From Vitis vinifera (Eukaryota > Streptophyta > Magnoliopsida > Vitales > Vitaceae), in the NCBI RefSeq assembly GCF_030704535.1, contig NC_081811.1:3922501-3986500 (forward strand): a DNA stretch of 64,000 bases, in the 5' to 3' direction. How positions within the stretch are numbered: the stretch's first letter is position 1; each line of letters opens with the position of its first letter. Position numbers and translations under genes: made by a program. The notes beneath the pieces were generated by a model. The model ran no database searches. It was not told where the DNA came from and saw only the letters and a program-made list of their open reading frames with translations. Shown one piece after another: positions 1-64,000 of this stretch.

Positions 1-551
1 CTGAAAAAAAAGAAGAAAAAAAAAGAATAGTTTTTCAAAATTTAGTGGTAAGCATGTTTCATGTCTCTGATGGAGTCATAATCCAGTTCTTTCTCAGAAG
101 AAAAATAAAGACACCATGGATCAAGATGGTATAATTGCAAACAAACACCATCCAAACAAAAACAAATCAAATAAAACAGCCTCTTCCAGCATTCTGAGCA
201 GTGGAGAAACTAGCAGGTCAAGAATCATAGTGTATTAAAGAAATCTACAATTCCCAGAGGGGAAAAAGGATGGTGATATTTCTAAATGTCCACTTTATCA
301 TCATTATTATTCATTTTTCAGTATAAAATACTCCTCATTTTTCCAGTGCACTTGATGTTTTACACAATTAAATGAGGGCCGAAATTGCATTAAATGTTAC
401 TAAGTCTATCATAAATAATAAAAATACATTACGAAACTAGAAACTGAATTGTCACCTAAAAAAATGTGCTGACCTGACATCTGCTGAGGAATGCATTCTA
501 GTGCATGTTGCTTCATCAACACCAGATGCTCTTTTCCAGTTTGGCCCATAT
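1..551. other. AT-rich downstream flank of the NDT1-like gene
   Basis: No convincing coding sequence is visible. The part next to 552 should be the 3' untranslated region of the minus-strand carrier gene. The remainder is AT-rich with short A and T runs. No RNA gene or repeat was recognised. Confidence 0.5.
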
Positions 552-3500
552 TCACAATGTGTGAGGATGCGGATCAGGAGGGAGTAGATTGACAAGAAAC
601 CGGTGAATCATTTCAAAACTGGTGAATGTGATTACAGCAGCTGGGGTAGTCCTCAAGAGGTTGGTGGCACACCCACGGTAAAAACCAGCAAGGCCTTCTT
701 GCTGCAATACCTTTTTAATGCAGTCAACTACACCGGAGTAACGCTTTTCTGAGTGATGCCCTTGTTCTTGAAGCCTTGATCGTACCACCTGCATATGCAA
801 AAATAAATTTCGCCATCTAAATATAATGAAAGGAGGATAAATTCAGTCTGTCCAAATTGCCAACAAACCAGTAAAGAACCTCAGTCAAACATTCATACAA
901 AAAATCCTGAAGGGCTCAAAATGCAGGAGCAAAAGTTCAATTAACTGGGCCTCAGGAGTGAAATTAAAAGAAATTAGCATTGACATTTGAAGGCTCTAAA
1001 AAGGCAAAGGGAGCTGAAACCATGTAAAATTGGTAAAGACGAAAAAAAAAAAAAAGGATCTTATACAACAAGAATGCATTTTAACAGATTGGAATTAGAT
1101 AATAGGATTTATGTTGTGAACTCAGAAAGTTGTGATAGAAACACTGTAAAATGTTCTGATGGTGCCAATTCAAAATGGAAAAGCTATGACATCCTTATTC
1201 TCATAATTAAAGCTAGTATCATAGCATCAGAGTGGTGCACAAGGCCAGTTTAAGGAAACCAACTCCTGCAAGAAAATCATTGATTGATATAGGCTTTCTA
1301 GATAACAAGTCCTAATTCTTATCTATTATATCTCCAAGAAAATTTTCGGTCGGAGTAATTTACTTTAGAAAGCATGGATTTTTTTTTTTTAGAGGGTTGT
1401 TTGAAGGCTGAAAGAGAAATATTCAATAGCTGGTACGTGAAAAAATGCTATATGCCTTTTTCCCCTCCTAGAAAAAACAATAAAACATTAAATAGACTCA
1501 AAAAAGCTTTTATAGGATTTCATTAGAAAATTCTCCTCATTATAGTTGTAGATGCTTCCCTTCACAGTTTCATTCACCTGTATAATGAAAAAAAAATGAG
1601 GGTGGTATTTTATCAAGGGAAGAAATAAATGGCCTAAAGTCTTTAATTTTTTAGGTTTGTGAGTACAACTTTATTTAATACATAAGCCCATTTTCATTTC
1701 CTACTTTTAGTACATAACATTAAAAATATCATGTTTTCTTATATTGAAAAAGAGAAGTTATTATGAAATAACATCATACCTCATGTGGATATGTCAGTGT
1801 AGATGCAAATATTTTGGAGACAGATGAGGCAACAGCAACATCAGGAGCACCGAGTTTATCCATTGTAGTGTTTTCTGGAATCATCACATAAAATCATCAC
1901 GGATTCTCCTCTCTTTGATTTTGTAAAACATTACAAAGGTGAAAACTTACCTCGACTTGCCAAATACATTTTGATTTTTTCATATGTTGGGAATTGGATG
2001 GCCACATGACTGATACCAGCCAATGCCGGCACAAGCCCACTGTTCACAGCAAAGGATATCAAAGACATTGTTAGGATTATATTTGCAATTAGAAGTGTAC
2101 TTACTAACACCACAGGGGATAATAAACCTGTATAATCCACGAATACCCTCCTCATAAGCAATTCTCCTCAAAGCTGAAAGAGTACTGCTATATGGTACAA
2201 CACCTGCTCTCATTCCTTGAGTCTGCAGAAGGAAAGGAGAGAAAAGGTGGGCTTCAACACCTCCAACATGAGCTAAAATAGAGTCTTAACCTAGCTATTT
2301 AAGATCATAAAATATATCATCATTAATGGTTTAGTAGTTGTTGTACTGGCAATTTTTTTATAGTTGTAGGAGCAGCAGCAGCAGCAGTCATCCCTAATAA
2401 TTAATCCCAATTCCAAATATGTCCTCACTACATGATCATCCACAGATCATAATTTAAGCCCTATTTATACATTCATGAGCATGAAACCATTGCATATGTG
2501 TGAAAAGAATAATAATGAAACAAAGGGAAAAATTAAGATTTCTTTTGACCTCATCAATTAGTTACTGTTTCTTACTATCTAATATAATTTAGCATCAACT
2601 TTAACATTGGTCCCACTAATAGATTTTGAGCCTGAATTTTAGGAGGAAGTTGAACACTCCATGGAGCCTTTTGACTTTCTGGACACAGATAAGTTAAAAC
2701 ACACACTATCCTCAACTACAGGGTTTTAGGGTTGCCCAAACAGACCAGTAGTTCTTCCGCTCTAAGATTTTTCTTTCTTTTTTTTTTTTCTTTTTTTATC
2801 AAGAAATTTTTGAAGTATAAAAATTGTCAAAACCATTTCTATACCAAAACAGGATAACGATCAAAACTGCAAAGGGATCCCAATCAGGAGATACATAATA
2901 AGCTACATCTGCACCCAAACTGAATTTTCTTCTGATGTATATGAGGTTGCAGAACCAATCTGGTCCCAAAGTTCCAAAGAAGGAATAACAATTTTCTGTA
3001 CTTCCAGTAAGCTTTTGCTCCGTAAACATTAAAGAAATACAAACATCCTTTTTTTTTTTTTTGGTTGCAATAGAGCAAATCCAAAGACAACACCTGCTCA
3101 TGATCCTGGAATACATTGCAATTATAGATGGAATAAGCCATGCCAAACCATCCATATCTCCCATGAGAAGACATTTATAGGCAGAGAAAACCATCCCTAT
3201 TCATCCCTCTCCTATTCTATTTTTGGCGGAACACATACTTCTTTACTTTTTAAATCAATGATTTTTCTTCCCCCTTTCTTTGCTGTTGGTGACAATTAAC
3301 AAAATTTTCAAGATTTTTAAGGACAAATGAGAAAAGGTTTTATGTCAAGACTACCAAAAGTAGAAAAAAGCAGTTCCATTTATATAGTTGGATACATTAA
3401 ACAATAATTGCATAGAGGATGTGGACTAGAGATACACACTTGAAGTCTGGTCTTCACAACCCAAAGGGGATTTGTAGCAATGGTTGTTGCAGCCCCAGCA

Positions 3501-6500
3501 CCACAGGCAGCTATCATGTTGGCACCAATTGAAAGTTGATGATTCTCATCTACATTCAAAAAGGAGTTACATAAAGAAACTGAGTATATAACAACAAAAG
3601 TTAAAGCTAAATATGGGATAATCAAGGATGAGATGGAACATGGTTATTCTCTAATTTCCCCCATAGAGAAAGCAACAGGTTATAAACCAACCATTGGAAC
3701 AAAGAAAGCTCTTGAGCTGCTCATAGATTGTAAAATACACCTACAAAAACAATAATATGGATTATTGAAAAGAAAACGAAATCTAAAAAATGTTTAGAGA
3801 CAGCATAAAAAAAAATAAAAAAAAGGACAACAACAACAACAACAAAGAGAACAACAATTGAACCATTTAACAAATAAAGAAAGCATTAAGTTCAAACCCA
3901 AAGGTAGCTACTTCAGGAATGGTCAATGATCATAATCTTGGGATACCTTAGAAATTACATCATAGTATCTTCAAACGAGAATATAATGCATAGTTGTTGT
4001 AGAAATTGCACAAATTGCTCCTATAAAAGATATTCAAGTGTAACATAAATTTATGTTACCTAACCAATTCTATTGGTGCATTGAGAAGTAAGTCATTTGA
4101 TTCTCGGTCATTCAACACCATGTCTCTTCAAACTTGTGTAAGATATATATTTCAATGATTTTCAGTTCAATCTAGTCCAAGAAAAGTGGCCTTCCCAAAC
4201 ACCAAAGCCTTTGACTCCCAACAACCCAACACAACGATAAACCCCACATTCCCCCTTCTTTCTTCCTAGTTCTCCTACAAATGGTAACTGCAAATTACAG
4301 TCTTAGGACTTTTGAAGTGGAATCAAACTGTTAGGTGCAAGGCATTGAAGTTAGTTTGGTGTGTTGGTAATCATGTAAAGGTAGAAAAAGGTTTAGGGTT
4401 ATGGAAATGGGTCCAATAAAAAACATAGTGGTTGCTTGTGTGTGAAAATGTACACGGATATGCAAAAAATGAAAGGTGGAGGTGATGGGATTTTGCAAAG
4501 GTGGAGGTGATCGGCTTCTTCAAAGAGGTTTTTGAGAGAAGCTCATTTATGAGGAGTTTGAATACTACTTTTTTGGTCTTGATTCCAAAGGGGGTGCAGA
4601 GGATTTAAAGGATTTTAAACCCATCAATTTGATAGGAGGATTGTATAAGCTTCTAGCCAAAATGTTGGCTAACAGGTTAAAAAGGGTTGTCAGCAAATTA
4701 GTTTCTGATTTTCGGCATGCTTTTGTGGAGGGAAGGCAAATCTTAAATGCGGCTCTAATTGCAAATGAGACTATCGATTCAAGGTTAAAGAACTCCACTC
4801 TCGGTATCATTTGTAAGCTTAATATTGAGATGGCTTATGATCATGTTAATTGGAGTTTTCAATTGGCAGTTATAAAGAAAATGGGTTTTGAGCAAAAGCG
4901 GGAGGGTTGGATGAAGTGGTGCATTTTTTTAGCTTCTTTCTTAGTTTTAGTGAATGGGACCCCTATTGATTTCTTCCAAAGTTCTAGAGGTCTAAGACAA
5001 GGGGGCCCCTTTCTCTCCTTATTTATTTGTTCTTGCAATGGAGGTCTTGAGTCAATTTCTTGTTAAGGCAAGGGAAATAAGTTTCATCTCTGGTTTTTCG
5101 GTGGGTGGGAGGGGTATAATAGGCTAGTTGAGGTGACTCATGTGGTTTGAGGCACTTAAAGGGTTGAAAGTCAATTTTGATAAGAGTGAAATCATCCCAA
5201 TGGGAAGGATTGACAATTTGGAAAAGTTGGCAGTTGAGTTGGGTTGTTGGTTGGAGAATCTTTGATTTACTTATCTAAGCCTTCCTTTGGGAGCCTCGTT
5301 CAAGTCAGAGCCAATGTGGGAAGAGGTGCAAGAGAGAGTGCAAAAAAGACCAGGATTGTGGAAAAGATAATACTTGTTGAAAGAAGGGAGACTCACTCTC
5401 ATTAAAAGCACTTTGTCTAGTCTCCCTATTTATTGCATGTCCCTCATAGTAATTTCCAAGAAGGGTAAGTTTAAGATTTGCAAAATTCCAAAGAGATTTT
5501 TCTTTTGGTAGAAGAGCTTTAGAGAAAAAACTTCATCTAGTGAATTGGGCTAAAGTATGCTTAGACAAAAGGATAAGAGGATTGGGAATTAGGAATCTTA
5601 CTGTTCTTAACAAGGCGCTTCTGGGTAAGTGGGGTTGGAGATTCACTGTGGAAAGAGACTCTTTGTGGAGGCGGGTGATTGTTGGGAAGTTTGAAGAGGA
5701 AGGGGGAGGTTGGACTTCAAGGGTGCTTAGAGAAGGTTATGAAGTTAGATTTTGGAAATCCATCAAGAAAAATTGGGAGGTTTTTCAAATTAGGGTTGGC
5801 TTTATTACCTATCAAAAAAAAAAAAAAAAATAGGGTTGGCTTTATTATTAGGAATGGGAGGAGAATCAAGTTTTGGTTGAACAAATGGTGTAGTGACTCC
5901 CCAATAAAAGGTCTTTCCCCCTTTATTTGTCATCATTGATTCAAAGGATGAGTGGGTGGCAGATATGTGGGAGGACGAAAGGGAACTAGGTCATTGGAGT
6001 CTTTGTTTCTCAAGACAATGCCATGATTGAGAGTTAGAAATGATGGAAGCTTTTTTGCGGAGAATTCAAAAGCATTCAATTAAGCGTGAGATGGAGAATA
6101 GAATGACTTGGTCAGTCTCAAAGAATGAAAAGTTTTCTATTAAGGCATTCGACTTTTTCCTAACTCCAAGGGGTGGAGAGGCTTTTCAAGTTATAGAGGT
6201 TTGGAACTCGTGGGCATCGACGAGATTTGGCTTTTTCACATGGGAAGGATCACGAGGAAGAGTCCTGACTTTAGACTAATTGAAAAGAAGGGGGGTTTCT
6301 CTAGTAAATAGGTTGTTTTTTATGTAAAAGGGAGGAAGAGTCCATCAACTATTTGCTTCTTCATTGTGTCATAACTAATTATCTATGGCAACTAACTTTC
6401 TCATTATTTGGCTTGCAATGGGTGATACATTCAGATTGACATTGCTAAGTTGGAGTGGAGCACAAGTAGGAAAAAACAGAAGAAAGCTTGGTTAATTGCC

Positions 6501-9500
6501 CCTTTGTGCCTTCTTTGAGTCATTTAGCGTGAAAGAGATAGGAGGGCTTTTGAAAAGATATAAACTTCATATCAAAAGCTTAAGTCTACTTTTTTGTTTT
6601 CCTTATTGGACCTTGTTAGGACTCTTGTAGAAGTTTTTGATCGATTTTGTAGATTGGTTAGGAGCCAAGTAGTGGTGGGCAAGTGGTTTTGTTCTTTCCC
6701 TTTTTTTTTTTCCTTTCTTTTTATGCTTGGCTCCCTTTGTATACTCCTAGCGTACTTTGGCGTGTTTCAACCTTTCTTCTATCTATAATTTTATCTGCAT
6801 ACTTTTCAAAGAAAAAAAAGATATGCAAAAAATGAAGATTGTAACTTAGAATTGATATCCTCATAGGAAATGTTAGTCACATTTCATAATCCCAAAGGAA
6901 ACCAAGTGGCATTCTACAAAATCTTATATGAGGCTTTCGATATTGTTAAAAAGTGTCTCAAATTCCTATATTGTATTTAGTTAAAGAATATTGAATAAAA
7001 TATTTCCTTATAAAAATAAGCATCCTTTATAGGTATATCTTTATAAATATTCTAAATTATGAGGAAAAAAAATCATAAAATTGTGATAGATATAGAAGGC
7101 CCATATGAGGTAGATGGAGATGTGAGAAAAATGAGGAGAAATTGGATGAAACAAATCTCACATTTAGGGTGTAGATACTACTTGCAAGAAAACTTTGGAT
7201 TGTTTCGAAGGGGATAGTGAAATAATTTTCTCTTATCTGCAAATGTAAGCATGATTAGTTGAAGTGAACAAATTTCTTTTCTTTTAACACTCATAACACA
7301 ACCCATGGTATCAAAGTCTACTGTTTTTTTTTTTTTTTTTGATAGGTATCAAAGTCTCTATTGTTACAACAAATTGATATTAGAGCCTATGTTAAGATTT
7401 CCATAAAAGCTAAAGGGAATATCTAAGGTTCAAGATTCCAAAACTGCAACATGAATATAAAAATGGTACAAAAGATTTTTTTTAATAACCGGAAAACCAT
7501 GGCACAGCCCCTCTAACCCACCCATGGCTTTAAAACCCTAAGGACCCTAACCGCACCCACCACAACTAGCTCTGGGTAATCCAAGAATTGCTAATGGTAG
7601 GAATCAAGACCATGCACCTCTACCACACATCCTAAGACTCACCCTTACCATTGGGTCATACCCTAATGGACAAAAATGGTAAATCAAAATTCCTTTGTAG
7701 TTTTCTTGTGTGATCCAAAAATGATACAATCATATGTTGGATCACACAAGAAAACTACAAAAGGATTTCTGATTGAAGATAAAGTTAGTTGCTCTTTCTT
7801 CATAATGGCATACATGTAGAATGCAATTTCTTATTTGGAATAAGTGTAATCACTCCATACACTAATCGGATCTTGAAAGATGGAAAAGGAATTGCCTGAA
7901 TGATTTCAATTCATAGAGATATATATTAATAGGCAAACAGTGAGTTTTCATGAAACATGAGGAAGGCATAGGGCAGAGTAACGATTCAGAAAATCGAGTA
8001 CTATGAACCTAGGGATGGAAGTAGTGCATACTAATTTGATATTCTTTCATTCAAAACTTAAATTTCTTGTAGATGTGGTTCAAATAAGTTTCTAAGTACA
8101 CATAAGTGATTGCCTCGATAATAACTTATTGTAAGAGTTGAGTTCACCAGTGACATATGTAAAAAGAGATGTGCATGGTGGAGGCCTGTATCATAGAGAT
8201 GAAGGCTTAACTTGATGAAATTTAAGTTAAAGTGAAGATCGTTGGAAAGTGCCTTAATTTCTCTAATTGGTACATATCCCATCCAGTAAAGAATATTTTA
8301 TATTTGACATTTTATAATAGAAATACGTTTCCTTCCAGAACAAGTCAAATGTGTTAAAAATATCTTTACAAATATTTTAAATTCATAAGAGGAACGAGTT
8401 ATGAGATTGAGATGAGCTTGTAAATATCATGGGAGATAAGTAAACATGTGGAGAAGATTAGGAAACACCTAGTGAAGCGAGCTCCCCTTCAAAGTGCAGA
8501 TGCTAGGAAAAAAGAAAATATAGATTGTTCAAAGCTTGACATAGATTGTTTTGAAACTTGGGAGTTGTATTTGTTTTTTCTTTCCTATGTGAGTCTTCTA
8601 CAATGTAGTGAATTGGTTTTTTCTCATCCATGGGCGTAAGCATGGTTGACTAAACCACATAAAACCTCATGCAACTTTATGTGTGTGATTTGCTTTATCT
8701 TTACTCTTATTGCACAACACATGGCATTAAAAATTCCACAACTACAACAAATATTTGAGTCAATAAATAATTTAGACCATATATCCTTAAACTCAATCAA
8801 TCATTCATGGCTCATGCAAACAGCTAGATTTATTGGACAAGGTCCCTTTAGCATTTGACGATAGTGTTCATCAACAAATCCTTTCTAACAGGAATACAAA
8901 CACTCTGTATTTTAACTGGCCAAGATTCTTTATGTTTTAAAGGCAAAGGGCATATTGGACTAGGAGGTTGGCAATAATTCTAGGAAATGTTTTTTAGGGG
9001 CTAATGTGGGAGACCTACAAGGCTTTAGGAATATAGAGTCCCTAATTAGATTTCATCCACATAGAATAACTACAAAATGAAGAAAGCTAAAAAAGGAGAG
9101 TGAGGGAAAATAAAATTATCATTTTCTCTTCATGAACACATCACATGAAAAAGCTAGAGAATCTAATTTCATTATTCCCACTTCCCAATTTAAAAAAAAA
9201 AAAAAAATTCCCTTCTCATTTTCCCAAATAATCTCTCCAATTTAATTATAACAAAGGAACTCAAGACTTCACAATTCACAAAGCAAAAAAAGCGACGCTC
9301 TTTATTTTTAAGTACATTTATATTAGGTATAATATCAACCCCTGGAGTAATAAAACAGACAATCACCTTACAATTATACCAAGTCAAAAACATCCTCAAG
9401 CCTTTGCAAACAAACACGGGTATGAAATAATAGCCAGGAAAAGAGAGAGAACTCACTGCCCAGTTTGGAAGCAATGCTAGGACTGTGGGAGAAAGCCCAC

Positions 9501-10419
9501 GATACATGCCTCGCAATCCCTCCTTCTGAAATATTTGTTCCAAACTCCCAACAATGAGACTACCTAGCGACATGGAGAAACTACCACTATTAAGGTCTTG
9601 TAAATGCCTGATCACATTCATTACAAATAACATGTACTTGCACTCGTTAAATCACTATATCCTTAACCTATTGAATAAACTATAAAACCATATATCCTCA
9701 TGATTCCAAGTGTGTTAGGGTTTTTCATCCTTATAAACTAGAAACTAGTATATCCTTGTGCATGTATCCAAAGGTTTTCCCCCTTAACCATGAGCATATT
9801 TGAACGCATATAAAATACTCCTGCCTTCAATGAAGTTGGAAATATACCTGAATTTTGTTATGACTTGAGGTAATCCACACAGATTAAGTACATAAACTGC
9901 CATCAAATGATTCCTTTCAAGTCAAAAGACTTACCTTTAATGTTTCCATTACCCAGCTGAGGCAGCCCATGAACCTGAAACCTCGTCTTAATAACATCTA
10001 AAGGGCACACAAACGTAGCCGCAATGACTCCTGTATGAGAATTCCCAAATTCAAAGCGTCAAACCGAATATATCGAAGCTTCACTCACAAAATTGAAAAA
10101 GATATTCCAAGGAAATGGATATTTAAAAGAAAATTCCAGGATGAATGTTTAAATCGGCCGTTTGGCAACCATCTAAAAGTTTAACACAATGAACCGATTG
10201 ATTAAAAGTACTCCCATAAGAACCAAACAAACATCCATGTTCTGTTTGATTGTAAAGAAAAGCAGAAAAAAATTAAATAAATAAAGCCTTCTATTTCTCT
10301 CTTTCCCTCCCTTTTTCTCTCAACCAAACAGATAGAATTCAACACGTACCGGCCGCAGCGCCTGCGCCAGCATTACAGAGGAGGCCCCTGGGGCTAGGAG
10401 CATGAGATTCTGCAGGCAT
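552..10419 (-). CDS. NDT1: NAD+ transporter of the mitochondrial carrier family (NDT1-like), 9 exons
   Basis: Inner-membrane carrier that in the NDT1 family exchanges NAD+ for ADP or AMP. Exons in transcript order: 10350-10419, 9935-10030, 9457-9563, 3692-3740, 3440-3549, 2128-2222, 1951-2039, 1780-1874, 552-788. All junctions are GT-AG and all phases agree, giving 948 nt and 315 residues; Arabidopsis NDT1 has about 312. The three carrier repeats are visible: [11 protein letters not shown] near residue 30, [11 protein letters not shown] near 140 and YPHEVVRSRLQ near 240. The start MPAESHAP precedes a glycine/alanine-rich first helix. The 5.7-kb intron between 3741 and 9456 carries an antisense LINE and Copia-like LTR pieces. 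The gene lies head-to-head with the DUF789 gene, about 8.5 kb away. A folate-type carrier is the main alternative, but the sequence fits NDT1 almost throughout. Confidence 0.93.
4457..6836 (+). mobile_element. 5'-truncated LINE (L1-type) with 17-bp target-site duplication
   Basis: A non-LTR retrotransposon fragment lies antisense in the long NDT1 intron. The body is 4474-6819. It is bounded by a perfect 17-bp duplication, gatatgcaaaaaatgaa, at 4457-4473 and 6820-6836. The 5' part codes for reverse transcriptase: [26 protein letters not shown], and [10 protein letters not shown] around 4640-5020. A zinc-knuckle (zf-RVT type) region follows at about 6040-6420, then a 3' untranslated part ending in an A-rich tail. 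It is broken by several frame changes and stops. ORF1 and the endonuclease are absent, as expected from 5' truncation during target-primed reverse transcription. Confidence 0.9.
5791..5847 (+). mobile_element. Micro-insertion: LINE-like tail only, nested in the larger LINE
   Basis: A 23-bp insert at 5808-5830 reads cctatc followed by 17 A. It is flanked by a perfect 17-bp direct repeat, tagggttggctttatta, at 5791-5807 and 5831-5847. Removing one repeat and the insert (40 bp) restores a continuous LINE reading frame across the site (VGFI into RNGRRIKFW). This is the footprint of a retroposition event that copied almost nothing beyond the poly(A) tail. Confidence 0.8.
6950..7400 (+). mobile_element. 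Decayed Copia-type LTR piece (fossil)
   Basis: The stretch from about 6950 to 7305 has the layout of plant Copia LTR ends: a tgttaaaa start, an AT-rich body, and a 'ttctcttatctgcaaatgtaagcat' type end region. A primer-binding-site-like tggtatcaaag follows near 7306. A second, diverged copy lies at 8350-8715. It is old and broken. The family is judged from pattern memory only. Confidence 0.4.
7307..7357 (-). mobile_element. Micro-insertion: LINE-like tail only, minus orientation
   Basis: A direct repeat ggtatcaaagtct occurs at 7307-7319 and 7345-7357. Between them is a 25-bp insert that on the minus strand reads tatc, then a run of 17 A, then a few bases. The tatc-plus-A-run tail is the same as in the insertion at 5808-5830. 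It lies inside the Copia-like fossil, at the primer-binding-like site. The trailing bases suggest the duplication may be slightly longer and imperfect. Confidence 0.55.
7694..7761. repeat. Perfect 24-bp inverted repeat with 20-bp loop
   Basis: Arms at 7694-7717 and 7738-7761 are exact reverse complements, and pairing continues imperfectly outward for roughly 10 bp. The loop is itself partly self-complementary (atgat/atcat). It lies in the long NDT1 intron. It could be a snap-back element or a hairpin transcript. No known microRNA was recognised in the arms. Confidence 0.85.
8350..8770 (+). mobile_element. Second decayed Copia-type LTR piece (fossil)
   Basis: It resembles 6950-7400 in its start (tgttaaaaatatcttta), in its end (ttctcatccatgggcgtaag), and in a following primer-binding-like stretch near 8720. 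Together the two pieces suggest remains of one or two old, broken elements in the NDT1 intron. No clear internal protein was found between them. Confidence 0.4.
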
Positions 10420-10960
10420 AGCTGAAATTCTCGCGAGAAAATAGAGAAACCTGAGCGATATTCAAAGATTCCTCTCTCGAGAGGGAGATCGCAGAGAACC
10501 AAAGTCGCATGGCCAGAGCCGAAGCTTCTGAGTCGAATCGGACGAGTTAGGGCTTGTAGGAAAAGATTCAGCAGCTAGACAGTCTCTCGATAAGACCGAG
10601 AGCCAGATAACTGGAATCGCGTGGGATATTCATTAGAGGGGAAAGCAAAAATGAGAATTGTGCGTGGGATTCTCCATCCCGGATTCGTGGCGCTTTCATC
10701 TGCACCGCACGATTCGCCACGTATGGGTCCACTGAGTTTTAAATCATTGCTTTATCGCGAACCAGATGCGCGTTTTTGCGGAGAACCGTTCTTGGCAATT
10801 CGAAGTGGCGTGCCTTGACCGTGCGGATGCGGTCCCTTTCTGGCTAGCGGTGAGTCAAAGCGGCTGAGCCAGCACCACGATGGGTTCAATTAGGTCGAGC
10901 CGCGGCTTAGGGTTTAGGGGGTGTAGGTACAATTTTAACTTTGCCTTGATGACAGATAAA
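10420..10960 (-). promoter_or_regulatory. 5' untranslated and promoter region of the NDT1-like gene
   Basis: This is a GC-richer island just upstream of the carrier start at 10419, in contrast to the very AT-rich DNA beyond 10960. A 5' untranslated region probably covers the first 100-200 bases. No clear TATA box stands out. The plus-strand reading frame at 10621-10818 has no recognisable protein features and is taken as chance. Confidence 0.4.
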
Positions 10961-11079
10961 AAAAACGCAATATAAAATCTATTATTTCATTAATAGAATT
11001 TTTCAATCATTTAATCTTAATAAGAGACAACAATACGTTTTCATATCAACTTAAGGATATTTTCTTAAAACTTAATGAG

Positions 11080-11480
11080 TATTTAATAAATCAATTTAAT
11101 AACTTAAAATAATTTAATAATTTAATTTAAATAATTAAATATATTTAATAAAATAATTTAATGATATAATTTAAAATAAAAATCAACTTTAATAATTTAT
11201 TTTACCCTTTTATTTTTATTTGTCCTAATCAATTATTCTACTATTTCCATTATTACTCAAGTTCATTTATCCTAATTCTAATTATAATTTATGAATAAAT
11301 TTTAAATTAATTTTATTAAATAATCTTAATACTTAAAATAAAAATTAAGTAATAAATTTTGTTTCAATAATTTAATTTTAAATTAGTTTAAATTATTAAG
11401 TTTTATTAAATATTTTCAAATTTAAATTTTTTGTTGTTTAAATTTTTATTTTTATTTTTATCTTAACCTTACACCTTTTA
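11080..11480 (+). repeat. AT-rich MITE-like repeat, copy A
   Basis: It shares a word order with copies at 12146-12545 and 41921-42356. The order is taataatttaa motifs, ttaatttaa near a 'cattaa' core, ataatatgacttaaaataaaaat, attataatttatgaa, and taatcttaatacttaaaat followed by aaaattaagtaataa. Ends are indistinct in this copy. Confidence 0.45.
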
Positions 11481-12145
11481 AATTCAAATTAAAGTTGAAA
11501 AAAATTAAATTTAGGGGGAAAAAAGGAAGTATATCATTATTATTTAAACATATGCTCCACAAAAAAAAAAAAAAAAAAAAAGATTATGGTGGAAAGTTAT
11601 TTGATTGCGATAAAAAATGAAAATTGTGATTTTTATATATCACATTAAAAATGGAGTTTCGTAAAAGATGGAACGCACGTGACAGCTGATAGGAAGGTTG
11701 TAAATAAACAAAGTAAAAAATGCGTACATAATGATTTTGTCTCTATAGCCCACATATTGCCAATTTTTCAAACACATGACGTGTCTGCTTACGACCTTCT
11801 TGTTGTCCATCACTGACACCGTCAATTGCTCGGAAATCATCCATTCATATGGTTTGACCAAATTGTTATTATTATGAGGATAGGGCATATAATATATGAC
11901 AAGGTTGTAACTAAAAATGCAAGGTTTTTATCCCTTGTGGAAGACAACAACACCAGGTATTTTAATTAGTTCTCTTTTATTTTTATTTTTGTTTTGGAGA
12001 ATAAAAAATAATAATTGAACACAATGTCAATTTTAGCATATTTCGTATGCATTTCAACCTAAAAAGTATTATAAAAATGAAAATAAATAAATATTTGACA
12101 AATTATTAAGAAATTTGTTTGATTAGCCAATTTTCTATTTATTTA

Positions 12146-12545
12146 GTGCACGTTTGATAAATTAACTTAATAATTTAAAGTGTCTTAATAACTTAATTTA
12201 AGTCATTAAGTGAATTAAGTTTATTGATAAAATAATTTAATAATATGACTTAAAATAATATCAACTATAAGTAATATGTAAAAATAATCAACTTATTTTT
12301 AATTTCATATCTTTAATTTATTTGTACAATCTCTTTTACAACTCTATAATTTTTATTGTTACCCGATCTTCTTTACCTTAATTATAATTTATGAAGACGA
12401 ATATATCAAATTAATTATTTAAAATAAATTTTAAGTTAATTTTATCAAATAACCTTAATATTTAAAGCAAAAATTAAGTAATAAGTTTTAAGTCAACAAC
12501 TTAAATATGATTTAAATTTCAAATGAATCACATTCAAAATGGAAT
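12146..12545 (+). repeat. AT-rich MITE-like repeat, copy B
   Basis: It is the same family as 11080-11480 and the inverted copy at 41921-42356. It begins with cgtttgataaattaactt and has the same internal landmarks in the same order. The copies are diverged, so the family is old. Its superfamily is not established. Confidence 0.45.
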
Positions 12546-12679
12546 TTGAAACTTTTTCATATTATAAAGAAAATGGAATTTGCATTAATCTTCTCTTAGA
12601 AAATTCAAAATTAAGAAGAAATGATTTTAGAGTATAGTTCCTTTACTCATTAATAAAGTCTTTTCCCTCATACAACTCG

Positions 12680-12797
12680 TAGGGGGTGAGAAGGGTCCTT
12701 ACTCTGTCATGCACAATGTATTACCATCAATCCTACCATAGGGGGTGAGAAGGGTCCTTACTCTGTCCTTCACAATGTACTACCATCAATCTTACCA
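12680..12797. repeat. 59-bp tandem duplication
   Basis: Two adjacent units at 12680-12738 and 12739-12797 both begin tagggggtgagaagggtcct and differ at only a few positions. It is a simple local duplication with no sign of coding function. Confidence 0.9.
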
Positions 12798-15771
12798 AAT
12801 AACATCTACCCACACAAACTCAATTAAAAGATAAGAAGGATTCGATAAAAATATGAAATTCCAATTATTCAGATAATCAAATTAGTTCTATTAAGGGTGG
12901 TAGTGTCTTTTGAAAACATTTTTAATGTAAAAAATGTTTTTTTAAAAGAAAATAAAAAATATTTTTAAATTTTTAAAAAATATTTATAAAATTTATTTAT
13001 AGTGTTTTTGAAGTAATATTTGATAGATGATTCTCTTAAAAATAATTATAAAAAAAATAATGTACACTAAAAACGTCTGTAGTAAAGAATATTTATAGTG
13101 AAAACACTTTGAAATCCACTTGTATTGAATATTGGTATTAGATTTTTAAGAAATATTTTAAAATAAAAAATAATTAATATAAAATTTTAAAAGATAGGAT
13201 TAAGTCGGCTTGGAATACCAGATCCGTCGGCACACTTCTGTAGTCCGATTGAGACCATCAGCCCGGCTCAAAGATATGTGCTAGGGTTCCCATGTATGGT
13301 GGGACCATTGGACCAACACTTCTATTTTGTAATGAATTGATTCTTGTATTTATTTATTTATTTTATTATGTTTGCTTTAAATAATATGTTGGCTGACTAA
13401 GCTCCAACACTCGAGGCTGAAAGTAGGCTCGAGGACGAGGCCTTGACACTGGCTTTGGTTATTGGAAGGTGTCGACGAAAAAGCTGGGAAAAAGGATAAA
13501 AGAAAAATAAAATATTGGTTCAAAATTAATGCATTTTTCCACGTGATTCTTTAAATTTATTATTCATATTTAAGTTTGTCAATCATTTTAATTATATTTA
13601 ATTCTTCTCTTATCTTGAGAGAGAGAGAGAGAGAATTTTTTAATTTGAGGGTGGCGGCTGGGGAGCGGGTCTTGGGCTTGCATTAAGGAAAATGAAAAGT
13701 TGGACTATTTTGACTTGAATTTCTGGCCTGATGTATGTATATTTGACAGAGATAGTTGAGAAATAGTTATGTCCTAATAAAAGTAAAGAAGACTAGTGAC
13801 GTACAAGCATTGAATTCTAAGTATCTTAAGACCAAAGCAACTCTTAATTGGGATTGGAGTAGCTAAGATGGCTTTTTGGACTTTATACTAAAATCATATT
13901 ATTGGTTTCAACAATCATCTTAATTCATCAAATCATTGAATGTCAACAAAAACAACTTAGAGATGATCACGTCATTAAAAGTAAATTAGACTATGGAAGT
14001 ACAAGCATTGTATTCTAAATATGTTAGGTAACATGACTCTTAATTGGGATTGGAGGTGATGTTTTTTATGATGACGTTTTATGAATTGTCATTTTAATAT
14101 TTCCATTTGGAGGAGAAAAGTTTATTATAGAAAAACATAGGAAATTGCTTAGTGGATAAACTTTTTCTTATTTGATAATTATGCAAATTAATGTGAACTA
14201 AAAGTTTAAAACATCATTCGCTTGCAAAGTATTGCAAGTCAATTAATGGATGCAGTAATTGATATAAAGAAAATAAGAAAGTCATATATGTCGATTACAA
14301 TTATTCTAATACGAATTAATGTTTCTATAGAACAGTTAATAAATAAATCTAAGACACTTTTAAATGACTAATTAGTCTCAGTTTAAGATGATTGCTCTTA
14401 AAAAGGCGAGAATAGAGAGATTTATCCTTAAATAGATATTGATACATGAAAATAAAAAGATTTCAATAAACTATGTATATATAAGGAAAAATGAGATCAA
14501 AATAATAATAGTACTAATAATGTTTTCTTTTTCTAAGTGACCTTTGACATTATTAGTAATGATGAAAATTCAAAACCAATAAATACGAAAGAATGCATAC
14601 ATAAAAATGACTAGCTAGCTAAAATAGAAAGGTGTTATCTAGACATATATAAGCTCATAGCATAACAAAAAGTATTTGGATCTGTAATTTAAATGCCTAT
14701 AAACATAAATCCTATTTAATACAAATGGATTATGCGAGAGTGAAATAAGAAAAATGATATCATAAGATGTAAAACATGACTTTTCACATAAGGTTTTTCA
14801 CAGAGATCTAATATTCACTGCAATGCAACATAGTCTCCCATAATGGATACAATAATATTTTAGTATCTAACAAGTTTAATAGTCTTAGAAGGACCAATGT
14901 TTCATGAATATAGTCATGATTTTTTATATGGATCCATAAATAGTGTCATGTATATAAAAATTCTTAAAGGATTTTAAAAACCTAAAACATTTATCTCAAA
15001 ACCTCATAGCTTGTACTCGATTAAAGTGCAATAATCTTTATATGAATTGAAACACTCCAAATGAGTATAGTGCAATCACCTTAACGGATACCTAATAAAA
15101 GAAATATTTGCAAATTGTTTGATTGGTCCATGCATGTTCATTAAGAAGTCAAAAGTTGAATCAACAATTATTACGATATATATTGATAACTTAAGTCTTT
15201 ATTTACAATATCTTATTTAAAAAAAATGAATTTGAAATATCTTAAAAGGATAAAATTTTGTCTTAGACCCCAACTTGTGTTTATTTAAAGTTGAATGTTT
15301 GTTCATCAATGAACATATACAGAGAAAGTTTTATAACACTTTCACATAGATAAAGCATATCCACGAAACTCAACAATGGTTGCCTATTTACTTAAGGTGA
15401 ATAAAGACTCATTTCGTGTTCATGAAAATGATGAAGATTTATTTGGTTCTGAAATGTCACACGTTAGTGCAATGATACATTTACGTATCTTGTAAATTAT
15501 ACATGACCATATATTGCATTTCATGTCACTTTACTAGCAAAGTATACTTCCACTTTAATTATAAGAAATTAGAATACTATTAAGCATGTATTGCATTTTC
15601 TTAGTGGAACAATTAATATTAAGGATGGTAATAAGATGAGTTTTTCCATAAATTTATCTCGCCAAAAATGGGATTAGTTTGAAATTATGATAAATGGGCT
15701 TGGGTAGGATTGAGATTTTTATTTTTATTTTTTTAATCTACGATGGCTTTAACGTGGGTTTGAGTATGACT

Positions 15772-16000
15772 TTGCCTCACCTCACCATGCTCCCGATTGT
15801 ATATAATGTTAAATAAAATATTTTAGTTGATTTTTTTTTTCATTTTCAACTTTTTTTTAACATGTATAAAATATTAATTTTCATAAATATAAGTTATAAA
15901 TATTTATATATAATATTTATTTTTAATAAAATTTATATTTTAAAAAAATGATAAAAATTGAAAAAATAAAATAAAATTTAAATGGGGTGAGGTGAGGCAA
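15772..16000. repeat. Foldback with 15-bp perfect arms
   Basis: Arms ttgcctcacctcacc at 15772-15786 and ggtgaggtgaggcaa at 15986-16000 enclose about 200 bp of AT-rich DNA. It is possibly a decayed non-autonomous element. No target duplication was recognised. Confidence 0.5.
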
Positions 16001-18479
16001 CTATAAGAATTTTCTACGCCTGCTTTGCCCCATTTAGTTTTTCTTTTGAGGTAGGGATGAGAGTAGACATAAATAAATGAGACGAGGGTGATTAGTCCCA
16101 AACTACTTCATTGTCATTCCTAATTGATATGAGTCTATGATATTCAAAAATTTCAAAATCATAATTGCTTTGATATGCACATGTAAGTCGTCTTTTGAAC
16201 TATAATAAAAATTTGATGTCATACAAGATATGCATTTTCTTGTAACAATACTATCATATCACAGAGATTTGTAAAACACATAGTGATTACCACTTCTTCA
16301 AATCACTTAAAAGTACTTACAATGCATAAAGTAAGTTGTGAAAGCATATGACTAAGATGTATGATCCAACATAATTGAGAGTCGTGTAGATTATCCTTGA
16401 TTGAGAATAATATAATAATATTATATGAAGATAATGTTATATTGTATTGCATGGATTAAAAGACATTATATTAAAGTTGGTGGAATCAAACACATCTTGT
16501 CTTAGTTATTTAATACACAAGAACTACAAAGGAGTAATGAAATCGATATTTAATAAGTGTGGTCAAGTAATAACCTAAATCTATTTAGAAAAACTTTGCT
16601 AACTACAACATTTTTCAAATTAGTACATAAGTTTTGAATGTGCTAACTCAAAGATCTTTCATGATAAATTAGTAGAAAAAATTATACTTATATCAACCGA
16701 GAAAAAACGTATTTATAAGAGGATGTTAATGTAATGTTTTGTTTTGTATTTTTTTTTTTTTCTGTGTACAGGTTTTATGCCATTATGTTTTATTAGTAAA
16801 GATTTAAACGAGATGATCTTAAAAGATCAAAATATGGTGGACATGAGAGAGGAAGTATTGCAAATACTATGTTAATGGTAAATGACCATCATGTGTTATT
16901 TGACTCCTTTTGCATTTACTATGCAATTGGTTAATTTCATCATAAATTATAGTATAAACTATCATTTTTCAAGCATATAAAAGGCATTGTCCACATGGAA
17001 CATCTTTGAGAATACCCTCTCTACTTCTCTCCAATTATTTTTCCTCTTTCCTCTTAATTCCATCTCCTTCACCGCATCTATTCTTAATAGGCTTTCAAAA
17101 ATTAATATTGGATGAATATGATAATGTACATGTTAAGTGACTTATGTAAATATAAGTTACATATAATTAAGAAAAAAAATATTTTATCTTAATAGACCCT
17201 TTCAAAATTATTTAGGAATTCTTTTTCCGTTGTAATAACATACACCTAGAAAGATTAATCAAATATTCGAATAGATGGTCGTGGATTTGTTTGCAAATAA
17301 TTACAATTTATTTTTAAATTTATACTTATTTTGATATATAGCTATTTAACCAAAATGATGTAAGCCAAAATCATATGAAATTATGAGCAATAATAGGTTT
17401 AGATGGAAAATCTTTATAATGTAACAAATTGTGAGTTTTGACAACTGCTCGACAATCTGATAGGTAAGATTTAATACCCACTTATGAATGTACATATTAT
17501 GTGTTATCTAATCTTGAACTTTCTGACCAATTAATGATTATCTAAGAGATCTTCTTTGAAAGCATCTTAAAATCTTAAATTCACTTAAATATGTTGAATA
17601 AACATTGATTTGATTTGATTAAGAGATTATGGGTGTAAAATTGGAAAAGCCCTATATATATATGATCTTCTAAAATACTCTATTGGTTCTCGTCTTCTTC
17701 AACATGTCAATTATAATTATATATATTAGTGAATCTTTTTCCTACAATTATAATTAACCGAGCTTAGAATGACATCATATACAAACTATAATTAAAAATA
17801 TCACAAATTCTAACATTACCTGAATGATCAATTGGTTTTGACATTTTTACGATGTGTAGACTCTGCATTGCGTCACAAATAATTCATTCACAAGTTGAAT
17901 TGATTGAGCCATTCAAGGAAAGTTGATTGATTATTTGATATAATAATTGCTCTTACTTTTCTTTCATGGTTGATATGATATAAGGTAGATTAGTCAATTA
18001 ATCTTCTCAAAAAACCTAAGAGCAATTCTGTAATTATATTTAGTGCACATCCAATGCATAATGTGAAACTATATCTGTATGACATAATTTTTCCCAACTA
18101 ACACCTTTCAAGATGTTGCAATGGGGCAACATGAATTTTGATACTTGGTCATAGAGTAGGTCAAATGACAAGATTATGGTTATATATTAAACCAATTTAT
18201 TACAAATGACATGGAATCTACTAACAAAATGTAAATTACAAAATTAACCCAAGTTTAATAACTTTCAAAAATAGTTTATTATTATTATTATCGTATGAAA
18301 TTAATTATATTTTTCAGTCTAGAGGCTTAAAACATTGCAAAAATCTACCATTACTTACAAATACGAAATTAGAGAATTCATGGGACGATGGTATTTAAAA
18401 GAAAAAAAAATCTACTCCACAAACTTTAGAAGAGAAAGCAACACAAGCACCTTTTGGCATATTCAATGGGATCAAAGCT

Positions 18480-18904
18480 AGACACCCACCCCCACCCCCA
18501 CCACGCGTGGCGTGCATGCACTCTGATAGTACACAACAAAATCTCAATATTATCAACAGATGTTTTGATAGAATTCAGAAATAAAAGAGGAGAAAATGTT
18601 GAATAGAAACAAATAGGGGCACATGCGTCAATTCAAGTCACAAGGGGGCCGTGGCGTCATTATCACACACCTCCAATTGGTCGAAGCCTCAGCAAAATTG
18701 TGCGAAATATAAAACATCTTCTCTCTGTCTGCAGTCGAGTCTTTGCTTTCTCTCTTCGCAATCCAATCCAAATGGACAAACTCACACTTGGCTGCCCTAA
18801 CTCTCTACTATCGTAACCCTAATTTTCGAAGATTTTGACATTAATTGAAGTTTTTTCGTGATCTGTCGTGGTTAAGTGTAGTTTGGATTGGTGAATTGGG
18901 AGTA
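18480..18904 (+). promoter_or_regulatory. Promoter and 5' untranslated region of the DUF789 gene
   Basis: Within 430 bp of the start are a C-rich run with an adjoining cacgcgtgg at about 18500, a bZIP-like tggcgtcat near 18653, an inverted CCAAT box (attgg) near 18676, and a TATA-like aatataaaa near 18707. Spacing fits transcription starting near 18735, leaving about 170 bp of leader. These are motif matches only. Confidence 0.4.
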
Positions 18905-21900
18905 ATGTCAGGCTCGGGAGGCTTCGCGGTGTCGCGGACGCCCAGTGGCGACAGGTTCTACAACTCGCCGGCGATGAGGCGGCATCAGCAGCTGTTATTG
19001 CAGCAGCAGCAGCAGGTGGAGCAGAGGCGGCACCAGCAGCAGAAGCAGTTGAGGTCGGAGCCGGCGGCGGAGGCCGAGGCGCGGACGGACTCGGACGATT
19101 CGACATTGTCGAAACCCTCAGTGTGTTCGGCATCGCCGCCGAGGCCGGCGGCGAATATGACAAACATTGATCGGCTTGTGGAATCGGTGACGCCCGTCGT
19201 TCCGGCTCAGTACACATCGGAGGTAGAAAATTGGGGGTTTTGATTTTGGAATTTGTTTGCTTGCTTGCCTCTTATTCGTATTAGTATCTGTTTGGTTGCT
19301 AGCTGAGAAAATTGGGAGAAAGAAAAGGAAGAAAATTTTTTTATGTTACGTTTTGTGCTGCTTGTGTTGCTTGTAAAGGAGAGGAATTTTCGGCAAAAGT
19401 AGGCTAATTGATCGTGTTAGGCCAGTTGAGTGGTAATTCTTAATTTTCTTAGGTTTCGAATAGAGAAAAGTCTTAACTTTTTCTCCGCAACCAAATGGAG
19501 CATTAGGATCATGTTTTCTGCGTTTCCAAAAAGCTAAAATTTCAACTCCTAATCTGAATAATTGTAGTTGGCTCGGTTAAATTGATTTTGTTTTCGTTTT
19601 GTTCCTTTAAGGTTCAATATCATGATTCCTTTTTATTTTCTTAGGATTTCTCAGCAACTGGAAGAGGCATTGGGGATTATGGTTTCTGTTGTCTGTGTTT
19701 TTTAAAGAATATGCATTTAAACTCGACAAAGTAAAATGTTTGTGTTAGGCTTACTCAGTGGAGGTTCTAGTTTTCTCAGACTTGAATGATGAGAAATTTA
19801 GGATTCCAAATTTTATTCTCTTGTCCCTTTTCCTACATTTCTGTTCAATGGCCAAATGTTGATAGGTTATTGTTTGTTTTGTTAATTGGTAGTATTTTGA
19901 TTTTGTAGGCAAGCATAAGGGGATGGAGAACTCGAGAAATTGATCACAATCCATTCTTCTTCCTTGGGGATTTGTGGGAATCTTTCAAAGAGTGGAGTGT
20001 ATATGGGGTGGGAGTGCCTCTATTGTTGAATGGAAGTGATTCTGTTAAACAGTATTATGTTCCGTTCTTGTCAGGCATACAATTGTACATAGACCCACGG
20101 AAGCCCTTGTCATGGCTGAGGTGAGATTATTACATTCACTTTTTGTATGTTCATTGACATCTGGTTGGAGTTTTATGCATTTAAGGCTTGCTAATTTTCC
20201 GTTATCTTTATATTCCCCTTGCTAATAACTGTAAGCAATGATTAATTTGAATTGGTGTTAAATTACGAGGCAGCATGTCAGCTGATCAGTGTTAATTATT
20301 CTCTCTCTCTCTTCTTTACTCATTGTATTTTAGCTAGGGAAAGAGAAAGTCTGTCATTGTTAGCTGTAGTTTTATGTCTTCTCAATTTGAAGGGCAGGAA
20401 TCTATCTCAAAATGATACAAGTTTACTTAATTCTATGGCCAAAGTGAAATTTATACTGAACTATCCTTAAAATAACCATCTTGTAGTTTTTATTGACACC
20501 TAATTCTATCACAAAAGTGAAACTTAAACAGTCGGTGATTGTGCTATCGTTGTAGTTTCGGTTGACAAGTGTAACTACCTGTCCTCAGTGGCAATATTTG
20601 TCACAACTGCATCCCCATGCTCTCTTGTTTTCTAATTTATTTATTATTGGATTTTTGCATACAAGCTTTTGATGTCCTCCAATTTCCAACAGTCATAGTT
20701 TAATCCTTCCTTCCTTGGGCAGTTGGACATGACTGGAAATATTCCTATACACTTGGTGTATGATAAGTATCCAAATTCTTAACATTTGTGTCTCAGTCAT
20801 GGAAATTGGTGGAGGAAACCATTTTCATCAGTCAATCATTTTCCTCGGCCTGTAATGACTGTTACAATTTCTTAGACCCTATCAAAATTTGAGGGACAGT
20901 TACTTTTGTTTCAAGCTTTGAATATTTTGCAATCCCTGACTAAACTATAATTCTGTTTGGCCAATATAGCAAGGAACTTAATTGGTTTGTCGATCAGATG
21001 GTTGAATTCTAAAATTATAAAGTAAAATAGATGTGGCTTGCTTTTGTATTTTGTTCCCCCACACCCCCCACCCCCCTGTTTTCCCCCCTATTGTTAATCT
21101 CTTTTTGGAATAGTGGGAAGATATCTATGTGCATGCGGTCCCTCACAATCATGTGAAGCAAATGTTGTTGAAATATTTCTTTTCTATTTTGTTTGTCTCA
21201 GTCTATTTTTAATATTAGATATTTCATTTGTATATCTATATCTATATACATATGTATGTATGTATGTTTATGTTACCTCTTTAAATGATGGTGATGTATT
21301 TTTATTAAAATAATTTTTTTTTATAAAAAAAATAGTATAATCTTTTCCCACTGGCACCCTATGCTTTTCTTCTACCTGGCTGTGTTGTTCACTGGATAGA
21401 TTTAGGTCCTTGTTTGGGAGATTGTTATGGTTTACCACATTTGTCATAGTGGTTTCAAGTTGTTACCTCCATTTTTTATTACCTTTTTGTGACATCTTTT
21501 CTTTTTTCTGGTTTATACCATTTCATGTGATTTAACCCTATTGTTGTTTTTATTTCTTTTCCTTTTTCTTTCGTTTTTTGTAGATGGTTAATTAAATTAA
21601 AAATTGCAGGCCCTTATGTACCCAATAATGTCTCACTAATATCTGCATTGTCTCAGGCCATGGCAATAAGTTTGTCTGAAAAGACCAATTTGGTAGATAG
21701 AATGCTTTTACATTTGAAATTGGCTGCAAGCATTTTTAGAACTCCTCAATCTAAGTGATGTTGCATTCTTATAGTTACTTTGAATCGATATTTTATCTAA
21801 AATTTTCTCAATTCCTTATCCAAATCTTTCAGTTGCCTTTTTTCTGTGGCATCTTTCAGTCTAGTAATGTTTTTCCTTATGTTGTCCATATGAGGAATAT

Positions 21901-24900
21901 GTTTGGGTGGAGGCACATTGTCATGCTTTTAAGTTTGACTCCCACAGTCCCATTATTTATTTTTAATTATGCTCATATATTATGAATGTTTGGGACATTT
22001 TGTGAATGACTATCAAAATTTAAATAGGGTTTCTTAATTATACATGGCTAAGTGAGTTATATAAAGTTTGGTGTTAAGAAAGCGTATAGCTTGCTGATCA
22101 GCCCTAGTGTCTCCATGTTTCCTAAAAATGGCATTTGGGTGGAGAATGTTCCAACTAAATTAGCGTTTTTTGCGTGGAAGCTACTTGGGGGAAGGTTCTT
22201 ACCCTTGATAGGCTTCAAAAGAGAGGGTGACAGCTTCCTAATCGTTGTTATTTATGTGGTAGCGAAGAGGAAAATGTAAATCATTTGCTCATTCATTGTA
22301 TAGTGGCCAGAGTGCTGTGAGAGATTGTCCTTGGTTTATTTGGTACCCAGTGGGTCTTTCTAGAAACTGTAAAGGAGGTGGTTCTTAGCTGGAAGGGCTC
22401 TTTTGTGGGTAAAAAGAGGAAAAAAAATTTGGAGATCCATTCTGTTATTTATTTTTTGGATGGTTTGAAAGGAGAGGAATACATTAGCATTTAGGGGGGT
22501 TAGCCATTTAGAAAATTAAGAATTCTTTTGTTTGTAATGTGTGGGGTTGGGCAAAATTGTATAGTGGAGCGGAGCCACGTTCCCTTATAGGATTCTTGGA
22601 GTGGTTAGCCTCCATTTAAGGGCTGGTGGGTTTTTTTGTCTCTTTTGTCTTTTGTTGAGAGGCCTTCGTCGCCTTGTATACTCCCTGTATGCTTGCGGTG
22701 TTTTTGCCTTTTGTTAATATATGTGTTTACTTATAAAAAAAAAAAAAAAAAAGTGAGTTATATAATCCTTTACTGTCATGTAAATATGGGGTGCTTGTAG
22801 AGGCTTTTTCCCTTTGATATGAAGATGATATTTGACATCACTTTTGTTAGTAAAATCGAATGTCTAAACCACCTATATATATATATATCAACATATGCCC
22901 CTTAGATGTGCAATTTTGGGTCACAAAGATTCACATGCTAGTCGTTCTTACCTAATATCCGGTGCTTGTGGAGGTTTTTTGTTCTGAAACTTGTGATTTT
23001 TTCTATTTCTAATAATGATCATACTATCATAGGTGATTGAAAAAGTTCTGATTTTTTCCTTTGCTCTTTCTCTCTTTCTCTCTCTCTTTTTTTTTTTTTT
23101 CCAAAACAGTTAGGAGAATTGTTTGGATGGGATGCTTCTTTTGTCTTCTTTCTTTAGCAGTATTTCTAAGACTAGTAGAGTGCATATATGTGTAGTGAAC
23201 AGGATTAGATTATTTGATAGTTCTTGATGTGATCTTTCCAACATCTACTGCGATACTTGCTTAGGGGAACATTCAGTCTCTAGTAGGGCTGGCAACAGGT
23301 TGAATTCCATGAAGATCTTATGGAGATTTGGGTTCCAATCTAAATCTGATATCTGAAATTAAAAAATGAGAAAAAAAAAGTTGAAAAATGTATCTGAACT
23401 GAAGCTGTTTATGAATTTAGATTTTTTTTTTTTTTTGCTATTTTTCATTTTAGGTTATTTATTAGTTAATGATATACTTTATTAAAATTACTAAGTTATT
23501 CTGATAAAAATATTTTTGAATGCATGGACCTCTATGTATTATTCTAATATGATGGGATCAGCCTGGATGTAAGGTAGATCAAATCATTATAAATCTCTTC
23601 GATCGGATTTCAATTCTGAGCAAGGATCTAAACTGGCCTATAAAGCTTAAAGGCTTTGTTGAAATCAATGGGGATGCCAATTATTTAAGGTTTCAATGGA
23701 ACTTTACCCAATTAAAAGGTGCAGTTTTGTTCTAGAACACTTGTAAAGCACTCAAAGCCTATTTGTGTGTCCACACTTCCATCAAGCAATGTAGATAAGA
23801 TAGGTGATAGTTTTTGTGCTGTTTTGTTTAATAACTTGATCTATTTAGGTTTTCAGATTACTATGATGTTGTTAATTTGTCCTTGAGAAAAATGCTAGCT
23901 TTCTGTTGAAGCTACTGTGTTTGTGGTTTGAATGGTTGGAAAGTAACTGGGCATTCAGAAACATGCTTGAATACTAATTAAAACACTTCTTAATAGTCTC
24001 CTATCATCGTACTGAAATTGTCTTCCATTACAGATATAATATCACCCTATCTTTGATGTTGTTGGTGGAAAAACTTGCTTTGCACAGACTGATGTGGATG
24101 GAAGTAAACTGTTGAAGAGCTTGCTGCAAATTGTTTTCTTTGTTGACCCGTTTAAGGCATTCTGACTATAGCATATAAGTCAGATGAGTCCTGTGTCGTA
24201 AGTGAACACAGACTAAATCCTGATTATACTCTCTTTTTCCCTCCATTTGGAGTTACTTAAGCATAATGTTTATTTGAGCACTGTTAGTTAAGCATATTCA
24301 TTCAGTAATTAGAGAATTATTCCTAGTGGCTCAGCTCAAATTGCTATTTGTTTTTGTTCCTTGTTCTTGGGTGATATATTAAATGTTAGTCTGCTAGGTT
24401 TACAACTACTGATCAAATTAATGTTTTCAATCTGATGCACTGTTTCTAGTACTATTCTCTGAATGCAGCTTTAGATTTATGCATGATTAGACTAAAGCAG
24501 AGAAATGCTGAAGTATATCATTGCTTCTTGTGAACATTTGCTTCTATATGCTATCAGGAGGCCTGGTGAGGAGAGTGATGCTGAATCTTCAAGAGAGACA
24601 AGTAGTGCTGGAAGCAGTGACTGTGAAGCAGAAAGGCGAGCCAAAGGTGTTGCAGATGGTGCATGGAGTCAGCACAATCCTATGAATTTAAACTCACAAA
24701 GAATGAGCAGACTCTCTTTGAGAGAGAAGTCTCATATGAGTTCATCCAGTGATGAAGCTGAGGTTTGCAACTCACCAGGTCTACGTGTATTTGAGTATTT
24801 GGAACAGGAACAACCACATATTCGCAAACCTTTGGCTGATAAGGCAAGTCCAATTTCTTGGAGATTATTCTATTTAACTTGAGCATCATTCATTTCTTTG

Positions 24901-25602
24901 TCCTAACATGTGGCCATCCCCACAGATTTCAGTTCTTGCAGCTCAATTTCCAGAGATTGGGATGTACAGAAGCTGTGATCTATTGCCTGCAAGTTGGATG
25001 TCTGTAGCTTGGTATGTCTTTGTCATTTGCACTGATTAGATGTTAGAATGTTAGTTGCCTTCATTGTCATTCTTATTTCTTGCTTTGATTTTCAATTTTT
25101 ATGACTTGGAGTTTGGGTGTAGGTATCCAATATATAGAATACCTATGGGCCAAACGCTACGAGATCTGGATGCATCTTTTTTGACCTTCCATTCATTATC
25201 AACACATTCTAGAAGTATCTCTCTCTCTCTCTTTCTCTCTGTTGCTCTCCCTTTCTTTCTCTGAGGCACAAACACATAATCCACTCAACACTGTGTGCTG
25301 CCTTTGTGGTTCATAATTTTGTTGTAATTTCTTCTGCCATTGGTGCAGGCAAAGGTCAGACACAGCTTCATGGTTCGAGTGGTAGGAAGGTTTATGGTGT
25401 TGACTCATTGCCAAAGATTTCATTACCTGTCTTTGGCCTTGCCTCCTATAAGTTGAAAGGTTCTATTCTGACTCCTAGTGGAAACGAGGAATTCCAGCAA
25501 GCAAGCTCTCTATTACAAGATGCTGGCAATTGGCTCAAGCGCTTGCAGGTTGATCTTCCTGACTATCAGTTCTTTCTTTCCCATAACTCACAATGGAGGT
25601 GA
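18905..25602 (+). CDS. DUF789 family protein, 6 exons including a GC-AG intron
   Basis: A plant-specific protein of unknown molecular function. Exons: 18905-19222, 19909-20120, 24558-24843, 24926-25011, 25123-25214, 25349-25602. Phases agree and give 1248 nt, 415 residues. The N-terminus [19 protein letters not shown] is followed by a glutamine-rich stretch at residues 25-45. The DUF789 core follows, with [16 protein letters not shown], then [20 protein letters not shown], a serine/acid-rich linker, [19 protein letters not shown], and YPIYRIPMG. Intron 3 (24844-24925) starts with GC instead of GT, in the strong context AAG/GCAAGT. Intron 2 (4.4 kb) holds a truncated LINE in sense orientation. 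The start chosen is the first ATG in frame. Confidence 0.92.
22050..22765 (+). mobile_element. 5'-truncated LINE 3' end with 15-bp target-site duplication
   Basis: The body is about 22065-22750, ending in ttacttat and a run of about 17 A. It is flanked by aagtgagttatataa at 22050-22064 and 22751-22765. The translated part shows the zf-RVT region seen in plant LINEs: [20 protein letters not shown], then a CYLCG-like knuckle in a shifted frame. The 3' untranslated part resembles that of the LINE at 4474-6819 (cttgtatactccc near 22673). Only the last 0.7 kb was copied. Confidence 0.85.
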
Positions 25603-27590
25603 TGATGGGGCAGGAATATCCTTACAGTGCCTAATTCTCTTCCAAGTAGGCAGAAAAGCTCTAGGTGTCAGTTTTGGAATGAAAGTGTCGATAAACCCAA
25701 AGTGCCTCTGGTTACAAACCATCTTCTCCTCTCCTACCAAACAGCGTGGTTTGATCTTGTGCGTCGTTGTTCAGCCTTCTGATCTGTCTATTTTTGTAAG
25801 TTCCTCTGTAAAAACAGTGCCCACAAAGGGAAGGAAGAAAAATGGCTGTGGATTTAGTCTGGCTCAGTAAGCAAAAAGGATGCTGGCGGGTGCCCCAGTT
25901 GGACTCATCACTGCCATGCAGTAGTTCTCTTGTTGTCAGGCAGGCCCCCCCAGCAGCCATTATCAACAGACTAGAGTCTCTACATGGCCTTGCTTGTTTT
26001 GTTGTGTGTAGGGTGGATGAAACTGTTTTTTATCTGGGTGGTAAATCACTGCCTTGTTACCAGTGTTCAGTGATTTTTGATGCGATGCTCGTGAAAATTT
26101 GGAAAAAGGAAATCCTGTACCCTTATCTGCACATATACACCCATACCAATAGTTTTCAGATCATGTTCTTTTACCTTTTAAAGGTTAATACTTATTATTT
26201 ATTAATTTATCATGGTAATCTTTTTGTTTCATTGATGGGTAGCTTCCAAATCCACTTCTGTAATTGCTATTGACATTGTATTAGTTGTGTAGATCTGTAT
26301 TCAGGTTTTGTTACGCCAGGACGCTACCAACTGGTAACCTCAATTCTCGTTTTAAAGGCATTTGGGGCTTGACAGTATTGATTAGGCTGCCGGTAATCCC
26401 TTATTTAATTCATAAACATGCTTTAAATTTCTTTGCCTCGATCCAATAATCTACAGCTGTGCCGCTTCAAATTGATTTAACTGAAACTCAGCTGAGCTTT
26501 GATGTCCTATGTCTCAGGTCTAGCCTCTGTTTGGTTGCCTGGACATTCAAGCCCCACCTATGGGCTACGATTTCCCTGCACTTATAGAGGATACCAGTAC
26601 CTTTTCGAGGTTTATTTTTAAAATACATATGATTTTGGTTTGCAGTTGTCTGTCTGGTTATACATAGAAGGTAATAATAACTTTTACATAAGGTATAAAA
26701 TTTTTTAGAATTTTACTTGGAAAAATTAATGGTTTAAAATTTTGTTTAAAAAAATTTAGGGCAAGTCATGCTTTTTGAAATTTGTTTTTAAAAACTGTTT
26801 TTTTTTTCTTTTAACTTAAAAACAATTTTTAAAAACAAATTTCAAAAAAATGGTTAAGCGGTTTCATGTTTTTAAAAACTAAGGAAATAATTTCTAATTG
26901 TTTTCTATTTTGTTTTATTTTTAAAAATTATTTGCAAAGAATGATGGTCAAGCTGTGTTAAAAAATTTTAAAAATAATTTTTTATTTTTAAAAATAAAAA
27001 GTTAAATCACAGGGCGAAACAGGTTCTGTAAGTATCAAATGTTTTGATTTTATTGCATATCTGATTCATTGTCCTAAATGAGAATGGTGATGTGGTGAGA
27101 TAAGGAGAGAAATCCATTCATCTATGTGCGAAAATTGTTGCAGATTTTAAAAAATCATTAAATTAAAAATATTTTTTCTTTTTTAATTTTTTAACTAATT
27201 TATCATTTTCTAGAATCCAGAGAAATTCGTAGAATCATGTACTGTATCTTCATAAGACTCTCCAAATACTTTGTTTTCCATCTATATACATATATATTCC
27301 ATTCGTGTTGCCCTACCATTTTAAGAGATTCTGGTTGAGCACTGACGTGAGAGATAAGACCCAATCGATGGTGGCGGCTCAACCAACTTGGAAACTTTGA
27401 AGCTTGATGTATAATGCGAAAAATAATAATATCAATCACAGGAAGGAAATAGGGTCTAAAATAATCCTTCGAATTTTGGAATTATTTTTGTTTTCTAGAA
27501 CTAGATAATTGTTTATAAAATAATATAAATTATGCCATAATTTGATATTTTCTATATAGACTCAGGGCAGAGATTTAATTGGCCGTGTTA
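25603..27590. other. 3' untranslated region of the DUF789 gene, then AT-rich spacer
   Basis: The first several hundred bases, up to about 26300, are not AT-rich and probably belong to the DUF789 transcript. Small open frames there have no protein features. From 26600 the DNA is AT-rich and holds a hairpin repeat at 26771-26850. No gene was found. Confidence 0.45.
26771..26850. repeat. AT-rich hairpin (MITE-like)
   Basis: The arm tttttgaaatttgttttta followed by aaaactg pairs with the arm at 26823-26850 around a T-rich loop. A diverged relative lies at about 49590-49665, with similar flanking words ('catg', 'atgg'). It looks like a small foldback family. Confidence 0.6.
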
Positions 27591-29452
27591 TTGTTTTACG
27601 AATAACAGGACAACTTCATTCCTATTAATCCCCTAACCCTTATACGGTTAGCTTCTTGTTACGGTCAGGGTTAGCGTTGTATTCCAGCAGCGAGCCTGTT
27701 TCAACCTTATCCTGGAAAACCTTATCCTCCAAATTGCAGAAACCGCTATTCCGCCTTTTCCAGGATCCACAACAGGTTCGTTTCCATTCACCCCTCAATT
27801 CTTTTTCTGCTTATTTTCTTTCTCTGTGATGCCTCTTTAATTTTTCTATCTGTTTCTCTCTAGTCTCTTGTTTTTGGGTTTGAATAATTCTTGTATTTGA
27901 ATTTTCTTTTATTTATTCATAGCGTAGAAGATGGTAATGCGAAACCCCCTTGAATTTTAAACTCAGTTTGATCTTTCTTTTAATTTTAGGGATGAAAGAT
28001 TAAGGGTTGGGTTTTGTAGGAGTGAAATCACTCTGAGCAAGCTTATACGGGTAAGAATTTGGAATTTGATAAAAACTGATTGAATTGTGCATTGTCGAAT
28101 GAATTCCTTTTTGTTTTCTCTTGGGTTGTTTTTGAAATTTAGTGAAGCCGAGTGGGAGGCCCGTTTGGGTTCAATACTGAGGCGTTATAAATCTTTGTGG
28201 GTGTTTGGGACATGGGTTTTCTTCTTTTTCTGTTTGGATTGAGGGCCGCCTATTAGTTTCTCTTTGTTTTGTTCTAAGTGGATTTGGAACCGTAGGCTTG
28301 GTTGTCGTCCTTTGGAAAAAGGTGGGCTTGCGGTACAAGTACTACTAACGCCTGTGTTTGGCATAAGTTTGTGCTGCAAATTAGCCTTTGTCTTGGATAA
28401 AGATATTCCTATTACAACTTGTTCTGAAGTTTTCTGTTGGAAACCTCATACATTGAAGTCCACCTCTTTGTTTGGGGATCAATTGAACTTTAAATTCGGA
28501 ACCCATTCTATGGTGTGAGCTTTGTTGATGAGGAAACCATTTTCAGAAATGCGAAAAAGAAAAAAATTTGGTGAAATTAAGCTGCTACTCTACTGAACTT
28601 GAATTAGGATGTGCTGAACTTTGTGTGATGTTGTCTTAGTCATTGAACTTTATGCCATTCCGGTGTTGTTCAAATCCCGAAAAAGATAAAAGAAAAGAAA
28701 ACATGTTGTGAGGAGACACATCCAGTCTTCTTGAAGCCTGACAAAGAGATTAAACTTTGGAGTCATAATCCAAAAAAAAAGGGAAACAAATTTGGAATTT
28801 GGAAGCTGAGGGAGAAACTAAGATGAAGAGTTGCAGGAAATATGAATTAATATGTTGACCGAAAGGTTGTGAACTTCTGATAGAATAGGTCTTAATATGA
28901 ATGTAGATGCAAAGACATTGATAAAAACATGGCAAATTATAACTTGGAGTCTCTTTTATTCTAGTAAAGGTTTAGTGACACTATAATATGAAGACCATTT
29001 TTTAGCAGGTGTGTGGAATTTCAGGGTCTTACTCCTTGTCATTCTTTCAATCAACAAAACTGAAAACACGTTCAGAAGTGATTTCTTTTGCTTTTGATGC
29101 TAGATTGAAACAATTATGCCTGTTTTCATACCAAAAATTTTTGGTAACTCCATACATCTTCTATAGAGTTCCATGGCTAAGTGGCTTCTTTATTAGAGAT
29201 GGTTTAGAGCCTCATAACTAAAAGGAAGTGCAACAAAGTGATGGAATAACTCAATAAAACCTCTTGTACTTTAAATAGGACAAATTTGGATTACAATTTT
29301 GTTGTGCAGTTTGCTGTTGTCTTACAGCCAGAAGAGTAGTGGACTGTAATAGGTAATAGAGAAATTTGATTAATGCATGTCTTTTAATCCATCATGATTC
29401 TTTTTTGGAAGTTTACCTCTTCTACTTATACCTTTCCTCAAATTGTAGACAG
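27590..29452 (+). promoter_or_regulatory. Promoter, likely non-coding first exon(s) and leader intron of the Myb/SANT-like gene
   Basis: A GC-richer block at about 27640-27780 ends in acaacag/gttcg, a possible donor. A second possible leader segment ends at 28050 in atacgg/gtaaga. The coding exon is preceded by an acceptor at about 29448 (ttgtag/acagATG). No coding sequence is supported between 27780 and 29448. Transcript evidence would be required to place the leader exons. Confidence 0.35.
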
Positions 29453-31480
29453 ATGGGTGTCCGAGCCCGAAACGGTAATGATCGCTTCAGGACAATTTGG
29501 ACACCAGAAATGGATCGGTATTTTATTGACCTCATGTTAGAGCAAGTCAACAAGGGGAATAGGATAGATGATCATTTATTCAGCAAACGAGCATGGAAGC
29601 AAATGACAGCATTGTTCAATGCAAAATTCAATTTTCAATATGAGAAAGATGTCCTGAAAAATCGTCACAAAACACTGAGGAACCTTTACAAGGCTATAAA
29701 GAATCTCCTTTGTCAGAGGGGCTTTAGCTGGGATGAACAGCGACAAATGGTGACTGCTGATAATAATGTCTGGGATGAATATATCAAGGTACAATGCTTG
29801 CTTTATTATTCAAAATTATTTCATGTTTGTTCCTGGAGTCTTACAGATTGTACTTGCAGGGACACCCAGATGCAAGGTCATATAGAATAAAAACTATCCC
29901 ATATTACAATGACTTGTGTTTTATATATAGAAATGCAACCCCTGAGCAAAAGGGTAATCATTTTGGCCATGATGGCAACCTTGACAATAGCATATCAGGA
30001 TCAAAGATGAGTGGAATATCCCCTGTTACGTCTGTTGATGATGGGGAACCAACTGACATTATTCACGAGTCATCACATTCAGGTGGGAACAAGATAGTAA
30101 CTGCCACTCAGCCAATGAGCCTGGGTGAGGTGGCTGTGGAGGCTCTCCATGACATCATGATCAATGAAGAGTATGACATCTCTTTGTCAAAAGAAACTGT
30201 GGATGAAAAACCTCAAGCTCCACCAGGTGAAACAGGCCCCAGCATGAGTCATCGTACAAGGACTTATTGGCAACCACCCATGGACCGTTATTTCATTGAC
30301 CTCATGCTAGATCAAGTGCAGAAAGGGAACCAGGTTGATGGTGTATTCCGAAAACAAGCATGGATGGAGATGATTGCGTCGTTTAATGCTAAATTTGGCT
30401 TTAAGTATGATATGGATGTTTTGAAAAACCGATTCAAAACTCTGAGAAGGCAATATAATGTCATTCGGAGCCTCCTTGACTTGAATGGGTTTATCTGGGA
30501 TGACACACGACAAATGGTGACTGCTGATGATTGCGTCTGGCAGGATTATATCAAGGTGTGTCTTTCATTTTATTCAATTTGGCTGTGTTTGGAGTCCACC
30601 TGGAATGGAAATCACTCTATTTTGTTTTCATAGAATTTAAAAGAATTATTATTGTTGATGCTTATTAAGATTGCAAGAAAGGATATTGTTTCTTATCAGC
30701 TTCGGTTGATAACTTAAATTCTCTCTTTTACAATGCATCCATTCTGAGTATGAGCCTTTTAGTCTTTGGATGCAACTGGAAATGAAGGGAATGATTCAAG
30801 GCCCAACTGCTAAATGACTCTTATCTCTGTTTTTCAATATTTGTGGATGATTCCTCTTTGTCTTCATTTTTTAAAACACGGTTTCAGAGCTTAGATTTGA
30901 TGAAATGCAGACACATACTAACGCACGCCAGTACATGACCCGGCCTGTGCCATACTACCAAGATTTGTGCGTGATATGCAGAGAACTTAGCATTGATGGA
31001 AGAGACACCGATTTGGGTTACGACGAACCAGATGACATTCCAGAAGTCAAGTTTCAAGGAGTTTTGAAGATTTCAGAGTCTCCAGCTGCATCATTTTCCA
31101 GTGAAGAGCAGCTGGGTGAGTTGAAGGAGTCATCACATTCTGGGTTAAGAAGGAACAAGCGACAATTAGAAAATCCATCGAATTCTGCAACCCCAAAAAG
31201 AATTCGAAAAAAAGATGGGAACATGGCTAGCGCTCTTAGGGAGATGGTGACTGCAGTTTCTTCTATATCAGAAAAGAACAAGGATGACGAGAACTCAGGT
31301 TCCATCTCAATAGAGAGTGTGATTGAAGCAGTCCAAGCCTTACCAGACATGGATGAGGAACTTGTTTTGGATGCCTGTGATTTCTTGGAAGATGAAAAGA
31401 AGGCAAAAACATTTCTGGCTTTGGACGTGAAACTGAGAAAGAAGTGGTTGATAAGGAAGCTCCGTCCACAGCAGTTATAG
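29453..31480 (+). CDS. Protein with two Myb/SANT-like domains (LIMYB / At2g24960-like), 3 exons
   Basis: A likely nuclear DNA- or protein-binding factor of the plant Myb_DNA-bind_3 family. The family includes L10-interacting MYB proteins, but the target here is unknown. Exons: 29453-29788, 29860-30555, 30911-31480, giving 1602 nt, 533 residues. Domain 1 (about residues 10-112) has TIWTPEMDRYFIDLMLEQV, KRAWKQMTALFN and DVLKNRHKTLRNLYK. Domain 2 (about 245-344) has TYWQPPMDRYFIDLMLDQV, QAWMEMIASFNAKF and DVLKNRFKTLRRQYN. Each domain ends in YIK exactly at an intron, and both following exons begin with a similar PYY-DLC block. The C-terminus is acidic, then basic (KLRKKWLIRKLRP), around a region with SIESVIEAVQALPDMDEE. 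The start MGVRARNGNDRF is the first ATG after the acceptor. It lies tail-to-tail with the Di19 gene. Confidence 0.9.
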
Positions 31481-33235
31481 GGTGACATTACATTCTTTCA
31501 TGTACATTGGGCATTCTGCATTCGAATAGGCTTTCTACTGCTTTTCTTATTGACCACACTGTGTATGGACTTAAAACTGATTTAATAATCAGGTTAACTC
31601 CATACCACCTGTCCATTATCCTCTGTTTATTGAACATTTATTTGAAAAGCAGGGTTAGAACTCATAAATGCGATGTACAATTCATCAGCTTGGCTTTTAT
31701 AGTGGAAATGTTTCTATTTGAAGTGCTTTGAGTTGAAGAGCCCGACACTGATTTTAGGAAGTGTTTTTAAATTTTTTATCATTCAAGTATTAGAAAGGTT
31801 AAAAACGTTTTCTATAGTCACTACAAAACGCACTCGAAGTGTTTTATCTCTCGAAATGTTTTTAGAAATTCACTTGAGCATTGTATGTAATTTTTCGACT
31901 TTTTGAAGATGTTTTCTAAATCTTGTGAAATGCCTATTTGTTTTCAAAACCACTTGTTATAGTAGAATTATTTTTAAAAGCATTTTCATACAAATTTATA
32001 TGCTCTGGTTGGGAAATGTCTACGAGAGAAGGGAATTGTGATAAAAATGATGCAAATTTTGAATCGTAAACAAATGAAGGAAAATAACAGTGTGGTCGTT
32101 TGTATCATATGGTGTGTTCTAATTGAACATGGTTTTCTGACATTTTTTTTCCTGGCCTATGCGCATAATGCATTATAGCTTAATTTTTAACTTTATTCAT
32201 CTATTTTCAATTTACCCAAAATTTCTACTCGTAATTTTTTTTTGACCGAATTTTATTTCCTGATCATGTCAAGTAAAGTGAGTTCTTCCACCCGAAATTT
32301 TTTAGTACAGAGGATATTGTCGTTGCTGAAGTTACCTCTGATTGGAAACTGGGTAAATGTGGCATATCCCTTTACCTAAACAGAGGTTTGGTCAAGCAAG
32401 GATAACTTTGTCCTTGCCAAGGATAACCATATCCTTGTACCAACATAACACAGAAGCTGAGGAATAACACCATCCTTCAGCCAAACATACCCTGCTGAAC
32501 TGTACAAGAAAGGATCCTATAGACTTTCTGACTTTCTGCTGATTTTGACAACCAGTGGGCTTTATTTTATTTTATTTTATTTTTATTGATTTTTTACTTC
32601 TTCCTGTGGGTATCATGAAATTGAAAACCTTTCAGTTATCATCCACTGAATTTAGAATAGAGGATTATGAAGGAGAAAATAAAGCACATACTAAACAGTT
32701 TTGAAATCTGTTACTCAAAAAAGTAAAAGAATTTTCCACCATGCCCTTTCTTTCTAATAATGCTAAAAACAAAATTAAGAATTAAAATTTTTTTCTGGGG
32801 ATTTGAGAATAATGCCCATGGCCAACTTCCTCCAACTATCAGAAACAAATGAAATCATTTCCATGCTAATGTTAAAGGGTTATGATTATTAGCAGGAAGC
32901 CTCAGAAACTTGTAAGAAGGAGAAGAAAAAGGAAATCACCTAGCATTTTTGAGACACAATGATCATATACTATAATTAAAGTGAGATCATATCAAAACAG
33001 AAGCTCAGTACTCATCTACCAGTCTGAAATGTAAGAGGAGCCACAAGGAAAACACAACATTAGATTTACAGAAAAGAGAGGATACAGGAGTTTTGACTCT
33101 GTTTTTGCCTAACTGATGGGAACACTTCATGAATTGCATTCAATTCCTACATCTAATCTAACTCTGTCAAGGAATCAGCATATTCAACACTTGCAACATG
33201 ATGTGCTTGTTAAAATTTAACATCAGAAGCCTCAT
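31481..33235. other. Spacer between two convergent genes
   Basis: It holds the 3' untranslated regions of the Myb/SANT-like gene (plus) and the Di19 gene (minus). The middle at 31740-31990 has agtgttttta- and aaaacact-type words typical of decayed AT-rich repeats. No additional gene could be supported. Confidence 0.45.
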
Positions 33236-36200
33236 TCATAAATTGTCATCGAGGAAGGTGGATAACAATAGTCCCTGCACAAACTCACATTGTTTTGCCT
33301 TCTCCTTTTGGTCCTTGTCTGATAGGGGAGACAGTTGCATGTTTCTGCCACAAAAAAAATACTGTCAGATCGAGTGTGGCAAAAGGGTGAAATTTATTAG
33401 TAATTCCAGAATACGTCTCAGTACATCTATGATCATCTAATTTTGTAAATGCAGAGATGTTAAGTATTAAACTATTTGCACATACTGGGTTACAATGCCA
33501 ATCTGAAGTTAATTTCACAAAGAGGGATTATAAGGTCAACCAAATTTCCAATTCATTCAGAACCAGGTTTCTCAACAGAATGCTTTCCTGCCTCTGGTTT
33601 CTACTTAAATGGTGTTCCAAAGCCATTAGAAATCACATCCAGATAATGGAAGTAACAAAATGCTAAGATTCAAAATCAATATAAGGAAAGAACTTGGTCA
33701 TTATTGCTGCGCTATAGAATAAATTTAGCGTCCAACTTTGGTTGGACGAGCCTCACATGGTTTGACTGGGTTTTGGTCTTCAAAGGTTCAACTGAAAGAT
33801 CTGAACTGGTCAGGTCTTTGGGGTAATCCATTTTAAAAAACCAATTCTTGACATCCTGTCTCACTCAGACTATTAACAAATTAAAGTAAGGTACCTAAAT
33901 GCACCCTAAATACTCAATATACAGCCAAGCAGAACTTGTACTACCAGCATTTAAAAACCAATCCCATGTAAAAATTGAACCTATAATCGTGGAAGACCAA
34001 TACTAAAAAGCATAATCAAACAGTTTACATAGTAAACATGATTAAGTTGTCAGTAGTACCATACAAGGGAACATGAATGATACAAGTTGGTGGACAGTGA
34101 GATTTGGTCATACCTTTCTAACATATTCTCATCTAAGCTTTTCTTTTCGAAGTTTACTTCAGTTGAAGAACTAGGCTGCATGCTTTCAGTGACATCAACC
34201 ATGGGCATGTTGTAAATAAAAGATGACAGCAATGGATCAGGTTCCGTATTGGAGGAAGAAAACACAGAGGAACCCCTAAGAAGAGATTGCAGTTGTCCAT
34301 CCTGCAACTCCTTCTTCAGCCAAGAACGGAGTGAATGGGATTCGCCCTTATGGAGTTTCAATTTTTGCTGAAGGTAACCTCTAGTCAAGGAAATTCAGAG
34401 CAAACCTATAGCTTTTATCACCATATAAAAGTATGAAATAAAAGGATTATTTTAACATGTCATAAAAGGACATGAACAAATAAAGAAACATGGAAATGTA
34501 ATGCACTTGAACAAGAAATAGAGGCTAACGGAATGTTTATGTGAATCAAACTTTAGAAAAAGAAAAAAATGTAAACATGATGGACCAGTCGTACTGATAA
34601 ATTAGCTGATGTTGCAGGGGTCTCCAGAAACTAAGGTCGAATGATTTAAAGAAAAAAAAAGGTATACAAACCCAATCTCTTATTGTTTACCTTTCTAAAT
34701 GGTTTACATGCATAGAAGTTTCCTACAAGCTTTTGTCAATGGATTTTCAAAGAAAACAAGGCAAAAAACTGACAGAGTCAGATTGAGATTTAAAAAGGAG
34801 GGAAGGGGAGGGGGAGGGGGAGGGGGAGGAGGGGGGAAGGAAAACAAACAGATTACAATGAACCATAATTCTAATTTGTTGTTGGTATTCACAAAACCAT
34901 GAGAAATATAAATCACTTTTCACTAATGTGATGTTGATTTAGTTAATTGCACAGACAACTGCATAACCCCATCCACGATTCAGTTCTTTGAGCAGAATTA
35001 ATTTGTGGGCAAACAATTTGCAGGAGCGAATTTCATGTCAATGCTTATGACATAAATTTCAAATAAGAACCAAAAAGCAAACATAAGCAAAAAGGGGGAA
35101 AAAGATTAACTCAATTGAGTAAAAAAGGATATCTTGAAAATATTTCCATGCTGTGTAGTTAAATGTTCAATCATATCAATCCCAACCCTTGTACCACAAA
35201 CAGTACATATCTGCAAACAAAAAGAAGGCAGATTGTGAGCAACATCTATTCAATGAAGGCACAATTAGAGTCCAAAAATCCATGTAAAACTTACTAAACA
35301 AGTATGCTCCTGTTACAGCATAACAGCACAAATTTGGCAATAATCTCATATCCAAATGTTTCTCGTCTTCACTCCCTTGCCCCCACAAGGACAGGCAGAC
35401 CAAAATCCCCAACCCCCACCCTTCAATAAGTTACGAGTTTGCATAATGGTAAAGTAGGACAAAGTATGGAATATAACTTCGGTAAATCTATGAGTACAAG
35501 TGGGGGAACAAAAAACCCGATGATTATGAGCGTTATGATATCTTCAATTAATCATCCATAAAGAGAAAGAGATTAATTTAAAGATGACATGACCCATAAA
35601 ATAAGAGATGAAGTGGAGAGGCAATTCTCCAAAGTGATGTAATTATTGACTGCCTATCAAGTCCAGTGCGAAAAGGTAACCTATCCAACATAGCTGTGCT
35701 TTAAGGCTTTTCTGGATTGAGTTACTCAAGATGATCAACTTTTCTATTTTCCTCTCTCATCATCAAAAGCATACCCCATAAAGAAGCAAAGAAGCCTATC
35801 CAATAATTCTTACCAGATTAATTCCAAAAACTACTTAGTGACCTGGATAAAGCAAATTGAAAGGTTTTATATCATTTATGAACTTTTTGACCCAAGTCAT
35901 AAAAACAAAAAATGGAGACAAAATCATTATCATCCAAAAGTATCCTCATTCCACCAATCAACATAGGCTAATTAGTAATTACAACTACAACAACAACAAC
36001 AAAAAAAAAAAAAACAAGTAATACCCCATAATTTGACTCGGTTGGATGCTCTTCATCAATATGGCAGCACAATCCAACAATATCGAAATCCTCCGAACAA
36101 AATGGGCATGGGAACTCCACCTTTGAATCATCATCTCCTTCTAAGTCATCAAAATCAATGCAGAGATCTGTTCCAAGAATAATCATCATAGATTCACCAC

Positions 36201-36606
36201 TTATTAGCATTAAAAAAGGTAGAATCAAGTCCCACTCCCTTTTAGCTCCACTTTGGTTTCATAGAAAGAGGCGAGAAAAAGTAATAAATGAAAACTTTAA
36301 ATCCCATTTTTTTTTCCTTCCATTCTCTCTCTTTTTCCTTTTTTAATTATTTGAAGTAACAAGAAAACAGGTTTTCTCAGCTGACGCAGCCTTTCTATTT
36401 TGTCTGAAACCACAACAACACAAATACAACAATAAAGAAAATTTCGTTCTGTTTCCTTCTCTTTCCCTTTCCTCTCCCTTTTTTTTTCTCATTAACCAAA
36501 CAGCATACAAAAAACCAATACGAAGCTCACCTGGCCGTGACAGAAGGGCCGATCGATAGCTCTTGGAGGAAGTAGAGAAACCAAAGCTCCATGAATCATC
36601 GTCCAT
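33236..36606 (-). CDS. Di19: Drought-induced 19 (Di19) zinc-finger protein, 5 exons with an AT-AC intron
   Basis: A nuclear protein of the Di19 family, linked to drought, salt and ABA responses, with two atypical C2H2 zinc fingers. Exons: 36531-36606, 36025-36167, 35133-35210, 34114-34373, 33236-33344, giving 666 nt, 221 residues. MDDDSWSFGFS opens the protein. Finger 1 is FPCPFCSEDFDIVGLCCHIDEEH; finger 2 is CTVCGTRVGIDMIEHLTTQH. A basic NIFKLQQKLKLHKGESHS stretch follows. Near the C-terminus, KDQKEKAKQCEFVQGLLLST is the conserved Di19 end. The third intron (34374-35132) begins ATATCCTT and ends AC, with a TTCCTTGAC branch motif. With GT-AG splicing the conserved FK-LQ junction would be lost. 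The start ATG at 36606 matches the family's short N-terminus. The gene is head-to-head with the SYP4 gene. Confidence 0.93.
34374..35132 (-). other. U12-type AT-AC intron of the Di19 gene
   Basis: On the minus strand the intron starts ATATCCTTTTT right after AAG. It ends TTTCCTTGACTAGAGGTTAC right before CTTCAGC. The putative branch adenosine is 11 nt before the intron end. All three signals match the minor (U12) spliceosome consensus, and splicing here joins the conserved NIFK and LQQK in phase 0. Confidence 0.88.
34797..34840 (+). repeat. G-rich tract with quadruplex potential
   Basis: Several runs of four to six G separated by single A give a sequence able to form G-quadruplexes on the plus strand, which is the template strand for the Di19 gene. 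It lies inside the AT-AC intron. The pre-mRNA would carry the complementary C-rich tract. Confidence 0.75.
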
Positions 36607-37562
36607 TAAGTTCCACCACAAAATTTGCCGAGAAATTCTTCACCTAACAACACGTCTCTTCCCCTAACCAGTAGAAAATTCTGCAAAATTTTCTCAGCTA
36701 CCAAATACACATTTCTCTCTCAGAAAATCTCTGTACAACTTACATAAATATTTATACATCTGTATGGACTCCGGGGAGACTTAAGGAAGAAGTAGCTTTG
36801 AACCGGGTCGGGTCATGTTACTGCATTTCGGTAAATGACCATAGACTCGCGCGAATTTTCGGAAACTGCCATCAACAACCGCTATTGAGACGCGTAATTC
36901 CCAAAAAGTTCTTAAAATATTCGGTATATTACATTCTTACCAAGGTTGCGGTACGCGCAAAGAGGAATGGACCCGGCACCGATTGCAGGGCACTTTGGGT
37001 ATTTTGGGTTCTCCAAGCGCGTGAAGGGACATGACACCTAGAAAAGTTTGGATCATCTGGGTCTTCGGAGTCTCTATTCTTTATTAGGAAAAAGCGTTGA
37101 AGCTATTAAGTTTAAATGGCTCAAAATTAAAAGTTTATTTAATTATATTTTAAAAAAAATAAATTTATTACATATTAACTTTTTTTTTTTTTTTTTCTCT
37201 CCATTATATCAACCTCAAATTTGTACGGACAGACCAGCGAGTTGACTGAAGGCCCAATGGGAGTCGAATTCCGACAAATCATACGGGAATTTGGGACTGG
37301 TTTTCCGTGACAAATACGTTGGGCCTGAGCTTGGGCTTGGGCGTGGGCTTGAACTCAGTTGTGTGGATGAAGGTTCGTTTTCGAATTGCGTCTTCATTCG
37401 TGAAAGTCGTCGTCCCTCGGACATTTCCAAACACCTCGAATTCCAATTTCCCTCGTAAGTATTTTTCTCATAAATTCCTCAGCAACTCTGCCAATTATGA
37501 GAAAACCATTTCCTCGTTCTCAAATTTGGAATTCTCACTTGTAGTTGCAGGTCCTGTTTTCC
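36607..37562. promoter_or_regulatory. Shared head-to-head intergenic region, Di19 / SYP4
   Basis: Only 956 bp separate the two start codons. The region includes both leaders. The plus-strand leader probably has an intron, with a donor at about 37456 (ctc/gtaagt) and an acceptor at about 37551 (ttgcag). A GC-richer core at 36830-37030 is a candidate shared promoter. Confidence 0.5.
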
Positions 37563-40500
37563 ATGGCCACGATGAATCGAACCGTAGTGTTCAGAAAGCA
37601 CAGAGATGCTGTGAACAGCGTTCGAGCTCCGGCGGGGGTCAGCTCCGGCGGTGCCGTGATCGAAATGGCGAGTACTTCGCTTTTTCACTCGAATCGGTCT
37701 TCGTATACTCCTCTTAGCACTGAGGATCCAGGTCCTTCTAGGTAACGCTTCTTTTTCTTTCTCTTTCTCTCTCCTTTTGACGAGAAAAGAAAACGAATCC
37801 ACTCCTATTATGGAAATTCCAAGATTTGATTAATTTTCTTAGGCATCCTAAGCCAAGAAAAGGAGAACTACATATAAATTTTGTAAGATTTGACTGTATG
37901 TAATATCAAACCGTTCTAGCATTTTTCTAGCTTCTGTGGAAAATGGAATTAGGAAATTTGTGTCTCTGTAGAGAGAATGAGAACTGTGCTGAGATAAATT
38001 TATGCAGTTGCAGGGTGTTAGTGTGATTCACTGGTATGTTTCAACTTGTTATTGATTAACTCATTAGGTCACCAATCAACGGACGTGTCTAGGAGTTGAA
38101 TCTAGAACTTTTGGAGTTGAATAGATGGTGAGTCGGTGACATAATAAAGTGGATTCAAGCTGGTAAATGGGTTTTTAATTTGATATTTGACAAGGGGACT
38201 TATACTTGAACTTTTGAATCTCTTGTCCAGTTTTTGGTGAAAGAAGTATGGTGCCCTGCCTAAAATGGAATAGGGATTAGAAAATGGAAATCTGGACTCT
38301 TGTTGTGTTTTACATTTTCAAGAAATTGAATGTATTAATGTGCAACACAACATGGAATATATGTTCAGTGAAAAAAGTATGTGCTCCTCCTACAGTTAGA
38401 ATAGGAAGTGAAAAACGGATATTAGGGCTTTTTCTTGTGTTTGTACTTTCGGGGAATTGGATATGCTAATGCAATACGCAACATGGAATATATGTTTCTT
38501 TAATTTGATTATTTGGATTCTGATTGTAGGAAATGTTTGGATTCAACTAAATATGTTTGGTCGGAATTCAAAGATAATGGATACTGAATGGGAAATGTAG
38601 GGGTTTTAGGTGGAAATAGTTGGTTGCTACAGGTGAAAATTTGCGGGATGCTAAAGAGTCTGAAAATGCAATTCTCAAGAGGATGAAGGAGGGAAAGATT
38701 CTTAAGAACATTTCATTTAATGCTGAACAAATGAGTTGGATACTGATATCAGCCATGCCCACCAATTAAATGCTTACAAATGGTTCAAGTGTCAAGTACT
38801 CAAGTTATGCTTTACTAATGAAAATATTCTTTGAATGCTGAATATATTTTCCTTGCTGCAGTAAGGATGCATTTACAGTGGGTCTACCTCCAGCTTGGGT
38901 AGATGTTTCTGAAGAAGTAGCTGCAAATATACAACGTTCTAGGGTAAAAATGGCTGAGTTAGTCAAGGCTCAGGCCAAAGCTTTAATGCCCTCCTTTGAA
39001 GATGGCAAAGAAGATCAACGTAAGATTGAGTCTCTCACCCAAGAAATTACAGATCTACTGAAGAGGTCAGAAAAGAGATTACAAAAACTTTCTGCAAGGG
39101 GGCCTTCTGAGGATTCTAATGTTAGGAAAAATGTACAGGTTGGTCTCGATAGTCATTGCACTTTCTATTATAAAAAATTATATGGTTTGCATGTAATTTT
39201 GATGTATGCCCATGATTTACTCTAGTCTTGCCTTATCTTTATTCTTATCACACACAGCCTCAGCTTTTGGCTGCCTGTCTGGATATTGTGCATCTTTCAT
39301 TAGTCTAACATTTTAGTACTACTGAGTTGATATCTTTCAACAGGAATAGGATATAAAAGAAATCTATACATCTTATGGTGATGGGTGCTCCTGAATTCAC
39401 TGCTATAGTGCAGTTCCATTTGTTTCACAGTTTCACTTTTGTACTTTTGTAGAAAAAGATCTCAAACATTTTTTACTTCTTTTAATTCATTGACAAGAAA
39501 TAGTTCATCAGTGTTTTATGTTCTCTTTAGAGGTCTTTTAATGTGGATTGTATTTTCTTTTCTTAAATTTTCCCTTTTCCAACAGCGTTCTCTTGCTACA
39601 GACCTTCAGAACCTCTCATTGGAGCTCAGAAAGAGACAGTCAACATATTTGAAGCGTTTGAGGCAGCAAAAAGAGGTTTGCATTTTTTCTAAATATATCC
39701 TTGTTTCTTATATAATAAATAAATATGAATTGTAAGTTCCAAGGAAAGTACGATGTCAATAGATATTGATAGCTAATCTTGCATGCTTAAGATGACTTTC
39801 CACTCCAAAGTTATGCACATTCTTCTCTTATTGACTGGTTTTACATTGTTGATTTTCATTATAGTCCATGGCCTGTTTCTTGTTGAGATTTCATTTTTTA
39901 TTTATTTTGGTTACTGCAGGGACATGACGGGGTTGACTTGGAGATGAACTTGAATGAAAATAAATTCAGATTGGATGATGATGAGTTTGGTGACATGGTA
40001 TGCTGTTCTTTTTCTCTTTTATCCTTTTAACTTCTGGATTGTTGGCCTAACATTAAGCCAGAAAAGAAAAAGAATTAGGTTCTCCTGAGGAAATGAAAGC
40101 TCAGAAAATTGCATGTCTTGTTTTAGAACTTATGTTTTCGTTTAAACAGATACTTAATGCTCTAATAAATCAGGTGTTAAATATAAATATTTTTGGGCAA
40201 TTATAGTTTATTATTTAACATACTTTGGTGCTGGTTGGAAACCCTTTTATTCTGCTAAGTTTGGACCTATTTACCACCTTGTTATTTTGTTTTTCTTGAC
40301 CCTCCTTCCAGTATTATTACTTGCTTATTATATGCTTAAATCAATCCAGGGTTTTAATGAGCATCAAATGGCCAAGCTAAAGAAGAGTGAGAAATTCACA
40401 GCTGAAAGGGAGAAAGAGATCAGACAGGTAATTGGAGGCACTCCACTTAGTACAACCAATTCCAAATTCTGTTCTTCTTGTTTTCCTTTTTAAATAAAAC

Positions 40501-41038
40501 CTGTTTACAGGTGGTGGAATCTGTGAATGAGCTTGCTCAAATCATGAAAGATCTCTCAGTCCTTGTGATAGACCAGGTCAACGCGGCATCCTTAATCCTT
40601 ATACGTTGTCCATAAATTTCATCCAGAATCCTGGAATTTCATCCAGAATCCTGGTGACCAAATTGATATCTCTATCAGGGAACAATTGTTGATCGGATAG
40701 ACTACAACATTCAGAGTGTGTCTGCATCAGTTGAGGAGGGCTTTAAACAGCTTGAAAAGGTCCTTTGTCTCCTCTCTTCCTTTAGCATCTGGTTTCTGCT
40801 AAACTTAATTGATTTACACTAACTGCTAACATTGTTCATCCATCATTTTACACAAGGCTTCTGCTAAACCCAAATGTGTAATTCTAGCTGCTAATTAAGC
40901 ACTGTTCTGGTGCATTATTTGGAATTGCAGGCAGAAAGAACACAGAGGAAAGGTGGAATGGTAACATGTGCAACGATTCTCGTTATCATGTGTTTCATCA
41001 TGCTAGTCCTCCTAATCTTGAAGGAGATTTTCTTGTGA
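37563..41038 (+). CDS. SYP43: Trans-Golgi syntaxin of the SYP4 group (SYP41/42/43-like), 8 exons
   Basis: A Qa-SNARE that drives vesicle fusion at the trans-Golgi network / early endosome. Exons: 37563-37741, 38862-39138, 39586-39675, 39920-39997, 40350-40427, 40511-40576, 40679-40759, 40931-41038, giving 957 nt, 318 residues. The N-terminal peptide MATMNRTVVFRKHRDAV fits the VPS45-binding peptide of SYP4/Tlg2. LPPAWVDVSEEVAANIQ starts the Habc region near residue 65. The SNARE motif is about 215-285, with the zero-layer glutamine at 256 (VLVIDQGT). A tail anchor, VTCATILVIMCFIMLVLLIL, lies at about 294-313 with only a short end after it. Exact paralogue (41, 42 or 43) cannot be fixed. The start at 37563 is preferred over upstream frame extension because it gives the family N-peptide. 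Confidence 0.93.
40615..40654. repeat. 20-bp tandem duplication in SYP4 intron 6
   Basis: The unit aatttcatccagaatcctgg occurs twice in a row (40615-40634, 40635-40654), ending 24 bp before the exon 7 acceptor. Confidence 0.95.
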
Positions 41039-42837
41039 TCATATTACCAGTCTTTGCTGAGAGCTCAGCCTGTTAGTTTCCATGATAGCATGGGAGGAGT
41101 TCTATAGACAAACCCCAGTTAAGATACCACCACTGCAACCACTTAAGTCTTTAGAAATTCATAAACTGGAGCATTGTATTGTAATTCTATCAGCAGTAGA
41201 ATGTTCTGACAGGGCTGAATTATATTTTTGTAAAGGTCCGAAAGTAATTTTGTGATGATACCCTTGTAGCAATTCTTTTATCCAAAATTCTCAAATGAAT
41301 AGAAGGTGAAAAATTGATTCCATAATTTGTAACTGGGATTGGAATTTTATCAAATGATGGAAAAGGACTAATCATTGCATATTGGGGACTGCACTTGTGA
41401 CATGTGAGCTCTTTTATCAGGTTTGTGACAAAATGATCTAGGAGTTTATCACTTGTGACATGTTCAGAACCTTAAAAGCTTCTATTTATGAAGTCGTGTC
41501 ATCCTTTTATGTCTAATCTTTTTATGTCGGTCTTAATTACAATTCACATTCTTTATATTAATAAATCAATAAAAAAAACTAATTACATCTTATTAATTTC
41601 ATTACTAGCCATGAAATTCAAATTGTTTGCTATAATATAAATATAAAGACATTCACCTCTAAAAAAAAAAAATAAATAAAATAAAATCTTTCTTAAAATT
41701 TCTTGAAGTCTTATTTTCTCAAGAAATCACTTAACTTTATTTATTTATTTTTAATCAAGATGAAGTTTGAATGACTTATTTTTTTAATTTTGGATTCAAG
41801 TTTGAAAATTTTATGAAACGTGTTCAAATTTCAAAATATTTTTGTATGTATTTGACATTGTGATTCCAATAAAATGTTTATTCTAATTAACTTTATTAAA
41901 TAAAAATAACCCTATTTTGAGGGAGTATTTGGTAAAATATAATTCTTATTATTTAATGACTTAAGTTAACTTTAAGTTAAATTATAATTAAGTTATTAAT
42001 TTAAAATTTATTACTTAATTCTTATTTTAAGTATTAAGATTGTTTGATAAAATTAACTTAAAATTTATTTTAAATCATTAAATTAACATATTAATCATAA
42101 TAGATTATAACTATAATAAAGAGGTCGAGTAATAATAAAAGTCATAGAATACCAATACCGTAAAGATAATTAGAATGAATAAGAGTAAAAAAGTAAAATG
42201 AATATATTAACTTAATAATAAATTAATTATTTTAATTTATTAGTTTAAAGTGTTTTTTATTTTAAGTCATATCATTATTAAAGTATTTTACTAAATATAT
42301 TTAATTTATTTAATGACTTAAATTAAATTATTAAATTATTGGTTTATCAAACACCCATTAAATAATACCTTAATGGGATTCAACCCCAAGACTTTGAATC
42401 CAATATCTAATGTATTAAAGGTGAAATCTGTAAACAACTTTTTGCGCATAAGATTTATATTTAGTAAGAATAAAAAAAAAAAACAAAAAGATTTCCATGG
42501 CAATTACTATAATCTTGATGGTGATGGATACAACTCATATTAGATCCTGTAAATATAATAAGTAAAATTATGACTTTCTAAATAAATCCACCATTACCAA
42601 AGTGGTGCAGTAGTAGGGTTTTCTGAAGAGCTGTTAGTCTGTTTCCTTTTCATATGCAGTTCAAAATACGAAGCCGTACGTCAACAGAATTAGAAAAAAA
42701 AAAGTCCATATAAATTATTAAATATACAGAGTGTCAAACACAGTCAATAATATCTTTCAAAAAAGTTAAAACGCTGCTGCTTCTCACCCTCTCTTTCTCT
42801 TCTCTTCCACTCTGATTCCTCTTCACTGGTCTTTTCT
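41039..42837. other. SYP4 3' region, AT-rich repeat and response-regulator promoter
   Basis: The first 300 bases are likely SYP4 3' untranslated region. From 41560 to 42420 the DNA is strongly AT-rich and contains an inverted copy of the MITE-like family. The last 250 bases (42590-42837) are the likely promoter and leader of the next gene, ending in a CT-rich stretch. Confidence 0.5.
41921..42356 (-). repeat. AT-rich MITE-like repeat, copy C (inverted)
   Basis: It is the reverse-orientation relative of the copies at 11080 and 12146. The ends gggagtatttggtaaa (41921) and, on the other strand, gggtgtttgataaa (42356) are similar and could be imperfect terminal inverted repeats, so this copy best shows the element's limits (436 bp). 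No clear target duplication was seen. Confidence 0.5.
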
Positions 42838-45833
42838 ATGAATGTCGAAACTGGAGAAGGTTCCATGTCTGTAACTGCTGCAGTTCCTCTCCAGTTCCCA
42901 GAAGGTATCAGAGTTCTTGCAGTTGATGATGATCAGACTTGTCTTCAAATAATGGGAAGAATGCTTGAGCGTTGCATGTATAAAGGTATGTTATTTATAG
43001 TTCTTTTCTTTGTGGGTTTCTTAATTTTTGCTTTTCCTTCATGGGGTTTTGAGTAGGGACAACTGGATTGAGTTTGGTTTCGAGATCTTCAGTTACCAAA
43101 TGTAGGAATGCGGAGGAGGCACTGTCCCTGCTAAGGGAAGATAGCAGTAGGTTTGATATTGTTCTAAGTGATTTGCATATGCCTGATATTAGTGGACTTA
43201 AGCTTCTTGAGATCATTGGATTGGAGATGGACATGCCTGTTGTTAGTAAGTAGTCTTTTTTCCAAAACCCTGAGAAGAAATTAACATATCTTGATGACAC
43301 AGCATCTTACTAATTCTATTATACACATGTTTGTTCAGTGATGTCTTCGGATGAGAAAAGGGAAACTATCATGAAGGGTATCATTCATGGTGCCTGTGAC
43401 TATTGGGTTAAACCGGTTAGGATGGATGCAATTCAGCTGGTATGGCAGCATGTGATTCGGAAAAGAAGGAATGGATTGAAGGAAATGGAGCATGCAATGG
43501 AGGATGATGTAGAGGGTGGGAATGAAGAGGGCAGTAGAAGCATGAAGAGGAAAAAAGATAGGGAGGATGAAGGAGAATCCAGGAATGCTATGCCAACAAC
43601 GGTAAAGAAGCCTAGGATGGTTTGGACACCAGCCCTCCATCAACAGTTTGTGGCAGCTGTGAATCAACTGGGCTATTCTAGTATGAATCTTTCACCTTCC
43701 TTGATGATAGTCACTTTGCTTTCTCAATACTCTTTCACCTTCATTAATATGTAGCTATTAATATTGTACATGTTCCAAGTGAAATTACCATGTCTAATGT
43801 GTGGGGCTCCTATATTCTAACCATTTTTAGACTAATTTTTCAAGAATGTGCTATGCTATACAATTTATCATGCCCTTCAAAAATTTGATTACTGGATTTT
43901 TGTTGGGATGGAATGATTTCAATTGTTTATAGTTTGAAGATTTTTTCCCCCTTACCAATTGGGAATCCTAAATTACTTTATTCCTTGATCTTGAATCTTA
44001 TAGGATGTATGCATATCTGATCCCAAACTCTCTAAATTAAACATAGGAAAAAATATGACAATAAAAAAACCATAATATGACATAGATCTAGAGATAGAAA
44101 CTCATACATGTGATCTAAATGTTTTCAAATCAAATCCAATCTAATGAAGGTAATTTTGTAGGCGTCATAGATTCCATAGATTGAACAATCTTTCATATGA
44201 TCTCTCCTTTCATGGATTTTGTCATAAAAGATAGTGGTCTTCTCTCTTTAAAGGGGTAGCTAGGATTTGCTCTCTGGAGTCTCGAAGACAATGACAAAAG
44301 TTGTTGGGATGGTATTGTAGTAGATTTTGCATGTTTGATAGTTTGAAGAATTTTTTATTTTTATGTTTTTACTTACTAGCTGAACCGATGTTACTTTCTT
44401 CCTTGGTTTTGGATCTTATAGGGTGCATGCATATCTAATCCCAGGCTCTCTAAATTTAACATAAGGGAAACATATAATAATAAAAAAACAATAATATGTC
44501 ATAACTCTAGAGACATAAACCAATACTTGCAATTTGGATGTTTCCAAATCAAATCCAATCCTAAGAAGATAGTTTGTAGGCATTATAGATCTCATGGACT
44601 TAAATGATTTTTTGTCCGCTCTCTTCTTTCACTAATTTTGGTACAAGAGAGGATGGTCTTCTCTCTCTAAAGGAGATACCTAGGGTTTGCTCTTTGGAGT
44701 CCGGAAGACAATGACAAAAGATGAAGCCCTAAACTGGGTTTATATAGGCTTTCTTATAGGCTTAAGTTTCTGCTCTCCCTTGATAGATTTTATTTTGTGC
44801 TAGTTTCCATCTACCTTAAGGTTGCAAATGTCATGTTATTGCAGAGGCAGTTCCAAAGAAAATCCTAGAGCAAATGAATCTTCCTGGTCTTACTAGAGAA
44901 AATGTTGCCAGCCACCTTCAGGTAATGGAAAAAATTTTCTCCAGAAAGATTTATTGTTATTGTTTGGTAAAAGACACTGATAATTACAGCTATATGGTGC
45001 AGAAATTTCGCCTTTATCTCAGCAGGGTAAGTGAGATTTCACAGGGTCCCGAAAAGACATATATGAATCCAGCTTCTTTAAATGGCTGCAACCCCCAACT
45101 TAATGTGGTTGGTGAAGTCCCACTGCAAGGTCTCACCAGGGAAGGAACCTCTAGGACTCCCATGGCTTTTGTAGATCAAAGGAACCTTTTCCACTATGGA
45201 GTGGGGCAACAAGCTTGCAATAGCAGTAAACAAGCGAAGTTGCTTCATGAAGTTCCAGCCAATATGCTGCAGCAACCTGCTCAAATGTATAGGAGCCTGG
45301 ATTTTCAAGTTAGTGAAGGAACTCCAAGATCTCTAAACTTACCAGCTGCTAATGACGATAGTGTTTATGGAAGCCAGAGTAGCTTTTCTACGATGCAGAT
45401 GGCTCAAACCCCATATGGCATGCCAATGCTGAATGAAATTTCAGGTCATCAGCATTTTGGGCATCACCCTTTGTCCAATCAAATTCTTTCTAATGATATT
45501 GAAGCCCAGGCTCTGAGGACAGTTGGGAATCCCATAGAAAGTAATGCTGCAGCATGCTATCCTCTAGCTTCTCCAATGGTTGATTTTTCAAAAGACCATA
45601 GCCATGGCTTCCATCTTGAGATGAATGCTATCTATGGAAATGCTTCTTCTGTTGGCCAGGGAATGGTCTCCCTTGGTGAAGAATATGGATATAGGAACCC
45701 GGAAAATATTGCTCAACCTGGAAACAACCTCTTGGTTGATGATTCTTTTAGGATGAAGCCTGAAAGTATGCCTAGGCCGGGCTGTAAGTCTTTATCTTTT
45801 GGCCAACACTTTGACCACGGATTCATGTCCTGA
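42838..45833 (+). CDS. Type-B two-component response regulator (ARR-B), 5 exons
   Basis: A nuclear transcription factor at the end of the cytokinin phosphorelay. Preferred exons: 42838-42985, 43093-43245, 43339-43680, 44845-44921, 45003-45833, giving 1551 nt, 516 residues. The receiver domain (about 23-140) has the acidic pair D30/D31, phosphoacceptor D76 (SDLHMPD) and K125 (WVKPV). A basic linker with MKRKKDRE precedes the GARP/Myb-like domain (about 190-248): [55 protein letters not shown]. The long C-terminus is rich in Gln, Asn and Ser. The acceptor at 43092 gives the canonical [13 protein letters not shown]. The upstream acceptor at 43056 would add 12 residues in frame. Intron 4 (81 nt) has no in-frame stop. 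Intron 3 holds a tandem duplication. A 3' untranslated intron at about 45846-45951 is likely. Confidence 0.92.
43900..44720 (+). repeat. Two tandem ~400-bp copies inside intron 3 of the response regulator
   Basis: Copy A is about 43900-44300 and copy B about 44301-44720. Both start ttgttgggatgg and end gacaatgacaaaag. Shared landmarks lie about 418-420 bp apart, such as tgcatatct-atccca at 43993+ and 44411+. They are clearly diverged, so the duplication is not recent. Copy B is followed by ggtttatatagg, a TATA-like word. Origin unknown; a piece of an old mobile element is possible. Confidence 0.85.
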
Positions 45834-46554
45834 CAATTCAAAAAGGTTAATATTCTGTGACTTCATCACTCTTCCCAGTTTCTTTGTATATGTCATGATA
45901 CTGTATGCGTGTTTGATAAATAAATTGCCTTCTCTTTTTGTTGTCTTGCAGCAGAATGTTGGGCTGGCTGAAAACTGATACATATTTTGATGGCTATCCC
46001 TTGGATAATAACCATCTTCTTAGAAGACATACACTCTCAAGGAATTATACATATGTAACCTTTAGTTCCATGTTTTTTTTTTTTTTTGGTTTCATACCTA
46101 GTTCAAAGACTTAGATTCCACGTGAGTGAATGGTCTTAGAAAAGTTTAAAGTAGTTAACCATCAATGAAGCTTTGTAGAATTCGGAAACTGACATTGTTA
46201 GCTGTGCCTGATAGAGGCAATGTGCCAAATATTTGATCCCTTTCTGTAACTCTGGTTAACAAAGCATTTCTTTTTATTACGCTCGTGATGGTGACTCTAG
46301 TTTGGCATCACTGATTCATAATCTCCATTTGGCTGCTTTGCTATGATTTCAGTTATGTATGTCCATGTGTTTGATAGATATCAACTCATAGAGCTTATGA
46401 AATGCTTGTGACTTAGGGAGCTTCAGTTATTCAATGATTCATGTGCAACATCGAATTGGCTTCTCATATATTTTAACAATGAACCAGATGACTGTTTACA
46501 TATTATAAAGCATTGATAAAGTTAAAGAATTGAGAGAAGGTATAGAAACCATAG
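45834..46554. other. Convergent 3' regions of the response regulator and COBL7 genes
   Basis: It holds both 3' untranslated regions. A probable 3' intron of the plus-strand gene ends in ttgcag at about 45952. A T run lies at 46075-46088. No other gene is visible. Confidence 0.5.
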
Positions 46555-48761
46555 CTATTGCTGCAGAAACAACAGAGCTACAGCAGCTAGAAGAAAACTA
46601 AAAAATCTAGTTGCTACAATCATCCTATAAGCATTGCTTGGAAGTATTGAGGGAAGCGAGCACTCTTCACCATTGAAGAACACTTTAGTAGGAAACCCAT
46701 CCCCACGAGCCACCTTTATTCCAGGTGTTGTTTTCTTTGTAAATGAGAGTACAGACTGTTGTGCACCAGGAACCCGAGGATCTTTCTTCGGTTTTTTCCC
46801 ATCTTTTTCCGCCAGAAGATAGTTCAATCCCGGTTTCCCCTGCATGAATATGGTATTGTTAGCCGGGACACCAGGAAGAGCACTTCCATTGAAAGAGTAC
46901 ATGGTTTGGAATCCAGGCACTGCTTTGTCAAACTGCAACGCAGCAAACCAATCCACAAAGTCAGTTTCACCCCAATTGAAGAGTGTGATCCTAGCTGTCC
47001 AGCCATTGTCGTAGTCTGTAAACAAGTGCCAGTTGATGCTGACTCCACAGTTATCCCCACAGGGTAATGGATTAGGCAGTGCCCGGCGTTGTAACTCAGC
47101 AAATTCAGTAGTTTTGCGGGTTCTGTTCTCGAACGGAACGAGAAGAGCCTCTGATGGTAGAAGAAGAGCCTGTGCAGAAGCGCTACAAGTGTTGCTTGGG
47201 CTGCTTTTGCAGCCACAAGCACAAGTGTTGCAAGGCACAACAGAATCATTGAAAAATGCTGAAAAAGATACACAACATCTTGGGATTGCCCCCTTGGACT
47301 CTGTTTTGTTGCAAGCCACTTGCCAAGTAGCGATTGCTGTTGATTCTGAGGGCAACCCACTTGGGTTCGGGAACTGGCTCTGGCTCACCCTCACAGGAGG
47401 AGCACACTGATAATCTTGATTCACCTCTCCCCTGATTTTCCAGTTCTGAGGTGGAATGAGCTGAGTTCTATTAAACTCTGTTGGCATTTTGAAAACCTGC
47501 ATTTGGAAAACTGACACAGACTTGCTTTGATCCATCGTAGGAGGCAAAATAGTACCATTCCGACAACAGAAGGGAATCATCCCAAGGTCCGAATTATTCA
47601 CCATTGTTGGAGGAAGGTCAATGATGGTTGGCCTTCTCTCACAATTCAAGGCATTGGAAAAGTCCATGTCCTTATAGCTCTCACCTGGCTTGCCAAAAAT
47701 GCAGTCTGTGCTATCAACAACAGATGGATAAGCTCCTTTCATGGCATAGATGAATTCATCCCTCTTCCACTCCCAACTTAATTTCCAATTATCAAGTCGA
47801 TCTAGAGGATTGTGGTTTGAGATAGTAACCTGAGCCCGGTAATTAGTCTCATATGACCTGATCACATCATACATTATGGTAACATCCCCATTTTGGAGTG
47901 GCTGCAAATCTTCTCCCGTGGTGAAGTTAGACCTTGAATCTTCGGTGCAGCACACATGCATCCAAAAGTTCACTGAAGAAATCACAAAAAATGGCTCCTC
48001 AATCATAGGAGAAGAGGTGAAGATACTTCACATTTTTCTATGAAGTACAAATAAATTAAAACATTAACTGCTCAAACACCCATAAAAACAGAGGTCATTT
48101 CTACTCTATACACTCTTATACTAATGTACCGGAAAATCCAATTCTTCAATCTTTTCATTACAAATAAACCTTTAGACAATTCAATTGAAAAACGACCCCT
48201 GTGATTCATGAATTAACAGAGAAAAAACCACTTACACTTTGTGGGGTTAGGACATGAGAATCCATCGTTGGCAAGAGTGATGGTAGAGGGCAAGGGAACA
48301 TCCGGATCAGTCACACCGAACTGGGTACCCACCAATTGGACCTGAGCACGCATCCGGGGCAAATAGCCCGCAGTCTCAACCGCAGTCTTGAGGTCCCTCT
48401 CCGGAAACCCTGAGAACACCGTGCCATTCCCAACGTTTGCCGGCAGCAAACTCCCATCATCCAGCACAGCATGAGAGGCAGAGACCAAGACCTCGCCGTG
48501 CTCAAACCCGACATAGACCCTCCATGACTTGAGCTCGCGGAGGCCATTGTTGAGGATGGCGAGATTGGACTCGAACCTGTAAGGCTGTTGGGATGGGTCT
48601 GAGGGGATGAGTGTGGGCGGGAGGCGATGGCCTGAGGTGTAGTTGTAGGACAAGAAGATACCGTTGCATGATTCTTCGGCTGTTGATTGAGAGAGTGAAA
48701 GTGGAAGAGAGATAAAGAAGAAGATGATGATGACAATGAAGAAGAACAGTAGTCTAGCCAT
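46555..48761 (-). CDS. COBL7: COBRA-like protein, COBL7 type, GPI-anchored, 2 exons
   Basis: An extracellular, plasma-membrane-anchored protein of the COBRA family, which affects cellulose deposition and oriented growth. Exons 48236-48761 and 46555-47972 join in phase (T/TG gives Leu), 1944 nt, 647 residues; Arabidopsis COBL7 is of similar length. A signal peptide ([18 protein letters not shown], residues 2-19) opens the protein. An N-terminal region typical of the COBL7-11 subgroup follows ([10 protein letters not shown]). The COBRA domain starts near residue 190 ([20 protein letters not shown]) and ends with [20 protein letters not shown], the cysteine-rich CCVS block. Many N-glycosylation sites are present. 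A hydrophobic tail ([16 protein letters not shown]) serves as the GPI-attachment signal. It is convergent with the response regulator and head-to-head with CSLD5. Confidence 0.93.
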
Positions 48762-50400
48762 GGATTTGGGCTGAAAGGATGAAGATTGGAGAAGGAAAAT
48801 GTGATATATGTTGGAGAAAGAACGAAAGAGACAGAGAGACGAGTACAAAATTGAAAGTTTCGAGTGTAGTGTAAAGCCGGCCTTTCCCTTTGAGCTGTTC
48901 TTACAAAGCATGGAGATTTGGTCGTTGCTGTCCGTCAATGGAACTAAGAAATTTAAAAGTTAGTTAAAAATCTTAATGGGTAGTTAGGGTCCTGGCCCAT
49001 GGGACCTGGTCTGGGCTTGTTAGGTGGTGGATGGATGGGCCCTGTCAAGGCCTGATGGAAATTGGGATTTAGATTTGGGCCTACCATCTTCTTTCCTTTT
49101 GGAATGTTTCCTTCTTGGATTGCAAGACAAGACACCTAATTTAAAAAGGGCTCCCTCCTCTAGTTATAATTTGAAGTATCAATTTTTTTTGTGATTTTTT
49201 TAATTAGTTTATTGAAAAGGAAAATGTAAAGGAAGGAATATGCCCACCGCCTGCAGGCTGCAGCACATGCTATGTGTTTAACAATTAATGGATAGTGTTT
49301 GCCTTAAAAGAGTACAGAATTAATTCCTTGGCTCAAACTCATAAATAACAAAAAATAAAAAGATTATTCACGTCAAAGGGCAAAACATTCCCCACTTCGT
49401 ATGATTTAAAAATAGTTTTCTATTTTAAAAATAGAAAATTATTATTAAAATTTTTTAACATTATTTGATCGTTATTATCTGAAAACAATTTTTAAAAACA
49501 AAGTGAAATAGATGACAATTTTTAGAGAATAAATAAGAGTTATTTTTACCGATTTCTAAAATATAAAAGGAAAACATGTGTCAATTTAGCTATGTTTTTT
49601 GAAACTTATTTTTAAAAATTGTTTTTAAGTTTAAAAAAAAAAAAAAACAAATTTAAAAAACCATGACCAAATGGACCCTAAACATCCTCCTATTTTTATT
49701 TTTTTTAAAAAAATCATTCTTCTTGTTATAAAAAATATGAGTCACTTTCGTAAAATAAGGTTGTATTTTAACTATTTTAATCAAATATTCCAAAAATAAA
49801 ATCACATATCAATAAAAATAAGAACCTTTACCTAACATATCATATAAATAACAAATTATAATTTTTAATAACATAAGAATGAAATAACCAATACAATTAT
49901 AACATAATAGTAAATTATTTTTGTATTTCTTTTTATCATATATAGATTTAGAAAAAGATAATAATAAAATATTTAGAGGGTGTTTGTTTTTTAAATTTTT
50001 TGTTGAAAAAAATTTGTTTTCAAAATTTAAGTTGTTTGTTTTTTTATTTTCTTTTATAACTTATTATAAATTTTTTATTAAATAAAGAAATCAAAATATT
50101 TGATTTTTTTTTAAATGAAAAAAAACAATGTCTTGGTTTTTTTTTTTTACTTTTTAATATTTAATTATAAATAAAATATTATAAAAACAAACCACTTAAT
50201 ACTTAAAACTATTAAACACCATTTAATTTTAAATTTAATTTAGAATTTAAAAAAAAAACAATATCTAATCTTTTTCTTATTTCAAAATGGAAGGAAAAAA
50301 TGAAAATAAAGTTGTCTTTTTTCTTTTAGTAAAAATGTGTTGCTCAGAAGGGAATGTCCAACAAGGCAGGGACATTAAAATCTGTAAGAACTTAAAATCA
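48762..50400. other. COBL7 leader and promoter, then AT-rich spacer
   Basis: 48762-49140 is mixed-composition DNA that should contain the COBL7 promoter. 49380-50280 is very AT-rich and includes a hairpin relative of the 26771 repeat at about 49590-49665. Short open frames have no protein features. Confidence 0.45.
49590..49665. repeat. AT-rich hairpin (MITE-like), second copy
   Basis: ttttttgaaacttattttta followed by aaaattgtttttaag pairs loosely with the A-rich arm at 49628-49665, which ends in caaatttaaaaaaccatg. It is related to 26771-26850 but more decayed. Confidence 0.45.
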
Positions 50401-50404
50401 GTAT

Positions 50405-50580
50405 CAACGGTCCATTGCGTTTGGATTATTCGACCGTTGAATCCCAACCTTTTTTCATTTGACTTTTCTACTCAATCTGGGACCACGTCCAATTAAATCT
50501 CTCTGTCCCAAAGCGACCGTTCAGGTAGATATCTAACCGTCCGATCTATTCTTGTCTACGGCCAAGATTAGTCGACCGTT
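50405..50580 (+). promoter_or_regulatory. Cluster of four MSA-like (AACGGT) motifs upstream of CSLD5
   Basis: The hexamer AACGGT or its complement ACCGTT occurs at 50406-50411, 50433-50438, 50516-50521 and 50575-50580, about 250-420 bp before the start codon. Three of them share the longer word AACGGTCG on the minus strand. MSA elements with an AACGG core are bound by three-repeat MYB (MYB3R) proteins and drive G2/M expression. CSLD5 in Arabidopsis is known to act in cell-plate formation, so the fit is plausible. Confidence 0.65.
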
Positions 50581-50826
50581 AAAAATTTCCCAACCCTTTT
50601 CACTCAAATTTCAAATTTCCGAACGTTGTCCAGAAAGAGGCTTATTCATCTACTTCTCTCTCACTTTGATCTGCTTATTCCATTTCCATTTCATTCATAA
50701 ACCCTCTCAGGTTTCTTTTGTTTTCTGAAAATTTCCTCCTTCTGGGTTCTCTCTTGCTGGGTTCGACTCAGTTTCTTGAGAAAAATCTGTCATTTTCTCT
50801 TCCTTTCTCGGGAAATTTGAGAAGAA

Positions 50827-53800
50827 ATGGTTAAAAAGGCTTCTTCACCGTCCTCCTCTCCGGTGACCATCACGGTCTCTTCAGGAGGCAAAGGAGGAGC
50901 GATCAGAAGTATGGGATTGACGAGTCCGGTACCGCGCTCTTCGGTGTTGAACAACCCAAATTCTCCTCTCAGTGGCAGAGGGAATCGGGGTTCGAGTGGT
51001 GGAAGGCGGACATCGACCGGTGGGAGATATGATGAAGAGGTGGTGAATTCGGAGTATGTCACTTACACTGTTCATATGCCTCCAACTCCTGATCACAATC
51101 CCATATCCGCCTCACAGACAAGTCTCAATGAAGATGACAAAAATTTGGGGAAACCAGAGAGGAGTTTCATTTCTGGGACTATTTTCACAGGAGGATTCAA
51201 TTCGGTGACTCGTGGGCATGTGTTGGAGTGCTCGATGGAACGAAAAGAGACGATGAAATCGGGAATTTTGTGTGGGATGAAGGGTTGTGATGAGAAGGCG
51301 ATGCAAGGCAAGGTGTTGAGGGGGGGTCCATGTGAGTGTGGATTCAAGATTTGCAGAGAGTGTTACTTGGATTGTGTTGGAAGTGGAGGTGGTCATTGTC
51401 CTGGTTGCAAGGAACCGTACAAGGATGTGAATGATGATGATGGGAGTTCTTATGATGATGATGAACCCAGGTCTGAAGCAGAGGATCAGGCACTTCCATT
51501 GCCTTCTATGGCAGATTTCAAGCCAGACAAGAGGCTTTCTCTTGTGAAATCTTTCAAAGCTCCGAACCATGATTTTGATCACACGCGTTGGCTCTATGAA
51601 ACGAAGGGAACGTATGGGTATGGAAATGCAGTGTGGCCCAAAGATGGCTATGGCTTTGGGTCTGGAGTAAACGGTTTTGAGCACCCTCCTGACTTTGGGG
51701 AGAAAACCAGGAGGCCTTTAACCAGGAAGGTTAATGTTTCTGCTGCAATAATTAGTCCATACAGGTAAACTCAAAAGGCCCTCTCTATTGCAATTCAATT
51801 ATTATCAGTGGAAGAACAATTTTGTTTGAATGACCATAAATTTTGAGGTATAGGAGATGAATGAGCACTTGCTTCTGGGTAGCTTTTTGAAATTGGTACT
51901 TGTTGCTATGCAGATTGCTTGTACTACTTCGTCTTGTTGCTCTTGGATTCTTCCTTACATGGAGGATAAGGCATCCTAATCGTGATGCAATGTGGCTATG
52001 GGGAATGTCCATAACTTGTGAACTTTGGTTCGCTCTCTCATGGATACTAGACCAGCTCCCAAAGCTCTGTCCTATTAACAGAGTTACTGACCTCTCTGTT
52101 CTGAAAGACCGATTTGAATCCCCCAACCTTAGGAATCCGAAAGGAAGATCAGATCTTCCCGGGATTGATGTGTTTGTTTCCACAGCAGACCCCGAAAAAG
52201 AACCCCCTCTTGTCACAGCAAATACCATACTATCAATCCTCGCTGTTGATTATCCAGTGGAAAAGCTGGCGTGTTATCTTTCTGATGACGGTGGATCTCT
52301 TCTCACGTTTGAAGCTCTTGCCGAGACTGCAAGCTTCGCGAGAACTTGGGTTCCTTTCTGCAGGAAACATGGGATAGAGCCGAGAAATCCTGAGGCATAT
52401 TTTGGGCAGAAACGCGACTTCCTTAAAAACAAAGTAAGGCTTGATTTTGTGAGGGAGAGGAGGAGAGTAAAGAGGGAATATGATGAATTCAAGGTGAGAA
52501 TCAACTCCTTACCAGAATCTATAAGGCGACGATCAGATGCATATAATGCCCATGAAGAGCTTCGGGCAAAGAAGAAACAAATGGAGATGGGGGGCAATCT
52601 TTCGGAACCCATTAAAGTTCCAAAGGCTACTTGGATGGCTGATGGTTCGCATTGGCCTGGAACATGGTCATCAGCAGAGACAGACCACTCAAGAGGAGAT
52701 CATGCTGGTATAATTCAGGTAATTTTCATCTCATTTAATTTTGAATTGACAAAAAAAATACATATTCTGAATTGGGTGGGAATTTGAAAACTGAAATTCC
52801 TACTTTGATTTGCAGGCAATGCTAGCACCCCCAAATGCAGAACCAGTCTTTGGCGCAGAAGCAGATGGGGAGAACTTGATTGATACAACAGAAGTTGATA
52901 TAAGGTTGCCAATGTTGGTATACGTATCTCGTGAGAAGAGGCCAGGTTATGATCACAACAAGAAAGCTGGAGCCATGAATGCTCTGGTCCGAACCAGCGC
53001 AATTATGTCGAATGGCCCATTTATTCTTAATCTTGACTGTGATCACTACATCTACAATTCACTGGCTCTAAGGGAAGGAATGTGCTTTATGCTGGACAGA
53101 GGTGGTGACAGGATCTGTTACGTTCAATTCCCCCAGAGGTTCGAGGGGATTGATCCAAATGATAGGTATGCAAACCACAACACAGTGTTTTTTGATGTGA
53201 GCATGAGGGCTCTTGATGGCTTGCAGGGCCCAATGTATGTAGGGACAGGCTGCGTTTTCCGGAGAATTGCTCTTTATGGGTTCAGTCCTCCAAGAGCCAC
53301 AGAACACCATGGGTGGTTTGGTAGAAGGAAAATCAAGTTGTTCCTGAGAAAACCCAAGGTGACTAAGAAGGAAGAGGAGGAAATGGTTTTGCCAATTATT
53401 GGGGATCACAATGATGACGATGCAGACATTGAGTCCTTGCTTCTTCCCAAAAGGTTTGGGAACTCTAATTCTCTAGCTGCATCCATCCCAGTTGCGGAAT
53501 TCCAAGGAAGGCCGCTTCAAGACTTGCAGGGAAAGGGTAGCCATGGCAGGCCAGCTGGTTCTCTGGCTGTGCCTCGTGAGCCTTTAGACGCTGCAACAGT
53601 TGCAGAGGCAATTAGTGTTATCTCTTGCTTCTATGAGGATAAAACTGAGTGGGGAAAAAGAGTGGGTTGGATATATGGATCTGTAACAGAAGATGTTGTG
53701 ACTGGTTATCGTATGCACAATAGGGGTTGGAGATCAGTCTACTGTGTCACCAAGCGAGATGCCTTCCGAGGAACAGCTCCAATCAATCTGACTGATAGGC

Positions 53801-54588
53801 TTCACCAAGTCCTTCGATGGGCAACTGGGTCTGTGGAGATCTTCTTCTCTCGGAACAACGCTCTCTTTGCAAGCCGAAGGATGAAATTCTTGCAGAGAGT
53901 GGCATATTTCAATGTGGGAATGTACCCGTTCACCTCCTTGTTTCTCATAGTCTATTGCTTTCTGCCTGCAGTTTCTCTGTTCACAGGGCAGTTCATAGTC
54001 CAGACCCTGAGCGTGACCTTTTTAGTGTTCTTGCTGATGATCACGCTCACTCTCTGCTTTCTGGCAATCCTGGAGATCAAATGGTCAGGAATCACTCTCC
54101 ATGACTGGTGGAGGAACGAGCAATTCTGGTTGATAGGTGGAACAAGCGCCCACCCTGCTGCTGTGATGCAGGGGCTATTGAAGGTGATTGCAGGGGTAGA
54201 CATCTCATTCACATTGACATCCAAATCAGCTACACCTGAGGATGGGGATGATGAGTTTGCAGAGCTATACGTGGTGAAATGGAGCTTTCTAATGGTTCCC
54301 CCCATAACCATCATGATGATAAACATGATTGCAATTGCAGTGGGAGTAGCGAGGACATTGTACAGCACATTCCCGCAGTGGAGCAAGCTGGTTGGAGGAG
54401 TGTTCTTCAGCTTCTGGGTGTTGTGCCACCTCTATCCATTTGCAAAGGGGTTGATGGGAAGGAGACGGAGAGTTCCAACCATCGTCTTTGTATGGTCTGG
54501 ATTGCTCTCCATCATTATTTCTCTGCTTTGGGTGTACATCAGCCCCCCTTCTGGGAGGCAGGATTACATGAAGTTCCAGTTCCCTTGA
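50827..54588 (+). CDS. CSLD5: Cellulose synthase-like D, CSLD5 type, 3 exons
   Basis: A Golgi / cell-plate membrane glycosyltransferase (GT2) that makes a beta-1,4-glucan in dividing or tip-growing cells. Exons 50827-51764, 51914-52718, 52816-54588 give 3516 nt, 1171 residues; the family is about 1180. A RING-like zinc-binding region lies at about 150-200 ([34 protein letters not shown]). Two N-terminal membrane helices start at about 314 ([16 protein letters not shown]). Catalytic residues: D437/D438 (SDDGG), D655 and D657 (DCDH), D874 (TED) and QVLRW at 912-916. About six C-terminal helices follow, ending in QDYMKFQFP. The N-terminus [19 protein letters not shown] matches CSLD5 rather than CSLD1-4. 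The first ATG after a CT-rich leader is the start. MSA-like motifs upstream suggest cell-cycle control. Confidence 0.96.
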
Positions 54589-55919
54589 GAGGAGGAGGAG
54601 GGGGGTGGAGCCACGACAAACTTGAAGTTTCTCAACTTCACTTTCTAGTTTGTAGTTTATATTTTCCATTAATTTGCTCCATTTCATTTTCAATGTAATC
54701 GGCTTGGTTTGTTTTGAACTCTTTGTTGGTTGGAGAATGTAATATTCTACAGTCTACTACTTAAAATTCAACCAGTGCCACTTTCTGCTATGTTTAAAAT
54801 ATAGTAATTAAATCTACTAGATAGATGGCCAGCCGCTGTTCTTTTCGGATCCATGTGGCTGTGAGCCGTAACTGGATTTGCAGGAAATATGAAGCAGTTT
54901 TCCAAAACAGATGGAAAAAAAACAAGTGTTACTTGCTGCTATATCTGTCGGCTACCGTTTGATTGTGATTAGATTAAGCAGTATGTTTTGATTGATTAAA
55001 AGGTGGAATTACTGTATCACACTAGCCTTCCATATTTTCAATCAAAATGGGGTTAAGTTGATCAATCATGGTTGCATCAATGGAGGTGTAACCCAATATT
55101 AGGCAGGAAGTAGAACCCAAAGCTTGAGCCTATATTAGGCAAAGGGATCTAATCAATATCTCCACTATCAATTTAGCATCATTGCTCAAGGAATTGCGCA
55201 AGGAGAGTTCCTCCTCTAGTATATGTCATGCCACATTATTCCAATAAACCATAACTATTACATCAATGAAGAGTAACCATTGAACCAGCCTCACACGTTA
55301 AATACTCTTTAGCCATCGGGTATGGACTAATCAATGCTAAGAAGATTGACTACAAAGATTGCTGCAAAGTTGTATAGTTTGGAGACTACAATCAAAATTG
55401 TATAAGTAGTATCTAGTATATTGTCAATGGGGGAGTGTCCTTCTTGGTAAGTTGTCGATGATCAAAATATTATTTCTAAAATATAATACTTTTCAAAATA
55501 AATAGGTCTAAAAATTTTGTCCACATTGGACACTTCCATGGACAAAAATCTATCTCCAACTTCAAACACCCCATAACACAACATCATCTAACTATCTCCT
55601 GGTATGATGGCCACAGCGGTATCATCCTCTACTTCTTTATATTTTATATCACCATTTTCTACCACTTCCCTCCATAAAACTTATTCGAGTTTTGCCACAG
55701 TTCTCCAGAATTTTGCCTATAATACTGGTTAAAATTTCCACTTTATCTAACTATGTTGTGTTGATATTCATTTACAATGTTTTCCTTGTATAACTCATTC
55801 TGATTTTGCTACAAGTCTTCGTGACCTGGCCTATAACACCTACTTAAATTTTCATTCTGGCTAATTGGTTCTGCATAAACTAGTTTCTAGCATATTTCTT
55901 GCATCATTATGAATTCATA

Positions 55920-56340
55920 TTTTCAAAACTCGGGTTTTTGAAGTCTTCAAGAAAACATGATTTAGTATATCATTTTGAAGTTGTCTTAAAACACGATTTT
56001 AATGTATTATCATGAAATTGTGGGTTCAAGATACAACTTTTTTTTATTGATTTTTTCATATTTTTCTATTTTTATTGTTTTTTCTATCTTTTATTGATCT
56101 TATCTATTATTATTATTATTATTATTATTATTTTCAATTTTAATAAATCCTTCATCATTTTATATTAAATTTGTGTCTTGAGAACATAATGTTAGCAAAA
56201 TACACTAAAACCATGCCTTCACGTCACTACTTCAGCCAAATACATTAAAATCGTGTTTTCAAGTCATGATTTCAATAAAATGCATTAATATTATGTCTTC
56301 ATGTCATGACTTTAATAAAATGCAGTAAAAATCTATATAA
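55920..56340. repeat. Short imperfect repeat array with a 21-bp perfect inverted pair
   Basis: Units of about 45-50 bp built on 'aaatacattaaaatcgtg...tcatgatttca' occur about three times at 56195-56330. One or two copies in the opposite orientation occur at 55925-56030. The 21-bp words at 55988-56008 and 56239-56259 are exact reverse complements. Confidence 0.7.
56102..56132. repeat. ATT microsatellite
   Basis: About ten consecutive att units form a simple sequence repeat. Confidence 0.95.
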
Positions 56341-56629
56341 CGTCTTCCCGACACAAAGTGTCGTAGGTCTGGAAATATTTTTGAAGATGTCTTATTTTGA
56401 AAATATTTTTAAAAATTATGTTTTAAAATAAAAAAAATAAAAAAAAACCCTCTATTTCTAGTGTAATTCCCCTCAATTAATTCAATGAAGACCTTTTTGT
56501 CCACTCATTTATCTTTGAAATTCCAATATTGAAGTACACCAGACCTCGGAGAAATCCACAAGAAACTGATCTACTCTCGTAGGCAGTCATGTTTCTTCCT
56601 AATAACAATCTTTGTGTTGTTATTTTTTT

Positions 56630-56960
56630 AGGACAGAACTAGAGATCGATCTCAATGGCAAATGTGTCTAGGCTGAGGCAAAGGTAAGGAGAGGAGTTGG
56701 CTAGACAGTTTATAACCCGGTTCAAGAAAATGAGGCATAGATGCTGGGTGAATTTTCTAGACGGAGAATTTGTGAAAATAGCCCAGAATGGGCTAGATAT
56801 TAAACGAGAGAAAAAAATTCAAAGAGATGGAGTTCTATGACTTATTTGAGCTTGATGCAAGGGTAGCCCAGTATGAGGCTATATACTCCAGGAAGAAATC
56901 TAAAAGAAAAGTTCATGTACAGATATACTGATCTCGAGATTTATGTAGTAGAGGAAGATT
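56630..56960 (+). mobile_element. Gypsy-like gag fragment (fossil)
   Basis: Translated pieces such as FKKMRHRCWVNF, IAQNGLDI and KEMEFYDLFELDARVAQYEA resemble a conserved block of plant Ty3/Gypsy gag proteins. Only this small part is present, with no LTRs, protease or pol recognised. It is broken and old. The assignment rests on pattern memory. Confidence 0.45.
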
Positions 56961-57237
56961 AAGGGGAAAGAAACTAAGCTGAAGGCACATGCACAATAAC
57001 CCCAAGAGGTGAGATATGGGAGCATTCTCTTAAGCACATCTCTTCTATGGTGACTAGTACCTCTAATAGATTTAAGAGTTTATTGTATGGGTGATCAGAA
57101 AATGAATCTGCTTTATTTGTTTAACACACAGCTACATATTGAGATTTGGGTGACCAGAAAGCAGTAAATACCTCCCATTTGATTTCATATTAGACAGTCA
57201 AGCTTGAATTATAGCATTCCAGGCATATACAGCACAT

Positions 57238-58230
57238 TACGGTGGTGGGTCATAGAGAGGGAATATGTAACCGGTTGGGTGGAGCTTTTCAGTGGTCCAG
57301 CTTGCAGTGATTATGACTGTGATTGTGGTGTATGTGGTGAAGTATCCCTGTGGGGGTGTTATTGGCTTCTAGTGGTTCTGCAAAGGGGCTGGTGAAACCA
57401 GTCTAGATATATGTTCATGACTGCTTTCTCCTTTCCCCCTATGAGCACGAACTCTGTCAGAACTCATTACTTTTGACTGATGTCGGCATATGAGCCTTGG
57501 CCTGGACTCGGAGACCATCTTGGATCATCTGGTTCAGATCTCTTGCTGGGACCCTGCAAAGATTTATTCATGTCCAGCCCTTGCCTGCAAATCTCCAGTG
57601 AAATGCGCGCACCAACCAGAAGAGGTTAAAAAGTTTTCAGGCTCTAACGTGATGAGTCTGGTTGGGAAATGATCAGAGATATTCAAAGACCAACCCCAAG
57701 CTCCAAACCTTCAGAATTGCTACTCATAGACTAATGACTCATCTCCATTGTAAATAGTCGATCCCATTGTTAAAAGTTGCATAAATCAAAGCAAGCAACA
57801 TAACAATCTTCCTTTAAAAACTAGGGTTGCAGGAATTACTGGGAACATCTCCCACCCTGAAGAAAGGGCCCTGCTGGTACCAATTTTGAACCCACCACCT
57901 GTTAAATATTTTACATTGCCATGACATTTTGAGACCGCTGCATTGATTCCATCCTGCCACAAGCCATAAGTTATGAATCTGACACGTGATCGTTAGGTTC
58001 TTTCGTGTGTGTTCCACCTGAAAAGAGCAGCCAACTTCCCCATAATTCAAGGTTGGGCAAACAAGCTCTTTTTGTAGCCCTCCCAAGGATTCATACATAC
58101 AAATACACATGTATTTGGGAAACAAAAGATCAATTCTGGTGGTGGGTCATGGAGAGTGAATGGTCCCTTCAACAACATACGTATATATGGTCAAGTTGAG
58201 CTATCCAATGGTCCATCTTGTCTTGATCAT
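57238..58230 (+). repeat. Diverged direct duplication, units near 57238 and 58134
   Basis: Both units begin ggtggtgggtcat-gagag and share a later 'agct....ca-tggtcca-cttg' word at similar spacing (57238-57330, 58134-58230). The DNA between them is GC-richer than the rest of the spacer. No protein was recognised. It could be part of an unrecognised transcript or an old element. Confidence 0.45.
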
Positions 58231-61021
58231 GATGGTGAAGCCTCACAATTTGCAGGCCTGTTTGCGACCCGAAAATATGAAAAATCCTTAAGCCAGTTTT
58301 GAATCTGCAGAACCCAACCTAAAATCAAAAGGCAACAACATAATCAGCTTCCAATCAAACAAGGAGGAAACTCCAGATTCAGGCACGTTTAAAATCACCA
58401 ATTATTCAATTCCCATAAAGGTCAATTCTGAGCTTCAAATAAGTTCATTGAAAAGTTTGGATGTTTCATCACATTCTTTATCTTGCAGCCGCAAAAGTGA
58501 CAATGGTCATCACATTTTTCTTTTGGGTTCTCCCAGATTGCAGCAGAAAGATCCACAATGAGCATGATTGATAACTGCTACTATTATTTAGATTAGGGCT
58601 ACTGCCTCTTAGAGTTTAGCCTTTCCACATTGGCTGTGGGGAGGAGAGGCCCCTCTTTGTATTTATTGACCTACTACTGCCACTAGCCCACCTTCATTGC
58701 TGACCATAGTCCTTATCATAAACTATCCCGCCAAGAAATAGACCTTTAAATTCGGAATATTCTAGTATCAAGGCACATACTCCATAGTAAGTTTTAATTT
58801 GGTCCTTCAAATGAGTACAAGCCATAATTCTCTCTTAAGCATTCAAAAAATTCACACCCCATGTGATCATCCCTACTAAATTAGGTTCACTCAAAATATC
58901 TATCCCTTTTTCTTGTAATTAATTCAAAGGTGGGTTCATGCACATGTGACATTATACAAATTATATTCATGAACATTTCTTGCTGCCTCATTTACACAAT
59001 TTCCGATGCATTTCAGTAGGATTCAAAGGTTTGCTTTAGAGACAAGTCCGTGGTTCACCCTTCTCATTCACTAAAAAAATTCCACCATCCTCTCTATGAC
59101 TTCAAGCCTCATTAATGAGGGAGTGCCCTACATGCCTCTTGGATATCCGTGTATTTTTAAGATACCTGTCCCACTAAATAGAGGCAATTAGGTGCCCTGT
59201 GTGATTCGAGGTTAGGGAACCAAGTTTGTGAATGTAATACGTATCATGGTATGTACGATACATATTACGGTTCAAGAGGCAAGAACAAAGTGTTTTGTGG
59301 GCCATAAGCAAAATAATGTAATGGTCCCTTTGGATCTACACCATGGTTGTTTCTAGCTGTAAAGGTTCCGTAGGTCTGAGCCTCTTTTTTGAGGTCATTG
59401 TGGAAATGAACCTTTTCTCTGTGAGATAATCAGAGACGACTTTATTTTGGAAACACTGCAAATAACTAAAAATAAAATACTCTAATTGAAGCAAGCTCAT
59501 GTCTCTAAGCCATTAATGAAAACAGGGTTTGCCAAAACCTAGAACACAGAAGAGGAAACTACTGGCCTGGCCTCTGCTAAAGGATGGGTTTGTCCATGAG
59601 TCTTGATAAGGCAACCAAGAGAGTGGCATCCTAGAAAGATAAAAGGCCACTTGACTGTGATGGGTTATGGGCTTGCCGCTTGTGGGTTATCAGTCTCCCT
59701 TGTTCCTTTCCTTTTTAATTATAGGCCTTCAGAGAGATAGTTTATCCAATCCAATTGTTAAATATGATTCATATACATTTTATAACGTGTAGAAACCAAA
59801 TTGGGTGACATGGCTCGTTAAACAATTACATAATAGAATGATTGTGACAGCTTTGCTGTCCAAGTCAAATTGATCTTTTTTGTGTTCTGGGTAGGGCTTC
59901 AATTATATGTTACAAAGTCTTAATCATTTATGAATAAACAAAGCAGCTAATCACTCAAGCAGCCAGCAATGCCTTCCAACCACTTAAATGATAAATCCCA
60001 CATTTCAGTTACAACATATTAATCTCTTAATTTCATATAATTAATAATAAATAAATAAATCCAATGATAATTTTTGAGTGTTGAGTCAGCAGAGGCTAAC
60101 TGGCCACGTGTGCTGCTAGGGGGGAGGAATCGGTCCCCATTGTCAGCTTTGGACACTTCCTACGCAACAATGACAACTGGGTCCCTACCCTTGATGCCAC
60201 CATTTAATTTTCATTCAGATTTTTATAACATTCAATGAATTAAAAAACAAAAAACTGGAAAAAGAAAAGCGGGTATTTGCCACCTAAGGGCCGCAAAAAA
60301 ACACAAAGGTGAGGTAGTTCACAAGTCCCCCGCCGCTGACACCAACGCAAATACCCACTTAGCTAGCCCACCTGCACAAGCCATACACATCCTTCCAGAT
60401 TCTTCCCCACCTCCCACCTCAACTCCTCTGAGCCGGCACCGCTTTGCTTCTTTGTAGATAAATCCCTTCCACTTCCTTTTTTTTTTTTTTTTTTATTCTA
60501 AATTTCTAATACAAACAAAACATAAATAAGCAGTTACGCACGGGCAAAACTATGTGCTCTCTGATTCTACCCGTAAAGTGTGCCACATAACACATTCCCA
60601 ATTAAACATACAATTTTATTATTTAAAAAAATCACCGACCACGCCCTTTTCCACTATCTGAGTAAAGGGCTATAAAGGAAAATTGAGTCAGTACAGTTGG
60701 ACCGACACCCGGCAGAGAGCCATAATAGGCTATGTTGCCCAGTAATCAATAGAATAAATAAATTATACAATATGTGCAGTAATAAATTGAATTTATTTTT
60801 TCAGATTTTTTATTTTTGAATGGTGGAATAATAGGGTAGAATAAAATACAATCGTTCTGAGTTAAAGTGAAAGAGTTAAAAAAATATTAAAATAAAATAA
60901 AATGGAGAAAAATGAGTAGGTAGCAAAACTAAAATACAGGTGCAAAATGAGGAGAAATGGAACAAGGGAAGGGACAAAAGAGTCATCATGTACGAATTTA
61001 CCGGCGGCGGGTATCCTCCGA

Positions 61022-62125
61022 TCACCGTAAGGGTCGGTACAAGTCGTACGGCGACCATACGGCGTCGATCGGACAGGGGGCCTTCATGTCAAGCCTCGCC
61101 CAGGGCTTGCCACTGCCGCTCCAATGCAAGAGACTGACGGGACCTGGATGGAGCTCGCGACAGCTGCCTTTGACATTATCTCCGCCTAAGCCGTGCTGGT
61201 TCCATCGGTGCTCGATGGGCGCCACGTGCCCCGCAAAAACCAATAGGTACGGCGGCAATGAGCCCAACTCGTAGATCCGGTTGTTCTTCTGGACCTCCAT
61301 CCACCGTTCGATCCGCTTTGTGAACCCGAAGCGCCTCCATTTGGCCAGATCTATCACAATAACGCCGGTGTTGAAGTAGCACGGTTTCCGCCCGTCAAAG
61401 GTGCCGTAGTAGCGCTTTTCCGACCAGAATTTGTCGGTGAAGTACCTAGTGAAGTTTGCGTGACAGTACTCCGGAGCTCCGATCGTTCTAGTCCCCAAAC
61501 TTGTGCTCCACAGCTTATATATATCGTCGACGACGATTAGATCGGAATCGAGGTATATTACCCTGCGAACACACGGCTCTAGAAGATCAGCCAAGTAATT
61601 TCTAGCGTAATTGAGCGGATGCTCGAGCGCTTCTCTCACAGAGGTCGAAATTAGGTTCCGCACAATCTCTGGATTGAAGTAATAGACCTTAAACTTCAAC
61701 TGAGGGAAAGTCGATCGAACTAGAATTTCAAGATGCGTTTCGGAGACGAGAAAATGGAAGAAAATGTCCTCCGGACACTGAGAATGCTGCAGAATGGAAT
61801 GAACAGCAGCCATTGAGCCTCGAAGGTAGTGAACATCGAGAGTAATCGCAACGTGAACAAGAAATGGATCGCAAACACTCGATTTCCCCGAAAAATTTCG
61901 GTCTCTGAAACCGCATTCTTCAGCATTGTTAAATGCCGAAGCTTTCCTAAATGAAAACAACCTGGAAGAATCACCCGCCGGAATCAAAATCGGGACACGG
62001 AGATTACCGTCATGGTGCGATGATCGAATAGCTTCGGCTGGAGGAAAAGATTGAAAATGCGGCGAGAAGAGAATCATCACCATTATCGCGAACAACAACC
62101 CGGAGAATCTCATGAACCACATCAT
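61022..62125 (-). CDS. GATL-type glycosyltransferase (GT8), single exon
   Basis: A Golgi/ER glycosyltransferase of the galacturonosyltransferase-like group, involved in pectin and/or xylan synthesis; the exact substrate is unproven for most members. From the chosen ATG at 62125 the protein has 367 residues, close to the GATL norm. [20 protein letters not shown] (residues 1-20) looks like a signal anchor. [16 protein letters not shown] begins the GT8 domain near residue 90. The metal-binding DxD is D193-S-D195 ([12 protein letters not shown]). [12 protein letters not shown] follows, then [12 protein letters not shown] and [15 protein letters not shown] at about 334-345. The frame is intronless, as is usual for GATLs. 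It runs open upstream to an ATG at 62392, which would add 89 residues. That extension is not typical of the family and is taken as leader. It is convergent with CSLD5. Confidence 0.9.
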
Positions 62126-62720
62126 CTTCAAAGGGTAAACCTCCGCCCTGAGCACCTTCTTCTCCGATTTAAACTCAAACAATGGGTTCGTAACCAAAGA
62201 AGCCAAAGAAGAGAAAAGAAATCCTAGGGTGCCTCTGCGGTCGACTAGGGTCTTTAGGGAAAGAAAATGAAAAATCGATCGAATCAAGCGTCCCTTTTCT
62301 CTGTATCTAAGGCCAGATGCCGTGGGAACGAAGCTACCTTTGAGGAAAGAGGAAGCAGAGAGAGAAGAATCCATGTAAGGAAAACCCTCCAAAACGACGC
62401 CGCGGCCGTCGTGGGGGGTCGACGAGCGCTAATCTGCACCGACGGTGCAGTGTAGTCCTCTCTCTTTCCCCTGTCTTTCTATTTCTATCACTTTCTAGGA
62501 GAAGGTGAAGCAGCAGAGAGGCACAAGTAGAGAGAGGGGCTTTCCTTTCCAGCTTTGCATTTTCCACCATAGAAATCCACGGCCAAACATCATCATCATA
62601 ATAATAAAAATAAATAAATAAATAAATGATGATGAGTAATAATAGAAATAATAGTAATTTCCATTTAAGAATATGGATATTTTTGGGAATACGAATTTTT
62701 TATAAGGCCAGAGCATTGTA
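62126..62720 (-). promoter_or_regulatory. Leader and promoter region of the GATL gene
   Basis: A GC-rich block at 62380-62450 (gccgcggccgtcg) and a CT/GA-rich stretch at 62450-62550 lie just upstream. A simple AAT/AAAT/GAT repeat follows at 62590-62640. No clear TATA box is placed. Confidence 0.4.
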
Positions 62721-64000
62721 GAGGGAAACCACCAGCTGTGATTGTCCTGTATCGAAATGACCTTTCCGCCCCTGCCCCACCCCTCACACAGTCCATCGTC
62801 CATACTCCCGGGTACATCTTTCTCTCAACACTTGTACTCTTTCGCACGTCACCTCCTTCCTTCATTTTTGGGATATTGTATATTATTATCTAGCTATTTA
62901 ATCACTAATGCCACATTTGATTTCTTCAGTAACCGATCATAGCGGAGAGAATTGTGTTTAATTTTTTACTAGTCGTCATGATATTTTATTTTCCTTTCTC
63001 AAATAATCTTGTTTACATTCTTAAACAATTGAAACTTGTCGTACGAGCTTATGATTTATGGCATTTGACAGCGATTTTAGTAATTTTGTTGATATCTTTG
63101 ATTTGAATAAAAAGTGTTTTTTTAACCACATATGGTTCAAAAATTCAAAAATTAATTCAATTGATCCTTTAAATTAAATTTTTTAACTTTCCCCGATTTG
63201 TCATAAAGCATTAAAAAAATATTTTATTATAATAATAATGATGATGATAAATTTGGAGAGATGTAAATGAGGAAAATAAGCACGAGATTATTTGATTGTC
63301 ATTTTTATACCGTGGAGTTGAGGAAATATATTATTTTATTGGACAAATTTTTCTTTACATTTATGGAATCTAATGTTAAAATGGAATTAAAAACTCAAAT
63401 ATCTATTTTCTTTTTTTGTTAAGTTAGATAAATATTATTTAACTCAAACTATTTAAATATATATATACATATATATTCTGCACATGTTTCATTGCTTTGT
63501 TCATGGTCTCTTCGAGATGCAACTAAACTTAATCAAACTGACCAATCAATAATAAGTGTATGTATAATTAAGTCCTTAACCCTTACCCACGACTTTTCCA
63601 CCCTAGAAAGGAAATACCATCAAATCAGGAAGGGGAGTTTGGCCTCTAAAAAGGAGCCATCCTTACACAAACTTTGTGTGATTTGTTCCTACTTTTTCAA
63701 AAGTAGACTCAATGTTATTAATGATCGTTCCTTCTCTTAAACAATTTGTTTTTATTTTGACTTATCTTTTTAAATTGACATTATGTTTCCCAATCTTAGC
63801 TACTAAGAAACCTAAACTTTAGAAATTGCAAAATAAATGTATGATATGTTTGCTCTAACTCGACTTTGCGTGACACAAATTTGATACTAATTTCATCTCA
63901 AATTTAATTTGTTAGACCATGATGGATTAATCGAGATATAAATCCATAAAATAATTTTTACGATATCTTGATTTTAAAAACTTTTATTAATAATTTTTTA
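62721..64000. other. AT-rich right edge, no gene supported
   Basis: Small open frames lack protein features. An AT-alternating patch (atatatatacatatatat) lies near 63457-63475. Nothing else was recognised. Confidence 0.5.

Follow-up and report, generated by a model that had tools for sequence, protein, structure and literature searches.

A predicted U12-type AT-AC intron in a grapevine Di19 gene and the same intron position in its paralogues

The window, the whole stretch of 64,000 nucleotides of Vitis vinifera DNA that was analysed, contains on the minus strand a Di19 zinc-finger gene with five exons (Table 1). Introns 1, 2 and 4 of the gene model start with GT and end with AG, and the joined exons encode a protein of 221 residues with two domains: zf-Di19 at residues 43-95 (79.4 bits, positions 2-54 of the 54 in the Pfam model) and Di19_C at residues 116-215 (123.7 bits, positions 2-101 of 102), both above the curated Pfam cut-offs of 27.5 and 29 bits, respectively. 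The number of exons and introns is the same as in upland cotton, where all 16 Di19 genes show five exons and four introns in the available text of PMC9686973. An Rfam search of the whole window gave no match at the gathering scores. Upstream of the Di19 gene there is a divergent exon (37563-37741, plus strand), which starts with MATMNRTVVFRKHRDAV. This start resembles that of the plant SYP4-type syntaxins, and a Pfam search with 60 residues of the exon gave no match.

Table 1. Features of the Di19 gene in the window and of the corresponding intron in its paralogues
Feature	Position	Strand	Detail
Di19 exon 1	36531..36606	-	ATG at 36606; gene model with GT-AG intron 1
Di19 exon 2	36025..36167	-	zf-Di19 first half; zf-Di19 match in whole-genome search
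Di19 exon 3	35133..35210	-	zf-Di19 second half; ends ...NIFK, phase 0
Intron 3, predicted U12-type AT-AC, 759 nt	34374..35132	-	motifs, phase 0, gene model
U12-type 5' splice site ATATCCTT	35125..35132	-	exact; complementary AAAGGA in three strong U6atac matches
U12-type branch site TTCCTTGAC	34384..34392	-	branch A 34385; complementary AAGGAA in U12 snRNA match L030
Terminal AC of intron 3	34374..34375	-	branch A 11 nt before intron end
CTTCAG, first six coding bases of exon 4 (LQ)	34368..34373	-	latent AG acceptor; corresponding site is the acceptor in the C17 model
Di19 exon 4	34114..34373	-	basic segment and most of Di19_C
Di19 exon 5	33236..33344	-	Di19_C end; stop TGA
C7 Di19 (gene in window)			branch site TTCCTTGAC; AT-AC intron 759 nt
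C14 Di19			branch site TTACTTAAC; AT-AC intron 734 nt
C5 Di19			branch site TTCCTTGAC; AT-AC intron 1315 nt
C19 Di19			branch site TTCCTTAAC; AT-AC intron 360 nt
C10 Di19 (L012)			branch site TCCCTTAAC; AT-AC intron 124 nt
C17 Di19 intron, GT-AG, 79 nt	L013 (G000:C17:11345000-11354900), 4592-4670		GTATTATT...TTTGCAG; gene model

The U12-type AT-AC class of introns is marked by ATATCCTT as the 5' splice site and, close to the 3' end, by the branch-site consensus TTCCTTRAY. Intron 3 shows this arrangement: exon 3 ends on the minus strand with ...AATATTTTCAAG (AAG) at 35133, the donor follows directly, and after the branch site TTCCTTGAC come TAGAGGTTAC to 34374 and then exon 4, which begins with CTTCAGCAA at 34373. 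Donor, branch site and terminal AC thus stand at a junction that keeps the frame, and at the same position as in the relatives of the gene described below. The initial annotation had placed an AT-AC intron between 34374 and 35132, and these limits are exact, on a strand that it did not give; the donor, the branch motif, the terminal AC and the 11 nt between the branch A and the intron end are likewise borne out at their exact positions. The junction falls after residue 99, between zf-Di19 and Di19_C, and for this reason the domain scores do not test where exactly the exons are joined; the exact junction was checked instead by the alignment of the paralogues. If the intron is retained, a stop is reached after eight intron codons, giving a product of 107 residues that keeps zf-Di19 and is without Di19_C. 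Inside the intron, at 34800-34840, the plus strand contains a G-rich repeat of seven copies of the unit GGGAGG, C-rich in the Di19 transcript, which is perhaps a site of variable length.

Neither the donor nor the branch motif is remarkable alone in the window. ATATCCTT is present 10 times, against 4.68 expected (10 is reached in four of 100 shuffles), and TTCCTTRAC-N8-12-AC once, against 0.38 expected (reached in 30 of 100 shuffles). A chance match of the motifs in an ordinary intron is favoured by these counts, since each motif on its own is expected in a window of such size, but the motifs at fixed intron ends argue against it. Among 100,000 Markov sequences made for intron 3, the eight-base donor at its fixed end has a P of about 5e-5 (five hits, a rough value), and the terminal AC preceded by a branch site (one mismatch allowed, with the A 9-13 nt before the intron end) has a P of about 5e-4; their product, which joins two rough estimates, has an order of magnitude of 1e-8. 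The pattern recurs in four paralogous introns, and this comparison refutes a coincidence, the probability of which we regard as negligible.

The Di19 paralogues were searched with the zf-Di19 profile in a genome of 495.6 Mb in 21 contigs. At least ten matches in at least six genes were found, and all six genes were examined, with gene models built from the sequence alone; the count covers genes with a zf-Di19 match and does not include C19:23467934, where a Di19_C match stays under the cut-off. In five of the six genes ATATCCTT follows immediately on the ..FK codon, always at that codon boundary, and these five introns end in AC with the A of a branch site (no more than one mismatch) 11 nt from the end. 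In blastn the interiors of the five introns show short and weak similarities only, the best with E 0.024 and several at the conserved ends, and the alignment of the five joined proteins has no gap across the junction. In these gene models the AT-AC intron is thus common to the Di19 family of this genome (5/6 genes). In each of the six genes, a transcript that retains the intron at this position meets a stop between 3 and 33 codons into it. The five AT-AC genes have CAG as the second codon of exon 4, with LQ, MQ or VQ encoded there, and the motif xT(T/G)CAG is present at this site in all six.

According to the initial annotation, only this splice joins the conserved blocks in phase. The AT-AC splice does join them in phase 0; its exclusiveness does not hold, since two other splices, GT +22/AG -5 and AT-AG +6, are also in frame. 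U2-type options were enumerated in the five AT-AC genes with GT donors allowed anywhere between the beginning of exon 3 and the first stop in the intron and AG acceptors up to 40 nt from the AC, and the donors were scored on a consensus of nine positions. In the C7 gene, the only GT-AG pair in these ranges that preserves exon 3 is GT +22/AG -5, which is in frame and free of stops; it inserts nine residues, ISFFTQLSY, and its donor, TGA|GTTAAT, matches four of the nine positions. The C14 gene has a comparable option, GT +22/AG -8, with an insert of ten residues (ISFFHCIESY) and a donor of 5/9, as well as further in-frame pairs. In C10 a U2-type donor, CTT|GTAAAT, is found at +8 (6/9), and its in-frame pairings alter the residues round the junction. 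No GT-AG pair that keeps exon 3 whole was found in C5 and C19 within the ranges searched. That the real intron is U2-type and runs from GT +22 to the AG 5 nt before the AC, adding ISFFTQLSY to the protein, is consistent with the open frame in C7 and with the similar pair in C14, but the donors of both are weak, C5 and C19 offer no such pair in those ranges, the only downstream donor of C10 gives other residues, and the paired U12 motifs with their constant spacing of 11 nt in five of the six genes would be left unexplained. This reading is very improbable; its options being weak and variable between genes, it was set aside as weak, not as impossible.

The other in-frame splice, AT-AG with the acceptor 6 nt downstream, is available in all five AT-AC genes and drops two residues. 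Partial use of this AG (CTTCAG in the C7 gene) with the AT donor would produce isoforms with and without LQ. The motif shared by the six genes and its role as the acceptor in the C17 model agree with such use, as do the AT-AG minor introns that occur in human (PMC8280824), but the two residues are coding (LQ, MQ or VQ) in five gene models, each of which has its AC at the same 11 nt from the branch A. We consider these isoforms unlikely in the AT-AC genes.

Intron 3 of the five-exon Di19 gene is best read as a U12-type AT-AC intron that is removed by the minor spliceosome, with a probability of roughly 0.96, and the evidence for it comprises the motifs, the phase, the presence of both domains, the conservation in the paralogues and the finding, in the genome, of most minor-splicing components looked for. 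The rarity that the initial annotation ascribed to AT-AC introns also agrees with the literature, in which they amount to about 0.06% of plant introns (PMC6310983), yet to 26% of the U12 introns of Arabidopsis (PMC7367187).

Components of the minor spliceosome were found by searching the genome. U6atac shows eight matches over the cut-off: three strong ones, in which a stretch complementary to the donor is present as GAAAGGAGA or its start GAAAGGAGAA, and five weaker ones (L025-L029, 43-52 bits), which are perhaps pseudogenes. U12 and U11 show two matches each, and the branch site has its complement in GTAAGGAA of the U12 copy L030. The search for U4atac with RF00618 gave no match among the 49 of 29,786 candidates that were scored, and none in 14 control genomes either, so that an absence of U4atac is not implied. 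A CCDC84 gene (CENATAC family) is present with three exon matches, and the DIM1 family shows five matches. C5 has three of them, a strong one, a shorter one and one interrupted by a single TGA, and C7 has two that are weak, of which one also contains a TGA. The C5 match with one internal TGA (L036, G000:C5:6107369-6107659) is about 18-24 kb from the best C5 DIM1 matches and is perhaps a decayed copy.

Judging by the motifs, the complementary snRNA stretches and what is established about minor splicing, ATATCCTT would be recognised by U11 and U6atac, U12 would pair with TTCCTTGAC, and the 3' cut would fall at the AC that lies 11 nt past the branch A. A transcript from which the intron is not removed would give the 107-residue product, with the zinc fingers only, or would be exposed to nonsense-mediated decay. 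Splicing of the intron should therefore depend on minor-spliceosome capacity. Human CENATAC and Arabidopsis DROL1 are required for AT-AN or AT-AC minor introns (PMC8280824, PMC11039992). The A-type (AT-AN) introns that need CENATAC and TXNL4B/DROL1 in these reports resemble grapevine intron 3 in the AT donor, the U12 branch site and the terminal AC, and the grapevine genome likewise has a CCDC84/CENATAC gene and DIM1-family loci. The AT-AC-specific factors CENATAC and DROL1 are probably needed for intron 3.

The C17 gene is the one whose model has a GT-AG intron at this position, and the branch-site criteria applied above (one mismatch, A 9-13 nt before the end) found no U12 branch site in its 79 nt. 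Its acceptor is located 6 nt downstream of the AC position, on the CAG that is coding in the other five Di19 genes, and the C17 protein is therefore two residues shorter there. The gap of two residues is exactly at the LQ position in a local alignment, and three columns earlier in a faster first alignment. In a tree of the six genes, C17, which has a long branch, falls together with C19 and C10, and C7, C5 and C14 stand separately. Since this tree has no outgroup, the direction of the change in C17 is one that we infer: AT-AC would be ancestral if the root is between the two groups, and the ancestral state would be undecided if the root is on the C17 branch. A tentative reading, to which we give somewhat less than even odds, is that C17 underwent a donor mutation and a 6-nt slide of its acceptor to the CAG, so that an AT-AC U12 intron may have become a GT-AG U2 intron without a change of AC to AG and with the loss of two residues; the latent CAG may already see low-level use in the AT-AC genes, where LQ next to the basic segment would be present in some isoforms and missing from others. 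Conversion of U12 to U2 introns is known, with GT-AG U12 introns as the starting point more often than AT-AC ones (PMC2831892), and its routes include subtype switching from AT-AC to GT-AG and, rarely, a change from AT-AC U12 to AT-AC U2 (PMC2831892, PMC7367187). The Di19 family resembles these converted introns in that one paralogue has GT-AG where five have U12 AT-AC, and C17 differs from them in its acceptor, 6 nt downstream on what is a codon in the other genes. The available parts of both papers contain no mention of an acceptor slide.

Arabidopsis Di19-2 is treated as a U12-intron gene (PMC4892727, PMC3422263, PMC5853960), its splicing is defective in u11-48k plants (PMC4892727), and Di19 is among the genes that need U11/U12-31K (PMC4892727, PMC3422263). 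The grapevine Di19 intron is therefore of an already known kind: Di19-2 belongs to the same family and has been assayed in minor-spliceosome mutants. The parts available of the three Arabidopsis papers do not state the position and the terminal dinucleotides of the Di19-2 intron, and in these parts the term AT-AC is only in cited titles of one; the Arabidopsis intron is likely AT-AC and at the same position. All the literature found on Di19 and U12 or minor splicing concerns Arabidopsis minor-spliceosome genes, one paper with rice as well, and in the open-licence literature no link of At1g02750 with U12 and no comparison of the Di19 intron across all paralogues of one genome was found. The cross-species evidence is that of published papers and the paralogue evidence that of one genome. 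The family-wide AT-AC comparison and the possible conversion of C17 by an acceptor slide would be the mildly new parts.

The initial annotation also proposed that the intron could couple the output of a stress-response regulator to the minor spliceosome; as a stress switch, stress would shift minor-spliceosome activity and retention would tune Di19 output. The early stops on retention in the six genes fit this idea, and so do several reports: At-Di19-5 is listed among genes with alternative splicing coupled to nonsense-mediated decay (PMC3591102), Di19 is among the conserved alternatively spliced genes of cereals (PMC4578763), human A-type minor introns show relatively high basal retention (PMC8280824), and Di19-2 is misspliced in u11-48k plants, as cited above. 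The published evidence is mixed, however, and the Di19 passages of PMC3591102 and PMC4578763 name no particular intron. A switch of this kind is unlikely.

The Di19 AT-AC intron is a sound find and not a surprising one, as the family is known for U12-type introns in thale cress. Gene finders limited to GT-AG introns would misbuild the Di19 model, and the AT-AC junction supports the correct one. With five AT-AC genes and one GT-AG gene, the six paralogues represent a small natural series for the retention and conversion of U12 introns, which also suits tests of CENATAC and DROL1 dependence in a stress-response family.
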